Assembly: GCF_000317535.1 (NCBI RefSeq)
Contig: NC_020050.1
Location: 175,315 to 239,314 of the forward strand
DNA length: 64,000 nt
Direction of reading: 5' to 3'
From: Cylindrospermum stagnale PCC 7417
GTDB lineage: Bacteria; Cyanobacteriota; Cyanobacteriia; Cyanobacteriales; Nostocaceae
Notes under the pieces: generated by a model
What the model was told of the DNA's origin: nothing
The model's input: the letters and a program-made list of their open reading frames with translations, nothing else
Databases searched by the model: none
Position numbers and translations under genes: made by a program
Shown: positions 1 through 64,000 of the stretch, piece after piece
How the letters are laid out: every line of letters begins with the position of its first letter
How positions within the stretch are numbered: position 1 is the stretch's first letter

Positions 1-1
1 A

Positions 2-121
2 GCAGCCCAGGGTCATGATACCAGAGCAATTCAAGATTACTTGGGACACAAGAATATTCACCACACCGTGCGTTACACGCAAATGTCTCCCCAGAGATTT
101 GAATCTTTTTGGACGGACTGA
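2..121 (+). CDS. Tyrosine recombinase/integrase, C-terminal end (partial)
   Basis: The frame is open from the left edge of the window to a TGA at 119-121. Its product contains QDYLGHKNIHHTVRYTQ, the C-terminal signature of phage-type tyrosine recombinases: the LGH...H-T-x-x-Y block holding the late active-site His and the nucleophilic Tyr (the Y of VRYT). Only about 39 residues are inside the window, so the rest of the catalytic domain must lie to the left. It is short and partial, but the motif is unmistakable. It ends 7 bp from the stop of the convergent truncated restriction gene, which suggests the recombinase or its element created that truncation. Family knowledge: such enzymes move integrative elements or resolve plasmids. 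Which of these applies here cannot be seen. Confidence 0.8.
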   Translation, partial: AAQGHDTRAIQDYLGHKNIHHTVRYTQMSPQRFESFWTD

Positions 122-127
122 ATATAT

Positions 128-1312
128 CTACAATCCTTTGTGTGTAACCATTTCACTCAATATGGCGGAATTTTTTACGAATCGTTGCAATACCCCGCTT
201 TGCCCCCTTTCTTCAGCGACCAGCATATTCTCAAACACCTTACCCAACATCTCAGGGTCAACGGCTACATCCTCATCATCAGCAACGTTCTCAGCAACGG
301 TAAAGTTGTAATCGTTGAAAAATCCTAAAATGCTATTTTCTTCACTGGGGTCAAACAAAGAGTTGGGTAACTCAATTTGCGCCGGCGTAACTCTACCTGC
401 TGCGTCTTTAACTCCTTCCCCATAGTCCCTGTCAAACAGACCACCGTTGAGATAAGGAATCTTTCCCCAATCTGATGCAAAGTTGGGGCGTTCTTTATTC
501 AGAGTCTCAAAGAATAGTTCTTCTAATAAGTCTGCATAGTAGTTGGTATCATCTGGTTCTGGCTTGAGTTGCTTGTACTGTTGCGTTAAAAATCGCCTAT
601 CCCCTGCTAAAAATTCTTTTTTCTGAAGGAAGTAGAGAAACATAATTCTCCCCATGAGGCGCTGAGAGAATTGATGTAGGCGGCTGGAGTCTTCAAAATA
701 AGGGTCTGGGTTATACTGCTTGATAACTGTCTGAACCTTTTCAAACAAAGTCCTGTAGCCTCTGTAAAAGCTTTTAGTCAGCTTATCAACATCAAAGGCT
801 TCACACTGAACCTGATACAGTTCCTTGGGGTTGAAACTACGAACTGCGATCGCTTCTAATCTATCGCGGTCGTAATTAGTGGGGTTGATGCGGTCAATCA
901 ACAGTTTTCTAATGCCGATTTTGGCGCTCATCTGCTGCTTATCAAAGTCACGGCGCGGATTGACCAGCATTAGTTGCTTGTAGTCTTTGGTTCCCAGCAG
1001 TAGAAAATCAGTCGGACGCTGACATACACTGTTAGCGATCGCTTTCATTCGACCACTAGCTTTACTGGGAGAATTCCACTCCTCTGGTTTGAGGTGAAAC
1101 AACAAAACTTGTAGTTCACTATTACCTTGATTGGCAATCATGTAAGAGTGATAAATTGCCTCAAAACTACGGGATGATAATTGAAGGTCTTCTGTATTTA
1201 GCAGTTGGGCAGCAGAGTTGTAACCCAGTTTTTGAAACAGAGCAGCTATTTTTTCCGGACTGTTTATAGTTCTTACATCACCAAGCTGTAATAAACGCTC
1301 TGCCATCCTCAC
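128..1312 (-). pseudogene. Type II/IIG-like restriction-modification protein, truncated N-terminal part
   Basis: The 394-residue product resembles the N-terminal half of large Eco57I/PglX-like restriction-modification proteins. It has a long helical region, the block RRFLTQQ and the conserved segment DPEMLGKVFENMLVAEERGQSG near residues 350-375. In full-length relatives that segment is followed directly by FYTP and the methylase domain. Here it runs into about 20 unrelated residues (VLQRF...HKGL) and stops, so the methyltransferase core is missing. The truncation lies against the end of a convergent tyrosine recombinase. An XRE regulator gene sits 21 bp upstream on the same strand, a common arrangement for restriction-modification control proteins. 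The product is probably non-functional. The family assignment is good, the exact subtype unsure. Confidence 0.7.
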
Positions 1313-1333
1313 TCCTCAGATGAATTACCTCGA

Positions 1334-1585
1334 TTAGCCAAAATACTTCTGCTTTAAATCCTGACCTTGTTCACCAAATTCCTGTAGCTTCTGGTAAATC
1401 TTTTCCATTGCCATAGGTGATGGTTTATAGTGTCCATTCTCCCAACGGTTAATTGTGGGGTAAGTGACACCTATATGTGCTGCAAACTGCTCTTGTGTAA
1501 GTCCAGTCAAGGTGCGAAACTCACGTATCAGTCTCCCGATTTCCGGCTGTTTGACCACCAAAAGTTTGATTGTCATCTGCCTCAA
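1334..1585 (-). CDS. XRE-family helix-turn-helix regulator
   Basis: An 83-residue protein with an HTH_3 fold: IGRLIREFRTLTGLTQEQFAAHIGV is helices 1-2 and TYPTINRWENGHYKPSP is the recognition helix region. It is probably a dimeric DNA-binding repressor or controller. It lies 21 bp upstream of the truncated restriction-modification gene on the same strand and was probably its controller (C protein-like) or the antitoxin-like partner. The first residues MRQMTIKLLVVKQPEIG allow a second start at M4. No strong Shine-Dalgarno sequence decides between them. Confidence 0.85.
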   Translation of the reverse strand: MRQMTIKLLVVKQPEIGRLIREFRTLTGLTQEQFAAHIGVTYPTINRWENGHYKPSPMAMEKIYQKLQEFGEQGQDLKQKYFG

Positions 1586-1725
1586 GACTTAATTTAACAA
1601 GTGATATATCACACAAAACAATAGTTGCAATTATGAGTAATCACGACAAATAGTTTATGAAACTTTACGCAGATATTTCATCGTTTCTCAGTAAATACCC
1701 CTCAGCAAATACCGCAAAATTATAA

Positions 1726-1929
1726 ATTTTAGATAAATTGATGTCTATTTTCAATCATAAAAATAACCCATAGATAGCACAAAATTGACCGTCGTCTATT
1801 AAGCTGTTTAATCTTTTTCCAGAGAAAAACATTTAACCGCCGAAAGAGAGGCCACAACTTGCTATGAACAGAGTTGTCTGTGTACTTATCAGGGCTAAAT
1901 CAACTCTTTATGCAAATTTCTGAAAAAAG
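1726..1929 (+). repeat. Long direct repeat, copy 1 (about 200 bp)
   Basis: This stretch matches 7255-7450 at roughly 85-90 per cent over about 200 bp, including the shared words AAATAACCCATAGATA, AAGCTGTTTAATCTTTTTCC and TGTACTTATCAG. It contains a small conserved palindrome, ACAACT-N12-AGTTGT. It fills most of the 469-bp gene-free region 1586-2054, upstream of the first PEP-CTERM gene. It has no open frame of note. It could be a shared promoter/regulatory region, a non-coding RNA or a duplication junction. Confidence 0.75.
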
Positions 1930-2069
1930 ATCGTAGTAGTTATTTTGTACTACTAATAAATTAGACATTCCCACAATTAAGAAAGCAAATTAAACTGGTA
2001 ATATTAGGCAATCTGCGCCATCGCGCCCGCCACGGTACAATTTGTATAGGTTGTATGGAGAAAAACTTT

Positions 2070-2891
2070 ATGAAAATTAAATGGCTCTATTTCTTACCGG
2101 TTTTTTGTTTAGCAACTGTAGCTTCGCCATCAGCATCTTCTGCACAAGTCGTTGATTTTGAAGATTTAACCCTTTCATCAGAATCTTTCTACAATGGTGC
2201 TGATAATGCTGGCGGTTTCACAAGTCAAGGCGCATTTTTCAACAACAACTACAACTCAACATATCAAAGCTGGTCTGGGTGGTCTTATTCCAACACTACT
2301 AATACGACCACACCAGGATACCTTAACCAATATAGTGCTTATACTGGAGGTGGCTTTAATGGTTCGAGTAACTATGGAGTTGCTTTTACCTTCAATCCTG
2401 GCAGTGCTTATATCGATTTACCAACAGGTTTAAGTGCTAAGTCGGCTCAAATTACCAATACAACTTATGCCGCCTTATCAATACTTAACGGAGACCAGTT
2501 TGCCAAAAAGTTTGGTGGTGCTAGCGGTAACGACCCTGACTTTTTTCTATTGAACATTACGGGTCTTGATGCTGCAAATCAACAAACAGGTAGCGTCGAT
2601 TTTTATCTAGCAGATTACCGTTTTACAGATAATTCACAAGACTATCTTGTTGATACATGGAATTTTGTGGATCTATCGAGTTTGGGAGGAGCCACAAGGC
2701 TTTCTTTCGCAGTCACTTCTTCAGATATTGGGCTATTTGGTCTAAATACTCCAGCATATTTTGCCTTAGACAACCTTACTTTGGAACCCTCAAATGTGGC
2801 AACAGTTCCTGAACCGTTTTTCGTGCCTAGTTTATTAGGTTTTGCTGCTTTCGGTATTGGTTCACTCAAACGCAAGCTGAAACAGAGTTAA
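2070..2891 (+). CDS. PEP-CTERM sorting-domain protein, DUF4465-like
   Basis: Secreted protein of 273 residues from the second ATG. I prefer 2070 to 2055 because GGAG lies 9 nt upstream of it and the signal peptide (MKIKWLYFLPVFCLATVASPSASSA) starts there. The mature part opens with VVDFEDLTL and has the Gly/Asn/Tyr-rich YNGADNAGGF...YGVAF pattern of the DUF4465 beta-sandwich family. The C-terminus has VPEP, a hydrophobic stretch and the basic tail LKRKLKQS, the PEP-CTERM signal recognised by exosortase. It is therefore probably an exported, exopolysaccharide-associated surface protein. Repeat copy 1 ends about 140 bp upstream. No neighbouring exosortase is visible. Confidence 0.85.
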   Translation: MKIKWLYFLPVFCLATVASPSASSAQVVDFEDLTLSSESFYNGADNAGGFTSQGAFFNNNYNSTYQSWSGWSYSNTTNTTTPGYLNQYSAYTGGGFNGSSNYGVAFTFNPGSAYIDLPTGLSAKSAQITNTTYAALSILNGDQFAKKFGGASGNDPDFFLLNITGLDAANQQTGSVDFYLADYRFTDNSQDYLVDTWNFVDLSSLGGATRLSFAVTSSDIGLFGLNTPAYFALDNLTLEPSNVATVPEPFFVPSLLGFAAFGIGSLKRKLKQS

Positions 2892-3010
2892 TTGCAACAG
2901 GCATGGGGTTGAGCCACAGCATTAAATCAATTGCTCACAACCATTTTAGGCGATTGCCTCCGGCACAACCGTATGCCAATCGCCACTTCGTACTCTTGAT
3001 GAGGTGATGT

Positions 3011-3121
3011 CTACTGATGCGGCACGAAAGCTGATATAAATTGCCGCAACAAATAGTCGGTGAATATGGGAGCATCAAGGGTACATAATTGCTGTAACGC
3101 TTGAAATATCTGGTGTTTAAG
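3011..3121 (-). pseudogene. Remnant of an unidentified gene (C-terminal fragment)
   Basis: On the minus strand a frame ending with TAG at 3011-3013 reads LKHQIFQALQQLCTLDAP, then IFTDYLLRQFISAFVPHQ. The amphipathic, protein-like composition suggests the last 35-40 residues of a real protein. Upstream it runs into the GC-rich repeat and loses any start. The family is not recognised. This is inferred from composition only. Confidence 0.3.
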
Positions 3122-3277
3122 GACTGTTAGTTGCGATGGCGTTCCGCCCGCCTACGGCGCTCGCTCGCGGCTGTTTTTGGGGAATTTACACTATTGATTT
3201 TGACTTTTACCAACTTTTGATGATTGAATAGTCTCTTTCCTTATACCCAAAACCCCTAAAAAATCAATGTTACTCTG

Positions 3278-3319
3278 CTCTCAAATACCAACATTTGGGT
3301 GAAATTTGGTATTTGAGAG
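3278..3319. other. Hairpin, 13-bp perfect stem
   Basis: CTCTCAAATACCA (3278-3290) pairs with TGGTATTTGAGAG (3307-3319) around a 16-nt loop. It lies 387 bp past the end of the first PEP-CTERM gene. A run of five A on the right and none of T on the left make it a weak terminator candidate. It could also be a small mobile palindrome. Confidence 0.5.
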
Positions 3320-3473
3320 AGTAAAAACCACTTTTTTAGTAAAAGCGTACTAAATTCTGACTCCTTGTTGCCTTCCTATAATTGCGTAAAACAGGAGTTC
3401 CTCAAAACGCTGAAAGCTATATATAACAAGCTTTTCTAGCCCCTATTTCCGCATTTGCAGGGATCTCGGCTCA

Positions 3474-3614
3474 ATGCCTACAAAAGTCAAAAAAACGGAC
3501 GTATTCATTCCGTTTCTACAGGCGTTGAACCCTCGTAAATTGGCAGAGGTATTGCAATCGTTAAAAAGCGTACTTCTTTACGTAAAGCTGAACAGAAACA
3601 TGCTTGATTTGTAA
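3474..3614 (+). CDS. Small open frame, 46 residues, unknown
   Basis: ATG at 3474 to TAA at 3612-3614. The product begins MPTKVKKTDVFIPFLQALNP and ends NRNMLDL. It is basic at the N-terminus with a regular helical pattern in the middle. The codons look used, but no homologue is recognised and no ribosome-binding site stands out. It may be a real small gene or the start of a lost longer one. Confidence 0.3.
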   Translation: MPTKVKKTDVFIPFLQALNPRKLAEVLQSLKSVLLYVKLNRNMLDL

Positions 3615-3713
3615 CTTTTCTACTTTTTTACTTTGGTTCTTCTCAACTCAGCTTCCCTGAGTTATTTTGTGCTTCTTAGTCTAAAGTCCAGTTATTTGGC
3701 TAAAATTTTTTAT

Positions 3714-4346
3714 TTATTTTCTTTTTAACATAACTCCAAAGCAGCCAGCCAAAATAGAACCGAGGATAGTTGAAGGTTCAGGTACTGTTTGATAAACAGT
3801 ATTCGTCACCGTTAATTTTGAGGAGCCAATATTATCAATTACATCGATCACACCGATGCCCACGTTATAATTACCAGAGTTGGCAAAGGTATAGCTAAAA
3901 GAAGAATTTCCGGTTAGAGGGATAACTGAGTTGCTAATTGTCACAAAAGCACGATCACTGGAGAAAGTATCATAGGTTAAGAAGGAATAGTCGAAACTGA
4001 TAACATCCCCAGCCAGAATATTAAAAGTTTTCTTGATAGCAGAACCTTCGGTAGCATCAAAACCAAGGTCTCCTGAATTGAGACCTAAAAAAGTTTCTAG
4101 GGAGTTAATATAAGTTGAGTCATTGCTGGAGACATTGTAGTTGTAAGCGTCATCACTGCCATCGGCAAAGGCATTGGTTAGCGTCACCTTACTAGGAACT
4201 GCAATAACATCACCTGACCTGCCCCAACTACTCAAATCAAGACTGGCAGCAAAAGAGGGGGAGACAATGGTGAAGCTGCTCAAACTCAACAAGCTGAAAA
4301 TCACAGCCTTGTGAATTTTTCGTGGCATAAAAGTTGTAATTAACAT
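3714..4346 (-). CDS. PEP-CTERM sorting-domain protein
   Basis: A 210-residue exported protein. The start at 4346 is supported by AGGAG about 8 nt upstream. The signal peptide runs to about residue 34 (...SFTIVSPSFAAS). The mature part is beta-rich and Asn/Ser/Thr-rich. The C-terminus TVPEPSTILGSILAGCFGVMLKRK is a textbook PEP-CTERM: a VPEP motif, a hydrophobic helix and a basic tail. Family knowledge says it is processed by an exosortase and linked to the outer surface or to exopolysaccharide. It is transcribed in the same direction as the RTX gene to its right, with a 111-bp gap. No enzymatic motif is visible. Confidence 0.85.
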   Translation of the reverse strand: MLITTFMPRKIHKAVIFSLLSLSSFTIVSPSFAASLDLSSWGRSGDVIAVPSKVTLTNAFADGSDDAYNYNVSSNDSTYINSLETFLGLNSGDLGFDATEGSAIKKTFNILAGDVISFDYSFLTYDTFSSDRAFVTISNSVIPLTGNSSFSYTFANSGNYNVGIGVIDVIDNIGSSKLTVTNTVYQTVPEPSTILGSILAGCFGVMLKRK

Positions 4347-4457
4347 ATCAAACTCCTACAGTTAAACTGAAATAGGTTGTGTGTAAATCTACGTCTAGAT
4401 ACAAGCCTTTCTATTACCATCCAAAGTAAAGGAAAACTTAGAGGGTAAAGTAAAGCC

Positions 4458-7190
4458 CTAAAACGCGAAGTTGCTGGGGCTATCGAGGATGCCTGGATTT
4501 GTTAAGTTCACCGTGATAAAAGGTCTGAAGATATCACCAGCAGCGAGTCCATCACTGTCAATTTGCACGCTGAAATTGCTAGCACTATTACCCAGCACAA
4601 CTTTCACATAGTTATCAGCTATGGCGTTAGTGCCGTTGTAGCCACCTGCAACTAGGCTATCGAGCAGTTGAGTGAAGACAATATTATCCTTGCCAACCTC
4701 AAAATCTGTAATCGTGTCTCCGCGATCGCGAATGCTAGTGTAGACAAATTGGTCATTACCGCCACCACCTGTAAGTTTATCTGCACCTTGTAAGCCGATG
4801 AGGTGATCGCTATTTAAAGTGCCAGTCAGTTCATCACGACCTGACGTACCAAGAATTTCAGTTTTCGTATCGAGCTGGATTGTTCCATCACTGAACTCTA
4901 TAGTTTCAATAGATTTCAATACATCAATACCAAGACTAACATCACTTAAATCTTGTAAAAGATAAGAACTATTAGACTGCTTTATCAGCGATATTTTTGA
5001 TTGGGGACGGGAAATACGTAAAGTATCATTTCCAGCGCCCCCATCAATAGTATCATTGCCAAAGCCACTGTCAATAATGTCATCACCTATACCACCGTTA
5101 ATGATATCATCACCATTATCACCGTACAGAGTGTCATTACCCGCGTTCCCATTAATAGTATCGTCTCCACCAGAACCAAAGATAATATTAGAAAGATTAT
5201 CTCCCTCTAAGAGTTCTCCATCATCAGTTCCTGTTTCAGGTTCAACAAAGAAAAAATCATCGCGGACGCTGAAAACAGAATTGCCATTAAAAGAAGCAGG
5301 AATAATATTACCAGTAGATGGAGCAAATAACTCTATTGTCCAGGTTTCTTCTCCTTCTTGTAACCCGTCTTGTTTTAGACCCCAGTAATCATTAATAGGT
5401 CCAATTATATCCAAAACTTCTTGTGATAAACCAGTTGTATCCAAACCTTCAAAATGTATATCAACGGTTGTCTGAACACTAGGTAATAAAGTCAGTACAC
5501 CTTCAGGCAGAGTACCAGACTCAAAATCATTTGCGGATATTGGACTATCTCCTGTAGGTTTGACACGCCATCCGATTTCTTCTGTCTGATTTGTATCGCC
5601 ATTCCGATTAATACTGAATCTGATGGCTTGCCCGGTATCATAAACTTTACCTTCAGTAAGAACAGAGCTAGTATATGTATTAACTACCCACTCTGGTTGA
5701 ATAGACTTAGCTTCCAGATAAGCTTCACCTTCACTAACAATAGAGCTAGTATATGTATTAACTACCCGCTCTGGTTGAATAGACTTAGCTTCCAGATAAG
5801 CTTCACCTTCACTAACAATAGAGCTAGTATATGTATTATCTACCCGCTCTGGTTGAATAGACTTAGCTTCCAGATAAACTTCACCTTCACTAACAATAGA
5901 GCTAGTATATGTATTATCTACCCGCTCTGGTTGAATAGACTTAGCCTCTGGAGTTACAGCTAATGGTTCTGGTTCTTCTAACAAAAGAGGTGAAAAATTA
6001 TTTAGTAATCGTTGATTTCTGGGTGCAAACCCGCCTGAAACTAAGGAAAAGTTCCAAAGTGTCCCGCCTAAAGCAGCCTGGACTGTAACAGTAATATTAC
6101 CTTTACTATTATCAGGGATTCTAAAATCAATTGGCATTCCAGTAACACTAACAGTTCCTGTATCAAGGAGGGTTGTATTACCATCTTTAATAATTAGTCT
6201 GTCTGGAATAGAATATGATGTAAATTGACCTGTAATAATTTGTTTGGGCGCAACTGGTGCAGTAAATGTAAAGTTTCCTTGACTGCCACTTTCTATAAGT
6301 TTGTCAAATATTTTTTCTTGATTTTTTAAGTCAAAATTAATAATATCATTACTACCATTAATGGGAAAAGATCCTTCTGATTTATAAAAAACTACTCCTG
6401 AAATATTAGATTCTCTACGAATGACATAGTTATCAATAGTCACTTTGAATGTTTCTGTCTCCTCTTTTAAATCGTCGAAAATAGAACTAAGAGCAACAGT
6501 TACTTTTTGCTGACCAGCACTAAGTTTTATCCATTGGTTATCATTTTCTAAGCCCAAACTTCTTGCTGGGGATGGCAGACTAGCTAAACTATTTGACTTT
6601 AAATCGGATTTAAAACTGCCTGTGCCGCTAAAATCAAGATGAAACCAAATATCTTTTGATAGCCCACTAGCAGCACCAGGACCCGTCAGGGAAATTTCGA
6701 GTAAGATATCTTCGCCCTCAATATAACTTGACTTACCACCGTTTATGGAAAGCTGAACACCATAGCTGAAGTCATCGGTTACTTTTATATCTATTGGGGT
6801 CCAGCTTTTATTATAATAATCATTAGTTACTCGACTTGCCAGCATTGCTGGATATTCTGGTGCTAAATCTTGGACTCGTAAATATTCATATACTCTGCCT
6901 ACAAAATCATCGGCATCAACAAGGCATCCTTCGGTATTACCAGTATTTATTCCACGATGAAAAACAATTGATTTACGGTTTGGTATTGGATCAGGATTTG
7001 TCGGCGTTCCAAAACGAAAAGAACTAGAAAATCTTTCAAATAACCAATAGCTAGCTTTGTAATCTCCAGCAGCCCAAGGAGTAGCATCATCCCAAAAGCC
7101 ACTTCCTGTGATTATTTTACTTCCGTCAGTAAATGTGTACTCAGCCAATCCATTATCTTTGCGTGTTACTGTGATGGTTGGATTTGCCAT
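4458..7190 (-). CDS. Large RTX (haemolysin-type Ca2+-binding) repeat protein
   Basis: A 910-residue, acidic, Gly/Asp/Asn-rich protein. Residues about 1-390 form an unassigned region with Calx-beta-like stretches (EGEDILLEISLTGP). Residues about 425-530 hold four near-identical 26-residue repeats built on EAKSIQPERVDNTYTSSIVS. Residues about 670-740 hold at least six RTX nonapeptides of the GGxGxDxI type (GNAGNDTLYGDNGDDIINGG), and a second short RTX block follows near 810 (LQGADKLTGGGGNDQFVY). There is no N-terminal signal peptide, as expected for type I secretion through a C-terminal signal. It is probably a secreted adhesin or surface-layer-like protein that folds on binding calcium. No ABC exporter genes are nearby. 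Copy 2 of the 200-bp repeat lies directly upstream. Confidence 0.85.
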   Translation of the reverse strand: MANPTITVTRKDNGLAEYTFTDGSKIITGSGFWDDATPWAAGDYKASYWLFERFSSSFRFGTPTNPDPIPNRKSIVFHRGINTGNTEGCLVDADDFVGRVYEYLRVQDLAPEYPAMLASRVTNDYYNKSWTPIDIKVTDDFSYGVQLSINGGKSSYIEGEDILLEISLTGPGAASGLSKDIWFHLDFSGTGSFKSDLKSNSLASLPSPARSLGLENDNQWIKLSAGQQKVTVALSSIFDDLKEETETFKVTIDNYVIRRESNISGVVFYKSEGSFPINGSNDIINFDLKNQEKIFDKLIESGSQGNFTFTAPVAPKQIITGQFTSYSIPDRLIIKDGNTTLLDTGTVSVTGMPIDFRIPDNSKGNITVTVQAALGGTLWNFSLVSGGFAPRNQRLLNNFSPLLLEEPEPLAVTPEAKSIQPERVDNTYTSSIVSEGEVYLEAKSIQPERVDNTYTSSIVSEGEAYLEAKSIQPERVVNTYTSSIVSEGEAYLEAKSIQPEWVVNTYTSSVLTEGKVYDTGQAIRFSINRNGDTNQTEEIGWRVKPTGDSPISANDFESGTLPEGVLTLLPSVQTTVDIHFEGLDTTGLSQEVLDIIGPINDYWGLKQDGLQEGEETWTIELFAPSTGNIIPASFNGNSVFSVRDDFFFVEPETGTDDGELLEGDNLSNIIFGSGGDDTINGNAGNDTLYGDNGDDIINGGIGDDIIDSGFGNDTIDGGAGNDTLRISRPQSKISLIKQSNSSYLLQDLSDVSLGIDVLKSIETIEFSDGTIQLDTKTEILGTSGRDELTGTLNSDHLIGLQGADKLTGGGGNDQFVYTSIRDRGDTITDFEVGKDNIVFTQLLDSLVAGGYNGTNAIADNYVKVVLGNSASNFSVQIDSDGLAAGDIFRPFITVNLTNPGILDSPSNFAF
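5645..5955 (-). repeat. Four 78-bp tandem repeats inside the RTX gene
   Basis: The word AGAGCTAGTATATGTATTA recurs at 5664, 5742, 5820 and 5898, exactly 78 bp apart. Each unit encodes 26 residues (EAKSIQPERV..., with V/A and D/V variants). The DNA identity between units is very high, so the array is recent or kept uniform. Because 78 is a multiple of 3, unit gain or loss keeps the reading frame. Confidence 0.9.
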
Positions 7191-7254
7191 AAAATTTGCA
7201 GTAAAATTTATCTTTCTTAGATAAATTTACTGAAAATTTTTGAACAAGTCAATA

Positions 7255-7450
7255 ATTTTAGATAAATTAATAACTGCTTTTCAATAATAAAAATAACCCA
7301 TAGATACCACAAAATTGACCGTCGCATATTAAGCTGTTTAATCTTTTTCCAGAGAAAAACATTTAACAACCAAAAGAGAGGCTACAACTTGCTATGAAGA
7401 GAGTTGTCTGTGTACTTATCAGAGCTAAATCAACTCTTTATGCAAATTCC
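7255..7450 (+). repeat. Long direct repeat, copy 2 (about 200 bp)
   Basis: Second copy of the repeat at 1726-1929, in the same orientation on the plus strand. It occupies most of the 362-bp gene-free stretch 7191-7552 upstream of the minus-strand RTX gene, so its orientation relative to the adjacent gene is opposite to that of copy 1. The palindrome ACAACT-N12-AGTTGT and the block TGTACTTATCAG are conserved. The 5.5 kb between the copies holds the whole secreted-protein cluster. Confidence 0.75.
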
Positions 7451-7552
7451 CGAAAATAGATTTCAGTTGCAAGATATCGCCCCCTCTTTCCTCGTTTCCC
7501 CTAAGAAAATTTCCCAAACCAGCCAGGGCAACCTCACGGTAATGAGGCTTTT

Positions 7553-7913
7553 GTGAAACTGCGATCGCTGGTGGCGAAGGCAAAGAACCAAATAATTATC
7601 ATACCTGTGGGAACAGACCCTTATGGGCGAACTGTGGCTGAGGTAGTGGCTGACGTTTCCGATCCTTTGGGAATTGAGTTGAGCTTCCAAGAAGAAATGC
7701 TCAAATCTGGTAATGCTTACTTTGATAGTAAGTATGCTCTTAATTGCCCCAACCACGATGCTTTTGAAAATGCTGAAAAGATAGCGATAGCGTATCCCTA
7801 ACGGGATGCCCTGCACTCAGCGCTCCGCAGGAATCGCCAATGGTGCTGGTGTATGGGGAAAAACCGGAATGTCCAAGCCTTGGGATTACCGCAAACGATT
7901 GAGGGAAAAGTAA
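7553..7913 (+). pseudogene. Staphylococcal nuclease-like (thermonuclease) fragment, frameshifted
   Basis: The first frame (7553-7801) reads IIPVGTDPYGRTVAEVVADV, then LQF-type and EEMLKSGNAYF segments. This is the C-terminal half of an SNase-fold nuclease, with the conserved D-x-Y-G-R-x-x-A motif. It then breaks at a short repeat-like insertion (GCGATAGCGTATCCCTAACG) and resumes in another frame as QRSAGIANGAGVWGKTGMSK, ending PWDYRKRLREK at 7913. The N-terminal half of the domain is missing. The gene is therefore doubly broken: 5' truncated and interrupted by about 15-45 bp of a small palindromic repeat. Confidence 0.75.
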
Positions 7914-8025
7914 CCTGGAATAAAGGTTCAAACGGTGACTATGCCTGCAACCACCCTGAAACGGTTGGGCAACAGCAATCATCTCATTTTTTCCTGGCCC
8001 TCTATAGCAAGTTTCCATAGCTCGT

Positions 8026-8646
8026 CTAACCTGCCCACGCAGCTTGAAAAAAGTCACGCTCACAAAGCATAGCGTAGCGGTATGTTGAGTAGACTAATGT
8101 TGTAGCACTAGCGTAATTTTCGACTAAACTTTCTAATTGTTGTGCCAGCGGTTGAAAGTCTGCACTGCTGTAAGTGCGAATCCAGTCTGCATAGGAGTGA
8201 TTGGGGATGTTATCAACAGCTAACTGCTCTCCCAAAAAAGCATACAAACGCATACAGGGGGACATCGCCGCAGCCGTTAAACCCACGTCTCCACCCCAAG
8301 CAGTAGCTAACAAAAAGTCAGTGTAGCGACGGGTGGCGGTTCCCGGTTCTACTGAGCGCAAATTGACTCCCCACTGAGTAGCATAGCCTTCATGTAGACG
8401 TAGTTCTTCCATAACTCCACCAGCTAGGTTGTGAAATGTAGTAAACCCTAGCCAGTCTGGCGCTTTAGCAGCAGCTACACTGTAAGCACGAGCAAAAGCT
8501 TCCAAGAAAAAAGCATCTTGTCCAACGTAGTAGGCAAATTTATCAGGCTCCAAAGTACCATCACCAATACCCTGTACAAAGGGATGCTCTAGGCAAGCTA
8601 GGGCCAAGTCTTTATTTGCTGCCCATAATTCAGTAAATAGAGTCAT
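8026..8646 (-). CDS. tenA: TenA-family thiaminase II-like protein
   Basis: A 206-residue all-helical TenA/heme-oxygenase-fold protein. Typical features are LEHPFVQGIGDGTLEPDKFAYYVGQD at the N-terminus, FHNLAGGVMEELRLHE in the middle and the Cys/Tyr-rich C-terminal half. In the family TenA hydrolyses aminopyrimidine products of thiamin breakdown so that the pyrimidine can be salvaged (EC 3.5.99.2). Some members have lost the catalytic Cys and act otherwise. No other thiamin genes are in the window, so this is an isolated salvage function. No TPP riboswitch is apparent upstream. The start at 8646 gives the usual MTLFTELW N-terminus. Confidence 0.9.
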   Translation of the reverse strand: MTLFTELWAANKDLALACLEHPFVQGIGDGTLEPDKFAYYVGQDAFFLEAFARAYSVAAAKAPDWLGFTTFHNLAGGVMEELRLHEGYATQWGVNLRSVEPGTATRRYTDFLLATAWGGDVGLTAAAMSPCMRLYAFLGEQLAVDNIPNHSYADWIRTYSSADFQPLAQQLESLVENYASATTLVYSTYRYAMLCERDFFQAAWAG

Positions 8647-8882
8647 TAGTCAGTTATATTCTCCTTTGAGGAATAGCGGGCGGGTAGGCGATCGCTTTGC
8701 ACCATCGCGCTCCATCCCCTAAGAATGATTTGCAGCACCACCAAAAATCAATTACCCTGATAAATCCATTCTCTCCCCGCCTTCTCTGCCGCTAAATATA
8801 GTGAGCGGTTTTTGCTGTCTACCTTAATCAAAGCATAGTTAGTTGAAAAAATCAGTCAGGATTGCTTGTGTCTGCTAAATTT

Positions 8883-9545
8883 TTAATAACATCTCTTGCC
8901 ATCACCCAAGGAATTTGGTAGACCATTAGTTTTATTCAGAATAAATAAACTTTCATCTCCACCACGCCCAATTCGTAAAGTTTCATCTAAATAAGTAATA
9001 TCGAGAGTAGCAACTCTACCTTGAGAATTATTCGCCGCTACAACCTTAAATGGATTTAATTTAGGCGTATCTATGCCGAGAATCTTTTCAATTGCTAAAT
9101 AACGCTTATCAAAATCAACATTAATCCGTTTATCTGCTAAACCTGATATATCATTTATCGCAGGCTCAAAGCTAGCTGTCACCTTAACATATCCCGATAC
9201 TAGCCCCAGAGGATGGGTAACTTGAGCTAAATTAAAAAACAGTTTGTCTGCAATATTAATCACTTGATAAACCTTACCCACCCGTAAACCCAATGGCAGA
9301 AAATCTAAAGAACGAATTTCTCTAGCGGTGGAGTATTGCAGTTGCCAAGACCCTTCTAACAAAGCAGTAGCATGGAGGAGAGGTTGAGGATGAGGATTGA
9401 GACTTTCTAGTTCCGTTGTCAATTGTTCAATTTCTGCGGCTAAAGTTTTATCTAGCTTCAAATTAGTCACAGGAGAACCATCACCGTTAGGTTGAATCTT
9501 CTTAAGTAGCGCTTGTAATTTATCCTTCAAGAGTTGATTATTCAT
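8883..9545 (-). CDS. PAP/fibrillin family protein
   Basis: A 220-residue protein matching the plastid lipid-associated protein (PAP/fibrillin) family shared by cyanobacteria and chloroplasts. The diagnostic block is LLEGSWQLQYSTAREIRSLD, then FLPLGLRVGKVYQ, a lipocalin-like beta barrel, ending with LDITYLDETLRIGRGGDESL, which carries the family's near-C-terminal RIGRG signature. It probably sits on thylakoids or plastoglobule-like lipid bodies and binds lipids under stress. It has no signal peptide. It is an ordinary cyanobacterial gene, which is notable on a presumed plasmid. Confidence 0.9.
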   Translation of the reverse strand: MNNQLLKDKLQALLKKIQPNGDGSPVTNLKLDKTLAAEIEQLTTELESLNPHPQPLLHATALLEGSWQLQYSTAREIRSLDFLPLGLRVGKVYQVINIADKLFFNLAQVTHPLGLVSGYVKVTASFEPAINDISGLADKRINVDFDKRYLAIEKILGIDTPKLNPFKVVAANNSQGRVATLDITYLDETLRIGRGGDESLFILNKTNGLPNSLGDGKRCY

Positions 9546-9780
9546 CAGACAAAATAGTTATAGTTGTGGAATACGAAAGAAAAGTGTAACCCAAAACCGT
9601 CATAATATCCTTGGTGATTGCTTTGGGAGAGAGAAGGGTAACAGCTATATCGTCGGGCACTTTGCACCATCACCTTTCTCGTGAGTCGAGCGCCAATTGC
9701 ACCTTAATTACCTACTAAAGACGCATGGAGTAAAAGTCTAGATGTGATAAATTGTAGACGTTGCTAACAACCAATAACCA

Positions 9781-10182
9781 ATGACTACCGAAGTTGTCCA
9801 AAAATTGGAGCAAGCCAGCGCTGGTCTGTTAATGATGAGCGAGTCTGACTATCCTTTTAAAGTAGTTTCTTGGAAAGGTACGGTTCAAGAGGCTTTAACC
9901 CCTGCAAAACTTTTAGAACTGACTGGTCATTCTCAAGATGCACCTGTTGAAATAGTGGATATAGATTATTTCTTCCGCAACTGTGCAGTAGAAAAAGAGT
10001 GGCATAATGAGCAGCTAAAAGAACAAGTTAAGCAATTCAAAATTTTAGTAGATACAATAAAATCTGAGTTAAGTGATATTAGTGTTTACCGTGTAGGAAC
10101 CATTAGCATTGATGTCTACATAGTTGGAAAAACTGCATCTAATGACCTAGCGGGGCTGGCTACAAAAGTTGTAGAAACATAG
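9781..10182 (+). CDS. nuiA: Nuclease A inhibitor
   Basis: A 133-residue acidic cytoplasmic protein of the NuiA family. Markers are LEQASAGLLMMSESDYPFKV at the N-terminus, LTPAKLLELTGH, VDIDYFFRN and the C-terminal VYRVGTISIDVYIVGKTAS. NuiA from Anabaena binds the non-specific nuclease NucA in a 1:1 complex and blocks it. The nuclease is encoded 239 bp away and convergently, so the pair makes a nuclease-immunity unit. The start ATG at 9781 follows AT-rich sequence. No strong Shine-Dalgarno is seen. Confidence 0.92.
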   Translation: MTTEVVQKLEQASAGLLMMSESDYPFKVVSWKGTVQEALTPAKLLELTGHSQDAPVEIVDIDYFFRNCAVEKEWHNEQLKEQVKQFKILVDTIKSELSDISVYRVGTISIDVYIVGKTASNDLAGLATKVVET

Positions 10183-10246
10183 TTATTAAAAGTTTAACAT
10201 TTTATTTCTAATAAAAAATCCAAAACATTGGTAAATCGTTAAAGAA

Positions 10247-10336
10247 CAGGACTTACGCACAACTGCATTTCTGTCACTGCGAGGCTGACGACGCCATCCC
10301 AAACCCCTATAAAACCGTTATCATGCGTAAGTCCTG
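10247..10336. repeat. Small palindromic element (MITE-like), 90 bp
   Basis: CAGGACTTACGCA (10247-10259) and TGCGTAAGTCCTG (10324-10336) form perfect 13-bp terminal inverted repeats around 64 bp of non-coding DNA. The right terminal sequence recurs alone near 19908-19920 (TTGCGTAAGTCCTGG). This CAGGACTTACGCA family is widespread in Nostocales. It lies between nuiA and the terminator of nucA. Confidence 0.75.
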
Positions 10337-10372
10337 AACAATTCAAAATTCAAAATGCACAAATAAATAAAA

Positions 10373-10399
10373 AAGCCTGTTCTTGAACGTGACAGGCTT
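10373..10399 (-). terminator. Rho-independent terminator of nucA
   Basis: AAGCCTGT (10373-10380) pairs with ACAGGCTT (10392-10399) with an 11-nt loop. On the minus strand the stem is followed by a T-rich run (TTTTTTATTTATTT), right after the end of the nuclease gene. Confidence 0.85.
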
Positions 10400-10421
10400 A
10401 AAAATGTGAAATAATTAAGAG

Positions 10422-11735
10422 TTACAAATTATCTACTCTTGCCTCAATCATATCTTGAGTAGATACAGGAACATTGGTTAAAAAGTTATAGCCAGTGTTA
10501 CCTTCAATTGAATCAACAGAAACTCGGTAGGTTTTCCAGTCGTTGTTTCTGATGCCTTGTGCATTGGGCATATCAACAGCAATAACCCGTGTGTTTGTCG
10601 TCACCCCACTTACCCCAGACCCTGGAGTGTCTAAGACAACGATGACCTTCCAGGTTCTTGCAGGCACTTGGATTTTGCCACTAGCGATTGTGCTGGCAGA
10701 ACCATTGGAACCTGTACCTCCAACACCGTAACCACCAGAGATTATATAAAGCTCCTTGCCTTGAGCTACCAAATCCCTAGCGTAGCCTTCCAGTATTGCC
10801 CAAGGGCCCTGATTGTTATCGGGTGCTTGGGGAATCATGTTTGTCATCAGAAACGTACTGGAGTTAACAGCAACTGTGCTGGTTCGGTCGCCGGAAGGAG
10901 TCATGTGTCCCCTATCAAATCCGCTACCTTGATAATCAGTTGCCAGCACCTGATACCAACCACTGGGCAAGGTAGTATCATTGCGAAAATCATCTTGGCG
11001 GGGTGTAGTTCCTAACCAAGAATTATTTAATTGCCACGACACCCAGTTAGGGATTCTCGTAGTGTTGTTGTACGATAGCGCGTACTGGGCTTTTTCCATC
11101 AGGTAATTCCCAGGATAGGAAGTGCTAGTTACCGCACCGCTGGGATTACCCATAGTTAAATGTACACTTGCACTACCACCACCAGAAGTCCCGTAATCAG
11201 TGATAGTAATATCATCAATGTTGGTTCTATTGGTAGTGCCATCAGTCTTGCGGACTTCACAGCGCACCGTGCCAGATAGATTCGGCGTAAAAGTTGCTGT
11301 GGCTAGTGTTGTGGAACTAGTGGCAACTGTGGAACCTACTTGCGACCATGAACCACCGCTATTAGTAGAACACCACAAACTCCAATTGGTACTAGCATCA
11401 CTACCATACTTGCCGTGTTTAATGGTTACTGTACCAGCCCCGGTGGTACGGTTAAACTTCATCGTTGCTTTGCCGCTGTTGCGGATGCGGACAGATTGGG
11501 TTCCGCTTTTAGCATCGGCTGCTAAATTACCAATCAAAGCATCATCTAAATTCCACACGCCTGTGCTGAGGGTGACATCAGCCGTTGCATAACTGCCCTT
11601 TGAACCAGTTTCAAAACCCTCAACAGTGGTGGCACCTTTTGCACTAAATAGCGTGTTGAAGGTAACTAGTAAAACTATTACTATCCCCGTCAACCACCCA
11701 CTACGATAGACTTTCCGCCAAAAATTTGCTAACAT
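10422..11735 (-). CDS. nucA: Secreted DNA/RNA non-specific endonuclease NucA with N-terminal beta-domain
   Basis: A 437-residue secreted nuclease. Residues 1-35 are a signal peptide (WLTGIVIVLLVTFNTLFSAKG). Residues about 36-185 are a Gly/Ser/Thr-rich jelly-roll-like domain (VEGFETGSKGSY...NIDDITITD), absent from the 274-residue Anabaena NucA. Residues about 190-437 are the betabetaalpha-Me nuclease domain with the DRGH motif at 274-277 (FDRGHMTPSGDR; the His is the general base) and the metal-site region FLMTNMIPQAPDNNQGPW with its Asn. It degrades DNA and RNA outside the cell or in the periplasm. The inhibitor NuiA is encoded convergently next door. The terminator hairpin follows at 10373-10399. 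The N-terminal domain may be substrate- or surface-binding, which is inference. Confidence 0.92.
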   Translation of the reverse strand: MLANFWRKVYRSGWLTGIVIVLLVTFNTLFSAKGATTVEGFETGSKGSYATADVTLSTGVWNLDDALIGNLAADAKSGTQSVRIRNSGKATMKFNRTTGAGTVTIKHGKYGSDASTNWSLWCSTNSGGSWSQVGSTVATSSTTLATATFTPNLSGTVRCEVRKTDGTTNRTNIDDITITDYGTSGGGSASVHLTMGNPSGAVTSTSYPGNYLMEKAQYALSYNNTTRIPNWVSWQLNNSWLGTTPRQDDFRNDTTLPSGWYQVLATDYQGSGFDRGHMTPSGDRTSTVAVNSSTFLMTNMIPQAPDNNQGPWAILEGYARDLVAQGKELYIISGGYGVGGTGSNGSASTIASGKIQVPARTWKVIVVLDTPGSGVSGVTTNTRVIAVDMPNAQGIRNNDWKTYRVSVDSIEGNTGYNFLTNVPVSTQDMIEARVDNL

Positions 11736-11941
11736 AGGTATGATTTAACCTGCGTTTGTCCAGCAGTTTGATTCCGATAAACACAGCAGGATGATAACTA
11801 ACGGCAAAGAGGATGCAGGTTAAATTCCTATTAGGCTTAGATTATGGTGGTTCTTTAAGCGTTGCGCGTTGTGTACCGTTTTTGGAGAGAAGATTCCCCC
11901 CAAAACTTGCCGAGTATGGGTGGCAAGTTGGGGTAGTTCAC

Positions 11942-13720
11942 TTACCAGCTATTTGATGTTTTAATATCTATAACAACTGGAATATGGCTGAGAAACTTTT
12001 GGGCAGCAGCAACCATACAATTGTGTAGTATGTGGCTAACTTGGTCAACTTCAGTTTCTGGACATTCCAGTACAATTTCATCATGTCTTACACAGATGAG
12101 TTTTGTTCCGAATTTAGCTAAGGTCGTTGAAAGTTTTACCATAGCTAATTTATTGATGTCGGCATTTAAACCTTGTACTGGATGGTTAAGTAGCTCTGAT
12201 AGTCGGGGCTTGTTTGCCCATCTCCGTCGTCTACCTGCTAGTGTACGACTTTCCTTAATGCCTTGGATGTATTTACGTTTGATGTTTTCATGCCACCTAG
12301 CTATTCCAGGATAAGCCTCAAAGAATCGTTTTCTGAAAGCTTTTGCTTGTTCTAATGTCATTGCCACTCCATATTTTACTTGGGCGTAAATTTGGAGTTT
12401 GGCAGCGCCCATACCGAAAATCAAGCCAAAGTTAATGGCTTTTGCTAGTCTGCGGTCTTCCTCGGTCACTTCATTGATGGATTTCCCGGTTACTAGAGAT
12501 GCTGTTAATCGATGTAAGTCAGCACCCTGACGATAGGCTCGGCACATTTTTAGATCACCACTAAGCCGAGCCATAATTCGTAGTTCTATTTGGGAATAAT
12601 CGGCTTTGATAATTTTGTAGCCAGGGGCAGCAATAAAGCAGCTGCGAGCTGCTTCATCACGGGGAAGAGTTTGCAGCGGTGGGTTACGACAAGAAAATCT
12701 ACCAGACCTAGCTCCTAATTGATAATAGTTTGGATGAATTCTACCAGTTTTAGAGTGGATATGTTGGGGTAGTTTGTCGGTAAAAGTGCCGAGAATTTTG
12801 GATAAACGGCGGTAATCCAGCAATGCTTGAATTATTGGATAATGTGCAGCTAAAGGAACTAATGCATTTTGGTTAGTTGATTGTAATGGAATACCAAGGG
12901 ATTGGAGAGATGCTAGAACTTGCTGCGGTGAATTTGGATTTATTGTATCTGTTAGCTCTGGTAGCAAGGACATTTGAGAGCTAGCAATACGCAGTTGCTT
13001 AAGTTGGTTTAAAGTATCTGTTTTTTCAGTCTCTAATTTTGCACCTATCGTTTGCCATCGGGACAAGTCAAATAGCATCCCATTAAGTTCCATTTGAGCC
13101 ACAACGGGCATACATCGAAATTCTAGTTGGGCAATTTTGAGTAACTTTGCCTGCTTTAATTTTTTGACGAGAATTGGGTAAAGGTCAAGCAATATGGCAG
13201 CATCTAGGGCAGCATATTGCAATTGAGATTGGGTTAGAGGTTTACACCAATCGCTGATTTGTTGAGTTTTATCTAGTTGAATCTGTAGTAGCTTTTGCAC
13301 TATATTTTGTAAGGATGAGCTTGTTTTTAAGCCGGATGTCAAAACTTTATAAGCAAGTTGGGTATCGAATAATCTACCGGAGAGATGAAGTCCTGCCTGG
13401 CTAAGAAATTGCCAGTCAAACTTGGCATTATGAGCAATTTTCAGAGCAGAGTTACTGAGCAATTTTTTGAGCAGCAAACGATTTATTTTGGGAATAGCTG
13501 GTAGCTCAATCAGCACTACCGGATAGTTAGGTGCAGCTATTTGAATCAGTTTAATAGAGTCAATAAGAGGGTCGAGTCCTGTAGTTTCACAGTCAAGGGC
13601 TAAAACTTCTGCCTGAAACAAAGGTTTGAGTGCAGAATTAAGAGTTGAAACATTGGATACTAAAGTGTATCGCAGTGCAGAATGGCTAGGATTATCTATA
13701 TTGATTAAGCTTCTAGACAT
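11942..13720 (-). CDS. Pol I-type DNA polymerase with 3'-5' exonuclease, no 5' nuclease domain
   Basis: A 592-residue family A polymerase. The exonuclease motifs are intact: ExoI ALDCETTGLDP (41-51), ExoII HNAKFDWQFL (97-106) and ExoIII with Tyr169/Asp173. The polymerase motifs are intact too: A at 371-382 (IKADYSQIELRI), B at 423-437 (RRLAKAINFGLIFG) and C with HDE at 546-548. Chromosomal cyanobacterial PolA is near 900-1000 residues and starts with a 5'-3' nuclease. That domain is absent here, as in phage- and plasmid-type enzymes. It probably serves replication or repair of this element together with the Pol III subunits encoded at 49-54 kb. Low-complexity residues 1-20 leave the exact start slightly open. 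Confidence 0.92.
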   Translation of the reverse strand: MSRSLINIDNPSHSALRYTLVSNVSTLNSALKPLFQAEVLALDCETTGLDPLIDSIKLIQIAAPNYPVVLIELPAIPKINRLLLKKLLSNSALKIAHNAKFDWQFLSQAGLHLSGRLFDTQLAYKVLTSGLKTSSSLQNIVQKLLQIQLDKTQQISDWCKPLTQSQLQYAALDAAILLDLYPILVKKLKQAKLLKIAQLEFRCMPVVAQMELNGMLFDLSRWQTIGAKLETEKTDTLNQLKQLRIASSQMSLLPELTDTINPNSPQQVLASLQSLGIPLQSTNQNALVPLAAHYPIIQALLDYRRLSKILGTFTDKLPQHIHSKTGRIHPNYYQLGARSGRFSCRNPPLQTLPRDEAARSCFIAAPGYKIIKADYSQIELRIMARLSGDLKMCRAYRQGADLHRLTASLVTGKSINEVTEEDRRLAKAINFGLIFGMGAAKLQIYAQVKYGVAMTLEQAKAFRKRFFEAYPGIARWHENIKRKYIQGIKESRTLAGRRRRWANKPRLSELLNHPVQGLNADINKLAMVKLSTTLAKFGTKLICVRHDEIVLECPETEVDQVSHILHNCMVAAAQKFLSHIPVVIDIKTSNSW

Positions 13721-13835
13721 AGCAAATTAAATTTTAATTTATCATCTAGGAGCGATAGCTTGTTTATCGGCAACAGAAAACACTAATTTTAGTTATACAT
13801 GAGAATAAAAAGGTGAAACAAATAGAGGTAATAAC

Positions 13836-13928
13836 CCTCTTTCATCAAAGTAGAGTCAAACCTTAAATCTTCGTTATCTGTATCCTCAAACAAAAATTCG
13901 TAGATTTATCCAAAAGTGATGAAAGAGG
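13836..13928. other. Inverted repeat in the polymerase/unknown-gene spacer
   Basis: CCTCTTTCATCA (13836-13847) and TGATGAAAGAGG (13917-13928) are perfect 12-bp inverted repeats 69 bp apart. They lie in the 239-bp spacer downstream of the minus-strand unknown gene ending at 13960. No T-run follows closely, so the role (terminator, regulatory fold or MITE) is open. Confidence 0.45.
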
Positions 13929-13959
13929 ATTACTATAAAAGATTCCTCTTGTTATGTGA

Positions 13960-14514
13960 TTAGCTAGCTTGACGCTTACTTACTTTTGCAAAGTTGGAAT
14001 GCTTAATATCCTGTTGTTCAGATATTGTAAAAGCAGTAGGAGCGAATTCTCTAATAATTGGTGTGATAATTTCTGGTGCAAGCTCTAAACGATGCTTAAT
14101 TTGTGCTTGCAACCAGGCTAACGGAACGCTTTTACCGTTGACTTTTTGTTTGATAATTAAGTCAGAATTTGGTTTTGAAGCTTTTTTTAAGGCACTAGCG
14201 ATTTTTCTGGCTGTCCGTAGGTCAATTTTGTCTATGTCAATGCTCACAAAATTTTGTGGCTCAGGTTTTAGTTCTAATGACAAGTAGTTAGGTTCTTGAT
14301 GTAGATGTTCATGTTCTCTCTTGATATGTTTATCAGTATCACCAGATTCTAAATCAGATTGAGCAGATGTTGTTTTGATGGTTGGAGATTGTAAATTTAA
14401 TGGAACTTGATGCCATAAATACACCAATCTACCAATTAAATCAATTACCATCAAACAGCCGTATAAAGTAGTAATACCAATGATGAGAAAAGTCAAAATC
14501 TGTTGAGTATTCAT
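13960..14514 (-). CDS. Unknown single-pass membrane protein
   Basis: About 184 residues from the preferred start MNTQQILTFL (14514); an alternative start 30 nt upstream gives MVNKGYKT. One transmembrane segment (ILTFLIIGITTLYGCLMVIDLIG) at the very N-terminus is followed by a long soluble tail. The tail includes DIDKIDLRTARKIASALKKASKP (a helical, SAP-like segment) and KVNGKSVPLAWLQAQIKHRL, and ends SNFAKVSKRQAS. No family is recognised. The soluble part looks nucleic-acid- or protein-binding rather than enzymatic. It lies between the polymerase gene and the clamp-motif protein, all on the minus strand. Confidence 0.65.
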   Translation of the reverse strand: MNTQQILTFLIIGITTLYGCLMVIDLIGRLVYLWHQVPLNLQSPTIKTTSAQSDLESGDTDKHIKREHEHLHQEPNYLSLELKPEPQNFVSIDIDKIDLRTARKIASALKKASKPNSDLIIKQKVNGKSVPLAWLQAQIKHRLELAPEIITPIIREFAPTAFTISEQQDIKHSNFAKVSKRQAS

Positions 14515-14598
14515 CTTATTTGTTTTGTAACCTTTGTTGACCATTTAATTCATAATTAAAGAAGCGTTCGCTTCTGTTAGCTTCTATTAAACACAAAT

Positions 14599-14628
14599 AT
14601 CCCCAATCTAAGATTCCAGACTGGGGAT
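14599..14628 (-). terminator. Probable terminator of the gene ending at 14641
   Basis: ATCCCCAATCT (14599-14609) pairs with AGACTGGGGAT (14618-14628) with one mismatch around an 8-nt loop. It lies 12 bp beyond the stop of the minus-strand gene. The T-run on the minus side is weak (ATTTGTGT). Confidence 0.6.
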
Positions 14629-14640
14629 AGATGGTGAATT

Positions 14641-15339
14641 TTAGAACAAGCTGATTTGCACCGTTGAATTTGATGAAGGTTGAGAAGTTGGAGTGCTTTG
14701 GGTCGAATCTAAATTTGGCTTGGCATTTACACGACGTTTACCCCATCCCTCTTGTGCTGCGTGTTTAACTACACTGCGTCGAATCGACTTACTCAAATAG
14801 TTGAACTCGTTTTGAACCTGATTGAATTGGACAACGCGATTACCCCCAGCACTGTAGGTAGCACCATCACCTACTAATTCAAAAAAGCTGTTGCAACCAG
14901 GTGGTAACTTATTGTGTTTGATTAGCACTTCATTACCAACCCAAAGATAAAGGTCAGCATAGTCCCTATGTAAAGGTGCGTCGTAAGTTGCAGGCATCAT
15001 ATAAGTGAGAACTTCTGTAGGTGTACTGGAAACACCAACTTGATTTTGTTCGTATTCTGTGCAAATCAGTTCTAAACGATCTTGAATACAAGCAAACTTG
15101 AGCCATTGGGGAACAGTGTCACTCCAGGAACTGCCATGAATAACTAACGGGCCTGCTAGATAGCGAATATGGTGTAGGGAAAATTCAGCTATTTCCAAAA
15201 GGCACGCTAATAATTCTTTAGGTGTGTTTAAACTTGCCAGAATTTGCACCATTTTTAATGTGTTGGATGGCAGTTTAGCACTGTGAGCATCACTGATAGC
15301 AGCCATCATTTCTGGCGGAATAAAATTTATTTGCTCCAT
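14641..15339 (-). CDS. Unknown protein ending in a sliding-clamp-binding motif
   Basis: A 232-residue soluble protein of unknown family. The body is rich in aromatic residues (YADLYLWVGNEVLIKH, SAGGNRVVQFNQVQNEFNYL). A basic segment SIRRSVVKHAAQEGWGKRRV near 180-200 is followed by a Ser/Thr/Pro/Gln-rich linker. The extreme C-terminus is STVQISLF. QISLF fits the bacterial beta-clamp-binding consensus QL(S/D)LF and sits, as usual, at the end of a flexible tail. A clamp gene (dnaN) is present at 52-54 kb. The promoter has a palindrome (15372-15385) like the operator of the XRE gene at 54.4 kb. Inference: an accessory factor of the element's replication or repair. Confidence 0.75.
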   Translation of the reverse strand: MEQINFIPPEMMAAISDAHSAKLPSNTLKMVQILASLNTPKELLACLLEIAEFSLHHIRYLAGPLVIHGSSWSDTVPQWLKFACIQDRLELICTEYEQNQVGVSSTPTEVLTYMMPATYDAPLHRDYADLYLWVGNEVLIKHNKLPPGCNSFFELVGDGATYSAGGNRVVQFNQVQNEFNYLSKSIRRSVVKHAAQEGWGKRRVNAKPNLDSTQSTPTSQPSSNSTVQISLF

Positions 15340-15371
15340 TTGTCATCTCGATATAAGCGCATCACCAAAAA

Positions 15372-15385
15372 TAGCCAATCGGCTA
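15372..15385. promoter_or_regulatory. Candidate operator TAGCC-N4-GGCTA
   Basis: TAGCCAATCGGCTA is a perfect 5-bp-arm palindrome with a 4-bp spacer, 32 bp upstream of the minus-strand gene starting at 15339. The same architecture (AATTAGCC-AGTA-GGCTAATT) stands in front of the XRE repressor gene at 54404. Confidence 0.55.
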
Positions 15386-15468
15386 AAAATTTCATGTCCA
15401 ATAGGTTGATGCTGAGGTTAGGTGAATCCTTTTATGCTGGCATTAGTGGAGTTTTTTAGGTGATACCA

Positions 15469-15777
15469 ATGAATAATGAACCCACACTTAAGCAAAGTCT
15501 CGATAATGAAGACAGTGGTGGTTATCAGTCAGCCGCTGGCTATCAATCTGAAGGCTACGGTATTGAAAAAGCAAGTTCAGGAGATAGTAGTAATCCCTGG
15601 CAAACAGACCAATTTAGGGATGGTTATCAAGAGAATGTTTTTGAAGTTAACTTTGGGGATACATCTTACACCGAATCGGCTGTTAACCCCAATCCTCAAT
15701 TACCAGGATATAGTTCTAGTTCGGGGTACAAGTCCAAGACTCGTCAACAGTCAGCATCGCCAGAGTTAGAGTTATAA
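15469..15777 (+). CDS. Small Gln/Ser/Gly/Tyr-rich unknown protein
   Basis: About 102 residues from ATG 15469 (MNNEPTLKQSLDNEDSGGYQ), preferred over the GTG at 15460. The sequence is low complexity and probably disordered, with repeated GYQS/GYSS motifs (YQSAAGYQSEGYG, GYSSSSGYKSK). No domain or membrane segment is visible. It is divergent from the clamp-motif gene and the shared 129-bp spacer contains the candidate operator, so the two may be co-controlled. It could be a real structural or phase-separating small protein or a weakly conserved frame. Confidence 0.5.
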   Translation: MNNEPTLKQSLDNEDSGGYQSAAGYQSEGYGIEKASSGDSSNPWQTDQFRDGYQENVFEVNFGDTSYTESAVNPNPQLPGYSSSSGYKSKTRQQSASPELEL

Positions 15778-16459
15778 ATCGTAAGCATAGTATACCTAAC
15801 GGCAGGCTCTGTCAACATCTATCAGCACTCAGCTAATACCCAGTAATTGCTCAATTCAGAAGTGTTGCTCTAAGAAACCTGATACTAAGCAATTAGCTAT
15901 CATTGGTTAGATTTCAGCCTTTTTGTTTTGCTGCACACCACGTCGTTGCCGTTAGGAATAAGATATTGTCATACCTGCTGCTAGGCATAACCTGACGTCT
16001 GAATGCTTACTATAAATCATTTTTTCACTGAAACTTACACTCCACAATTGAGATCAAATATAGTTTTGATTTCAATACCATTCAGCTAAAACACTAAAAT
16101 CAACATTTGCATAGGTTGGTTTGACGCCAGGAGACCCAATATTATCAAAACTTTTGTTGGGTTACACTATCACTTAACTCAAATTACCATTTTATTAATT
16201 GAATCGAATTGGTTATTAGTCTATCAAATACTCTCAAATACTCTGCTGATGGATTTGGGGAAATTATCTGGACAAAACTAGACAAATGTCGCCTGAACAG
16301 CGGGTTTTGATAGTCAATTTGTTGCAAGAATTTTATTAATGATTCCCGTCAAAATGCACTCCTAATTTCTGTGCAGCATAGAGGATTTTAGATTCGGCTG
16401 TCTAGTTTTATTAAAACAAATTAAGCGGGTGTAATTATTGTGATTTTAGAATCTGAATT
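15778..16459. other. 682-bp spacer with dispersed GACAAAACT repeats
   Basis: No gene is seen. TCTGGACAAAACTAGACAA (16267-16285) and, inverted, GGCTGTCTAGTTTTATT (16396-16412) are members of the same dispersed repeat found at 59.1 and 62.2 kb. A Nostoc-type repeat fragment lies near 16128-16160 (GGAGACCCAATATTATC... TTGTTGGGTTACAC). The rest is AT-rich and probably contains the promoter of the conjugation gene at 16460. Confidence 0.55.
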
Positions 16460-18511
16460 ATGAACATTCCAAAGGCATGGATATTTGTTTTAGTTGTCAT
16501 TAGTTTTATTATTTACAGTGTTGTTGCACAAGCTACAATCAACACATTTGGTGATGGCAATTTACCGACTCGAATTGTAGAAGTTGCAAATCCTCAGTCT
16601 CGACTACCCGCTACTAAAGTTTTGCTACCAGACTGGAGCCGCATTTCTCTTAGTCAACTGCCAGGTATTAGTCAATCTGGTACAATTGATGGCAGCCCCT
16701 ACAGTCAAGCACTGGGTTATGACCTGAGTCGCACTTGGAATGTGGGTATGACTCCTGACCAGTATTTGAAGCTGGGAGATATCAGTGAAGCATTGCAGAC
16801 AGAAGAGTTTTCTTTGCAAGCAATTGCTCTACGCACAGTACCAGAGGCGAACGCAGACATTAATAGTACAAATTTAAACGAAATTGCCTTGAGTGAGTTT
16901 CCCCTGGCCGGGGAGCAGACATTAAGTCATTTAGCTCAGGTTGTTCCAGGGTTAGATCAGACAGAAGTAAAAGATATTGCACCTGTTACCACCCTACTCA
17001 AATCTAAGGGAATTGCTGCATCTAATTTAACACTATCTCAGGTGCTGGCACAGTATGAAGTTGGGCAAATGAAGCTGGAAGAAATCGACTTATCAAAGTT
17101 TTCTATCTCTTCAATTCCTAATTTAGACGCCGTACCAATCCAAGATTTTACCAATTGGATGAATAGCAATGTTTCGGATATTCCTGGTTTGGGACAAGTG
17201 CCTTTAGCATCGATGCCTAATCCCATCACTGAAATCGGTAACTTGGTAATGCGGATTGATGGGGTTTATGGGCCAGCAGAAAATCGGCGTAACAACACGA
17301 TTTCAGGTTCAGACGTGCAAGGGTTTTCTCTGCCTTGTAACCAAAAATACTGCGCTTACTTAGAATTGGATGATTTGGAAAATGCAGGTCGTAGCGATCA
17401 CCGAAGGTGGGCGTTCCGCCATCGCAATTTACTCGAAGGTAAGCAGTGGATTTCCGGGAAATACCAAGAGGTTGAGGGCGGACGGGGTATCCTGAAGGCA
17501 GTTAACAACGGTCGGGAACCAACAGGACGTTTACCGTTTGGTAAAGCTTTTAAAGTTGTGGTGATGGAACCGGATGAAACCACAGATACAGTAGATACGG
17601 CTTTATACTTTCGTTTCTGCGCTTGGCGAATGGGTTGCACACCTTATTTTATCGGGCCTGTTCCTTTTTTCAGCTACAAGGTTAATGCTTTGATGTTTGT
17701 GGGCAATTTAAACACTGGGAATAAGCAGAGTCTCAAGAATAGTTCTACACCAACAGGTGCAAAAAGGGAGGTGCGAAGCAATCCTAGTCACAGTAGCACG
17801 GTGACAAGTCAAATTAATCATTGCACATTCAGCAGTGCTAATCGTCCTATTGTCAATCAATCATTTTACGGTATTAATTTGCGCTTACTAGGAAATGCAA
17901 TTGCCCAAATTGAAAGTGCTGGTAGTGGGGATTACAAAGCTATCGGTGTGCATACTTGCGCGGATGGCGGTTTAAACTGTGGTCGCGCTCTCGGTCGCTA
18001 CCAGTTCATGAGTTACAACCCCTATGCAGTGCGGTTAATTGCTGCCAAGCCAGGAGGTGAAGAGTTTCTTAAGCGAGTGAAACAAGGTTATAAACCTACT
18101 GAAGCTGAACTGTTTGAGTTCTTTCCGACCGCTGACCAAGATAGGGCATTTATGGCTGATATAGCCAATAAAATTCAAGTAACTCAAGGGGAAATCGACC
18201 CCACGACAGGACAACAATTTACTGGTAAACGTCTGATTGAACGAGTAGCTCAAAAGCATTTCGGTGGTGATTACAGCAAAGTTGATGCAAGTAGCTCGGA
18301 TGTTTTTGGTCGTCTTAGCCTTAAAGATTACGGCAAAACTGCTTTAGCTCTCTATGACAATAATAACAGCGATAACGGAACGTTGACCTGCATTCCTAGT
18401 TTCACTTCTAGTAACGCTTCGCAGAATTTAAAATTCAAAATGCACAAAGCTTATGATATAGGCTTTTTGTTTTTTTTGAATGGTAGCTTTATTTCCGCCG
18501 TGACGTACTAG
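16460..18511 (+). CDS. Membrane-anchored lytic transglycosylase-like conjugation protein
   Basis: A 683-residue protein. An N-terminal transmembrane segment (WIFVLVVISFIIYSVVAQA) is followed by about 250 residues of leucine-rich, helical sequence, a Cys-containing central domain (LPCNQKYCAYLELDDLENAG...FRFCAWRMGCTPYFIGPVPF), a Ser/Thr-rich linker and a lysozyme-like domain from about 475. That domain has AIAQIESAGSGDYKAIGVHTC, whose E of IES is the expected catalytic Glu, and GRALGRYQFMS. In conjugation systems such VirB1-like enzymes open peptidoglycan for the secretion channel. The extreme C-terminus (KFKMHKAYDIGFLFFLNGSF) reads through a dispersed AAATTCAAAATGCACAAA repeat also found at 10342-10364, so the native end was probably altered. 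It is followed by the membrane protein at 18791. Confidence 0.8.
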   Translation: MNIPKAWIFVLVVISFIIYSVVAQATINTFGDGNLPTRIVEVANPQSRLPATKVLLPDWSRISLSQLPGISQSGTIDGSPYSQALGYDLSRTWNVGMTPDQYLKLGDISEALQTEEFSLQAIALRTVPEANADINSTNLNEIALSEFPLAGEQTLSHLAQVVPGLDQTEVKDIAPVTTLLKSKGIAASNLTLSQVLAQYEVGQMKLEEIDLSKFSISSIPNLDAVPIQDFTNWMNSNVSDIPGLGQVPLASMPNPITEIGNLVMRIDGVYGPAENRRNNTISGSDVQGFSLPCNQKYCAYLELDDLENAGRSDHRRWAFRHRNLLEGKQWISGKYQEVEGGRGILKAVNNGREPTGRLPFGKAFKVVVMEPDETTDTVDTALYFRFCAWRMGCTPYFIGPVPFFSYKVNALMFVGNLNTGNKQSLKNSSTPTGAKREVRSNPSHSSTVTSQINHCTFSSANRPIVNQSFYGINLRLLGNAIAQIESAGSGDYKAIGVHTCADGGLNCGRALGRYQFMSYNPYAVRLIAAKPGGEEFLKRVKQGYKPTEAELFEFFPTADQDRAFMADIANKIQVTQGEIDPTTGQQFTGKRLIERVAQKHFGGDYSKVDASSSDVFGRLSLKDYGKTALALYDNNNSDNGTLTCIPSFTSSNASQNLKFKMHKAYDIGFLFFLNGSFISAVTY

Positions 18512-18790
18512 ATACTTTAGCGATGCTCAAAATCCTGTTAGAGGATGTTTTAAAAGGGTCTTTTTGTCTTATGGTGGGCACAATGGCGTATCTCAGTACA
18601 TGGCTAAAACCTTGATTTAACGTTGGGTTTGACCCAAGTCGGAAGGGTAGAATTATACCTTCAAGGACTTTTAAAATATCCTCTTAAGGAGAGGTAGAAA
18701 ATAACTTTTCACGACAAATAAATTAGCCTGAGCAGTGTTTCCTCCGCGCTCTAAAAAGTTGCGGTTTCCATACTTAACACAGTGATTTTT

Positions 18791-19555
18791 ATGACTAATT
18801 TATCCACAACCTCTGTATCCTATGAGCAAGAGACAAAGGAAATTTTTGATGCTGAGTTGCATTCAAAAATGCAGTTAGGACAAGCGGCGGAAAGAATGGG
18901 GGTTTCTCCTTCTTTAGTCTCTTCTAGCCAGTCTCAACAACTGAAGACAACGGCATATCAATTACCTGAACCTCCCATGAGGGTGCGTTACTGGGTGTAT
19001 TGGTTTCGCGTTGGTTTAAGTATCTTTTTGCTGCTTTCGGTTCTGATTAGCTTAGGGGGCTGTAGCTTAAATGCGGCAACCGTTACTTGGAACAAAGCTG
19101 TTAACGTTGTTTCCACTCCTGTCGTGGAACAGGTGATTGTAGAAAATACAGAGTTGAATGCCAAAGTATCTGCTAAAAATATACTGGCTTGGAGTGTGGA
19201 AGGAAAAGACGGCAAGTTCACAGTTTTTAATTTTAACAATCCTGATGTTTGCGGTGCTTTAGGATGCCTGTATACTGGTTATTGGCTAAGACAGAATCAA
19301 CCAATTACTAAGGTATTCTTGAGTTACTTGAATCCCAATCTGCCACCAGGTAAGCATTTATTACAAGTGGGAGAGAACCGAGGTCAGGCATTACCGTGCA
19401 TTAAGGTACTGCAAACAGAGCAAGAGCAACTACGCCAATTAAATTTTTGTTTCAATGGCGATCGCTATCAACTTGCTGATAGTCAGCTTTTCACAAGAAA
19501 ATCGCCAAACGGCAACCAAGCCACTCAATACGGTTCGGATCAGGTTGATAATTGA
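18791..19555 (+). CDS. Unknown single-pass membrane protein, conjugation cluster
   Basis: 254 residues from ATG 18791 (MTNLSTTSVSYEQ); a GTG three codons upstream is less likely. A cytoplasmic head of about 70 residues containing an HTH-like stretch (LGQAAERMGVSPSLVSS) is followed by one transmembrane helix (VYWFRVGLSIFLLLSVLISLGGC) and an outer domain with four Cys (DVCGALGCLYTGYW, ALPCIKVL, LNFCFNGD). The family is not recognised. Its position 280 bp after the transglycosylase gene and its strand suggest a mating-channel component. A strong terminator follows 27 bp downstream. Confidence 0.65.
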   Translation: MTNLSTTSVSYEQETKEIFDAELHSKMQLGQAAERMGVSPSLVSSSQSQQLKTTAYQLPEPPMRVRYWVYWFRVGLSIFLLLSVLISLGGCSLNAATVTWNKAVNVVSTPVVEQVIVENTELNAKVSAKNILAWSVEGKDGKFTVFNFNNPDVCGALGCLYTGYWLRQNQPITKVFLSYLNPNLPPGKHLLQVGENRGQALPCIKVLQTEQEQLRQLNFCFNGDRYQLADSQLFTRKSPNGNQATQYGSDQVDN

Positions 19556-19581
19556 CATGGTTATCAAGAATTGAACGTAAG

Positions 19582-19614
19582 AATCGACCTTTTGGGAATT
19601 CTAAAAGGTCGATT
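19582..19614 (+). terminator. Strong rho-independent terminator
   Basis: AATCGACCTTTT (19582-19593) pairs perfectly with AAAAGGTCGATT (19603-19614) around a 9-nt loop and runs into T-rich sequence (GATTTTTGG). It ends transcription of the 18791-19555 gene. Confidence 0.9.
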
Positions 19615-19829
19615 TTTGGTGAACCGAACGATATTGGGTGAAAACAAGATTCTGAAAGCCGCTCTCTAGCGTTAGCTGACCAATTTTGGACAGTTTTTTC
19701 CCTAGGGTAGCCTAGCCACTTGGCTTGATTACAGTGGAGTTCGTGCCAACAACGGTTAAAACCGCAGCTAGGAAAAAACTCTGCCATAGTCTTTAGGACT
19801 AAAGCTGCGTGTCACAATAAACATCGATT

Positions 19830-19894
19830 GTAGGGTGCGTCAGACTCGATAAATCTGGCAAATAAACAGATTTTTGACATCTGACGCACCCTAC
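19830..19894. repeat. MITE-like palindrome, 65 bp
   Basis: GTAGGGTGCGTCAGA (19830-19844) and TCTGACGCACCCTAC (19880-19894) are perfect 15-bp terminal inverted repeats. A half copy of another palindromic repeat (TTGCGTAAGTCCTGG) follows at 19908. Both belong to common cyanobacterial families of short non-autonomous repeats. They fill the 415-bp gene-free stretch 19556-19970 together with the terminator. Confidence 0.7.
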
Positions 19895-19970
19895 TAATGT
19901 GCCAGTTGCGTAAGTCCTGGTCTTGTTAGCTAAGGCAGGGTATTTTTATCCGCACTATAGTTGCATTGGG

Positions 19971-21062
19971 CTATTCCTCATCATCCAGTTCATCGTCTTC
20001 CTCATAATCATCAACGTCTAACTCAGCTTCCAAATCGTCGGTTTCATCAAGGAAATCTTCATCGTCAATAAGTTGAATTTTCCGAGGTGGCTTGGTTGCT
20101 GGTTTAGATTTACGGACGCTTTGAGTTTTGTTCCTGTTCTTGTTTGGTGGCAAGACTTCCACGTCTACAGATACCGATTCTCCCGGTAAAGTAGGTAGAG
20201 ATTGCGGTTCATTGAAACCTGCGATCGCATTATGTTGTTGCCAAATTAAACTTTTAGCTGTGACTGTACCCAAATACAGTTGCGGCAGATTTTCAACTGT
20301 GGGTTTAGTGTAAGCTACAGTCTTGCAACAGTTGTGTTTATTCTTACCTTCACCTTCTTTTACCGCTTTAAACTCAACTTCCAGTACACCTAAACTCCGC
20401 CATTTATCACTTTTACCACTAAATGGCACTTGGAAATAATCAGCGAAGGTTTTCTCTAATGAACGGTAAAATTCCTCACGTACTGATTTAAAACTCCAAA
20501 GAGCCACGTTTTTAAACCGGACTACAACAGGAGTAGTATGTAATGGCTGATTCTTGTCATCAAGAAGCATTAGTGCGTGTTCTGAACACACATCCATCGT
20601 TTTCTTGTCAAGGCTATGTTTATAATCATCATAAAGTCCAACAAACGAACCACCCAAGTCTTCAACATCTGATTTATAGCGGATATACTCTGGTGCAAAA
20701 GCTAAAACCAGTAACCGACCTTCAGTAATTAATAGTCCGGTAACATCTTCAGTTAAAGTGACAGTAGTTAGGTCGTCTTCTCCAGGCATTTCAAGCCAAC
20801 CAGCTTTTTCTAACTGGTCTTCTGGAATCAAAAGTCCAGCAGGTTTATCGTTAACGACAATGCCATAGGGAAGAATCGGTTTGCGAACCTGGTTATAATT
20901 ATCATTGAATAGTTCTGGGTCTATTTCAAATTCTGTTCCTTCAAAGTCATAAGCGTCAGTATCAGTTGCTTTAGCTTTGGCAGATTTAGGTTTGGAAGCA
21001 GCAGTTTTGGCTGTAGATTGATTGGTACGATGAGAATTATTGGTAGCTTTTGATTTAACCAT
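19971..21062 (-). CDS. DUF5895-like unknown protein with acidic tail
   Basis: A 363-residue protein. The N-terminus is basic and disordered (KSKATNNSHRTNQSTAKTAA). The globular domain runs from about 45 to 270, starting at EFEIDPELFNDNYNQVRKPI with PYGIVVNDKPAGLLIPEDQL, and includes a Cys-bearing stretch (KNKHNCCKTVAYTKP). The C-terminus is a long Asp/Glu-only tail (DDEDFLDETDDLEAELDVDD). Proteins of this shape, annotated DUF5895 in cyanobacterial plasmids, have no established function. The basic head and acidic tail are like those of single-strand DNA-binding or chaperone-like proteins. A GAGGC...GCCTC palindrome lies 31 nt upstream of the start. Confidence 0.6.
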   Translation of the reverse strand: MVKSKATNNSHRTNQSTAKTAASKPKSAKAKATDTDAYDFEGTEFEIDPELFNDNYNQVRKPILPYGIVVNDKPAGLLIPEDQLEKAGWLEMPGEDDLTTVTLTEDVTGLLITEGRLLVLAFAPEYIRYKSDVEDLGGSFVGLYDDYKHSLDKKTMDVCSEHALMLLDDKNQPLHTTPVVVRFKNVALWSFKSVREEFYRSLEKTFADYFQVPFSGKSDKWRSLGVLEVEFKAVKEGEGKNKHNCCKTVAYTKPTVENLPQLYLGTVTAKSLIWQQHNAIAGFNEPQSLPTLPGESVSVDVEVLPPNKNRNKTQSVRKSKPATKPPRKIQLIDDEDFLDETDDLEAELDVDDYEEDDELDDEE

Positions 21063-21638
21063 TGGACTGCATAAATATCATTGCCCAAAGCATGAGGCGT
21101 TAGCCTCAAAACTTAGTTGCTACCTTGCCTAAAATTGTAGCAGTTTTAAATGCTGAAAAATGCAGAATCTTTCCTAATTTAATTCGTTACGAACTTATAA
21201 AATCCTTGTTCAGACTCTTTCTACACAGATTCTCATACTTCTCGGATTCGGATAAGGATTAAGCAGTACTGATATTATTGAAAATAAGTGACTATTTTAT
21301 GACTCCAGTTATCTGTAAATTGGTTTATTTGAAGGGAACTTTGAACCAAATTTTTTAATACCTCTAAGATTACTTCTATTTAGGATAGTGGTAAATATCT
21401 AATGATACTAAAGCCTGAAAACCTTATTTGGCAAGAGTTGAACAGCAAAACATCACTATATTCTCTACCACTATAGGAATAATATTTGATTCCTGAAATT
21501 ATTTGCATAGGCAGGCAAGAGGCACTCATGCAAGAGGCAAAGGGATTCTAGACGATTAAGGTGTACCGAGTTTTTTTTAAATCAAATATGAGTCCTATAT
21601 TCACAATCTTTTCGAGTAGGCAGTTCTGATAATTGCAA
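21063..21638. other. 576-bp spacer, no gene seen
   Basis: AT-rich with many stops on both strands. Apart from the palindrome at 21094-21107, only a loose inverted pair (GGATAGTGGTA near 21380 and TACCACTATAGG near 21466) is visible. It probably carries promoters only. Confidence 0.5.
21094..21107. promoter_or_regulatory. Palindrome GAGGC-GTTA-GCCTC upstream of the DUF5895-like gene
   Basis: A perfect 14-bp near-palindrome 31 nt before the minus-strand ATG at 21062. A near-identical site (GAGGCATTAGCCTC, 37276-37289) lies 28 nt before the methylase gene start at 37247. The shared placement suggests a regulator site or a leader hairpin. Confidence 0.4.
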
Positions 21639-22292
21639 CTAAATTGCTCCTATTTGCTGCCTAACCCACGCACGAAATGCTTTCATTGTCGCATTTCTAC
21701 CATCAGTTTTACTCAGCATCAAATATTTAGGAATTGCTTGACAAATTGGTAGATTTGTAAAAATCGAACTGGTATTTGATTCTACATACTTACCATCTAC
21801 TAACAGGTTTATTTCCAACTTTCTTCCATTCCATCGCCACAGTTCCGGTACTCTTAAAGCTTGATAATTATTGAAACGAGTGCGGGAGGTAATATCAATT
21901 TCAATGGCCAAATCTGGAGGCGGGTCTGTTTCTAAATTGATTCTATCTTGTCCCCTAACCCTAGCTTCATTTTGGATATAAAAACAATCATCTGGCTCTA
22001 CCCCAGCATCCATGTTTTCTCTATCAAAAGTTGTAGAACCCAAACTCCAAAATTCCAGATCGAGTTCTTCTAATAAGGCTTTTACCAAGTCCCCAATAAT
22101 AACTTTAGCTACTTCATGCTCTGGTAATGGAGCCATTATTTCCAGCACCCCTTGACTGTAACCTATCTTATAATTGCGATGCTCTCCAAATTCTGCCAAA
22201 ATACGTTTGTATGCAGACCAAGAGATATCTTTAATCAACAACTGATGACCGGGTTTAACAATTAGTTGGTTGAGTTCAAGTAACATACTCAA
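21639..22292 (-). CDS. Uma2-family PD-(D/E)xK endonuclease-like protein
   Basis: A 217-residue Uma2 (DUF820) protein, a family hugely expanded in cyanobacteria and often mobile. Core features are LLIKDISWSAYKRILAEFGE, GYSQGVLEIMAPLPEHE, the DPPPDLAIEIDITS block (Asp and Glu of the restriction-endonuclease-like core) and ELWRWNGRKLEI. The usual ExK lysine position is replaced by D in EID, so catalysis is uncertain. It is a stand-alone gene flanked by gene-free DNA and next to the left end of the Tn7-like element. The biological role of the family is unknown. Confidence 0.85.
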   Translation of the reverse strand: MSMLLELNQLIVKPGHQLLIKDISWSAYKRILAEFGEHRNYKIGYSQGVLEIMAPLPEHEVAKVIIGDLVKALLEELDLEFWSLGSTTFDRENMDAGVEPDDCFYIQNEARVRGQDRINLETDPPPDLAIEIDITSRTRFNNYQALRVPELWRWNGRKLEINLLVDGKYVESNTSSIFTNLPICQAIPKYLMLSKTDGRNATMKAFRAWVRQQIGAI

Positions 22293-22597
22293 TTTTTTCC
22301 TTTTTCTTAACCTAACTTAGCCCAATCAGTATTTCTCCAGTATAGTTCATATTTAAGATGAAGTTAACATTCATGTTCAGTATGTAGCTGAAAATAGAGT
22401 ATATTTCTTTACTGTTGCAGTTATCTAATTTCTCCCATAAGGATTTATTGGACAGGTTTAACAGTAACGACTCATAAAGCTGTCATGTATCTGACACTCC
22501 TCTAGAAATAGAGTTTCTAATACCAATTCTATGTGAAGCTGTGCCAAATAAATTTTGTAGAGACTTTCCATGTAACGTCTCTACAACAACGGATAAA
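22293..22597. other. Spacer between the uma2 gene and the Tn7-like left end
   Basis: 305 bp without a gene. It contains a common cyanobacterial palindrome, TTGTAGAGAC (22555-22564) with GTCTCTACAA (22577-22586). The forward frames are broken by stops, so no 5' part of the virD4-upstream gene is visible here. Confidence 0.5.
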
Positions 22598-22731
22598 TTG
22601 GGGTAAAAGTAGCGAAGCTGTCACCAGCCGCCACGTAATGGCTGAAAAGATTACTGTTGTCGGTGGAAGGATAAGATTGCCGTTTTTACGTGCTTATGCT
22701 TCCAATTGATTTCGGCAAAATTATGCTTCCA
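22598..22731. repeat. Left end of the Tn7-like element
   Basis: The 38-bp outer inverted repeat covers 22598-22635 and the 24-bp inner one 22658-22681. 18-bp motif copies lie at 22664-22681 (inverted), 22687-22704 (partial) and 22714-22731 (direct). The inner two point the opposite way from the terminal one, unlike the uniform orientation of the right end. The tniQ stop is 40 bp further in. Confidence 0.75.
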
Positions 22732-22770
22732 AATAAACAAGCGTGCCATTCATTCCGGTATAGATCATGT

Positions 22771-24339
22771 TCATTCATAGCCGAGAGAGCTTTGAACATC
22801 ACGTAAAGTCTTCTTAGCATACCAACTCAGCATGACTCCTGGCCTAGTGAGAAGCTTAGTCACCCTAGCTTGAGTCGGCTTGTGTCCTGTTTCATGAAGA
22901 AATTGAGCAATATCAATAATTTCTTGGCATATGCGTTCTCTTTTCTCTTGCCCACTAGCTTTCTGGTACTCTTTATACCGCTTAGAGATTTCGCGAGAAA
23001 GTTCAGAGAAATATCGGTATAAATAGCTGTTATTTTTATAGCCAAGTCGTCGATTAATGGAAAGAAGTGAAGGAGGTGGAAATTCTTTGAGTGCTGCTTC
23101 CAGAATAGGTTGTATTTTTTGCTGTTGACTTACCTTTCTGTACTCAGTATGTCTAATTTTTATTTCCTCACATAAAGAAGGAAAATGATATTGTAGAACT
23201 AAAGGACGATATCTCAAACGAAGTGCCACATTTTCCAAAGAAGGTGCAAGATATTCCTTGAGTACCTCTGTTAGAACTACATTTAAAACTTGTTTTCTCT
23301 CCAAATCTAAGTGCTTATAAGATTTTCTTGGCTGCTTAACTACATTCAGTTCCGTTTCCAGAAAAATGTTTTTTGAGTCAGCTAATAATACGTCTGTTGT
23401 TAAGAAATCTAACAGCGATATTTCCAAATAGTGAGTTAAAACCAAAAGATTATCAATTTGAGGTATTACTTCTCCTTTACACCACAAACCAATTGTTGCC
23501 TTATTCATCCCAGATTGCCGAGAAAATGCAGGGATACTAGATTTCAAAACTTGCAAAATGTAGGTAGAAATTGTATTACTAACTTTCTGAAGATTAGGAG
23601 GAGAATTGAGAGTAGGTGTTACTGCAACTAGCTCTCCCAAATTGTTAACTATATTCAATTGCCGATTCTGTTCTGCTTCTGACTTTATCTGGCTTGTGAC
23701 AACAGTTTTGTGTCGGTTATTTCCCAGCCATTTACCACATTTATTACAGTGTCCGGTTCGGGAGTCCCCAGAAATTGTCAGTTGTTGTTGATGACAGTAA
23801 GGACACTGCTCTTGCAACGGTTGATGATGGTAAGGACAGACTTGGGCAGTATTGATAGACCAGAGAAGTGGTTCATAAACGCTTGTGTGATTGTCATGCC
23901 ATTCTTGGTAGCATTTGGGACACCAAGCCCGGTGACGACGGAGCAAGCCTCTTTTAGAAATGACCTGCGCCCAAGGTAACAGGGTAAGGTAGTGCAAGTC
24001 CAAACGCCTAGTTAGAGCAGACATTGCACCCACAAGATTAGTTGCCATCAACCCTGTTCCATTAAACGCTGTTCTATCTCTGCCAGTCCCAAATACTTTG
24101 CTAATACTTTCATCTTGCAATTTTGCTTCTTTGCCCATAAGTGGGGCAATTTCGGTTATAGTCAACCGTCTAACAGTGACGCAATGTTCATGAGCAAGTC
24201 TTTGCACATAGCCTGTTAAGCTTTCTACATCAGGAGTTCCTATACCAATTGGCTCTAGATGATATAAGCGACTTCTTTGTGGGATGGCAGTTTTCTCAAT
24301 ATCCCACGACGGGTAAAGTTTGAGCGTCTCGGAGAGCAT
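22771..24339 (-). CDS. tniQ: TniQ/TnsD-family target-selection protein
   Basis: A 522-residue protein. The N-terminal TniQ domain (LTGYVQRLAHEHCVTVRRLT) is followed by zinc-finger cysteines C140/C143 (AWCPKCYQEW), C168 (VCPYHHQPL), C179/C182 and C198/C201. An HTH-like segment near 270-310 (AFSRQSGMNKATIGLWCKGE) and an extended C-terminal helical region with repeated wHTH-like units follow. The length and C-terminal extension are like TnsD proteins, which choose a fixed chromosomal site, rather than the short TniQ of CRISPR-guided types. It is last in an operon with tnsC (1-bp gap). Target DNA unknown. Confidence 0.88.
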   Translation of the reverse strand: MLSETLKLYPSWDIEKTAIPQRSRLYHLEPIGIGTPDVESLTGYVQRLAHEHCVTVRRLTITEIAPLMGKEAKLQDESISKVFGTGRDRTAFNGTGLMATNLVGAMSALTRRLDLHYLTLLPWAQVISKRGLLRRHRAWCPKCYQEWHDNHTSVYEPLLWSINTAQVCPYHHQPLQEQCPYCHQQQLTISGDSRTGHCNKCGKWLGNNRHKTVVTSQIKSEAEQNRQLNIVNNLGELVAVTPTLNSPPNLQKVSNTISTYILQVLKSSIPAFSRQSGMNKATIGLWCKGEVIPQIDNLLVLTHYLEISLLDFLTTDVLLADSKNIFLETELNVVKQPRKSYKHLDLERKQVLNVVLTEVLKEYLAPSLENVALRLRYRPLVLQYHFPSLCEEIKIRHTEYRKVSQQQKIQPILEAALKEFPPPSLLSINRRLGYKNNSYLYRYFSELSREISKRYKEYQKASGQEKRERICQEIIDIAQFLHETGHKPTQARVTKLLTRPGVMLSWYAKKTLRDVQSSLGYE

Positions 24340-24340
24340 A

Positions 24341-25510
24341 TTACTGATTGCCTACTTGATGCCGCTTGGGTTTGGGTTGTCCAGGTTTTCTTCTTAAACG
24401 TCCTTTTTGAGTACCTAATTGTAGAGTTTTCAATGTCTGTGACTCCGAATCATCTGCAACGGCTCCTAAAGATGGCAAACCAAGTTCTGCACGCAGTTGA
24501 GAAACTTCTGCTTCAATTTGTGCATGATTGTTTTCACCTTCCTTAATTTTCTTGAGAATGTTCCGGCATTGGGCAACAGATAGGGCACGCCGTTCTAAAT
24601 GTTGAATTTTAACGGTGTTCGCACCTTCAGTCATGGCATCGAAGAGCGCATTCTGAAACCAATTTTTGAGAATCCCTACGCAGCCGAGACTTCGCTCATA
24701 ACAGTAATCCCAATGAGAAACTAAATCCGGCTCCTCAACAAGGGGCATATTCAGTTGAAAACCCCACACCACGCTTTGAAATATCTCCCTGTCCTGGGTG
24801 CAGTCAGCACGGTAGCGGGGAAAGTGTACATAGGCACTACGCCGACTCAATTGATCCCCTACATCGTGTAAGGTGAGCAGTTCATAGGTGCCAACTAACC
24901 CATGCACAACACTTGTTCTATTGGCAAGGGACTTAATAGCTTCTGGTAAATCTGTGAGCTTGCGCCCGGAAGCTATCATCAGCATGTGATGAGCTTCATC
25001 AATAAAAAAAATTTTGGGTTTACGATGCTTGAGAGCTTGTTCTAATGCCCATCCCAAGTCAGTTTCAATAACTTTTGATTCAATAACAATTTGCCCATTG
25101 CTATTACGATATATACCTCGCGTCCCATAGTCTATTTTCTGGTCAATTAATGGTTCATGAAGGGCAAATAAGCAGCGTTTGATATGATCTTTTGAATTGA
25201 AAAGTCCAGATTTTTGAACTACTGCCTCAACTGATGCAACTGGCAACCAACCTCTGTCAGCTTCTAATTCGTGTTGGTTCGTCTCAATCAGCCACTTTTC
25301 AATCAGCAGCCGCAGGGTTGTTTTACCAACTCCAGTTGGCCCGTAAATAAAAATAACTCGTGATTCACCAGAATTACTAACCAAAAGCTTGAGTAAATTG
25401 AAGGTTTCTTCTAACCGAGGGTGTGCCATTGTATAGTTATCGAAGAAAGCCAACCGCACTAGCGGTGATTGCAACAGTAGAGATTGAGGGAATTTAGAGG
25501 ATTTAGACAT
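24341..25510 (-). CDS. tnsC: TnsC/TniB-type AAA+ ATPase
   Basis: A 389-residue AAA+ regulator. Walker A GPTGVGKTT is at 57-65, Walker B IFFIDEAHHML with D171/E172, and sensor-like residues follow in GLVGTYELLTLHDVGDQLSRR. The C-terminal tail is basic (LRRKPGQPKPKRH). In Tn7-like systems TnsC carries the target-site signal from TniQ/TnsD to the TnsA-TnsB transposase and gives target immunity. The gene lies 2 bp from the tnsAB stop and 1 bp from tniQ, so the three are one tight operon. Confidence 0.93.
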   Translation of the reverse strand: MSKSSKFPQSLLLQSPLVRLAFFDNYTMAHPRLEETFNLLKLLVSNSGESRVIFIYGPTGVGKTTLRLLIEKWLIETNQHELEADRGWLPVASVEAVVQKSGLFNSKDHIKRCLFALHEPLIDQKIDYGTRGIYRNSNGQIVIESKVIETDLGWALEQALKHRKPKIFFIDEAHHMLMIASGRKLTDLPEAIKSLANRTSVVHGLVGTYELLTLHDVGDQLSRRSAYVHFPRYRADCTQDREIFQSVVWGFQLNMPLVEEPDLVSHWDYCYERSLGCVGILKNWFQNALFDAMTEGANTVKIQHLERRALSVAQCRNILKKIKEGENNHAQIEAEVSQLRAELGLPSLGAVADDSESQTLKTLQLGTQKGRLRRKPGQPKPKRHQVGNQ

Positions 25511-25512
25511 GA

Positions 25513-28227
25513 TTAATAAGAATCGAAAGATTGAAGCCGATGAGGTTTAATCGCTATATTTTCGGATGTAGGAGACGATTCTGAGTTATTATTGTTAATC
25601 TCTTCTGCGATATTCAATTGCTCCAAAAAACTTTCTTTTTGCCTGACTCCATTAATAACTTGAAATACTTCCTTACCTTGAGCATCTCGCAAACGTTGCG
25701 TGAGTAAAACTTCCTCTGCTTCAGCAGTTGATAAAAATTCCGCTAACTTTTTAGCTCTCACTGTTAATTGTTTGTCATGGTTAGAGTTACGCTTTTGTAA
25801 CTCAGCAGTCGCCAGCCAAATTTCTTTTTCTGAGCGTCCTTTGAAAATTGCATAATATTCACTAATACATTTAACCCATTGACCACGGATATAGGCATAG
25901 GCAATTCCAACATCAAACGGGTCATATCTGGCTTCTACATCAGTTTTCTGGATTAAAGGGTCACGAAAGGCTGAATTCCAGTAGTGAATGCTCCTTATTT
26001 GTATCCCTTTAGCTGGATGCACTTTTACCTTCCCGGATTGTGTCGTTGGTAAGGTTAAAATTCTCCAGGTTTCGTCATTAGGTATTAGTCGGTGAGCGCG
26101 ACTTCCGTACTGGGATATTCCTGAAGTAAAAGCCTGTTTTGGAGAAATTCCTAATGCCGGATGTTCTGTTGTGTCGTACTCAGAGTAAGCCCATTCGCAG
26201 AGATATAAATACAATAAGCCAAGTGTCCAAACTGCCAAATTTTTAGGATTGACAGATTTGGTCATCAACCTAATTTTTTTAGTAATCTGTGTATTACCAG
26301 CCAAGTTGTAGAGCAACTGGGTGTTTGCCGTTCCAAATAGGCGTTCACAAACTCCACTAAATCGAGAAGCAGCAGGAGGACGATGTTTGAGTGTACACTC
26401 AAACAAAGCCAACAAGCTCTCAAAATAGTTACTGTGAAACTCTTTGCCGTTGTCCGTCACAATTATTTGGGGTAGGCGAGAGTGACGCATCACGCAAATC
26501 CGCAGCACCATCATGCAGCTGCGGTAGCTGGGAGGGTCAAAAGTCAAATAAACCGCCAGTATTGAACGACTGTAAGCATCCACCAAAAATGTTGCCCAAG
26601 GTCTGCCAAGAACTTGACCTGTAAGTGAACACCGTAACTCTATATCCATTTTTGTGTGGTCAATATGACCAACCTCAAAAGGGCGGTCTCCGTGACGCGG
26701 TGTCGTTAGCTCTAATTCCCAGTAAAAAGGTTTTTGTGGGTAGGCAGCCCGATGTCCAACGCGTGCCTTTGTCTGTTCCCAACCACTACGCCGTTTTATT
26801 TCGTTAATAAATGTTTTGTAGCTGGGAATTTGGTCTGGGGAAATTCCGGCGCTTACACAGGCATTGCTAAAAGCTCCATAGACTTCATACTTGCGCTTCT
26901 GTTTGTGCGTTTCGTAGGCTTGTGTTATGAACTTGTCTATTAATTCTAAGGTCTGTTGGGGTAGCTTTCGGTTGCGGTTGCCTTTTTTATTAGAGCAACT
27001 CAAAAGCCCGATATACCCATAGCCGAATTTTTGTTGTGCTTGCCGATATTTGGTTAACCAATCCCTTAAGGTACGTTCTGATATTGTGGAATTCTCTAGT
27101 GGTTGTCCCAGCAATATTGGTTCAATACTTCTGTAGCGGTGATTAGCCTCTTCTAAATCTTTTGAACTGGCTTGGAGCAGAATAGACTTTATTTGGTCAT
27201 CGTTACAGTTGGACTGTTGGAGTTGAGAAGCTGTGATTTTTCCTTGCCGAATTTTACTTTCAAACTCAGAAATGGGCAAATCAATAAAGTCTCCTTCTCT
27301 GGCACGCAAAGTAATCTCGGTATGACCAATTTGAACCACGTTGTAGCTTTGACCATCCCAATTAATTGGCGTGTTGGGAATCAAATTTATAACTGGGGAA
27401 CTGATAGAATCAGCGATGGTCTGCGACGAAACCATCAAGTTGTAAGTTGTTCCCGAAAGTTGGTCACAAAAAACTCTGCACCGTTCTGGCTCAACCAAGA
27501 GGGTTGCCTTTAAATCCACATAAATTTTTTCAGTGGCAACCAGTTGGTAAATTTCATCTGCACTAACTTTATTAGCTTTATATAGCAATTCCCGAAGAGT
27601 TATTCCAGGTTGTTCCTGAATTATTGCTCTTATAAGTTGTGTTTGATTCGGATTTATACTATCAACACAATTTCGGTAATAGTCTTCTAGGAAGGTAATG
27701 TTGCGATATAGAACCCAATTAATTTGGTCATCTGACTGGATGTGAAAGTCAAATCCAAACTGCGCTGCGTGTTCAGATGCTGGTGGCGAATACCACTTCA
27801 AATCTTCTCCCTTACTGTAACGATGGGGGTGTTTAAAAATCAGCGATTTGAGTTCACTTAGAGTTTTACACTCTACCCAACCAGCACTGTTTGTTCTGAT
27901 GACAAAAAAGTCTGGGGTGTAAAAGAATCCAATATTTCGCCCAGAGACTCCTTGATAATTAATCTTGAATGCAGGGGGTTGGTCGTAAAATTCTAAGATA
28001 TCTTCATCATGCTCCAGTGAGTAAATGAAGGGAAGCTCGACTTTGTGGGACTCAAATTGGATGGTTTGCCCCATCTTTTTACTGGGGTAAAAACCTGACA
28101 CATTTTTTCTCCCTCCTCCTACACGCCGTGCAGGTTCTTTTGAACGGATGTCGGCGAGAGTTTTGCGCCCTAGTAGCGATAGGTTTTGACGACTACACCA
28201 GCTATCAAACTCGTCAGGTGTGAGCAT
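25513..28227 (-). CDS. tnsAB: TnsA-TnsB fusion transposase
   Basis: A 904-residue fusion. Residues about 35-180 are a TnsA-like PD-(D/E)xK nuclease: Glu near 64-72, Asp106 in FFYTPDFF and E119-C-K121 in WVECKT. Residues about 380-720 are the TnsB DDE transposase: D523 (GHIDHTKMD), D592 (VTDNGKEF) and E628 (SGVCERLFGT), giving a D-35-E spacing. All catalytic residues are present, so both strands should be cut and the element moved by cut-and-paste. TnsAB fusions are known from cyanobacterial Tn7-like elements, including type I-B and I-D CRISPR-associated ones. Here no cas gene is near. It is first in the operon. Confidence 0.93.
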   Translation of the reverse strand: MLTPDEFDSWCSRQNLSLLGRKTLADIRSKEPARRVGGGRKNVSGFYPSKKMGQTIQFESHKVELPFIYSLEHDEDILEFYDQPPAFKINYQGVSGRNIGFFYTPDFFVIRTNSAGWVECKTLSELKSLIFKHPHRYSKGEDLKWYSPPASEHAAQFGFDFHIQSDDQINWVLYRNITFLEDYYRNCVDSINPNQTQLIRAIIQEQPGITLRELLYKANKVSADEIYQLVATEKIYVDLKATLLVEPERCRVFCDQLSGTTYNLMVSSQTIADSISSPVINLIPNTPINWDGQSYNVVQIGHTEITLRAREGDFIDLPISEFESKIRQGKITASQLQQSNCNDDQIKSILLQASSKDLEEANHRYRSIEPILLGQPLENSTISERTLRDWLTKYRQAQQKFGYGYIGLLSCSNKKGNRNRKLPQQTLELIDKFITQAYETHKQKRKYEVYGAFSNACVSAGISPDQIPSYKTFINEIKRRSGWEQTKARVGHRAAYPQKPFYWELELTTPRHGDRPFEVGHIDHTKMDIELRCSLTGQVLGRPWATFLVDAYSRSILAVYLTFDPPSYRSCMMVLRICVMRHSRLPQIIVTDNGKEFHSNYFESLLALFECTLKHRPPAASRFSGVCERLFGTANTQLLYNLAGNTQITKKIRLMTKSVNPKNLAVWTLGLLYLYLCEWAYSEYDTTEHPALGISPKQAFTSGISQYGSRAHRLIPNDETWRILTLPTTQSGKVKVHPAKGIQIRSIHYWNSAFRDPLIQKTDVEARYDPFDVGIAYAYIRGQWVKCISEYYAIFKGRSEKEIWLATAELQKRNSNHDKQLTVRAKKLAEFLSTAEAEEVLLTQRLRDAQGKEVFQVINGVRQKESFLEQLNIAEEINNNNSESSPTSENIAIKPHRLQSFDSY

Positions 28228-28398
28228 TTTTTCTCCCCCTGAAATTTGAATTGAAGACGCAACTCACAACATATGTCTTGTTGTTATAGCAGTGGTAGGA
28301 GTGCTGTCACCCAATTCATTGCTCTCGACACTGGTCTGAGCGCTTCAGTTCATTGTAATTCTTACTACCGATTTGAAATCTTAAGAAAGTACATTTTT

Positions 28399-28608
28399 GG
28401 CAAGCTTATGGTAACAATTTTGCTTGACGGCAATATTATGGTTCTAATTGCTGAAAAATGACTAAAAGTGTCTAACGGACACATCAGCATTTCAGCCACT
28501 GTAGCGGCAATATTATGGTTCCAGGCGTGGCAATCTTATCCTTCCACCGACACAAAGGTTACAGCCGTCGCGTGGCGGCTGGTGACAGCTTCGCTACTTT
28601 TACCCCAA
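28399..28608. repeat. Right end of the Tn7-like element with TnsB-site motifs
   Basis: Four copies of an 18-bp motif in the same orientation lie at 28399-28416 (GGCAAGCTTATGGTAACA), 28429-28446, 28506-28523 and 28529-28546 (GGCAATCTTATCCTTCCA). The terminal 24-bp repeat ends at 28552 in ...CCGACA and the outer 38-bp repeat at 28608. Most of the 528-bp gene-free stretch 28228-28755 is this end plus the tnsAB promoter region. Confidence 0.8.
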
Positions 28609-28766
28609 ATTGCATCTTCATCAAGAAACGGTATAACACCTCAAAAAAATATCCAAAAGGTCAATTCCCTAGCTTTGACTTGGTAGCTAAAATTTCTGGT
28701 AAACGCAATTTTCATCGTTATGAGCCTTTACCAGAAAAATCTACCAGACAACCAGATGACGGCTAA
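28609..28766 (+). pseudogene. 3' remnant of the gene upstream of virD4
   Basis: Directly outside the right end of the transposon, an open frame runs FIKKRYNTSKKYPKGQFPSF to NFHRYEPLPEKSTRQPDDG and stops at TAA 28764-28766. The stop overlaps the preferred virD4 start (ATG 28756), an arrangement typical of translationally coupled operon genes. The composition is protein-like. It has no start of its own outside the transposon end, so it is read as the tail of a gene cut off by the element. The family is not recognised. Confidence 0.45.
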
Positions 28767-30585
28767 CTCGACATTAATTGAGGTGTCATCTTTAAGAGCA
28801 CCCCTAGCCAGTATTGACTTTGGCAAGTTATTTCAACAGTATAACAATCCCCAAGGTTGGATGATGGTTGGCGGAATGTTGGTAGTTTTACTGTTGTTGC
28901 AAATCAGTGGTACTGGTAAAGGCAAAATCACTACTGGTAGGGTGTGCGGTACTGCCGAGAAACTAGCAGCAACTAACCTAGCACTCAAGCACATCGAGGA
29001 GCATAAACACAATAAAGTTACTCTGTGGTCTGGTACTCCTCGCTATTGGGTAAAAGGCAAGTGGCGGGGGTTGCTGGCTAATCTGCAAACTATGCTTGGT
29101 GCTGCACCTACAGTTTGGTTTCCCAATGCCGAAAGGGGAACACTGGTAATAGGTGCGCCTGGGTCTGGGAAAACTTACTCAACCATAGACCGGATGTTAG
29201 AAAGTGCGATGCAGCAAGGTTTCCCAATTTTACTTTACGACAAGAAGGGCGACCAGATGCGATTACACGCACCCCTAGCTGCACGTTATGGCTACAAAGT
29301 ACGAGTATTTGCCCCCGGTGAACCCTTTAGCGGTGTTATTAATCCCTTGGATTATATGCGTGATGCACGGGATGGGGTGATGGCGGGGGAAATTGGACAA
29401 GTGATTAACCGCAATGCTGCTAGTGGTGGTAAAAGTGATGAGTTCTTTGCTAAAGCTGGGGACTTGTTAGCTAAAGCACTATTGCAGTTAGTTAAGGGTT
29501 CACCTTACCCAGATATGGCGATGCTTTATGCTGTGCTGCGGTTGCCAAAATTGGTGCAGCGTCTTGACCATGCGGTACAGTCTCAAAGGTTGGATGAATG
29601 GGTGGCAACTTCGTTTATTCAATTTTTGAGTGCCAAGGATGCAGAGAAGACTATTTCCGGGATTTTGACGACAGCAGCAGGTACTTTCTCATCTTTCATT
29701 CAAGCTGACTTGCTGAGGGCATTTATCGGTAAATCAGATATTCCCACTAAGTTGTCAGGTAGAGAAATGGTGGTGTTCAAGCTGGATGATGAACGCCGCA
29801 GTGTGGTTGGCCCTCTGTTGGCAGCTGCAATGCACTTGATGATTGTTGGTAATTTGAGCCGTCCCCGCAAAGACCCGTTGATTATTTCTTTGGATGAGTT
29901 GCCATCAATTAAGCTAGACCGGCTGCCACAATGGATTAATGAATATCGTTCTAATGGTGCTTGTTTTATTCTGGGTATCCAAAGTTTAGAGCAACTTTAC
30001 GATATTTATGGGGATAAAATGGGAAGTGCGATCGCATCGGCTTGCAGTACCCACGTTTTGTTCAACCCTGGTAACTACAAAACGGCTGAGGATTACTCAA
30101 AGCGTTACGGTGAGAAAGAAGTGCTGATTAAAAATCGTACCACGGGGCGATCGCTTGGCGGACAAATGAGCCGTTCCATTAGCTGGAGTGAGAATTTGCA
30201 AAAGATGCCTGTCATCAGTGCTGACGAAATTTTGAAGTTTCCGCAAGGTAAGTGCGTAATTACCAGTCCTGGGTATGGTTCAGGGGGACAAGCTTCTATT
30301 CCTTATCCTTTAATTATTCCTGTGTCGAAAGCCGATGAACAACGAGCCAAGGAAAGTGAGGCTCTTTGGGACACACAAGTTAGACCTGCTTTGTCAAGTC
30401 AGGTGACAATTCCTGATATTAAAATGCTAACACAAGCATTACATGAACGGATTGAGGAAGCAGGGCGGATGTTGCCATTGCCAGATGAAGATGTAGCAAC
30501 AGCACAGGAATCTAGTAGTAGTGAACCTGATGTTTTGGACAATTTTACTAGGCGAGTTTATCAAACACCAGGATTGCAAGGATAA
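28756..30585 (+). CDS. VirD4/TraG-type type IV coupling ATPase
   Basis: About 609 residues from ATG 28756 (MTANSTLIEVSSL); an in-frame ATG at 28720 is an alternative. One N-terminal transmembrane segment (GWMMVGGMLVVLLLLQI) precedes the ATPase: Walker A GAPGSGKT (the motif begins about 132 residues from the chosen start) and Walker B PLIISLDELPSIKLDRLPQW. Further family motifs are VLFNPGNYKTAEDYSKRYGE and a conserved Gln in FILGIQSLEQLYDIYG. Coupling proteins bring the relaxase-DNA complex to the mating channel. It lies on the same strand as the transglycosylase and membrane-protein genes at 16.4-19.6 kb, suggesting a conjugation cluster later split by insertions. No relaxase is in the window. 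Confidence 0.92.
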   Translation: MTANSTLIEVSSLRAPLASIDFGKLFQQYNNPQGWMMVGGMLVVLLLLQISGTGKGKITTGRVCGTAEKLAATNLALKHIEEHKHNKVTLWSGTPRYWVKGKWRGLLANLQTMLGAAPTVWFPNAERGTLVIGAPGSGKTYSTIDRMLESAMQQGFPILLYDKKGDQMRLHAPLAARYGYKVRVFAPGEPFSGVINPLDYMRDARDGVMAGEIGQVINRNAASGGKSDEFFAKAGDLLAKALLQLVKGSPYPDMAMLYAVLRLPKLVQRLDHAVQSQRLDEWVATSFIQFLSAKDAEKTISGILTTAAGTFSSFIQADLLRAFIGKSDIPTKLSGREMVVFKLDDERRSVVGPLLAAAMHLMIVGNLSRPRKDPLIISLDELPSIKLDRLPQWINEYRSNGACFILGIQSLEQLYDIYGDKMGSAIASACSTHVLFNPGNYKTAEDYSKRYGEKEVLIKNRTTGRSLGGQMSRSISWSENLQKMPVISADEILKFPQGKCVITSPGYGSGGQASIPYPLIIPVSKADEQRAKESEALWDTQVRPALSSQVTIPDIKMLTQALHERIEEAGRMLPLPDEDVATAQESSSSEPDVLDNFTRRVYQTPGLQG

Positions 30586-30801
30586 GAGGTTGGTAGCTTT
30601 TTAAAAGCAAAATATTGTTGGATTTTGGGTTGCTCACGGCGTAGAATATTCAGTGCTTGCTGCTGGATTTAGACAGATTTTTTTCGCTTGTTTAGGTTGT
30701 ATTTTCCCAGTTTAATTCGGTGTTATAAGCTATCGTGTCTGTAATTTTCCAAAGCATTACAGAGTTACCAAAAATTAATACTGAATCTCATTAAGAGAAT
30801 A

Positions 30802-31986
30802 TCACCTTTTGCTCTTAACTTTCTTCAGTGCTGCTTGTCGTATTTCTGCATTGAGCAAATAACCAAAACCTACCTTTTCTAAACGCAGCACAAATTCCTC
30901 TCGTGTATTGCCCAATTTACTAGCTGTAGCATCCAAATTCCAATTATGCTCCGCTAACTGACTCAGCAAATAAACTCGGCGAGTCTGCATTCCTGATAAT
31001 CGGTAAGTCTTCAAGTACTCCAATTCACCATTTTCTCGAATAATCGCTTCCCCAATATGATTTTCTTCCTTGGGGTTGAGGTCAGTAATAAATCGTTGTA
31101 ACATGAAGGAACCAGCAGTATAGACTTTTTGGGAAATTAACTTGCGTCCTAACAGTCCATCTGCCATGAAACCCTGAAACGATGCCCAATCTGAACGCAT
31201 ATCTTGTACTGCTGCTCTCAAAGCTGTTAAATCATTAATTTTCGACTCATCTAAAGATACACTCATGGGGAAAGTAGTATCGTGCAGTAAAGCGTATTGA
31301 TATAATAATTCACCATAAAAATCTTCTAACAAGCTATTGTGCAAAAGCCGATAATCCTCTGGTGTCGGGACTACAAAAGCTGATGCTAATGCTTCGGCAA
31401 CAAATACCAATACCCCAACCTGTCCTGAGTGAATTTCAAATACCCGCAAAGCATCTTCAAGTCCAGCAATATAACGTCCACTAAAAGAGCTTTCCATTCG
31501 GCTACCTAGCCCATGAGAAAGGGCATATTTAGAATATTCACTCCAGGCAATATCAGGGCCAGAAAAAAACATTGATAAAAACCCTTCCATTGCCAAGTGC
31601 AGTGGCAAAAATCTCAGTTGATTACTAGATTCCCGCTTCACCATCCGGTGCATCAACCGCACACTGGCACAACCATAGTTGAGCTGCTTACCATCTGTTT
31701 TAAAAAGCTGTCCCCCAAAAGCCCCCACAGGACTGCCGTCATCAGTCCAAGACAACACTAGTCCGTGAGGAATATAGGAAAAATATTTCATGCCTGGTGC
31801 TGTCATTTCTCCTGCTAAGGAAACAACTGCTAAATCTTCATCGTAGCTACGACGCAGCAAGCGCAAGTCGTTACGTACTTGATGGCGCAATAATGGCACA
31901 ATACGCACTGCTCCGCGTATTTGAGAAGGAGCAATTTCTAGCCCTTTGAGTGATATATCTGCTAACAGTTTGCTTTTGGATGCCAT
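30802..31986 (-). CDS. Unknown protein, ARPP-like, paired with the vWA/TROVE-like gene
   Basis: 394 residues from the preferred start MASKSKLLADISL (31986); an upstream ATG adds the basic MLERRKKRKYTSNF. The N-terminal segment LEIAPSQIRGAVRIVPLLRH, then VSLAGEMTAPGMKYFSYIPHGLVL, resembles the opening of ARPP-type domains described next to vWA/TROVE proteins. That resemblance is from memory and weak. The middle and C-terminal parts are helical, ending with an HTH-like NWNLDATASKLGNTREEFVL and a basic tail. It lies 256 bp downstream of the vWA-protein gene on the same strand. Function unknown. Confidence 0.55.
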   Translation of the reverse strand: MASKSKLLADISLKGLEIAPSQIRGAVRIVPLLRHQVRNDLRLLRRSYDEDLAVVSLAGEMTAPGMKYFSYIPHGLVLSWTDDGSPVGAFGGQLFKTDGKQLNYGCASVRLMHRMVKRESSNQLRFLPLHLAMEGFLSMFFSGPDIAWSEYSKYALSHGLGSRMESSFSGRYIAGLEDALRVFEIHSGQVGVLVFVAEALASAFVVPTPEDYRLLHNSLLEDFYGELLYQYALLHDTTFPMSVSLDESKINDLTALRAAVQDMRSDWASFQGFMADGLLGRKLISQKVYTAGSFMLQRFITDLNPKEENHIGEAIIRENGELEYLKTYRLSGMQTRRVYLLSQLAEHNWNLDATASKLGNTREEFVLRLEKVGFGYLLNAEIRQAALKKVKSKR

Positions 31987-32242
31987 AAGGTAAGTAAAAT
32001 TACTCGTATATTTCCTTTTTTTTCTTCTCTCTAGCAAATCAAGGATGCAAAATCAAAAAATGTTTAATTAATTTTGCATAATTAATTGTCAATCAAGATT
32101 TAATTTTTAATTGTTTAAGTAGGTGAACGTGAGATAACCAAAATGTGTAACATTTTGTAAAATTGCCTTGATGCGTTATTCTGGTTGAGTTTTAGCTATT
32201 TTACAAAACGATATATATTTTGTTTTTTCTCCGTCTACCTAC

Positions 32243-33709
32243 TTAACAGTCCTGGAGTTTGGGAGTTTTTGTTGCTGTACCGCTTAACATCTGCTTTACT
32301 CGCTCTGCTAAATATGCTTCCAGTTCGGCTAAAGATGCAGAACCTTCAGCAAACCGAGCAAAACCCAACATCGTAGGTAAATCTTCTGCATCTCGTAATC
32401 CTACTGTGGGAATTGCGGGACTCAGGGGATGTAAAGAAAAGTCATCAGCATTGTAGACAGGATTGCAATGAATAATGGAAGTTTTTTGTTTAGAGTCTAA
32501 ACGATGACGATATACACGCAAAATTTCCGATGCTCCACTGGGAGGGTCGTTTTCCCAACCATCAGTTACAAGTACTACCAAATCTGCACCCCAGTCCAAA
32601 GCATCCAGTAGTGGTGTAGCTAGGTCTGTTTGTCCACAAGGTAGAATCAGCAGTGGATCACTGGTTGATGCTGTCCAAAACGCTTGGTATTCCTGGGATG
32701 CAGCTTTTAGTAGGTAATGAGCAGCTAAGGCTACCCCTAGAGGACGACGATGTTTTTCGGTTGAACCTGAACTGGAGTAACTGCAATCCAGGACTGCGGC
32801 TACTCGTCCTAGTTTGAGGGGTGATTTTCTTAATGTGAAGGCAGCAGATTTCTCTAATGCTTGGTTTAAGATATCCCACTGTTGTTTGCGAGTATCCAAT
32901 GGCAAGGATAGGATATAGAGGGCCAAACGAGTTAGAGGGAGACGACCTAAATTGATGTCGATTTCTACTTCTGTGCGGTTGGCTGAACTTTGAAAGCGCA
33001 ATTTTTCATTCAAGGTCATTTGCTCTTGAATACGGGATAAAAAGACCTCTCGCTTAATTCCATGTTTCGCTGCTAAACCTTCGGCAACTGTAAAGGGTAG
33101 TTGATAAATTGCTTGAGCGCTATAGTGTGCTTGGCGAAATGTCTCGAATAATTCTGTTTGATAAACTTGCTGCTTCCATTTTCCAAAGAGAAAATTACCT
33201 AATTCCCCTGGTAGGCTTAGGTGAGCATGGGAGGCGATCGCTCGAAATTTGGAGCGATACTTTACAGCATCAAAGTTTATGTCACGTTTTTGCTGGAGAT
33301 AATCACGTGCGATCGCTCTGCTACGACGATTATTAATACTTCTTTTCCGTAATTGTTGCAGTACGTCCCAACCTCGTTGTGGTGGTAAGGCTGTTAATGC
33401 TGCGGCAATTAATGCACCTTCTTCTTGGCGATGTTCTGGAGGTGTATGTTTTCCTGTTGCTAGTAACTTGAGGATAATCTGCGCTTGGTTGAAGTGGTTA
33501 ATCCCTGCTGCCAATGTTCGGGTATAGAGTAAGCGGTAATTACCTAAAATATAGTCGTGCAAAAAGTCAATAGATACGCGCTGCCCATAACTATCACCGT
33601 AGAATTCACGCTGTCCTGTGCAAGCGAGGCAGGCATTAATGAACATGACTAAATCTTCCCTTGCCACTTGCTGATGTTGGTTAGCCCAATTAATGTCCAT
33701 TTTTGGCAT
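32243..33709 (-). CDS. vWA-domain protein with TROVE-like N-terminal region
   Basis: 488 residues from the preferred start MPKMDINWANQHQQ (33709). The frame extends 38 codons further upstream but that part looks non-coding. The N-terminal 300 residues are helical, with repeat-like blocks such as DFLHDYILGNYRLLYTRTLA. This resembles TROVE (Ro60-type) RNA-binding modules, which bind misfolded or Y RNAs. The C-terminal vWA domain has an intact MIDAS: DCSYS (VLDCSYSSSGS), then DLATPLLDAL and LVTDGWEND. Ro60 homologues of bacteria share this TROVE plus vWA order. With the downstream ARPP-like gene it makes a two-gene unit, perhaps RNA surveillance or conflict. The vWA call is sure, the TROVE call is tentative. 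Confidence 0.7.
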   Translation of the reverse strand: MPKMDINWANQHQQVAREDLVMFINACLACTGQREFYGDSYGQRVSIDFLHDYILGNYRLLYTRTLAAGINHFNQAQIILKLLATGKHTPPEHRQEEGALIAAALTALPPQRGWDVLQQLRKRSINNRRSRAIARDYLQQKRDINFDAVKYRSKFRAIASHAHLSLPGELGNFLFGKWKQQVYQTELFETFRQAHYSAQAIYQLPFTVAEGLAAKHGIKREVFLSRIQEQMTLNEKLRFQSSANRTEVEIDINLGRLPLTRLALYILSLPLDTRKQQWDILNQALEKSAAFTLRKSPLKLGRVAAVLDCSYSSSGSTEKHRRPLGVALAAHYLLKAASQEYQAFWTASTSDPLLILPCGQTDLATPLLDALDWGADLVVLVTDGWENDPPSGASEILRVYRHRLDSKQKTSIIHCNPVYNADDFSLHPLSPAIPTVGLRDAEDLPTMLGFARFAEGSASLAELEAYLAERVKQMLSGTATKTPKLQDC

Positions 33710-34063
33710 AGTGGCTTTCTTTGAAGGGGGTACTGTTCGGGGAATGACGGCACGACAAGCTAGGATAGCATTACAGGCTAGGTTCGGAAGTCGCACCAAA
33801 GTCCCGCAAACAGTATTAATCACTATTTTACGTTCTCAATTAGAAAATGGCTATAGGAATCCAACTTGAATCTTACTAAGTATACTGAGGTTCTAAGCTC
33901 TATCACGCAAGGCTTCGATTTTCTCAGATGCATCAAAAATTCATTCAATAGAAATCCTATAGTAGTTAAAGTAACGGGAGCAAATTCATGAGATACGCCC
34001 TGAATTTACCCATACGCAACTTGCACAGATAACTTTTACGGCACTAGTACACAGCAAGTGCTG

Positions 34064-34714
34064 TTATTTATCAACATTGTTTTGCCACACCTCTTTGAGA
34101 AACTTTTTTAACTCTTCTAAAATCACAGGTAAATCGCTATCAATTTCTTGGGTTTCTTGCCCCTTTGTAATTCGATGGAATAGACGACCTCGACTGTCAA
34201 AACCAATTTTATCCGCAACTGCCATAAAGATTGAGTAGTCTTTTGGTACTGGTAAATCCCCACCTTTACGTTTAAGAATCAAAAAGCTGGTGACAATTCC
34301 TAATCCACATTCTACCTGAAAATTTTCAGAAGGTAACTGAACGGAAGCAATTAGCAAAGCCATATCTTCTAATAGCCATCTGCGAAAATATGCTTGGTTA
34401 GATGAAGAAAGAATCCCGTTAGACACCAAAACACAGACGATTTCACCAGGTTGCACTTGATTTAAGCATTGTTCTACAAATAAGCATTCCTGCTCTACTT
34501 GGGTTTTCAACTTAGATGTGATAACGTAGCTTCCGTTTTCTTGTTCTTGCCATTTGTAAGCCATTTCAAATCGAGCTAGTTCTAAATCTGAAGCAGGATT
34601 AATTTTGCAATAAGGAGGATTGGCAAGTGCTACAGTAGGTAAGGAAATTGGCAGAGGAGGATTAATAACACAATTTTGAAACAGTTGTTTCCAATCATTA
34701 ATTGTACTTTTCAT
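34064..34714 (-). CDS. N6-adenine DNA methylase, NPPY-containing half
   Basis: A 216-residue protein with the catalytic motif IV NPPY (VALANPPYCKINP) near residues 30-35. Downstream N6-MTase features are ECLFVEQCLNQVQPGEIVCVLVSNG and GLGIVTSFLILKRKG. Its start codon overlaps the stop of the preceding methylase piece by one base (TGATG), so the two halves are translationally coupled. Motif I (AdoMet binding) is encoded in that other reading frame. Alone it cannot bind AdoMet normally. With the other half interrupted by IS66 the methylase is presumably dead. Confidence 0.75.
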   Translation of the reverse strand: MKSTINDWKQLFQNCVINPPLPISLPTVALANPPYCKINPASDLELARFEMAYKWQEQENGSYVITSKLKTQVEQECLFVEQCLNQVQPGEIVCVLVSNGILSSSNQAYFRRWLLEDMALLIASVQLPSENFQVECGLGIVTSFLILKRKGGDLPVPKDYSIFMAVADKIGFDSRGRLFHRITKGQETQEIDSDLPVILEELKKFLKEVWQNNVDK

Positions 34715-34909
34715 CAGAATAAACTCCCTTGCAACGTATTTACTGTTTTGTTTTTTTCGTATTTAATGCCATTAATAATTAAGCTATTACTTCGCCGAGG
34801 CTTAGGTGTCGATGCTGGAATTTCGTATGTTAAATTTGGTCGTATAAAAGAAATACCTCTACCAGTCAAGGTGTCACCTATTATTAAATCTCCACCTAAA
34901 CTAGGAATA
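34714..34909 (-). pseudogene. N6-adenine methylase first half, 3' piece (cut by IS66)
   Basis: This continues the frame of the piece at 36586-37247 once IS66 and one 8-bp target copy are removed. The joined protein (285 residues) reads NFMLYAPYFALPIPSLGGDL across the junction. The piece holds DLIIGDTLTGRG and ends KTVNTLQGSLF. That terminal QGSLF matches the loose clamp-binding pattern QxSLF. A start codon inside the IS end would give an 85-residue product beginning MLDFEDGF, which is fortuitous. Confidence 0.8.
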
Positions 34910-34917
34910 GGCAATGC

Positions 34918-36585
34918 GTAACCGTTCAGGGGGTATAAAGAAGACGAAAAACCATCCTCAAAATCAAGCAATAAAATTAGGCCGCATTCAACAAGTCAGA
35001 ATCATCAGAACAAGTAGCAGTTTCTGGAAGTAAAGAAGGTGCAGTTTTAGCACCACGAGCCGCAACAACAGCCTGAGTCATAAACTCCAAAACATTGCGC
35101 TTTTGGGACTTGAGAGTTGTCAACACAGTTAACATCCGAGCCACAAAAACACTACCAGCCTGAGTTTGAGAGCCAAAACTAGTCCGTCGCCAGATTACAG
35201 CAGGACGAATAGCTCGTTCAGCAGCATTATTAGTGGGTTCGACACTAACAGTTGTCACAAATAACCACATCGCTGACTCAACTTTGAGCAGTTGACGACA
35301 AGTGCGAACTGTTTTTGCCAAGGGTGTTTTTTCCCGTGCTGTAATCTGGTATTCGTCAGCTTCAAGCAACGTGGCTCTGATGGATGAGCGAATCTCCTGA
35401 ACCAACTCCACAAAATCACCACGAGATAAAGTACCATCTCGGACTCGATGCCAAAGTTCAAACAACTTCTCTTGTTGTTTCACCAGAATTGTTCCCAATT
35501 CTGCCGAGACTCCAGAACGTTCCGATATTTTGATAAATTCCCGACGCAGATGCGCCCAACACAATTGCCGTCGTTCTAAATCTACCCAGTTGTAAGCCCC
35601 ATGACGGTCAGAGTTCAAAATTCCCCTGAAGTTTTCACCCAATAAATTTTTTGCCCCTTGGGTACAACGGGTCAGGGCTATTTCAAAAAATGTAACTAGG
35701 GGGGTGACTGCAACCCATAACCAGGCTCTTCGTTGTTCAGGATTAAAGCCGTCAATATTTCCTTGATTAAAGCTGGTTTCATCCGCTCCGACGATGTTTG
35801 CGTTTTGAATATATAGTTTGGCTTCATCTACACAGGTTGCCACGGCATTACTCGCTTCCAGCCGCAGTCTGTTGACGGTTCCCAATGATATTGAGATTCC
35901 AAATACTTCTTGCATGGCACTTTGTACCATTCTTTGACTATTGCGGTACACTCCACTCAGAAGTGCCACTAGTGCTACTACTCTGACTCCGTAACCACTT
36001 GGGTTCACATCTTCTGGTAATATGGCACGGGTCTTAGTGCCACATCCTATACAGGTCAATTGATGCAAACGATGCTCGATGACTATGGGACTAATGGGTG
36101 GAATTTCTACTATCTGATGCCGATAGGGGTTTGTGTCAACTCCCGTAAGGGTGGCTCCACAATTACCGCATTCTTCTGGATGATGATCTATTACTGAGCT
36201 ACATTCTTCGATTGGGTACAAGTCCCGACTATTTCCTTTGTGACCGGGCTGACCCCCTCGCTTTTTACCGCTTTTTGTCTTTTGCCACTTTTTTCCAAAT
36301 CCTGGTGGGTCACTTGAGGGTGGTGATGATGAGTTAACGGAAGTCCGATTGATTTTTTCTAATAATTGTTCTTGAACACTCAGGACTTCCGTTAGTTTCT
36401 TTGACTGTTGTTCTATTTGCTGCGCCATCTCCTCCACCAGTTTTTTGACACTGGTTGGAGTCTTTCCCCAATCTTCTGCGGGTATCTGCTCTACATGATT
36501 TAGGCGCTTTTGTTCCATATCTCTGAATTTATCAGATTTTGGGGTCATCTTTAACGATCGCTCTTCTAACCCCCTGAACGGTTAC
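34918..36585 (-). mobile_element. IS66-family insertion sequence
   Basis: A 1668-bp element with perfect 17-bp terminal inverted repeats (GTAACCGTTCAGGGGGT at 34918-34934, complement at 36569-36585). It is flanked by identical 8-bp target duplications GGCAATGC (34910-34917 and 36586-36593), the size expected for IS66. It carries one gene, a TnpC-type transposase. It interrupts an adenine methylase gene. The perfect target duplication indicates a simple and fairly recent insertion. Confidence 0.97.
34977..36548 (-). CDS. tnpC: IS66-family transposase
   Basis: 523 residues of the IS66 TnpC family. A coiled-coil N-terminus (QQIEQQSKKLTEVLSVQEQL) is followed by a Ser/Pro linker (SSPPSSDPPGFGK), a zinc-binding segment (PEECGNCGATLTG ... 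LTCIGCGTKTRA) and the DDE domain: VGADETSF, LNSDRHGAYNW and EPTNNAAERAIRPAVIWRR. It catalyses transposition of the IS. The accessory TnpA/TnpB genes of classical IS66 are absent, as in the single-gene subgroup. The gene appears intact. Confidence 0.96.
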   Translation of the reverse strand: MTPKSDKFRDMEQKRLNHVEQIPAEDWGKTPTSVKKLVEEMAQQIEQQSKKLTEVLSVQEQLLEKINRTSVNSSSPPSSDPPGFGKKWQKTKSGKKRGGQPGHKGNSRDLYPIEECSSVIDHHPEECGNCGATLTGVDTNPYRHQIVEIPPISPIVIEHRLHQLTCIGCGTKTRAILPEDVNPSGYGVRVVALVALLSGVYRNSQRMVQSAMQEVFGISISLGTVNRLRLEASNAVATCVDEAKLYIQNANIVGADETSFNQGNIDGFNPEQRRAWLWVAVTPLVTFFEIALTRCTQGAKNLLGENFRGILNSDRHGAYNWVDLERRQLCWAHLRREFIKISERSGVSAELGTILVKQQEKLFELWHRVRDGTLSRGDFVELVQEIRSSIRATLLEADEYQITAREKTPLAKTVRTCRQLLKVESAMWLFVTTVSVEPTNNAAERAIRPAVIWRRTSFGSQTQAGSVFVARMLTVLTTLKSQKRNVLEFMTQAVVAARGAKTAPSLLPETATCSDDSDLLNAA

Positions 36586-37247
36586 GGCAATGCAAAATAG
36601 GGAGCATAAAGCATGAAGTTTAAACTCGCTATTTTCATTAGCAGTACATCCAATTCCCAGCCTGTCAAACTAATGGCATAATTTGACATCTCCAATGCTA
36701 ATCTTCCCGTACCTAGTGCAGGTTCGTAAACATGAACTGGTGGTCGAATAGTAGAACTGGAAACTGTTGCAATAGCCATTGCTCTTGCTGTCCAAGTAGG
36801 AGTAGGATAAAACTTCGCTCTTGATTGCCCGTAGCGTTCAGTAGCTAATAAATGACCTAAATAGTCGAAAGGACAAGTTATTAAAAGCTTTAATTGCAAT
36901 TCTTTCACAAGGCGGTTTTCTGCACCAGCACATCCTTCTGGTTCTGGAGAATTTATAGTAATACTGGGATGCCCTAAAGCATAAAGTAACCAGTCAGTGA
37001 AATAGGGAATGAACCTGACAAAACTACCATATCCACTTTTGGGAATAGCTTGCAGACAGCTTTTTACCATCTGCAAAGCTTGAGGATGCCCTAAGTCTAA
37101 AAACTCAGTTTGTGGGATTTCTGTAGGTAGTTTTTCAGTTTCCATTGTCCAGCGCCATTGTTCCCACCTACCCTGATATTCATCGTCTAGTTTGAGTAGT
37201 TCTGGTAGTAGCCACCCATGTTCACAAGATTTGAGTATCATTGGCAT
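36586..37247 (-). pseudogene. N6-adenine methylase first half, 5' piece (cut by IS66)
   Basis: About 220 codons. FYPTPTWTARAMA near 150-160 is the motif X region. VYEPALGTGRLALEMS is motif I, the AdoMet-binding loop with GTG, and GWELDVLLMKIASLNFML follows. The frame then meets IS66 exactly at ALP and resumes in the piece at 34714-34909. Motif IV lies in the next, separately translated gene, so the enzyme was already two chains or was split earlier. A GAGGCATTAGCCTC palindrome lies 28 nt upstream of the start. The spacing to the preceding gene is 42 bp. Confidence 0.82.
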
Positions 37248-37275
37248 TAGTTATAATCTGTATTTGCCAATGAGT

Positions 37276-37289
37276 GAGGCATTAGCCTC
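37276..37289. promoter_or_regulatory. Palindrome GAGGC-ATTA-GCCTC upstream of the methylase gene
   Basis: This is the partner of the site at 21094-21107. It differs at one central base and lies at nearly the same distance (28 nt) from the start codon. It also abuts the end of the unknown gene at 37290. Confidence 0.4.
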
Positions 37290-37946
37290 TTAAATTTTGA
37301 CTTCCGCAATATCTTCTAAATCAATCATTGAGGATAATTCAGGAATAACTAAATTTGATTGTGGTTTATTTTTTTGAGATTGACTCAGTAATTTAATTAA
37401 CCATTTTTCAGTCTGCCTATGAGCCTTTTTATTCCAACGTACATCTAATCTTTGGGCTGGTTTAACAGGATGTAATGCTAAAACCACGAGTTGTATTTGG
37501 TTAGGTTCTACTGAGTATTGTCTAGCCGTAGTCCACAACTTTACCCGGTCTTGCCAGCTTAAATCTGGATGGCGTGCAGCCCATTCATAAAGTCTAGGGA
37601 TACCTTGTTTGAAAGCTATATTTGTTAATACTTGAATAAAGTGGTTTTCGTTATTAATCGTTAAAGGTGCAATCACTGGATTATCGACTAATAGCTTCTT
37701 GCGAGTTTGAAATATTTCTGGTGCAAGTTCCTCTACTTGAGAAACCCACAAAGCTATTTGAGGATAGGCTTTGAATAAAGGTTCTATAGGAAGTCCTAGA
37801 AATATTTGTCTCATCACTAATTGGAAGTTGGTTGCAACTGTAGGGTCGAATGCAGAACTATTTGGATGAGATTTTTGACTTGGAAATAAGAGTGATTGCT
37901 GTGTTTTAGTAATTTGTTGAATATCAGCAAGATTAATTATCGGCAT
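37290..37946 (-). CDS. Unknown protein upstream of the methylase
   Basis: A 218-residue soluble protein of unknown family. It is mostly helical (FLGLPIEPLFKAYPQIALWVSQVEEL; RLYEWAARHPDLSWQDRVKLW) with a short basic segment (RWNKKAHRQTEKWLIKLLSQ) and no membrane segment. It is the first gene of the minus-strand group with the two methylase pieces, so it may belong to the same modification system. No catalytic motif is recognised. Confidence 0.6.
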   Translation of the reverse strand: MPIINLADIQQITKTQQSLLFPSQKSHPNSSAFDPTVATNFQLVMRQIFLGLPIEPLFKAYPQIALWVSQVEELAPEIFQTRKKLLVDNPVIAPLTINNENHFIQVLTNIAFKQGIPRLYEWAARHPDLSWQDRVKLWTTARQYSVEPNQIQLVVLALHPVKPAQRLDVRWNKKAHRQTEKWLIKLLSQSQKNKPQSNLVIPELSSMIDLEDIAEVKI

Positions 37947-38351
37947 GGTTGGGATAAAATTACATCTCTCCCATGCAGCGATAAGCTGCTGTGTTCTTTT
38001 TGTGTAAGCATTCAGCTATCAGCAGTCAGCTAAACAGGACAAGTTAGGCTACCTGCTATTAAGAAACTTGATGATTTTAGCTAAGTACCTGTACAAAATT
38101 AATTTCCTATCTTTTCATTCTGTGTCCTTCATTAGATAAGGCACACAGGCAAAAGAGAGGTGCAATTTATTTGGCATGAGTACTTATCAGAACTCTTCAG
38201 GGCTACTAAAAAATCACACCGGACTGACAGTACAGTGTGGGTAGTTTATTAAGTACCTGGACAGCATTAATTACATATTAGTTATGTACCAATCCTTTGC
38301 CATTCAAGGATTTCAGACGAGATTTTTGTGTAATTAATTTCGTCCGATTAC
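37947..38351. other. 405-bp spacer with a short direct repeat
   Basis: No gene is seen. TAAGTACCTGTACAAAATTAATT (38082-38104, shown here in part as TAAGTACCTGTACA) recurs as TAAGTACCTGGACA... at 38250-38272 with 20 of 23 bases equal. A fragment CAAAAGAGAG...GTACTTATCAG (about 38149-38190) recalls the long repeat of 1.7 and 7.3 kb. Confidence 0.5.
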
Positions 38352-38714
38352 TTATGTTAAAGATTCAGACAGCAAGCCCGACATATCTAATACTCGCTCA
38401 GACCAAACACCAGACTGTTCTGCAACTTCAGTACGCACTTTTTCATCCACCCAAATGTCATCCCAACTTAATTCCCACATTGCCAGTTGAACTTGAATAT
38501 TCACCAATTCCTCAGCTTGAAGAGGTTCTATTTCTGCTGCTGTCCACTCGATAAACCACTTGGTTTCTGAAATTATACTGGTCACTGCTTCTTTATAAGC
38601 AATATGAGAAAATGATCTAATACGTGCTAAATTAGCAGCTATATGTCCTAAGCGATTTGGTATATTGTTGTCGCGTTGAAAGCGTGCTTGTTTTTCATCT
38701 AAATTCTGGTTCAT
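38352..38714 (-). CDS. Unknown 120-residue protein coupled to a DUF5674 gene
   Basis: About 120 residues from ATG 38714 (MNQNLDEKQARFQ). It is helical and acidic at the C-terminus (LSWDDIWVDEKVRTEVAEQS) with several conserved-looking Trp. The start lies inside the last codons of the upstream DUF5674 frame, so the two genes overlap and were co-translated. The family is not recognised. The gene organisation, two small overlapping genes, resembles a toxin-antitoxin or other two-part module. Confidence 0.55.
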   Translation of the reverse strand: MNQNLDEKQARFQRDNNIPNRLGHIAANLARIRSFSHIAYKEAVTSIISETKWFIEWTAAEIEPLQAEELVNIQVQLAMWELSWDDIWVDEKVRTEVAEQSGVWSERVLDMSGLLSESLT

Positions 38715-39046
38715 GACCACCTATTAGTCTTTGAGTAATTTGCGTCACACGTTCTCGTATTGCAGGGTCTTGAATTATCATCGAGCGATTATTTTGACGC
38801 TTGGCGAATATTAATAATTAACTCGTAAGCCATTTTTTGTGTAAATGGTATCCAGTCTGCACCCCAAATGTCTTTCTGCTTGCTACCATCTTTCAATAAT
38901 GCTGCTTCGCACTCAGCGTGTTGCTGTCCACCTCCTGCAAGAATCCCTTTCTCTACATCTACTGCTATTTTGATATCAACTTCCAAAGTTTGCAGCATTT
39001 CCTCAACTTGTTTGAGAGTCGCACGCTCCTTGATAATAAGTATCAA
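38695..39046 (-). pseudogene. DUF5674-family protein, frameshifted
   Basis: The first frame (39046-38789) encodes MILIIKERATLKQVEEMLQT ... GILAGGGQQHAECEAALLKD ... WGADWIPFTQ. This is a clear DUF5674 match of 85 residues ending ASK. The family continues with a NRSMxIQDPxIRERV stretch, and precisely that (NNRSMIIQDPAIRERVTQIT, then QRLIGGHEPEFR) is found in another frame at about 38695-38780. A 1-nt indel near 38788-38795 therefore broke the gene. Alternatively this is a sequencing error. The function of the family is unknown. Confidence 0.75.
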
Positions 39047-39208
39047 TTTTTTACCTCATTTTCCATATTGTTACTATTTTTTACAACACAACCATAAGAT
39101 AAAAGGTTGGTTATTTTCGCTTTGCTACAATAGCTCTTTAAATCCTACCCTGTGAGTACGTTGTCGAGGGTAGGTATTGCCGCGAAATAATTTAACAACT
39201 AGAAGATG

Positions 39209-39823
39209 TTAAGTTGCAGGTGTAGAAACTGCATCTAACAACACTAAACCCATTTGCTTCAATAAAGCAGTGTTACCGTCAGGGCAGCCATGTTGAATTA
39301 GGCACTTAGCACAGCCAGTATCGCAATTGCAATCTCGTGCTATTACCCCAGCAACCTCAGCAAGTTTTGGCAGATGCTTAAACACAGCCTCAGCCGCACC
39401 ATTCCCGCCATCACTGGTATCATAAAAATAACTAGTGTAATTGTTATTTTCCCCTATTTCCTTCACCACTGTAAAATTCACCTGTTTGGGGTCAACTCTA
39501 GCTATAAGCTGTAATGCTCTCATAATTTGATGCCCAAAGCTGTGGATGGCAATTAAGGTACTGGAATATTCCCACAATTGTTGATAACCAGAAGGAATTG
39601 GTTCTTTACTGCGGGTTAAACTACTTCTAGTTTCTTTAGCAAACTCCTGGATGTATTCCCGCGCACTTGAGTTAATTCCTACTTTAACCATTGGGGCTGA
39701 AAACTGGGTCCGGAAAGGCTGCTCAAACTTCTCTTCTGACAGGGTTTTGACAATTACGGCTTTGCGGGTGACTTTGCGACACAGGGGACAACGCGGTTGT
39801 TTAGATACAGCGTTTCCGGCTAT
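39209..39823 (-). pseudogene. MrfA-like helicase, 3' piece with DUF1998 (cut by IS630)
   Basis: The C-terminal 205 codons. It starts with a zinc-ribbon half (PRCPLCRKV) and continues as DUF1998 with the conserved YFYDTSDGGNGAAEAVF and the cysteine cluster CNCDTGCAKCLIQHGCPDGN. Joined to 40805-42814 without the IS and one TA, it gives an 874-residue protein reading LRLLIAGNAVSK across the junction. DUF1998 is the C-terminal metal-binding domain of MrfA/YprA-type repair helicases and of DISARM DrmB. Confidence 0.85.
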
Positions 39824-40430
39824 TATGAGGTACAGTAGCAGCAACTAGCAAACCAGTTTCTTAATTGTTGAGGATTTATTAAGTCGAGTGCAACTGAGAT
39901 TAGTTTATCAACCATTTCCGTTGTAGTTGGAGCGAAACGGCGTAGAAAAGATTTAAGTTGTGACCACCATAATTCAATTGGATTAAAATCGGGAGAGTAT
40001 GAGGATAAACAAATAACTTTCGCGCCTACAGCTTCAATCATTAGCACAATTGAATCTAGTTTATGTGCGGATAAATTATCCATGACTACTACTGCTCCTG
40101 ACCATAAATTTGGCACTAAAAACTTCTCAACAAATAATTCAAATGCCCTGCCATCCATTGAATTATTCATTGTCATTAATGCAACTACTTTGTTAATACT
40201 AATTGCTCCAATTACTGTAACTTTTGAACCTCTATAGAAGGGGTTAAGAGAGTAAGCTCTTGTTCCCATTTGTGAACGGGCATGAGTCCTCGTTAACCCA
40301 AGTAGAACGCCAGTTTCGTCCAAAAATACTAAATTTTCTGGCTCTATATGTTTGACCTTTTCCCAATAATCTAATCTTAAATTTAAGACTCTAAGAGTCC
40401 CGGCTTGGGTACTCCGCTTTGTTTTTTTTT
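39823..40430 (-). CDS. IS630 transposase, catalytic part (second frame)
   Basis: Open in this frame from the A9 run to the left IS end. The DDE triad is visible: LDETGV, VVMDNLSAHK and SPDFNPIELWWSQLK. No good ATG exists at its head. It continues ORF1 after a shift at AAAAAAAAAC, reading KKTKRSTQAGTLRVLNLRLD then YWEKVKHIEPENLVF. The stop TAA uses two bases of the TA target duplication plus one base of flanking DNA. Confidence 0.85.
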
Positions 40431-40804
40431 ACGATTTAATCCTAATTTCTGTAAGGCCCGACACATTGCACTTCGACCCACCCAATTACCAGTCTTGTCT
40501 GCCAAGAATTCACATAACTCTATCAATGTTGCATCTGGATGTGCTTCAACTAATTCCCTTAACTCTACTTCCGCATTTGTTAAATGACTAAATTGTGGTT
40601 TCCCTCGCGGCTTTGGTTGTAAATTTCCTTCAAGTTTTTGTTGCTTTACAAGCTTTTGCACTAAACTCTTTGAGACGGAAAATATGTTAGCTACTTTCCT
40701 GATTGAGATGTTTTTTTGAAGATGTGCTGCAACTATTTTTTCTCGAAACTCGACAGAGTATGACTTCATTTAAAGGTATTTATATTTTAATTTAGTGTAC
40801 CTCA
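39826..40804 (-). mobile_element. IS630-family insertion sequence (TA target)
   Basis: A 979-bp element with short terminal inverted repeats TGAGGTACA (39826) / TGTACCTCA (ending 40804), flanked by TA dinucleotides (39824-39825 and 40805-40806), the IS630/Tc1-mariner hallmark. It carries a transposase in two frames joined across a run of nine A. It interrupts the helicase gene exactly, since removal restores the frame. Confidence 0.95.
40383..40769 (-). CDS. IS630 transposase, DNA-binding part (first frame)
   Basis: A 128-residue HTH protein: MKSYSVEFREKIVAAHLQKN and ISIRKVANIFSVSKSLVQKL form the paired-like HTH, then GNWVGRSAMCRALQKLGLNR. It ends shortly after the A9 run at 40422-40430. There ribosomes probably slip into the catalytic frame to make the full transposase, as is usual for IS630-family elements of cyanobacteria. 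Confidence 0.88.
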   Translation of the reverse strand: MKSYSVEFREKIVAAHLQKNISIRKVANIFSVSKSLVQKLVKQQKLEGNLQPKPRGKPQFSHLTNAEVELRELVEAHPDATLIELCEFLADKTGNWVGRSAMCRALQKLGLNRKKKQSGVPKPGLLES

Positions 40805-42814
40805 TAACAGACGCAAGTGCTGTAAGGGTTCTTTGTAGTTAAGACAGCGTTTATTTAAACAAGTCTGCTCGTAAATTTGCGTCATTAAACTGTAACCACT
40901 GGTAATGTGCTTAACTTCACCAAAACTTAGTTCCAGGGTTAAATATTCTTTACAGTCATCAACTTCACCATCTGGAGAAAACAGCAATGGTAAATTCACT
41001 GGGTCAGTCAGCACGGTGAGGCTACTGGTTTGTGATTCTGTAGTTGCAACTGTAAAAACTGGGCTATCTGCTGTCTGTTTTAATATTGCTCGTTTACTGT
41101 TGAGGTCTAGCGAAATACACTGATAAGTTAGCATTTGTCCATTGGTATCTTGTCGTTTGTAGATGGCTTGGGGATGGACTTCCCGGTGAGCAATATCTTC
41201 TGAGATTTCCTCTAGTTCTTTCCCGGATGTAGCATCTACTAATTTGATGGTAGTTTGAGATAAACCACCACGAAAGTTAACATCTTTATGGGGATAACCT
41301 TTAGCCCACAAGCCATTGCGACCTTTATGTAAATGTCCTTGGGCTAACAACAACTTTGCTACCTCAAAAGCTGCTGTACCGAAGTAGTGTTTGATTTTGT
41401 TGGTGGGGATGCCTGTTTCTGCGGCTGCACACATCAAATGTTTGGCTGCAAAGATGGGATATTCGTCGTTAAAGAAGACTTCCTCAGATTCTCCAGATAC
41501 GAGCATTTCTGGATGTTCTGCTACGTAACAGTCTATGGGGTTCAAAGCATTGGGAAGTAACACTGTTAGTCCTGGTTGTGAACGTCCGGCTCGACCACTG
41601 CGTTGCTGATACGCCATTTTGGAACCAGGCCAGCCACGCAATACACAACATTCTAATTCTGGTAAATCAATTCCTGCTTCTAATGCTTCTGTGGCAATAA
41701 TCCACTTGATTATACCAGACTGAAGTTGATTAACTACTTCGGCTCGACGCTCGGCAGTAATGCCACTGTAAAATGCGGTGACTTGGTTTGATTTTAACAG
41801 TTCTGTTAATTCTCGCACACTGCGCCGGGAATTACAAAAAGCGATTCCTGATTTATTTTGATTGAGTAAAAATTGAATTATCCGCGCGGTGTCAGCAGTT
41901 AAATTGTAACCGGGTTGAGTGACAATTACTTGTCTTGGTGGTGAAGCTGCTCCACTTTTACGAATCCAAATTAAGGGTTTGGGGTTGAGTTTAGTTGGTT
42001 TTAAACCGGAGATTTTTAAAGCTAATTGTTTAGGATTACCACAAGTAGCACTGAGGAATATAAATTGCAGTTGTTTGGAGTCACCACCGTAATTATCTAC
42101 TGCTAGTTTGATGCGCCGAATTAACCAAGCCATATTTGCGCCATAACTACCGGAAAGGGTGTGAGCTTCATCAATTAATATGTAGCGCAATCGCTGATAA
42201 AAGTTTGCCCAACTTTGAGATTTCCAAACTTGTTTGAGTTGGAAATGAATTAATTCTGGAGTTACACCTAATATATGCGGTTCACTTTTGAGAATTTGTT
42301 CTCGTTCTTCTGATTTAACATCTCCAGTGATCATCGCCAGCACTGGTCGAGATTTTTGGGGTATGGTAGAAAGGAGTTGTGAGATTTTATGAAATTGGTC
42401 TAGTGCTAAGGCTCGCAGTCCATAAAATGCTAATGCTCGGTGTTCTTGATTGATGCAACCTTCGATAATGCCGGGGTATGTGCTGAGGGTTTTACCACTG
42501 GCTGTAGGGGAGGTGAGGATTAAACTTTTACCTCTTCTAATTGCTTGTAAGGCTTTGATTTGATGGGAGTAAAGTTGGGTAATTCCTAATGATTGCAGGG
42601 CTTTTATTAATTGTTTTGGTAGGTCATTGGGGATATTTTTTAGGTTGGGATCTGTGGCAGGGATAGTTTGTTGCCAAAGTAATTCTTCACCTAGAAATTC
42701 GGTGATATCTGTAGGTTCAGGGGCATGGTGATTTGAGTGGGAGTTTTCGGTAATGAGTGTAGTGGGTGGTGTCCAAAGGCTTTGCAGTAATAAGCTGTAA
42801 TTGGGCGTGTTCAT
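40805..42814 (-). pseudogene. MrfA-like DEAD/DEAH helicase, 5' piece (cut by IS630)
   Basis: About 670 codons. The Q-motif/Walker A region is LYSHQIKALQAIRRGKSLIL, TSPTASGKT. DEAH is in ILIDEAHTLSGSYGANMAWL, motif III FLSATCGN, and the helicase C domain has IATEALEAGIDLPELECCVL, RGWPGSKMAYQQRSGRAGRS. A zinc-ribbon first half (CLNKRCLNYKEP) ends at the IS. MrfA (YprA) family helicases act in mitomycin-type lesion repair. Related DUF1998 proteins occur in DISARM defence. With neighbours coding for a methylase and a sacsin-like ATPase, a defence role is plausible. The gene is inactivated. Confidence 0.88.
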
Positions 42815-43077
42815 GGCGGGGTTTTTCGCTCTTTGCCCTAATAAATCCCCCAGTGGGGGAGTGATGTTGAATTAAAATACATAGTATTGTTTGCTACTAT
42901 GGTTTTCGAGTAAATTATTTGTTCTCCCATCAGCATCTGATGACTCAAAATTTTTTGATGCGTTTCTGGAATACAACATTTGCGTGTAGTAGTTAAGTTG
43001 AGAGATTGCACGAGTCGATCTCTACCCCAAAGTAAATTTTGAGTTTTGTATCAGAAATTAGACAAAAGAGTCAATAA

Positions 43078-43884
43078 ATGATTAATCCCAAACAGCTTAT
43101 TGAAGATATCCGTAAAAACACTTATGGCATTGGTTTACAGACTGACCAAGCAGCTCAAGGAGTTATTGACAATTTTAGGAGAAGTCTGAACAGCGCACTC
43201 GAACGACTTTCAGTAGACCTTTATTCTAAAGAAACTCATTTCGTTTTAGAACTTATTCAAAATGCAGACGATAACCAGTATCAAAGTGGAGTAATTCCTA
43301 CACTAAACTTGACAATAGAACCGCAAAAAATTATTGTTCAAAATAATGAGCTTGGATTTAGTGAGGATAATGTCAGAGCAATCTGTAATGTAGGACGTAG
43401 TACAAAAACTAAGGTAGAAGGATACATTGGTGAAAAAGGAATAGGATTTAAATCAGTATTCCGCATCAGTGATGAACCTCAAATATTTTCCAATGGATTT
43501 CAGTTCCATTTTAAGCGCCAAGATAATGAGAATCAACTGGGATTTGTTACTCCTTACTGGATTGAAGCAATTCCTAATTATGTTGATTCAACTTTAACCA
43601 ATATTATTTTACCACTTCGAGAATCAGCTAAAGATGAGTTAAGTAAGTTAGGTGAAATTGAACATACATTAATTTTCTTTCTCCGCCAACTTAAAACTGT
43701 CACAATCGAGAATAGAGTTAATAATGAATCTCACCAAATCACACGCTTAGATAAAAATGGAAATATAGAGATAGAAGAAACTAGGGAACTGATAAGAAAA
43801 AAATATTTAAATAAAAATGCAGAAACGTTGAATGCAGCAATAAAACTTTACATACTAAGATGTAATTGTCCTATCAAGGGTTAA
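43078..43884 (+). pseudogene. Sacsin-like GHKL ATPase/DUF3883 protein, 5' piece (cut by IS4-type element)
   Basis: 268 codons of an N-terminal sacsin/HSP90-type ATPase domain. The N box is THFVLELIQNADDNQY (E-x-x-x-N-A-D-D), and G boxes are NNELGFSEDNVRAICNVGRS and GYIGEKGIGFKSVFRIS. The frame then reads a degenerate segment (KKYLNKNAETLNAAIK) and stops at the IS. The downstream piece at about 44998-48497 continues the protein. Such HATPase plus DUF3883 proteins recur in defence islands. Intact length would be about 1430-1450 residues. Confidence 0.85.
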
Positions 43885-43887
43885 TTG

Positions 43888-44577
43888 TCAACATTTCATA
43901 ATATCTTCCATCCAATGTACATAACTAATTTGTTGACACATACAGGCTTGTAAATAGCGGAATTTATCTAATATTTTTTCACCCCATTGTTTAGGAACAG
44001 ATACAAGTTGTAAAATCAGATAAGCAATGAGACTTGCATAGATTTGTATGGTAATACCATTAACATTTTTGGTAATTAATTTATCAAGTTTTAGGTGCAT
44101 CTTTAAAAATTTCCATAACAATTCAACTCCCCACCTTAAGCGATAAATATCTCTAATATCATCATCTCTAACTGCTGCATCTCCATTAGTTGGTAAATTA
44201 GTGACTAAGCGAAATTCAGTTCTCGTTTCTAAATCACAAAAATTAATCACTCTATAAGCTTGTGCATCTGTTGATGAGCCAATTTTTACCAGTCCATTTT
44301 CTGATTCAAATTCTAACTTCCAATTATTTTTAATCCGTAACACAAAGTATTTATTTTCTTGAACTAGTTCTTGAATAAAATTTAAACCTGCAAAGCCCCT
44401 ATCCATTACTCCAACAGCATCTGCTGGCAAATTAGACATCATCTTTGAGCCAAATTTATAATCATGATTATGACCAAAGTTGATGAAATTATCTTCTGGA
44501 CTTCCTGTAGCAAGATTTAGGGAACTAAACAGTTTAACTTGATGATAATCCAGAATCCATAACAGCTTACTTGTCAA
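43888..44577 (-). CDS. IS4-family transposase, C-terminal part
   Basis: A 229-residue frame with VMDRGFAGLNF (second Asp) and YRLRWGVELLWKFLK, which fits the IS4 signature Y-(2)-R-(3)-E-(6)-K exactly. The first Asp lies just upstream, in ICPIDSTIITLTSKLLWIL, in the same frame but before the first ATG. The N-terminal part is in another frame (44615-44995), so a +1 shift near 44600-44616 is needed. Either programmed frameshifting or decay is possible. Confidence 0.85.
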   Translation of the reverse strand: MTSKLLWILDYHQVKLFSSLNLATGSPEDNFINFGHNHDYKFGSKMMSNLPADAVGVMDRGFAGLNFIQELVQENKYFVLRIKNNWKLEFESENGLVKIGSSTDAQAYRVINFCDLETRTEFRLVTNLPTNGDAAVRDDDIRDIYRLRWGVELLWKFLKMHLKLDKLITKNVNGITIQIYASLIAYLILQLVSVPKQWGEKILDKFRYLQACMCQQISYVHWMEDIMKC

Positions 44578-44614
44578 TGTAATAATTGTTGAATCAATTG
44601 GACATATTGCATAT

Positions 44615-44995
44615 TTATTGTGTAACTTCTTTCTGGACTTTATTCTGGACTAATTGATTTAATTGATGATAAATCTTCTGGAATACTTCTTGACTTCGAT
44701 GAGTGTTAGCTTTGGAAAACGTGGAAATATCTACATCAAATCCTGTATTGTTTAATCGTTTAAATAAATCCCTCATACTCGTTAAGCTATTATCCAGGGC
44801 ATAAGCTAACCAACACTCGACAAAAAGACGGCTGTTCAAAACAGGATAATCATTTTTTGGTAGCCCTCCCAGGATATTTTTGACAATCTTGGGAAATGAA
44901 TTTATAATCATCGTTAATCGAAATATTTTAATCCTTTGCCCAAAATCTAACATATTTTGGGCTATTCTTATCGGAATTTTCTTAACATTCAACAC
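44615..44995 (-). CDS. IS4-family transposase, N-terminal part
   Basis: A 126-residue frame, KNILGGLPKNDYPVLNSRLF, then ALDNSLTSMRDLFKRLNNTG, ending EVTQ. This is the typical N-terminal DNA-binding region preceding the DDE domain in IS4-type transposases. It is separated from the catalytic frame by a frameshift at a CACAATAAATA tract. The long upstream MLNVKKIPIRIAQ start reaches the right IS end. Confidence 0.75.
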   Translation of the reverse strand: MLNVKKIPIRIAQNMLDFGQRIKIFRLTMIINSFPKIVKNILGGLPKNDYPVLNSRLFVECWLAYALDNSLTSMRDLFKRLNNTGFDVDISTFSKANTHRSQEVFQKIYHQLNQLVQNKVQKEVTQ

Positions 44996-44997
44996 TT

Positions 44998-47900
44998 CTG
45001 ATAAAAATGGAAATATAGAGACAGAAAAAACCAGAGAAGTAATAAATAATAAACATTGTTATAGTTTGCTTAAAAAGAATTTAATTGTACCCGAACATAT
45101 TCAGGAATCAAAAAGAGAAAACGTTAAATATACTGAGCTAATTCTGGCGTTTAGCTTGCAAGAGGATGGTTCAGCAGATACAAGATTAGAACAAAAAGTT
45201 TTTGCTTTTCTTCCTACTCGCAGCTACGGATTTAAGTTTCTGATTCAAGCTGATTTTCTAGTCCCAGCTAACCGGGAAGATATTCATAAAGATACACAAT
45301 GGAATAAATGGATCAGAGATAACATTGCAACTACATTTCTCCTAGCTGTAGAGAAATTTAAACAAGATAGTAATCTGCAAAAAACCTATTATAACTATAT
45401 TCCACTAAATAGCGAAATTAAGGATGAGTTTTTTATTCCTGTAGTTAGCGAGATTCACAATAAACTAAAAACTAGTGAATGTATTTTAACTGAATCAGGA
45501 AAATGGGAGATTCCTTCTCATGTTGTGCAGGTAGATGAGCAAATTAGGAAGTTAATTTCTAATGCTGACTTACAAAAGCTACTCAATAAAGAGTATATCC
45601 ATCCTGAAGTTAAGGCTAAAACCTCTATTCTCGAATCTCTTGGAGTTAAAAAATTTAGCTTTGATGATTTATTGCAGTGTTTACAGAATAATGAATGGTT
45701 ACAGAAACAAAGTGATAATTGGTTTGTAGAACTCTATATTTATTTAAAAAGTTGTAATTTAAATGATTACTCTGACTTACCAAAAATCAAGAAATTAAAG
45801 ATTATTCCTTTAGAGAATAACCAATTAGCTTCAATTGCTGAAACCTCAATATTTTTTCCATTTAATAATGTTGGAGAATATAGTTTTGAACTGCAATTTA
45901 TTAAGAAAACGCTTTTAGAGTCAAATTCTAAGTTTGCTGTAACAGAATTTCTCAAAAAATTGGGCGTTCAAAATGCTTCGTGTTATGAAATTATCGAAAA
46001 TCATATTTTACCCCTTTATAAAGGAGATAGTTGGAAAAGTAAAGCTAATCAGCTTTTAGAATATATTTGTTACATTAAAGACAACTTATCGGAATACGAA
46101 AAAGAGTTTAATAAAATAAAAAATCCTTATTCTTACTCGTATTCCAAAGAAGATCCTCTAAAAAGCTTGAAAGAATTGCTGTTGATAAAAACAGATAAAA
46201 ATGGCTATTCTCGCCCAGGAAATGTTTACCTTCCTGCTAGTTATGGGAATCCAAATGAATTGGAAACATTATTATCAGGAATACAAGATGTCTGGTTTGT
46301 ATCCCCAGAGTATATTCAAGATTTAATGCAAATTAAAAATCCTAGCGAAAAAGCAGAAAAAATTAGAGAGTGGAAAGAGTTTTTTATTAAGCTAGGAGTA
46401 CATACTGTACCAAAAATAGATGTCAAAATACAAACTGCACGTGGACGATCTAATCAAAAAATAGATTATTACAAGGAATACCCTATTTATAGTTCACCTC
46501 ACATAATAAGAATCTTAGAAACTAAAAATGTAGAAAAAAATCAGAAATTGGCTAAATTTTTAGATAGCAATTGGGACTATTACAAGCAGTATAAATCTTG
46601 GCAAAATTATGCTTATGCTAATGGTGGTTTTTATTCTTACAATCCTAATGATGCAGACTGGTTTACCAAAATTAAAACAGCAGCTTGGCTTCCTACTACG
46701 AAAGGAAAATTAGCTAATCCTTCTGAAGTTTTTCTGGATAAAACAGAAACAGGCACAATACTAGGAGATAGCGTTCCATACTTAGCCATTAGTCTCAATA
46801 ATCCAGATTTTATTAAGGACTTAGGAATAAAAGAAAAAATAACTGATTCCAAGGATTATGCTGATTTATTGCTGGCATTATCCCGTAAAAAAGAGCTTGA
46901 TGAAAAAGATGAGGAATTAGTTCTTAAAATTTATCAGGAATTGAATAAAGTTGGTATAAATTTAAAAGATTGGTGGAAAACCTTTATCATTGAAAGAATA
47001 TTTTGGACAAATAAAAAAATATTTTGCACAGCTAGTAAAGTTTTGATAAATGATAATGATGAGGTTTATGAGTTGTTTAAAGACAATCCTCAAATAGCTT
47101 TTCTCAAACTCCCCCCAAACTACTATCCTAAACTTCAACACTTTATTAAAGGGACTGATATTCGCTATCTTTCTCAGATTATTAAGACTGAGTTAGCAAT
47201 TGGAGAAGTACCAAAAGTTGAAGAACAAAGCGTAACTGAGCAAATTAAAGCTTTTACACCTTACATTTTACGTTATCTTTACCAAGTAGAACAGCAAATT
47301 TACCAACAGCTTAAAACCAATCACACCCTAATACAACTCAAAGATTTAGTGTGTTACAGGGTGGAAAACCTGCAAATTAAATATCTTCTTGATCAGCAAT
47401 CAGCTTATACTCAGAGAAGTGCTTTCTTGGATAATGGAAATCTCTACATCCAATCCGGTAGCTTGTCAGATATGGATTATTTAGCCTTGGAAGTTTCTCA
47501 CTTATTTGGTAATCCAAAGGGGTTAGATGATTTCTTGATTTCGCTGTTTGAGAAAAGAACATTAGACAAAATTGATAGCTTAATGAAAGCGAAAAAGATT
47601 CAGCTACTACCTAATGAAGAAAAGCAGTGGTTTGAAAACTCAAATATTTATCTAGGAGAAACTAACTTTATAGAAATAACAGCAGAAAATGATAAAAACA
47701 TTGAATTTACAGCTAACAAACATCAAAAAATAGAACAAAATAACCGTTCTGTTAAATCAGAATTAACAACTATATTTCCCAAAGATGAAGTTGATGATGC
47801 TCAATGGCTACCTGAGTGCGAACCTAGAGAAATTCTAGAACTTGAGGCTATTCAACTGACAAAGGCAAAAATTACATCTAAAGGATATCCTAGCACTGGA

Positions 47901-48497
47901 AGAGTTACTGAATCTATCATCACTCCATCTTTTGCTGAGTTAATCGAAGACAAAAGTATTTCAATTAAGACTACTTTTAGTAATAGCCAATCGAAATCAG
48001 CACCACAAAAAATTATTCAATTAATCACAGAACTACGAATAATAGATAGAGATGAGCCAAGTGAAAAGCCTAAACTAAGCGGTATCTGGGGCGAACAATT
48101 TGCCATTGAATATTTAAGGCGACAGTTTAGTGCTAAGTATCCCAAAGGAAATTTAGAGGAAAATCAATACGGATTTTCTATCAAAATTAATAGTCAAGTA
48201 GTAGTTGAAGTTCAATGGCTAAATGAAGTTCAAGAGACAGAAGGGTATGATATAAAATTAATTGAAAATGGGCGGGAAGATTATATAGAAGTTAAGTCTA
48301 GTAAACCTGGAGCTAAGAAGTTGATAAAGCTATCAGGAAGTCAATGGAAATTGGCTCTTGACCTGGGAGAAAATTTTCATATATATCGGGTTTATAATGC
48401 AGGAACTCAACAAGCTACACTTATTGATATTTCTAATCCCAACCAACTTTTGTCTGAAGGTAGTCTCCGTATGGATTCTGTTTATCTTCGGATATAA
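44998..48497 (+). pseudogene. Sacsin-like/DUF3883 protein, 3' piece
   Basis: About 1165 codons continuing the ATPase gene. After SDKNGNIETEKTREVINNKH comes VFAFLPTRSYGFKFLIQADF, LVPANREDIHKD, the usual second part of the sacsin-type ATPase region, then a long helical middle. The C-terminal DUF3883 (NO VEIN) domain near 1090-1180 has LSGIWGEQFAIEYLRRQF and YDIKLIENGREDYIEVKSSK, a PD-(D/E)xK-like nuclease core with Asp, Glu and Lys of IEVK present. The frame is open into the IS on its left, so any product would lack the ATP-binding N-terminus. It is a large defence-like protein, now broken. Confidence 0.8.
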
Positions 48498-48712
48498 TGT
48501 ATATCTACCAGCAAAAATATGTTGTATATACCGTTGTAAAAGACAGATTTATGCATCATTCAATTTTTACTTACAATCTTACTTACACAGCGAGAAAGCC
48601 AATTTGAAACAATCTGAAACGAGGTGATGGGTAGAAAATGGCGCTAAAGAAATACGCGATGCAATTCAGCTAATGCGAGTTAATGTATAAACAGAGTGAT
48701 ATAAAAAATATC

Positions 48713-48962
48713 ATGCAAGCATACATACTCAAGGGTAAAATAGACCTATCTGGTAAATTGGTAATTACCGAAAATATCAATTTATCCCCCGGAGATGTGG
48801 AAGTGATAGTCTTGCAGAAATGTTGATATTGTTGATAACACTACAGTTTCAGCAAGTGAACCAGCACTGGAAACACCAACAAGAAAATCTAGGGTGAAAG
48901 CATTTGAGGGTTTATTTGAAAATGCTCCACCCTTTCCACAAAACGTTGATGCAGCTGATTAA
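48713..48962 (+). pseudogene. Small antitoxin-like gene, frameshifted
   Basis: The first frame is MQAYILKGKIDLSGKLVITE, NINLSPGDVEVIVLQKC and stop. The +1 frame continues NVDIVDNTTVSASEPALETP and ends KAFEGLFENAPPFPQNVDAAD. Cyanobacterial antitoxin-like proteins of about 85-100 residues have this layout (a KGxIDxxGxLVITEP-type start and a KAFxGLFENxxP tail). One base is gained or lost near 48822-48826. No toxin gene follows, since the convergent holA gene is next. Confidence 0.6.
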
Positions 48963-49912
48963 ACTAACTTAAATAACCTGCTAACATTAAGAATTGCTGG
49001 TAGTAAATCCTTACCTTCAGCACCCCTCTTAATAGACATTTCCAAATCCAAAATCATGGACACCGCCCTAGCCAAAGCATTGATACTTGTATTTGCTACT
49101 TCCTGACGCAAATAGTAAATACGATGAGGATTGCTGATACTGCACAATTGAGCTAATTCACCATCCTTCTTCACCCCAGAAACTATCGCAGACTTCACCC
49201 ATAACCAAGTTCTAAATTGCGTTAAAAGAGTGCTGACAATCACCATTAAAGGTTCACAACGAGATAGTAAATCATCCAACAACTGCAAAACTTGATGGCT
49301 TTTTCCTTCACGCATAGCCGCTGCCAATTGTAGGCTATTCTGAGTTTGACATGGCACTAATTCGTTGATCTCCGCAAGCTCTAATTTTCTGCCATGAGCA
49401 TAAATAGAAAGTTTGCGTAACTCAGAAGCTGCACGGGTCATATCGTTACCAATCGCTTGTGCTAAATATTCCACTGCATCCTCTGACAGCAGCAGTTTCA
49501 ATTTTTGAGCTTGAATAGCGATCGCCTTTTCAATCAAATCATTCCGCCAAAGTGGTATCAACGAAAACTCAAACGACTTCGCATACTTGACCAGGTGTTT
49601 GTAAATTTTCAGCCGCTTATCTACATTAGTAGCAACAAACACCAAAATCGTAGAATCAGGCACTTGCACCAACTGCTGCAAAGTTTCTAACTCAGGATCA
49701 CCCCATTGCTTGAGGCGGCAATTTTCCACAATTACCAGTTTTTTACCATCAGTGAGGGAACGAGTGCGAGCTACACTCATGGCTTTGTCAAGCTTATCAT
49801 CTGAAAATCGGTGATAGCATAGTGTCAGCCATTGGGCATCAATCTCCGCTTTGTACTGGTTTAACTGTTCCTGAATAGCGTGTTGGTCATCACCTGTGAG
49901 CAAGACTATCAT
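48959..49912 (-). CDS. holA: DNA polymerase III delta subunit (clamp loader)
   Basis: 317 residues of the HolA family. MIVLLTGDDQHAIQEQLNQY and LTDGKKLVIVENC form domain I, VFVATNVDKRLKIYKHLVKY follows, and the AAA-lid and C-terminal collar domains run to LEMSIKRGAEGKDLLPAILN. Delta is the wrench that opens the sliding clamp. Its start overlaps the dnaX stop by 4 nt (ATGA), so the two loader subunits are translationally coupled. Chromosomal holA would normally lie elsewhere, so this is an element-encoded second copy. No delta-prime gene is visible. Confidence 0.93.
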   Translation of the reverse strand: MIVLLTGDDQHAIQEQLNQYKAEIDAQWLTLCYHRFSDDKLDKAMSVARTRSLTDGKKLVIVENCRLKQWGDPELETLQQLVQVPDSTILVFVATNVDKRLKIYKHLVKYAKSFEFSLIPLWRNDLIEKAIAIQAQKLKLLLSEDAVEYLAQAIGNDMTRAASELRKLSIYAHGRKLELAEINELVPCQTQNSLQLAAAMREGKSHQVLQLLDDLLSRCEPLMVIVSTLLTQFRTWLWVKSAIVSGVKKDGELAQLCSISNPHRIYYLRQEVANTSINALARAVSMILDLEMSIKRGAEGKDLLPAILNVSRLFKLV

Positions 49913-51408
49913 CCTCTCACCCTCCCATTATTACTGAGACGGGCAGTTTTAATCAACACAGTCAGAGGTTTTGGACTTTGGGTAGCTCGTTGCAGCATTT
50001 TAGCGATCGCCTCCTTACCACTCTCAAACTTTTTCAGGTAAGCTGGTGTCACCTCTAAAATTGCCTTTGACCCTTGCAATTTCACCAGATGAGCATGAGC
50101 CAACAGCTTTTGATAGTTGGGTTTAGCCTTATCCATCACCTGCTGCCAAATTTGAGCCAGGTTAGCAGTATTGGTTGCAACTGCTGGTAACAAGCTATCC
50201 TCACCTTTGCCATCTCCAGGTTTATCAGTCACCTTGTTGATGGTGTATGTGCCATAAGTTGGTAACAATTTGCCATCATGCCCAGGTTTAACATTTACCG
50301 TCTTCGTTGCACCGACAGGCAATAAACCGGGCATCAAGTTGAGTAAACAAACCTCCAGCCACACCGCCGCATTTACCGTATACCGCAGATAATTTTCGGC
50401 TTTTTGTAACTCTGCTAGAGACAAATTCAGCGTCTCGAAATTCCAGTGATTTGCAAAAGCTTTGAGTTGGGTATGGCTGACACAACCAGTCAGTAAGGCT
50501 TGTTCCTTTGGCACAGACTTGATAACCAGTAAATCTCGGTATGTTTGCAGTAAGTTGGAGAGAATCAATTTGGGCGTTTTACCAGAGTCTACTAAAACTC
50601 TTGCGACTTGCAGCAAATTAAAAGTGTTGTTGGTGGTGATCGCCTGTAAAATTGCCATTAGCTCTGTTTCTGTGACACCACCAACGATTTCCATGACATG
50701 ATGGGCAGTGATATCTGCATTCAAAAGACTTGCCTGACCGAGTAATTGCAGCGCATCCCGTAAACCACCATCGCTGAGTCGTGCGATCGCAATCAGTGCC
50801 TCATCATTAATAGAAATAGATTCCGCATCTGCTACAATACGGAGATGCTGCACAATTGTTTTAACTGATAAAGTGCGGAAATTAAACACCTGACAACGGC
50901 TGACAATAGTAGGTAACACCTTGTGCAGTTCTGTAGTGCAAAGAATGAAAACCACATGAGGTGGCGGTTCTTCAATACACTTGAGTAAAGCATTTTGAGA
51001 CTGGGTTGTGAGTTGATGCGATTCATCTAGAATAAAAATTCGGTAACGTCCTGCTACTGGCACTAAAGTACAGCGTTCAATTAAAGCACGGGCATCATCT
51101 ACACCATTATTGGAAGCAGCATCAATTTCACTGACGTCTAGGCTATTACTGGTTTCAATTGAACGGCAGGATTGACAAATCCCACAAGGTTTGTCAGTTG
51201 GTTTTTTAGTATTAAGACAATTAAGAGATTTAGCAAATATCCGCGCAGTTGAGGTTTTACCTGTGCCTCTAGAACCTGTAAACAAATATGCTGGTGCAAT
51301 TTGTAAATTTTTGACGGCATTAGTCAGAGCAGTTTTGATGTAGGGCTGTCCAACTAACTCTGCTAAAGTTTGGGGTCGATATTTTTGATGTAGAGCGACT
51401 GTAGACAT
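49909..51408 (-). CDS. dnaX: DNA polymerase III gamma/tau subunit (clamp-loader ATPase)
   Basis: 499 residues from ATG 51408 (MSTVALHQKYRPQTLAELVG); the frame extends 21 codons upstream in unlikely sequence. Walker A is GSRGTGKTS. The zinc module has four Cys (CLNTKKPTDKPCGICQSC). Walker B is FILDESHQLT, where H/S replaces the usual DEVH form. SRC (IVSRCQVFNF) is the arginine-finger motif. Collar and a short C-terminal region follow, without the long tau extension of chromosomal cyanobacterial DnaX and without an intein. It works with the overlapping holA product to load the clamp encoded by dnaN 0.8 kb away. Confidence 0.93.
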   Translation of the reverse strand: MSTVALHQKYRPQTLAELVGQPYIKTALTNAVKNLQIAPAYLFTGSRGTGKTSTARIFAKSLNCLNTKKPTDKPCGICQSCRSIETSNSLDVSEIDAASNNGVDDARALIERCTLVPVAGRYRIFILDESHQLTTQSQNALLKCIEEPPPHVVFILCTTELHKVLPTIVSRCQVFNFRTLSVKTIVQHLRIVADAESISINDEALIAIARLSDGGLRDALQLLGQASLLNADITAHHVMEIVGGVTETELMAILQAITTNNTFNLLQVARVLVDSGKTPKLILSNLLQTYRDLLVIKSVPKEQALLTGCVSHTQLKAFANHWNFETLNLSLAELQKAENYLRYTVNAAVWLEVCLLNLMPGLLPVGATKTVNVKPGHDGKLLPTYGTYTINKVTDKPGDGKGEDSLLPAVATNTANLAQIWQQVMDKAKPNYQKLLAHAHLVKLQGSKAILEVTPAYLKKFESGKEAIAKMLQRATQSPKPLTVLIKTARLSNNGRVRG

Positions 51409-51565
51409 AGGATTCAATAACCTTAATTTGTCGCCCTTACCCCTGTTAAGGGGGTGTAATTTTGAATCCAAAGTAGGCTGATTTGCTCAATTCTAATAAG
51501 ACTTACCGATACCAGAAGTTGAGTACGCCTAAAGATGCACGGGTTATGGCATTTTACTAGAGTAT

Positions 51566-52213
51566 ATGGACAAGACCCCTAGTAAAAATAGGGAAAAGTT
51601 ACAGATATCCCCTAGTAAAAATCGCCGACGAAAGGGCGATGGTAACGGGTTTATTTATTGGCGCACCATCACCAAGAATGGTAAAGATTACCAGCAAGCT
51701 TATTACCACTGGAAGGAAAACGGTCAGAAAAAAACTAGGTACATATCCAAAAAATTACTGGGGGATATTCAAGAAGCTGAGGCTGCTAAACGTCCAGTCA
51801 AAGAAATTCTGCTTTTTTTAGGCATTTCTATCACCCCTAGTAACAACAGCCCTAGTAATTTACTGGGGGATATCCAGTTAAGCCCTAGTAAATCAGATAT
51901 ATCCCCTAGTAACAACAGCCCTAGCAATTTACTAGGGGATATTCCATCAAGCCCTAGTAAATCAGACATCTCCCCTAGTAAAATGCGGCGGCATAAAGAA
52001 GAGGGGAGCGGTAACATCCACTGGCGTATCATCACCAAAAAAGACAAAGATTACCCACAGGCTTACTATCATTTTGAGTTTTGGACTCAAGGCGATCGCT
52101 TGATAAAATCTTCTAAGTACATTCCTAAGCAGTTAATACATCGAGTTGAGCAGTTAGAGCAAGAGAAAGCACCAGTTAAAGAAATTTTGCAAGTCTTGGG
52201 TGTAGAATTGTAA
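51566..52213 (+). CDS. Unknown duplicated-domain protein with SPSN/SPSK repeats
   Basis: A 215-residue protein with two copies of a 60-residue domain: residues about 28-90 (GNGFIYWRTITKNGKDYQQAYYHW...PVKEILLFLGI) and 150-215 (GSGNIHWRIITKKDKDYPQAYYHF...PVKEILQVLGV). The linker and head consist of SPSK/SPSN, NSPSN and LLGDI units. The domain type, short with W-R-x-I-T and YYHW, is seen in cyanobacterial proteins of unknown function and may bind DNA. The gene lies between dnaX and dnaN on the opposite strand. Its DNA repeats are listed separately. Confidence 0.65.
   Translation: MDKTPSKNREKLQISPSKNRRRKGDGNGFIYWRTITKNGKDYQQAYYHWKENGQKKTRYISKKLLGDIQEAEAAKRPVKEILLFLGISITPSNNSPSNLLGDIQLSPSKSDISPSNNSPSNLLGDIPSSPSKSDISPSKMRRHKEEGSGNIHWRIITKKDKDYPQAYYHFEFWTQGDRLIKSSKYIPKQLIHRVEQLEQEKAPVKEILQVLGVEL
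51577..51981. repeat. CCCTAGTAA repeat array with inverted copies
   Basis: CCCTAGTAA occurs at 51577, 51610, 51835, 51850, 51883, 51904, 51952 and 51973, with a variant at 51919. The reverse form TTACTAGGG or TTACTGGGG occurs at 51755, 51860 and 51929. One pair gives a perfect 14-bp hairpin, ATATCCCCTAGTAA (51899-51912) with TTACTAGGGGATAT (51929-51942). All forward copies are in one codon phase (SPSK/SPSN), so the array also serves the peptide. Typical spacings are 15 and 21 bp. Confidence 0.75.
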
Positions 52214-52230
52214 GCATTCAGTCGTTAGCC

Positions 52231-53691
52231 TTAACTATTTGGAATATACAACGGTAGTAAGAAATGACGCATAGACATTTCCAATTCTGGATTTGGTCTA
52301 TCTCCATAAGGGACTAACATGGCAGGATGATCTGATTGTTGCAAGTGCATTTTGATACCCGAGCTAGGAATTGCTTTAGCAGCTTCGATTAAATACTTGA
52401 GATTAAACTGGATATTCAATGACATTTCTGCTGGTAAATGAGCAATAATAACCTGATCTCCTTTACCAAATTCTCGTTCAATGGATAACCGTAACTGCTG
52501 TAAATTTCCATCAAATTGTAAGTAAATTCCTTTCTCTTTCTTATCCGTTAACACAGCTAACCGTTCCAATGCTTTGACTAGCGGTGCTTTTTCTAAAATT
52601 ACTTCTCTCTCAAAGATGAATTTAGCTAATAATTGCTCACAATCAGGGTAAATTCCTTCCACAACTTGACAGCTAAGAATGACATCTTGCCAAGCAAAAC
52701 CCAAGCGATTACTTTGAGAATCATACAGCAGATTAATGAATTCCACATCGTCATTTAAGTTACGCGCTATTTCTCTCACCACACGACCAGGAAGAGTAAA
52801 TTGCATAATTTCCTCAGATGTAACTTGTTTACGAGGTTTTCTGCCAATTCCTTGGGTAGAAAGTTCAGTAATAGCAACTCGATGCCCATCAGTACCAATA
52901 AACTTTAACTTCTCCTGTGCAAGTTGTATATGAACTCCAGTCAAGATATATTTATTTTCATCAGTACTGACCGCATAAAGCACTCCTTTCAAACCATCTT
53001 TGAAAATTGTTGTTGGCAGAGGTATCGGAGTAGCATCAATTGTATTAGTAGGTGGAAACTCTTCAGCACTGATGCCTCTAATTTCATATTTTCCATCGGC
53101 ATCAGATAAACTGAGGGAACTGATTTTTGTTTGCTTATCGTCATTAGCAAACTGTGCAATCTGAGTTTGACTATTGAGGTAGATATTACCGTTAGGGCAA
53201 TGCTTGACTATCTCAAATAGGATTTCTACTGGCACAGTAATTTCACCTTTAAGCAGCACCTGAGCTTCAAAACTGGTCTGAATTGTTAATGCTAAATCAG
53301 TGGCAGTTAGATATATCTGTTGTGTTTCGATATCTGCAACGATTAGAGCATTAGCAAGAATAGGATGGGTAGGTTTAGCTGGGGTAGCACAACTAACTAA
53401 AGAGAGCGCATCGTGAAATTTAGTTTGTGAGCAGATTACCTCCATTTCTGACTCTATCAGTGGTTGGAAGTTTAACTCTAATTTGGCAGAACGTTTCTTA
53501 GCACGTTTATTTGAAGATTCAGTTGGAGTATCAGCATTTAGAGATGTAGGCTTTTTCTTTTTACCTACAGGCATTTCCGGGATATTTGCTGATACTTCAT
53601 ATTCAGTTTTATCGGTTTTAGGAGTAGCTGCACTGGTTTGTTTTGTCTGCTTTGCAGGATTTACCCTTTGTTTTGGCGCTGTTTGAGTCAT
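52231..53691 (-). CDS. dnaN: DNA polymerase III beta sliding clamp with long N-terminal extension
   Basis: A 486-residue protein. Residues about 84-486 are the three-domain clamp: MEVICSQTKFHDALSLVSCA; GTDGHRVAITEL near the domain 2 region; and the C-terminal AMLVPYGDRPNPELEMSMRH, FLLPLYI, corresponding to the usual VMPMR/L terminus. Residues 1-80 are a Lys/Ser/Thr/Pro-rich disordered tail (KQRVNPAKQTKQTSAATPKT; NKRAKKRSAKLELNF) not found in ordinary DnaN of about 380 residues. The first-Met choice matters, since an internal start at MEVICSQ would give the standard form. It is element-encoded and near dnaX/holA. Several element proteins carry candidate clamp motifs. Confidence 0.92.
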   Translation of the reverse strand: MTQTAPKQRVNPAKQTKQTSAATPKTDKTEYEVSANIPEMPVGKKKKPTSLNADTPTESSNKRAKKRSAKLELNFQPLIESEMEVICSQTKFHDALSLVSCATPAKPTHPILANALIVADIETQQIYLTATDLALTIQTSFEAQVLLKGEITVPVEILFEIVKHCPNGNIYLNSQTQIAQFANDDKQTKISSLSLSDADGKYEIRGISAEEFPPTNTIDATPIPLPTTIFKDGLKGVLYAVSTDENKYILTGVHIQLAQEKLKFIGTDGHRVAITELSTQGIGRKPRKQVTSEEIMQFTLPGRVVREIARNLNDDVEFINLLYDSQSNRLGFAWQDVILSCQVVEGIYPDCEQLLAKFIFEREVILEKAPLVKALERLAVLTDKKEKGIYLQFDGNLQQLRLSIEREFGKGDQVIIAHLPAEMSLNIQFNLKYLIEAAKAIPSSGIKMHLQQSDHPAMLVPYGDRPNPELEMSMRHFLLPLYIPNS

Positions 53692-53972
53692 GATGATTTC
53701 TCTCTGGTTGCGTCATTACTGGAAGGGTGACTGCGATAGCAGAAAGAAAGAACTTGACATCCTCCTATAGATAATTTGGATTACCGAATATAGCGGTGGA
53801 TTTTGGATTTTAAAGATTACTTTCTAAGCTTTAGCGCAGTAAATGATAATGCAATCCGTTTTGGCAAGCCTTTTTTCTCTCTCTGCTTCGTCTACCTACA
53901 TAGGAAAGCTTATAACCCAATTTCTGCTTGATTGTAATTGTTATGCGTGAGATTTTTGTTTCTCTATGGAAA

Positions 53973-54404
53973 TCACGCGCAATTATTTACATTCATCAAA
54001 GATTGAGCAGGAGAAACATCCGAAAAGTTACGCAGCAAACGAAACCGATTGGCAATTTCAGCCATTGCATCTAATAGTTCATCCTCATCCGCAGTCTGAA
54101 TTACTTCAACGAGCGATCGCTTGAGGGATGCGGGTGACTGATTCTCTTTGCCTAACACCAGTTGATAAAAGAATTGTTTGGAACCAGGAGCTAAAACTTC
54201 CATGCCATCCAACAACTTTGACAAGGTGGTAGTACTAACGTCACATTTTCCCCGACGAAACTCGGAAATGTGATTTTCTGAGACCTTTGTGTCACCAGAC
54301 AACTGTTTGGCACTGATCCTATACCGCTTTATCGTCGCATCGAAGGACTGGGACAGGGGGGACACCGGGTAAGAAATAGCCGAGACAGAATTGTTAACTT
54401 TCAT
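53973..54404 (-). CDS. XRE-family repressor-like regulator
   Basis: A 143-residue protein with an N-terminal HTH (FDATIKRYRISAKQLSGDTK, VSENHISEFRRGKCDVSTTT, LSKLLDGM) and a C-terminal acidic helical domain (SLVEVIQTADEDELLDAMAE, IANRFRLLRNFSD). It is divergent from the three-gene rep-like operon. Its promoter carries a perfect palindrome with an extra half site (54411-54461), so autoregulation and control of the divergent operon are likely. This is the usual way a plasmid sets copy number. The function is inferred. Confidence 0.82.
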   Translation of the reverse strand: MKVNNSVSAISYPVSPLSQSFDATIKRYRISAKQLSGDTKVSENHISEFRRGKCDVSTTTLSKLLDGMEVLAPGSKQFFYQLVLGKENQSPASLKRSLVEVIQTADEDELLDAMAEIANRFRLLRNFSDVSPAQSLMNVNNCA

Positions 54405-54410
54405 TACTAA

Positions 54411-54461
54411 AATTAGCCAGTAGGCTAATTGATCGTTACTTTATACAGCGATAGGCTAATT
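54411..54461. promoter_or_regulatory. Operator for the XRE repressor: AATTAGCC-AGTA-GGCTAATT plus half site
   Basis: A perfect 8-bp-arm palindrome (54411-54418 and 54423-54430) starts 7 bp upstream of the repressor ATG, and a further GGCTAATT half site lies at 54454-54461. The spacing of the GGCTAATT units is 31 bp, about three helical turns. A shorter relative (TAGCC-AATC-GGCTA) lies at 15372-15385. Confidence 0.7.
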
Positions 54462-54574
54462 CACAGATTAGTAACCTCCGATTCAATGTTAGATCAACAT
54501 CAACAAATAAGCATCAGTTGCCATTAGTCATTTTTTTGTCCTTTAGCAATGATTAATGACCAGGTAGAAAACAA

Positions 54575-54598
54575 GCCCCTGTTTAGGTGAACAGGGGC
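54575..54598 (+). other. GC-rich leader hairpin of the rep-like operon
   Basis: GCCCCTGTT (54575-54583) pairs with AACAGGGGC (54590-54598) around a 6-nt loop, 28 nt before the first ATG of the operon. No T-run follows, so it is more likely an RNA leader structure than a terminator. Confidence 0.5.
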
Positions 54599-54626
54599 AA
54601 GGCATGAAAATTTCTCTAGAAAGATT

Positions 54627-54857
54627 ATGACACAGGGAATTCCAAAATTACAGGGCGTGTTCTACCCTCTCCAGCATGAAGAATGGCTGAGAGCCTACTG
54701 TGAACTCACAACAAGAAAGCAAGCCGCTTTCTACTGTCCAGAGCATCAAAAGCGCATTCATTGGTTTGGAGAATGCATTCCAGAAAAAGCAGCCCTTATT
54801 AAGTCTGGCTGCTCAGAATTCCAAGTTAACATCACTTTTGAGGAGACTGAGTCATGA
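54627..54857 (+). CDS. Small unknown protein, first gene of the rep-like operon
   Basis: A 76-residue protein beginning MTQGIPKLQGVFYPLQHEEW. The phrase QGxFYPLQ is repeated at the start of the next gene (QGEFYPLQKAEL), and the following helices are also alike (LTTRKQAAFYCPEHQ against LINNSAYVHFALRYE). It looks like a shortened paralogue of the N-terminal domain of that protein. The stop overlaps the next start by 4 nt (ATGA). Its function is unknown, possibly a regulator or decoy of the initiator. Confidence 0.6.
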   Translation: MTQGIPKLQGVFYPLQHEEWLRAYCELTTRKQAAFYCPEHQKRIHWFGECIPEKAALIKSGCSEFQVNITFEETES

Positions 54858-55732
54858 TACCAAAGCCTCAGAGGGACGATCATGGAAAAGTTCAGGGTGA
54901 ATTTTACCCACTACAAAAGGCAGAGCTTATTGCCCTTCGTAAAGCCAAGCTGATAAACAATTCTGCTTATGTTCACTTTGCTCTTAGGTATGAAAATCCA
55001 TACTGCGATCGCTCCATCACCATTATTCCCAAAGAATTTGCTACGCGGTGGCAAATACCAGAAAGTAGCGTTTACGAGGCAATAGCCAAGCTCAAGGACA
55101 GTAACACTATCAATATCAAGTCAGGCAGAATCACCATTGAGTGGGCTAATTCTCAACAAGCCGAAATTGTTGAGAATCAACAAGCAGACGTTATTGATTC
55201 TCAACAAGTAAACAATTCTGGGAATCCAGAAAAATTCTGGGAATCCAGAAAAAATTCTGGGAATCCAGAAAAATTTACGGAATCCCAGAAAAATTTACGG
55301 AATCCCAGAAAAAATTCTGGAAGTTCAGAAAATTGCAGTCCAGAACCCTCTCCCAGCAAGGGTTCCAACTCTCCTCAGACTATTCAGACTTATTCAGACT
55401 TAAAAAACTCTCTCTCAGATGGTGAGAGAGAGAGTTTTTTAAAGTTTGGATTAGAAAAAGCTAGAAAGTTGCCTAAACCCCCAGAACTTCCCCACAAGTG
55501 GATAGAAACACACTGGGAGGAAATATCAGCAGAGTGGATGAAGGTACAAGGTAAGATTCCTGAAATTCAGAAACAAAAATGGAAGAATCACCCCTATCGA
55601 GATGAGTGGTTAGAAAAAATTCGCTCTCTTGGACAATTTGGTTTTTACGCTGAGAACCGTCAAGAAGAAAAAGAACGGCGGGAATTTTTCAAGTGGGCGG
55701 ATGCTAATAACTTGATATGGGGTCAATCATGA
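54854..55732 (+). CDS. Candidate replication initiator with internal iteron-like repeats
   Basis: A 292-residue protein. The N-terminal 100 residues form a winged-helix-like domain (LIALRKAKLINNSAYVHFAL; IIPKEFATRWQIPESSVYEA; IAKLKDSNTINIKSGRITIE), the fold expected for plasmid Rep or DnaD-like proteins. Residues about 115-180 are a Gln/Asn/Ser linker containing SGNPEKF/ESRKN units encoded by 20-bp DNA repeats. The C-terminus is basic and helical (WIETHWEEISAEWMKVQGKI; FYAENRQEEKERREFFKWAD). It has 4-nt overlaps with the genes before and after it. No family is firmly recognised, so the Rep call rests on fold, iterons, operon and position in the replication module. Confidence 0.55.
   Translation: MIPKPQRDDHGKVQGEFYPLQKAELIALRKAKLINNSAYVHFALRYENPYCDRSITIIPKEFATRWQIPESSVYEAIAKLKDSNTINIKSGRITIEWANSQQAEIVENQQADVIDSQQVNNSGNPEKFWESRKNSGNPEKFTESQKNLRNPRKNSGSSENCSPEPSPSKGSNSPQTIQTYSDLKNSLSDGERESFLKFGLEKARKLPKPPELPHKWIETHWEEISAEWMKVQGKIPEIQKQKWKNHPYRDEWLEKIRSLGQFGFYAENRQEEKERREFFKWADANNLIWGQS
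55214..55332. repeat. Iteron-like array: six units of about 20 bp
   Basis: Units begin at 55214, 55233, 55253, 55272, 55292 and 55313 (19-21 bp steps). Typical units are AATTCTGGGAATCCAGAAA and AATTTACGGAATCCCAGAAA. The steps are not multiples of three and units fall in two codon phases, so the encoded peptide changes while the DNA repeats. This argues for selection on the DNA, as for iterons that bind a replication initiator. The array lies within the candidate rep gene. Confidence 0.8.
55400..55442. other. Perfect 17-bp hairpin inside the candidate rep gene
   Basis: TTAAAAAACTCTCTCTC (55400-55416) pairs without mismatch with GAGAGAGAGTTTTTTAA (55426-55442), loop 9 nt. On the plus strand it ends in six T and would look like an intrinsic terminator in mid-gene. 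It is 68 bp after the iteron-like array and preceded by two direct TATTCAGACT words. Confidence 0.85.
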
Positions 55733-56229
55733 TTGATGACTTACCCCAATTTGAACCAGTTCCCTTGCGTCCTGAAGAGGAAAACCAAGAAGAGGAAATT
55801 TTCTATCCCCGGTGGCGATGTTTCTGTTGCCAAGATTCTGGTCTAGTCTCACGGGATTTAGTTCAGTTAATCATGCCAAAGTACAATCCAGACCGAGATA
55901 AGTGGGTACTTTGCCAGGGAGCCAATTGCGACGCATCGAAACGCTGGGAGAATGTACCAATTGAAAATTTTGATATCCGCTTTATTCCCAGTATTTGTCA
56001 AAAGCTGGATTTAATCAATCGAGAAAACTGGCGTAACACTGTAAAACAACAAATTAACATTCGCCAATTGGCTAAAAAACTGAAAATGCCTGGAAGTGGG
56101 AATCGCACCGAAAATGACAACCGTGAAGTGCAGCAACAGAAACAAGAAATTGAAGCAATTTATGAAGAGGAATGGATGAAAATGTCAAATGTACATTTGA
56201 GCCAAGAATACGAACAAAAAGAAGATTAA
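55729..56229 (+). CDS. Unknown zinc-ribbon protein, third gene of the rep-like operon
   Basis: About 166 residues from ATG 55729 (MIDDLPQFEPVPLRPEEE), which overlaps the previous stop by 4 nt (ATGA) just like the pair before it; an ATG at 55717 is the alternative. A four-Cys pattern (WRCFCCQDSGLVS ... WVLCQGANCDAS) suggests a zinc ribbon. A helical basic segment follows (RNTVKQQINIRQLAKKLKMP), with a charged tail. It could be a DnaC-like or primosome adapter, but nothing proves that. Confidence 0.6.
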   Translation: MIDDLPQFEPVPLRPEEENQEEEIFYPRWRCFCCQDSGLVSRDLVQLIMPKYNPDRDKWVLCQGANCDASKRWENVPIENFDIRFIPSICQKLDLINRENWRNTVKQQINIRQLAKKLKMPGSGNRTENDNREVQQQKQEIEAIYEEEWMKMSNVHLSQEYEQKED

Positions 56230-56361
56230 TTCTATCGAACTACCAAAATTATTGTGGTGTAAATTGTAGGCACGATAGCTTAATAACCTTGTTATTGTAT
56301 CGCCCGTTCTTTAATTTTGGTTTTGGTGTAAATGACTGTAGTTATTTCTTGATTTTAGGCA

Positions 56362-58824
56362 TCACCGGATAACTAATATCCGTTGTCTAGCTCGCGAACT
56401 AGCAACATAATACAACCGATTAAACTCTCTAATCTTTGCTAGGACTGAATTACTGTTATCTCCTCGTTCTGGATTAAGTCGCTTACTCAAATCTTGACCA
56501 TCAATACCAGCCTCTAAGAAAGTGCTACCTTGGCTATTGTGAACAGTTAATGCAAAGCAGTTTCTGACGTTAGCAAACTGCTCGATATGTCTGTAGTACT
56601 GCTTCCACAAAAAGGGATTACGCTTGGCACTTTTGAGTAAGCGTTTGGTTTCTTGGTCGAATCGTGTTTGCTCATCTTCATGCAATACGTAGATTTGACG
56701 CACAATTCCGTCGTCTGTCTTTATCTTTAACCTCCAAGCATTATAATTGTTATAACGGTCTACAAAGGCATCTAAAACAGTAAATTCCATAGATGTCGAA
56801 AGAATTGCAGTTTTCCCATCAGGAGCCATCACAGGATCTCTGGTGATTAATCTCTCTCCAGAAATAAATCTATTGGCATCTTCACCATATAAATATGTCC
56901 GAATCTGCTGATTGTAAAAGTCAACTTGAGCATTCGTCCAGGACAAAATTCGGAAACAATCTGGGTTTTTAGCAAATTCTTTAGACATCTTTTTGCAGGC
57001 ATAACGCAGCAAAGTTTGACGTTTAACCATCAGCGCCCCGTTACTTTTATCAGGCAAATAATTAGCATAAGGCTCAAAAGGAAACTTGCTCTTGGTGACT
57101 GCATAGCGAGAGGCTGTGACAAACTCTAACAAAGGGCTACCAGTTCCTTGACGCACAACTTGAGTCAATACTGCTTTATCTGGTACTTGAAAACTAGGGG
57201 ATTTTCCTTCATTAACTGGATTTAACTGTGCTGGGTCGCCCATGAGAATAATTTTGAGCTTTGTCCAGGTGGATGATTGATTAGCAACATTCTCAATCCA
57301 GCGCCAGAGTTGTTTACCAATCATGGAACATTCGTCAATAAAGACAACATCAAATAGATTGATGTAAGAGGGGCCAGTCTGGTCAAGTACTTTCTCTTTA
57401 CCTCTAGTCACCATACCCAGTCCTAGCAACTGGTGAATGGTGAAGAATTCTACGCCAGTTACGCCATTTTCTGCCGCCGTGCGTTGCAGCACACCTACAG
57501 CTTTATTAGTGGGTGCGGTGACAGCAACTCGCTTATCTTGAACCAATAGTTCTCGAATAAGTTGCTGAACACAAGTAGTATTATGAGTTACAATGCAATG
57601 CTCTGTCACATAGAGATGTGACGGATGCTCTACAGCAATACACACACATTCTTCCTCACCTGCATTCTCTGCTGATATGATGTATCGAGTGGGAATATAT
57701 CGAGTTTTCGGTTTTACACGATCACGTTTGCGGGACAAATGAAACGGATTAATGTCTGGTGGTAAACAAATTGATAAACAGTAACAAAGCCGTCCAGATG
57801 CAGTATTCTTCTCCCGTATGCGACAAATACCACCCAATGACTCAACCAAACTCTTAACGTCGTATCCTAGTTGTAAAGAACTCGTTGCCAACAAAGTTTC
57901 ATAACCTTTCTTGGAGACACTACCATCTGTGTCCATTAATCCACGCAGTAATTCTAAGCGTACTTTTTTAGAATTAATTAAGTAGCAGTTGGGAATGTAT
58001 TTCTCATAAGAGTACTTATTCCACAAACCTAAATTTCTTAATGTCTGAGTTAGCTGATTATACCGAAATTGCCCTTTCCATGTAGTACCGATAAATGCAT
58101 ATGTTAAACCTAATTCCCTTCCTACAGATTTCATTTCTATGCCTTGGGGGACTAATTTACCGCATCGTTCAGCAATCTCAGAGTCTGTTGTAGTTAGCTT
58201 AGGTGTTCCCTGGGTCAATCCTCCATCTCCTAATAGACAGCCTAATAAGTAAGGCTCTACAGGAACAGAAGATGATTCAAAGTCAGCACATTGCATAACC
58301 GGAATTTTATGATTTTTGTGAGTACCTTTTCTTGCCGTTAATGATTGTGCAATTTCGTATGTTGTTTTGACACGACCTGGTTTTAACTGATAAATTTTTC
58401 CTTTTTTATCAGCTTTATATTTGCTAACACGATTTACGGCACGTTCAGAATGACTTTCTGTGAGCCAAAGATGTTCATAACAACAACGTGTTGAACTACC
58501 ATCACTGAATGTGACTCTGGCAACAGGTTTAATGCCTTGTGGAAAAATAGCTAAAACTTTTGTTCGAGTACCATCACTGGAAATAACTGAATCACCTGCT
58601 TTCAAATCACCTATTGGTTTCCAACCTGTGGGGGTAAGAACTGGAGTTTTTATTGGTTGTGCTTTCCCAGTCCCTGCATAACCTGCTAGTAAAAATACAC
58701 TTTTTAAGTTTTTCGGTTGCAGAAACTCATGTATTTTTGCCAGAGCTTTACTTTGCTGATAAGTAAGCTCCCAAGCGTTGTGTGTCAGTGATGCTGACAG
58801 TAAATGTGAAGTAGCTTCTATCAT
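56362..58824 (-). CDS. RecD/Pif1-like superfamily 1 helicase containing an intein
   Basis: An 820-residue precursor. The extein (residues 1-54 and 416-820, 459 in all) is an AAA/UvrD-like helicase: Walker A GYAGTGK-TT split by the intein, then AVTAPTNKAVGVLQRTAAEN, FFTIHQLLGLGMV, Walker B DVVFIDECSMIG, ILMGDPAQLNPV and QVVRQ, the motif order of Pif1/RecD2-type enzymes. The C-terminal UvrD-like motif is NCFALTVHNSQGSTF then FNRLYYVASSRARQRILVI. The intein must splice out for ATP binding. It is probably the helicase of the plasmid replication/repair module. A GC-rich hairpin lies in the leader (58898-58931). Confidence 0.92.
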   Translation of the reverse strand: MIEATSHLLSASLTHNAWELTYQQSKALAKIHEFLQPKNLKSVFLLAGYAGTGKAQPIKTPVLTPTGWKPIGDLKAGDSVISSDGTRTKVLAIFPQGIKPVARVTFSDGSSTRCCYEHLWLTESHSERAVNRVSKYKADKKGKIYQLKPGRVKTTYEIAQSLTARKGTHKNHKIPVMQCADFESSSVPVEPYLLGCLLGDGGLTQGTPKLTTTDSEIAERCGKLVPQGIEMKSVGRELGLTYAFIGTTWKGQFRYNQLTQTLRNLGLWNKYSYEKYIPNCYLINSKKVRLELLRGLMDTDGSVSKKGYETLLATSSLQLGYDVKSLVESLGGICRIREKNTASGRLCYCLSICLPPDINPFHLSRKRDRVKPKTRYIPTRYIISAENAGEEECVCIAVEHPSHLYVTEHCIVTHNTTCVQQLIRELLVQDKRVAVTAPTNKAVGVLQRTAAENGVTGVEFFTIHQLLGLGMVTRGKEKVLDQTGPSYINLFDVVFIDECSMIGKQLWRWIENVANQSSTWTKLKIILMGDPAQLNPVNEGKSPSFQVPDKAVLTQVVRQGTGSPLLEFVTASRYAVTKSKFPFEPYANYLPDKSNGALMVKRQTLLRYACKKMSKEFAKNPDCFRILSWTNAQVDFYNQQIRTYLYGEDANRFISGERLITRDPVMAPDGKTAILSTSMEFTVLDAFVDRYNNYNAWRLKIKTDDGIVRQIYVLHEDEQTRFDQETKRLLKSAKRNPFLWKQYYRHIEQFANVRNCFALTVHNSQGSTFLEAGIDGQDLSKRLNPERGDNSNSVLAKIREFNRLYYVASSRARQRILVIR
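57580..58662 (-). other. LAGLIDADG intein in the helicase Walker A motif
   Basis: Residues 55-415 (361 residues) form an in-frame insertion between GTGK and TT. Block A starts AQPIKTPVLTPTGWKPIGDL with Ala as residue 1 instead of the usual Cys or Ser. The end is HLYVTEHCIVTHN before Thr +1, with the canonical His-Asn. Two LAGLIDADG-type helices are visible (LLGCLLGDGGLT and LLRGLMDTDGSV), so it should be a full homing-endonuclease intein. Confidence 0.92.
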
Positions 58825-58897
58825 ATGCGCTCCGATAATTCATAATTGCTCCATTCAATGCAGCGATAGCTGTTGGTTTTGGTTAACCAAAAAACAA

Positions 58898-58931
58898 CAC
58901 CCCTTCTGGTATCAAAAACCCAGAAGGGGTG
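58898..58931 (-). terminator. GC-rich hairpin upstream of the helicase gene
   Basis: CACCCCTTCTGG (58898-58909) pairs perfectly with CCAGAAGGGGTG (58920-58931), loop 10 nt. Read on the minus strand it is followed by TTGTTTTTTGG, so it would stop transcripts coming from the right. It would shield, or act as an attenuator for, the helicase gene, which starts 74 nt downstream. Confidence 0.65.
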
Positions 58932-59407
58932 GAAGAGATTTATTCACGCTGGGATTTGAGGATTGGAGCCAGCATTATGTAGGCGATTACGGTACACTGC
59001 GTGAACGCTTGCATAATGTAGCCATAGCTAATCGCTTGAACAATTTCTGGTCAAAAGGTAGCAGAGGAATCACAAGACGAGATGCAGTGCTCTTCATTTT
59101 ATCTAGACAAAACTGGACAACCTTCCCGGTAGGGCGGGTTATTGCGATTATTCTCAATAATCCTAGAGTCAAGACCCGCCTACCGGACAGGATTTACTCG
59201 TCTAACGATTAATTTTTTAATGGTTGTCCAGTTTTGTTAAGACCTCCCCAAACCCATACAAGCGCTTGCGTGGCGTAGCCATTGCTAATCGCTTACACAA
59301 TTTCGTCACTTATTCAGAAAACAACCCAACAGTACGTGTAGTAGAAATACTTGAGACAATCTGCAATTTGACAAATCTGAAATTTCCTGTGCATCCAGAA
59401 AATCTCT
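58932..59407. other. Repeat-rich spacer before the histidine kinase
   Basis: No gene is evident. An outer inverted repeat ACAAAACTGGACAACC (59107-59122) with GGTTGTCCAGTTTTGT (59222-59237) encloses an inner imperfect one (CCGGTAGGGCGGGT / ACCCGCCTACCGG, about 59127-59184). The block GTAGCCATAGCTAATCGCTT (about 59020) recurs with one change near 59273 (GTAGCCATTGCTAATCGCTT). The repeats are shared with 62.2-62.55 kb. Confidence 0.65.
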
Positions 59408-62131
59408 ATGTTATTCAACAAACAAAAATACCTGCCCTACGGGATTGCATTTTTCAGTGTGGGAGTAACCTTGCTAGTAAAGCTGGGACTAGAGCATCTA
59501 ACTGGAATCACAAGTTCTTTCAGCTTGTGGCTAATTGCTATCTCTATAAATACTTGGTACGGTAGCATCATTTCAGGATTGATATCAGTGTTTTTGGCTG
59601 CTTTAGCTAGTCATTACTTTTTTACAGACCCATCTTCTACTCTTGATAGTCTGGAATTTGTATTATTTGTTATCGAGGGTCTATTAATCAGTGCGCTAAC
59701 TGCTAACTTTCAGTCAAGCAAACAGCAGTCAGATACTGATAAAACAGAAGCCCAAATCAATCTAAAAGATTTATTACAGAGTCAGCGTTCACTCCGCCAA
59801 GGTGAAGAACTATACAGAATATTAACCCAAAATCTACCTAATGGAGTAGTTTTTCTCTTTGATCGATATATGCGCTTTATGGGTGCTGAAGGCACAGAAC
59901 TGCAAATCTTTGGTTTACAAAAAGAAGAGTTCCAAGGTAAAACGCTGCACGAAATTGTTCCTTCTGAGACTTACGAGCTGATTGAACCAGCTTACCGCAG
60001 TGCCTTACTTGGATTCCCAGTATGTATTGAAATCCCTTACACCAATCAGGTTTATCTAATACAAACTTTTCCAGTCAAAGATGAAAATAGCCAAATTCTG
60101 ACGGGTTTGGCAGTATTCCAAAACATCACCAACCGCAAACAAGCAGAAGCCAAAATTATTCAGCTAAACCTTGCTCTAAATCGACGAGTTAGAGAACTGC
60201 AAACTTTGTTAGAAGTTATTCCAACTGGTATTGGTATTGCAGAAGATCCAGAATGCCGAACTATTCGAGTTAATCCGGCTCTTGCCAAACTGCTTAACAT
60301 ATCTGTTGACGCAAATGCCTCTCTTACCGCTCCTGATGATGAACGTCCGACTAACTTTAAAGTTTATCAATCAGGCAGAGAACTAGCTCCAGAAGAACTG
60401 GCTATGCAATATGCTACTACTCATGGTGTGGAAATACTGGATTTGGAAATTGAGTTGGTTCGTAATGATGGTGTCATATTTAACCTATTGCAGTATGCTG
60501 CCCCTTTATTTGATGAAGAGGGAAAAGTGCGGGGGTGTGTAAGTGTATTTCTAGACATTACCCAACGCAACCAGGCAGAAAGAAAACTGCAAGCAGCTAG
60601 AAATCAGTTGCAGACTGTGCTAGAGGCAGTACCTGGAATTGTATCTTGGGTAAGTTTTGACTTGCGCTATCTGGGTGTCAACAAGCACTTAGCTGATAGT
60701 TTTAATTTGCCTCCCGAAGCTTTTGTTGGTCAGGATATTGGGTTTTTGGGTGGTGGTAATGGGTTTCGTGAGTTCGTGCAAAAGTTCTTCGCTGGAGATG
60801 AGTCTGAAGCACTATGTGAGTTTACATCCATAAGCACAGAGCGTAGCTATTTAATCGTGGCTCAAAAATATGACCAGAACAGAGCCGCATTTTTAATCGG
60901 CATTGATATCACCGAACAAAAGCGTGTAGAAGAGAAACTGAGACAAAAGACTGAGGAACTGGCCAACATAAATCGAGTCAAGGACGAATTTGTTGCTGTT
61001 CTGTCTCATGAGTTACGTACTCCGATGCATAATCTTCACGGCTGGGCGCAACTATTGCTAACTGAATCTGAGATGGATGAAGCACTGAAAATTGAGGGAC
61101 TGGAAACGATTGAGCGCAATGCCCGTCTACAAGTTCGTTTAATTGATGATTTGTTGGATTTGGCTAGGATACAGAAGGGCGAGATGAATTTGGAAATCGG
61201 ACTTGTTGACGTAGCAAGTGTAATTCGGGCAGCAACAGATACTATTCGATTGTCAGCCGAAACAAAGGGCATTCAAATTCTGTTAAATATTGATGCTGCT
61301 GTACCCAAAGTTTCAGGTGATGCTATCCGCTTACAACAGGTGGTTTGGAATTTGCTTGCAAATGCAATCAAGTTTAGTCCCAAGAATGAAAGTGTAGAGG
61401 TGAGGTTGGAACAAGTTGAGTCTCAGGCTCAGATTACTGTTATTGATAGAGGGAGGGGCATAGAAGCAGAATTTTTACCATTCGTTTTTGAACGGTTTAG
61501 TCAGTGTAACGCTTCCACTACTCGTTCTGCTGGTGGATTGGGGTTAGGATTAGCGATCGCTCGTTATATTGTAGAACTCCACAATGGTAATATCACAGCA
61601 ACCAGTGCAGGAAAGGGAAAAGGAGCGACATTCACGGTAACGCTACCTATAGCCACAATGAACGCGGAGTTAGGCAATGATCAACTATTACCAGCAGAAG
61701 CGGTTGATAGCAATCAGAAAATTGTCCAATTGCAGAACATATGCATTTTGGTTGTGGATGACGATGCAGATGCCCGTCTTTTAATCCAAACTGTTCTCCA
61801 GGGTGCAGGGGCAGATGTATTATTAGCAGCATCAGTTCCAGAAGCACTGGCACTTTTAGAAGAAAGTATTTGTGTAGCGAGCCAGAGGACATCGCCTAAT
61901 CTACTGATTAGCGATATTAGTATGCCAGATGAGGATGGCTTTAGCTTGATTCGTCAGGTTCGCTCCCGTAGCATAGACCAAGGGGGACAAATTCCGGCGA
62001 TCGCTCTTACGGCTTTTGCTGGCTCTGAAAATGAGCAACGGATTTTAGACGCAGGGTTCCAACTTTTTATTGCCAAGCCGATTGAGCCAATGGAACTCGT
62101 GGATCAGATAATTGAGGTGTTGAATATATGA
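59408..62131 (+). CDS. Membrane hybrid histidine kinase (DUF4118-PAS3-HisKA-HATPase-REC)
   Basis: A 907-residue sensor kinase. Residues about 8-105 are several transmembrane helices of DUF4118/KdpD type (YGIAFFSVGVTLLVKLGL ... LISVFLAALASHYFF). Three PAS-type domains span about 130-510. HisKA near 520-590 has the phospho-acceptor His in VLSHELRTPMHNL. The HATPase has N box NLLANAIKFSP, G1 DRGRGIEAEF and G2 GLGLGLAIARYIVELH. The C-terminal receiver (about 780-905) has CILVVDDDADARLL and phospho-acceptor Asp in LLISDISMPDEDGFS. It can autophosphorylate and pass phosphate to its own receiver. The signal is unknown. No response regulator is adjacent. The gene is flanked by related repeats, which suggests it moved or was duplicated as a cassette. 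Confidence 0.93.
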   Translation: MLFNKQKYLPYGIAFFSVGVTLLVKLGLEHLTGITSSFSLWLIAISINTWYGSIISGLISVFLAALASHYFFTDPSSTLDSLEFVLFVIEGLLISALTANFQSSKQQSDTDKTEAQINLKDLLQSQRSLRQGEELYRILTQNLPNGVVFLFDRYMRFMGAEGTELQIFGLQKEEFQGKTLHEIVPSETYELIEPAYRSALLGFPVCIEIPYTNQVYLIQTFPVKDENSQILTGLAVFQNITNRKQAEAKIIQLNLALNRRVRELQTLLEVIPTGIGIAEDPECRTIRVNPALAKLLNISVDANASLTAPDDERPTNFKVYQSGRELAPEELAMQYATTHGVEILDLEIELVRNDGVIFNLLQYAAPLFDEEGKVRGCVSVFLDITQRNQAERKLQAARNQLQTVLEAVPGIVSWVSFDLRYLGVNKHLADSFNLPPEAFVGQDIGFLGGGNGFREFVQKFFAGDESEALCEFTSISTERSYLIVAQKYDQNRAAFLIGIDITEQKRVEEKLRQKTEELANINRVKDEFVAVLSHELRTPMHNLHGWAQLLLTESEMDEALKIEGLETIERNARLQVRLIDDLLDLARIQKGEMNLEIGLVDVASVIRAATDTIRLSAETKGIQILLNIDAAVPKVSGDAIRLQQVVWNLLANAIKFSPKNESVEVRLEQVESQAQITVIDRGRGIEAEFLPFVFERFSQCNASTTRSAGGLGLGLAIARYIVELHNGNITATSAGKGKGATFTVTLPIATMNAELGNDQLLPAEAVDSNQKIVQLQNICILVVDDDADARLLIQTVLQGAGADVLLAASVPEALALLEESICVASQRTSPNLLISDISMPDEDGFSLIRQVRSRSIDQGGQIPAIALTAFAGSENEQRILDAGFQLFIAKPIEPMELVDQIIEVLNI

Positions 62132-62550
62132 TTAATACTATGAGTATTTACTTAAATCCGTGAGAATGCTCCCGCCATAATCTCTGATTTGGCGGCGAGA
62201 TGAATCACGCGCGAAATAAGGAGGCATCAGCTTCATTTTATCTAGACAAAACTGGACAACCTTTCCGGTAGGGGCAGGTCTGTTTCATTCGATAAGGTAG
62301 AGATTTTGTCAACAGCGTGGGCGAGAAATTTGGGGAAGTTAGTAATCGAAAAATTACCATTTCAACGAGTAAATTTCCGTGCAATCGCCATTTTATTGTC
62401 CAATCAGATTTTTTAATCACCTGATTTTTTTGACTTGGAAGCTTGTAAATCAGAGCCTTTTAGGGAATGAAACAGCCCTGCCGGTAGTTAGTGTCTGATC
62501 GCGATGATTATTGAGAATAAGCGCAATAAACACTAACTACCGGACAGGGT
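62132..62550. other. Repeat-rich spacer between kinase and parB
   Basis: It contains TCTAGACAAAACTGGACAAC (62240-62259), the same left arm as at 59.1 kb, followed by TTCCGGTAGGGG. A large hairpin lies at 62476-62549: CCGGTAGTTAGTGT (62481-62494) pairs perfectly with ACACTAACTACCGG (62530-62543). It sits immediately downstream of the parB stop. The hairpin could end parAB transcription or be a centromere-like or replication element. Confidence 0.65.
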
Positions 62551-63726
62551 TTACTCGCCAACAACATTATTAGTCATTATCTGGTCAATTTCTTGTAGCT
62601 TTTCTTCCAGAGCTTGGCGAATTTCTTCAAGTTGATTATGCTTAATTCCCTCAAAATTGATGGATTGTATGGTTTTAACTGTTTGTCCCATCTTTTTTTT
62701 CTGGTCAGTTGAAGTGTCAGAAGATTTATACTGCTTCAAAATATCTTTGACCAGTACTTTTATTCGGCTTAATGAAAGCTTCTCTTGAATAACTCTTCGA
62801 GTTAGCTGGACTCTAATTTCCAGAGATTGCGCTTCATCAATATTTAATTGTTCAGCAGACAACTTATTTAATTCTCGCGCCTTACTACCTTCCAGTCCCT
62901 CATCCCGAATAGCATTTTTGAGATCCTGTGAAACCTTGAGTAGAGGAAAAATATTAGTATCAATAGAAGTGGGGTTAAGCTGCAATTCTAGGATTACCTC
63001 AAAGATATTTTCTTCTTCAGGACTTTTAAACCCTACTGTCTCTATCCACTCCTGTTGCGCTTCCTTGGAGGCTAATCGAATATCCGCCAGTTCCAAATTT
63101 TTGCGGTTACGCTCTAATCGACTCATAGCCGCATTGAGGAGCCGGGGTATCGCATCTTTTTGATCCTCTAAGTCTGGATAGTCATAGATGATTTGTTGAA
63201 TTAAAGACTCTGCCAAATCGAGGGCATTCAGATCCTCCCGATGTAGAGTAGTTGAGAGGGCTTGTCTGTGAAGTTTTCTGTCATCTACCTCAATACCAGC
63301 AGCTATAAACACGGCTTTTAAAGCCTTCCACCCCAATAGATGTGCCGCTCGCCACCGCCTTTCCCCATCAAACAGCAAGTATCTACCATTAGATAAAGGA
63401 ATTAAAATAATTGGTGTATGCTGGCCTTGAGTTTTCAGAAGTTCTGCCATTCCCTGAATACTGGCTTTGGTAAAAGTCTGTCGAGGTTGACGAGGATTAC
63501 GGTCAATCAGGTTAATGGCAACTTCTTCAACTCCTTGCTTGTTAGCTACTTCTGCAACTAACTCCTGAATCCGTAGTTCCAGAGCAATTTTTTCTTCGCT
63601 CCCGATTTCTACTGCTCGAAGGTGAGTAATTTCCGATTCTAGTTCCTCAACTCGCTGAGTTAAATGGTGAATCTTTTGTGACTGTCCTGCGGTTGCAAAC
63701 GCATTAGAAATATCTGGTTTTGGCAT
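62551..63726 (-). CDS. parB: ParB-family partition protein
   Basis: A 391-residue protein. A coiled-coil-like N-terminus (IHHLTQRVEELESEITHLRA) is followed by the ParB N-domain: VAINLIDRNPRQPRQTF, GQHTPIILIPLSNGRYLLFD and GERRWRAAHLLGW, the GERRxRA nucleotide-binding motif. Then comes a helical DNA-binding domain with LSTTLHREDLNALDLAESL and, at the C-terminus, another coiled coil (QLEEIRQALEEKLQEIDQIM) for dimerisation. It binds parS sites and with ParA segregates the plasmid. Its start overlaps the parA stop. It is longer than typical (about 300) because of the N-terminal coiled coil. Confidence 0.9.
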   Translation of the reverse strand: MPKPDISNAFATAGQSQKIHHLTQRVEELESEITHLRAVEIGSEEKIALELRIQELVAEVANKQGVEEVAINLIDRNPRQPRQTFTKASIQGMAELLKTQGQHTPIILIPLSNGRYLLFDGERRWRAAHLLGWKALKAVFIAAGIEVDDRKLHRQALSTTLHREDLNALDLAESLIQQIIYDYPDLEDQKDAIPRLLNAAMSRLERNRKNLELADIRLASKEAQQEWIETVGFKSPEEENIFEVILELQLNPTSIDTNIFPLLKVSQDLKNAIRDEGLEGSKARELNKLSAEQLNIDEAQSLEIRVQLTRRVIQEKLSLSRIKVLVKDILKQYKSSDTSTDQKKKMGQTVKTIQSINFEGIKHNQLEEIRQALEEKLQEIDQIMTNNVVGE

Positions 63727-64000
63727 TAGTCTTGATTCATTAACTCAATAATTTTGGCAACAATGGGATTGAAGTCTTTAATGGCTTCACAAGTAGGTGC
63801 AAACAGATGAATGGGAAGCCCTACTCCACTAGCATTAATAAATTGGTTTGATTCACGGATTGGAGGGAAGCACGAAATCCCAATCTCTTGCAATTGATTG
63901 GGCATTTCTGCTCCTATATTCCGGTGAGCGGCTACTTTTTTCACGTTTACTTGTGATGGTACAAATCCTAAAATTTCTGGTTCTGGTCGTAGTCGCAATT
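63726..64000 (-). CDS. parA: ParA-family partition ATPase, C-terminal part (runs off the window)
   Basis: At least 91 residues, open to the right edge. PEPEILGFVPSQVNVKKVAA, then ISCFPPIRESNQFINASGVG and LPIHLFAP is the C-terminal part of Walker-type ParA/MinD-like ATPases after the nucleotide-binding motifs, which must lie beyond 64000. The stop overlaps the parB start (position 63726), the usual parAB operon order. Confidence 0.85.
   Translation of the reverse strand, partial: LRLRPEPEILGFVPSQVNVKKVAAHRNIGAEMPNQLQEIGISCFPPIRESNQFINASGVGLPIHLFAPTCEAIKDFNPIVAKIIELMNQD

Follow-up and report, generated by a model that had tools for sequence, protein, structure and literature searches.

Lambda O, gene 18 of P22 and gene 18 of phage L carry different iterons within their own coding regions (PMC8022706; PMC3349717). 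The iterons of the lambdoid O and P22 18 genes are about 18–20 bp long and lie in the middle of the coding region, with an adjoining A/T-rich element in lambda; lambda P binds and loads DnaB, and P22 gp12 is a DnaB-type helicase (PMC3349717; PMC8022706). The RepA_N plasmid pSK41 of Firmicutes has an origin located centrally in rep and bound by the N-terminal domain, a dispensable linker coded by the origin and a separate C-terminal domain, with an N-terminal HTH of pfam13730 instead in the chimera pPR9 (PMC5703833). The repABC origin lies inside repC and is described as having no iterons (PMC3155836). In cyanobacteria, CyRepA is defined by DUF3854 with DEXDc and CyRepX by DEXDc/HELICc-like regions (PMC10079941; PMC10899382), and knowledge of replication initiation in large cyanobacterial plasmids is scant (PMC10899382). 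Searches of open-access papers that covered initiators and iterons of cyanobacterial plasmids as well as pAQ5 and DnaB found no description of the family treated here among the papers listed.

The window analysed is a stretch of 64,000 nucleotides (C4:175315–239314) from contig C4, which has 431,821 bases and belongs to the 7.6-Mb, four-contig genome of Cylindrospermum stagnale PCC 7417; positions are those of the window unless a contig is named. On the sequence evidence, the gene at 54854–55732 (plus strand, 292 aa) probably encodes a plasmid replication initiator, composed of a winged helix, a linker and a helicase-recruiting domain, with the DNA of the linker serving as its own origin. It is best read as a lambda O or P22 18–12-like initiator of cyanobacterial plasmids whose gene contains both the iterons of a putative origin and a putative unwinding element. 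The layout of an origin in the initiator gene would be shared with repABC, from which this gene differs by its clear iteron array. CyRepA and CyRepX are likewise candidate initiators of cyanobacterial plasmids, but the present protein is a winged-helix protein of 292 aa that matches neither DUF3854 nor DEXDc.

Results

Six quasi-palindromic units of about 20 bp lie within the ORF at 55214–55332 (plus strand). Tandem Repeats Finder returned this interval with a period of 20, 6.1 copies and 85% matches, and a separate repeat search agreed. The self-repeat score of the ORF was 53.0, compared with means of 10.7 after shuffling of synonymous codons and 7.7 after shuffling of codon order; with 200 shuffles in each control, no shuffled sequence attained it. 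The original prediction, made from the bare sequence, of an iteron-like array inside a candidate initiator gene was thus confirmed by two repeat searches and by the shuffles. It had, however, given the units as 19–21 bp and the reading phases as two, whereas the 16-bp cores start at 55216, 55235, 55255, 55275, 55295 and 55315, with spacings of 19, 20, 20, 20 and 20 bp, and their phases relative to the ORF (2, 0, 2, 1, 0, 2) cover all three. The cores of units 4 and 5 were matched on the opposite strand, as expected of imperfect palindromes. With up to three mismatches, TTCTGGGAATCCAGAA occurs nine times in the window against 0.71 expected, six of the nine being the array. A sigma-70 promoter scan gave one site versus 4.1 in shuffles. 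Directly upstream of the iterons, the repeat searches also found 24-bp repeats that keep the reading frame, together with an inverted repeat of 17 nt (55149–55207, plus strand); these may be sites of another type or a repeat at the peptide level; in the relative L007 they correspond to a 48-bp repeat of 2.8 copies.

The AlphaFold2 model of the protein, built with 7 sequences (mean pLDDT 65, pTM 0.30), predicts an N-terminal winged-helix domain at residues 22–97 (54917–55144, plus strand; 10-residue mean pLDDT 63–86), a helical C-terminal domain at residues 180–284 (55391–55705, plus strand), presumed to recruit the helicase, and disorder (pLDDT <50) at residues 100–175, the part coded by the array and its flanks. 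The best 50 of 1521 Foldseek matches were mostly winged-helix regulators, none of these 50 reaching E ≤ 0.001, and the fold search yielded nothing informative. The intact ORF, its plasmid homologues and a PHROG match to the ‘DnaD-like helicase loader’ phrog_186 (E 9.5e-6) all point to an initiator (rep, O-like) gene, and the protein had no NCBIfam family and no Pfam match above cut-off. Among 11 initiators scanned, three had O-like PHROG matches (L020, phrog_345, E 4.2e-9; L050, phrog_678, E 1.7e-5; L074, phrog_678, E 1.8e-5), and L050 also matched PF13730 (E 1.4e-8), while its best E in a PDB sequence search was 0.04.

With the window protein, tblastn found 19 PLSDB plasmids, all from cyanobacterial genera, and two relatives used as queries found 31 and 22 PLSDB records, again all cyanobacterial; the hosts include Nostoc, Anabaena, Trichormus, Dolichospermum, Microcystis, Planktothrix and Picosynechococcus (pAQ5), and a selection of these matches was examined with neighbouring genes. 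Of the 243 genomes of the order, 39 match the initiator at E ≤ 1e-5, the own genome included, in which contigs C1 (154 kb) and C2 (7.0 Mb) carry copies as well. A phage origin of the family was considered and rejected: no match was found in 50,697 phage records, and viral contigs contained no relatives of the initiator (sought by peptide scan), the partner gene or the element described below.

The family set comprised 59 intact members, including the window gene. Five homologues with no family ORF of at least 200 aa (L009, L019, L028, L038 and L046), the repeated loci L002–L006, L012, L055 and L056, and contig pieces were left out, and ten members found through the AGACT element alone were kept apart. 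The 59 members are not independent, and key counts were redone on 43 proteins below 60% identity. For each member, the strongest self-similarity was sought at lags of 13–30, with 99 other ORFs from the same loci as controls. This search for relatives with conserved repeats, a check named by the original prediction, gave a best lag of 18–21 in all 59 intact members (20 in 39 members, 21 in 18, and 19 and 18 in one member each), and of 20, 21 or 18 in every one of the 43 non-redundant proteins. The array was significant at p ≤ 0.01 in 53/59 members against codon shuffling and in 51/59 against synonymous shuffling. A score of at least 15 was reached by 47/59 members versus 2/99 control ORFs, and the highest control score (16.5, n = 99) was exceeded by 45/59 members and 32/43 non-redundant ones.

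The case that had been named as counting against the prediction, a homologue that keeps the protein and has lost the repeat, was also sought. Six of the 59 members missed p ≤ 0.01 against codon shuffling but retained a best lag of 20 or 21. Nine of the ten element-only members had a best lag of 20 or 21, and the tenth one of 17; four scored at least 15 and six, among them the one with lag 17, fell within the control range. In these six (L153, L155, L156, L159, L160 and L163) the AGACT element is kept, and their arrays may have decayed, diverged further or taken on a different spacing. Degenerate arrays thus exist in the family, mostly at unchanged lag.

The period was 20 in 34 of 49 clear arrays, the units of which therefore cannot be read as one peptide repeat, and a multiple of 3 in 14 of the 49. 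Unit sequences vary by lineage (TTCTGGnnnTCCAGAA-like, GGACAAAGTTGTCC, TCTCAAAAATGAGA, GGCGACAGTTGT, CTTATTTAAGCCCC, TCCGCAAACGCGGA and others), and no linker sequence common to the family was seen among the linkers listed. Dyad symmetry was significant at p ≤ 0.01 in 13/45 arrays and absent at p ≤ 0.05 in 27/45. On 14 replicons scanned, a single marginal copy of an array unit was found outside the arrays. Because a change of 20-bp units that is not in threes shifts the frame, some of the five homologues left out for want of a family ORF of 200 aa may be casualties of array change.

Iteron similarity was tied to the N-terminal rather than the C-terminal domain. In partial Mantel tests (49 arrays, 1176 pairs), its correlation with N-terminal identity, corrected for the C-terminal part, was significant (r = 0.167, p = 0.001), and the converse test for the C-terminal domain showed no correlation (r = −0.043, p = 0.91); the effect is small and is driven by pairs with N-terminal identity of at least 0.5. 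The covariation is carried by natural domain swaps: the 22 pairs with N-terminal identity of at least 0.7 and C-terminal identity below 0.4 had a mean unit score of 18.3, compared with 5.8, equal to background, in 74 pairs with C-terminal identity of 0.5–0.7 and N-terminal identity below 0.4. The N-terminal winged helix is presumed to be the iteron-binding domain. Linkage by recombination may contribute to the correlation, because winged helix and array adjoin in the gene. In L022 (1486–2466) and L052 (4920–5888) the C-terminal domain is unrelated, yet degenerate iterons and CAGACT-like repeats are kept; neither dnaB nor a loader-like gene was found in the 1.0–1.5 kb downstream of these two.

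A conserved DNA element (55373–55447, plus strand), presumed to be the DNA-unwinding element, starts some 40 nt beyond the 3′ end of the array, with AGACT at 55377, 55386 and 55396 followed by a CT/GA tract and an A/T tract; the DNA reads about CCTnAGACTanTnAGACTTATnnAGACTTTatanAnaCTCTCTCAGAagnnGAgaGAGAGAatTTT. Codon homozygosity excess across the family was 0.347 at residues 174–198, compared with 0.058 and 0.052 in the N- and C-terminal domains, respectively, 0.144 in the linker coded by the iterons and 0.229 in the stretch that joins this linker to the element. Across 200 synonymous permutations, the highest value of any 25-residue window was 0.067, and the 43 non-redundant proteins gave 0.362 in the element; codon choice there is fixed far beyond the requirements of the protein. 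AGACT-like motifs occur in 53/59 members, mostly 9, 10 or 11 bp apart and in two coding phases, and in L023, L049, L051 and L027 the DNA motif is constant while the peptide is altered. Over 300 nt on either side in the 59 genes, mean duplex stability is lowest at the element (energy z +1.94); the window's own element is modest in this respect, since about 12% of C4 has a lower stability and the initiator gene contains an equally weak stretch at 55540.

The array lies upstream of the element in 49/49 cases, and 75–160 nt (median 81, IQR 79–89) separate its end from codon 187, which falls within the element. A 34-base element pattern, with up to three mismatches, had 25 matches in 20/243 genomes, all 25 in ORFs homologous to the initiator family, and its reversed pattern had none; the window's own element differs from the pattern by more than three bases and is not among these matches. 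Because iterons vary and the element varies much less, the latter is presumably read by some factor common to the members. In RK2, repeated motifs in the unwinding element are bound as single strand (PMC4081077). A perfect 17-bp inverted repeat inside the element (55400–55442, not assigned to a strand) is strong in the window and partly kept in relatives. As a conserved hairpin it was rejected, its counterpart being weak or absent in many relatives (mean z −1.55 in the 59 members; z ≤ −2 in only 20/59, z > 0 in 8/59).

The gene that follows the initiator (55717–56229, plus strand; likely start at 55729) occupies the position of lambda P and encodes a protein of about 165–170 aa with conserved cysteines, a presumed helicase loader. 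C30, C32, C33, C61, C66 and C89 are invariant in four aligned sequences, and the protein had no family match and no fold match. Within 1.0–1.5 kb downstream of the 59 initiators, dnaB was found in 22, a homologue of the 170-aa ORF in 28 (the window included), neither in 9 and both in none. The type of the C-terminal domain predicts which partner follows: type B (EAWLA..RWEVYY) has dnaB in 21/21, and types A and C have the 170-aa protein in 23/27, one having dnaB and three none (Fisher p = 3e-13; non-redundant 13/1 versus 0/22, p = 6e-9), with the reservation that the types were defined by motifs written after the sequences and some neighbours had been viewed. Of the remaining 11 initiators, five are followed by the gene of the 170-aa protein and six by neither partner. 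Because each replaces the other, these results suggest that the Cys-rich 170-aa protein with the host DnaB may do the job of the plasmid DnaB alone.

Upstream, a small ORF of 76 aa (54627–54857, plus strand) overlaps the initiator start by ATGA and contains a KLQGVFYPLQ motif resembling the initiator N terminus. It had no Pfam family, and relatives (tblastn, E ≤ 1e-3) lie upstream of 12 other members of the 59; with its FYPLQ motif, it is possibly a truncated initiator copy or a regulator. A divergent Cro/C1-type HTH regulator (53973–54404, minus strand; HTH_26, E 2.4e-4, slightly short of the curated cut-off) has relatives upstream of 26 other members of the 59. DNA polymerase III gamma/tau-like and beta-clamp genes also lie near the initiator (49909–51471 and 52231–53691, both minus strand), and dnaN is near the broken homologue in Dolichospermum DET69. 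The ORF at 56362–58824 (minus strand) encodes a RecD/PIF1-like helicase whose P-loop is apparently split by an insert resembling an intein, with a match to LAGLIDADG_3 (E 2.2e-9) and a weak one to Hint_2 (E 0.073). Other tandem repeats in the window are a 69-bp unit coding for a SPSNLLGDI-like peptide in a 215-aa ORF (51566–52213) and a 78-bp unit of 3.9 copies (5640–5945).

On C4, cumulative GC skew has its minimum at 395.4 kb and its maximum at 105.0 kb, and the array lies at 230.5 kb. The GC-skew check named by the original prediction therefore gave no support, the extremes being about 125 and 165 kb from the array. As an origin marker, GC skew was itself rejected on 12 plasmids, in which the array lay on average 0.28 of the plasmid length from the minimum and 0.23 from the maximum, with 0.25 expected. 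DnaA boxes, sought by motif, were absent within 3 kb of the array, the nearest being about 3.2 kb away. Two DUF3854 (CyRepA-type) ORFs lie on C4 (132860–133243 and 151098–151439 of the contig); elsewhere in the genome, DUF3854 ORFs are found at C3:16186–16566 and, two more, on C2. Several replicons may share C4, and several Reps on one plasmid were reported for 41/256 cyanobacterial plasmids (PMC10899382). No second rep is annotated for Trichormus variabilis plasmid B, pAQ5 or Microcystis p1FD4 in the gene table of PLSDB, which is incomplete. In the Geminocystis plasmid L008, the initiator gene stands beside ‘protein rep’ and RepL, and its array is non-significant.

Discussion

The family resembles the lambdoid O and P22 18 modules in its iterons of similar length in the middle of the gene. 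The A/T-rich, easily melted flank of the lambdoid module is also found family-wide, next to the array in every clear case, and is modest in the window. In the position of the next gene, dnaB or the putative loader of about 165 aa is found in 50 of the 59 members (22 and 28, respectively) and neither in 9. The family differs from these phage modules in residing on cyanobacterial plasmids, phage records and viral contigs being devoid of matches, and in having the AGACT element in common among members with unrelated iterons. A sequence link to O-like PHROGs was found in 3/11 initiators scanned, and the window protein matches the DnaD-like phrog_186 only; membership among O-like proteins is thus only partly shown.

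In RepA_N plasmids such as pSK41 the origin lies centrally in rep; in the present gene, array and element sit there. RepA_N proteins have DnaD-like folds in their N- and C-terminal domains; the window protein shows a generic winged helix at a mean pLDDT of 65, and none of its best 50 Foldseek matches named a plasmid Rep. The PF13730 match of L050 is to the HTH family of the pPR9 N terminus. RepA_N (PF06970) and Rep_3 (PF01051) were not among the families listed for the 11 initiators scanned (25 of 38 families in the case of L050). The likeness to the pSK41 layout could reflect either convergence or distant kinship.

Considering these results, we propose the following scenario. The N-terminal winged helix would bind the six iterons, probably as dimers on the quasi-palindromes. 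Binding at about every two helical turns would stress the adjoining AGACT/A+T element, which would then melt. The C-terminal domain, along with the product of the next gene, a Cys-rich putative loader of about 165 aa in the window and a plasmid DnaB in other members, would place the replicative helicase on the melted strand, and theta replication would follow. The linker peptide would be a by-product, and its sequence would therefore track the iterons. On C4 this would be a replication module, though it need not be the principal one. Points against the scenario are the element-only members that lack a clear array, the modest instability of the window's own element, the nine members with neither partner gene, the lack of dyad symmetry in most arrays, the non-significant array of L008 and the lack of a Pfam family for the window protein.

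Selection on the DNA inside an initiator-like gene, as claimed by the original prediction, is strongly supported by the 20-bp period of most clear arrays and, further, by iterons that track the N-terminal domain, by the adjoining element with its frozen codons and low mean duplex stability, and by the downstream dnaB genes. The same data bear on the idea that a low-complexity linker grew by tandem duplication, DNA similarity merely following the protein. The linker is indeed predicted to be disordered, and peptide repeats are real in the 14 clear arrays whose period is a multiple of 3 (e.g. L034 and L045); the shifting phases of the 34 arrays with period 20 largely refute such an origin, the 51 members that beat synonymous shuffles include strong 21-bp arrays, and the linkers listed show no family-wide sequence, so that this explanation is very improbable. 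Short palindromic repeats are common in cyanobacteria, and the units might have arrived with a mobile repeat element; but lineages that differ in the winged helix also differ in the units found at the corresponding site of the gene, and apart from the one marginal match the units are not dispersed on the 14 replicons, leaving next to no likelihood for such an arrival.

Iterons of many plasmids have control roles, and the array might accordingly be the site at which the protein exerts autoregulation, incompatibility or copy control, with the origin elsewhere. Binding alone would also yield the correlation between N-terminal domain and iterons. This is nevertheless unlikely, because the array is intragenic, has a conserved spacing to an element with frozen codons that melts easily and, bar the marginal match, has no copies at the promoter or elsewhere on the 14 replicons. 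A greater, though less than even, chance attaches to a real origin module of the family that is silent or secondary on C4, the contig replicating from a CyRepA-type replicon. DUF3854 is the CyRepA domain (PMC10079941), and the two DUF3854 ORFs at 132.9 and 151.1 kb and the distant skew extremes speak for it; on the other side, the initiator gene with its six iterons, the element and the partner gene all occur here, the ORFs being intact, and the skew extremes (395 and 105 kb) miss the DUF3854 ORFs too. This alternative is compatible with the best explanation at the family level. A plasmid origin embedded in its own rep gene, as originally predicted, would fit the layout of the initiator gene; on C4 the module may not be the main origin, because the skew does not point to it and two DUF3854 ORFs are present.

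A class of cyanobacterial embedded origins built of interchangeable parts can be tentatively envisaged, and we regard it as possible rather than probable. A swappable unit of winged helix and iterons would be combined with a fixed AGACT element and a swappable unit of C-terminal domain and loader or DnaB. The fixed part would be a melting element that overrides codon choice, with AGACT at about each helical turn, read by a common factor. Iteron number would be constrained by the code, changing only in threes in 20-bp arrays, because 20-bp units shift the frame, and freely in 21-bp arrays; the genetic code would therefore limit a copy-control element. A 60-bp three-unit duplication was the strongest repeat in 7/23 20-bp arrays versus 0/14 21-bp arrays (Fisher p = 0.03), and a single unit was the strongest in 12/23 20-bp arrays, so that the evidence for steps of three is thin.

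Dozens of related genes thus share the same layout with different repeat sequences and would form a recognizable replicon family on cyanobacterial plasmids, with a predicted clonable origin of about 250 bp. The rule that similar winged helices go with similar iterons should predict compatibility between such plasmids. The family provides a case in which codon choice is overridden by a DNA element and in which iteron-binding and helicase-recruiting parts are naturally exchanged, as in lambdoid phages.
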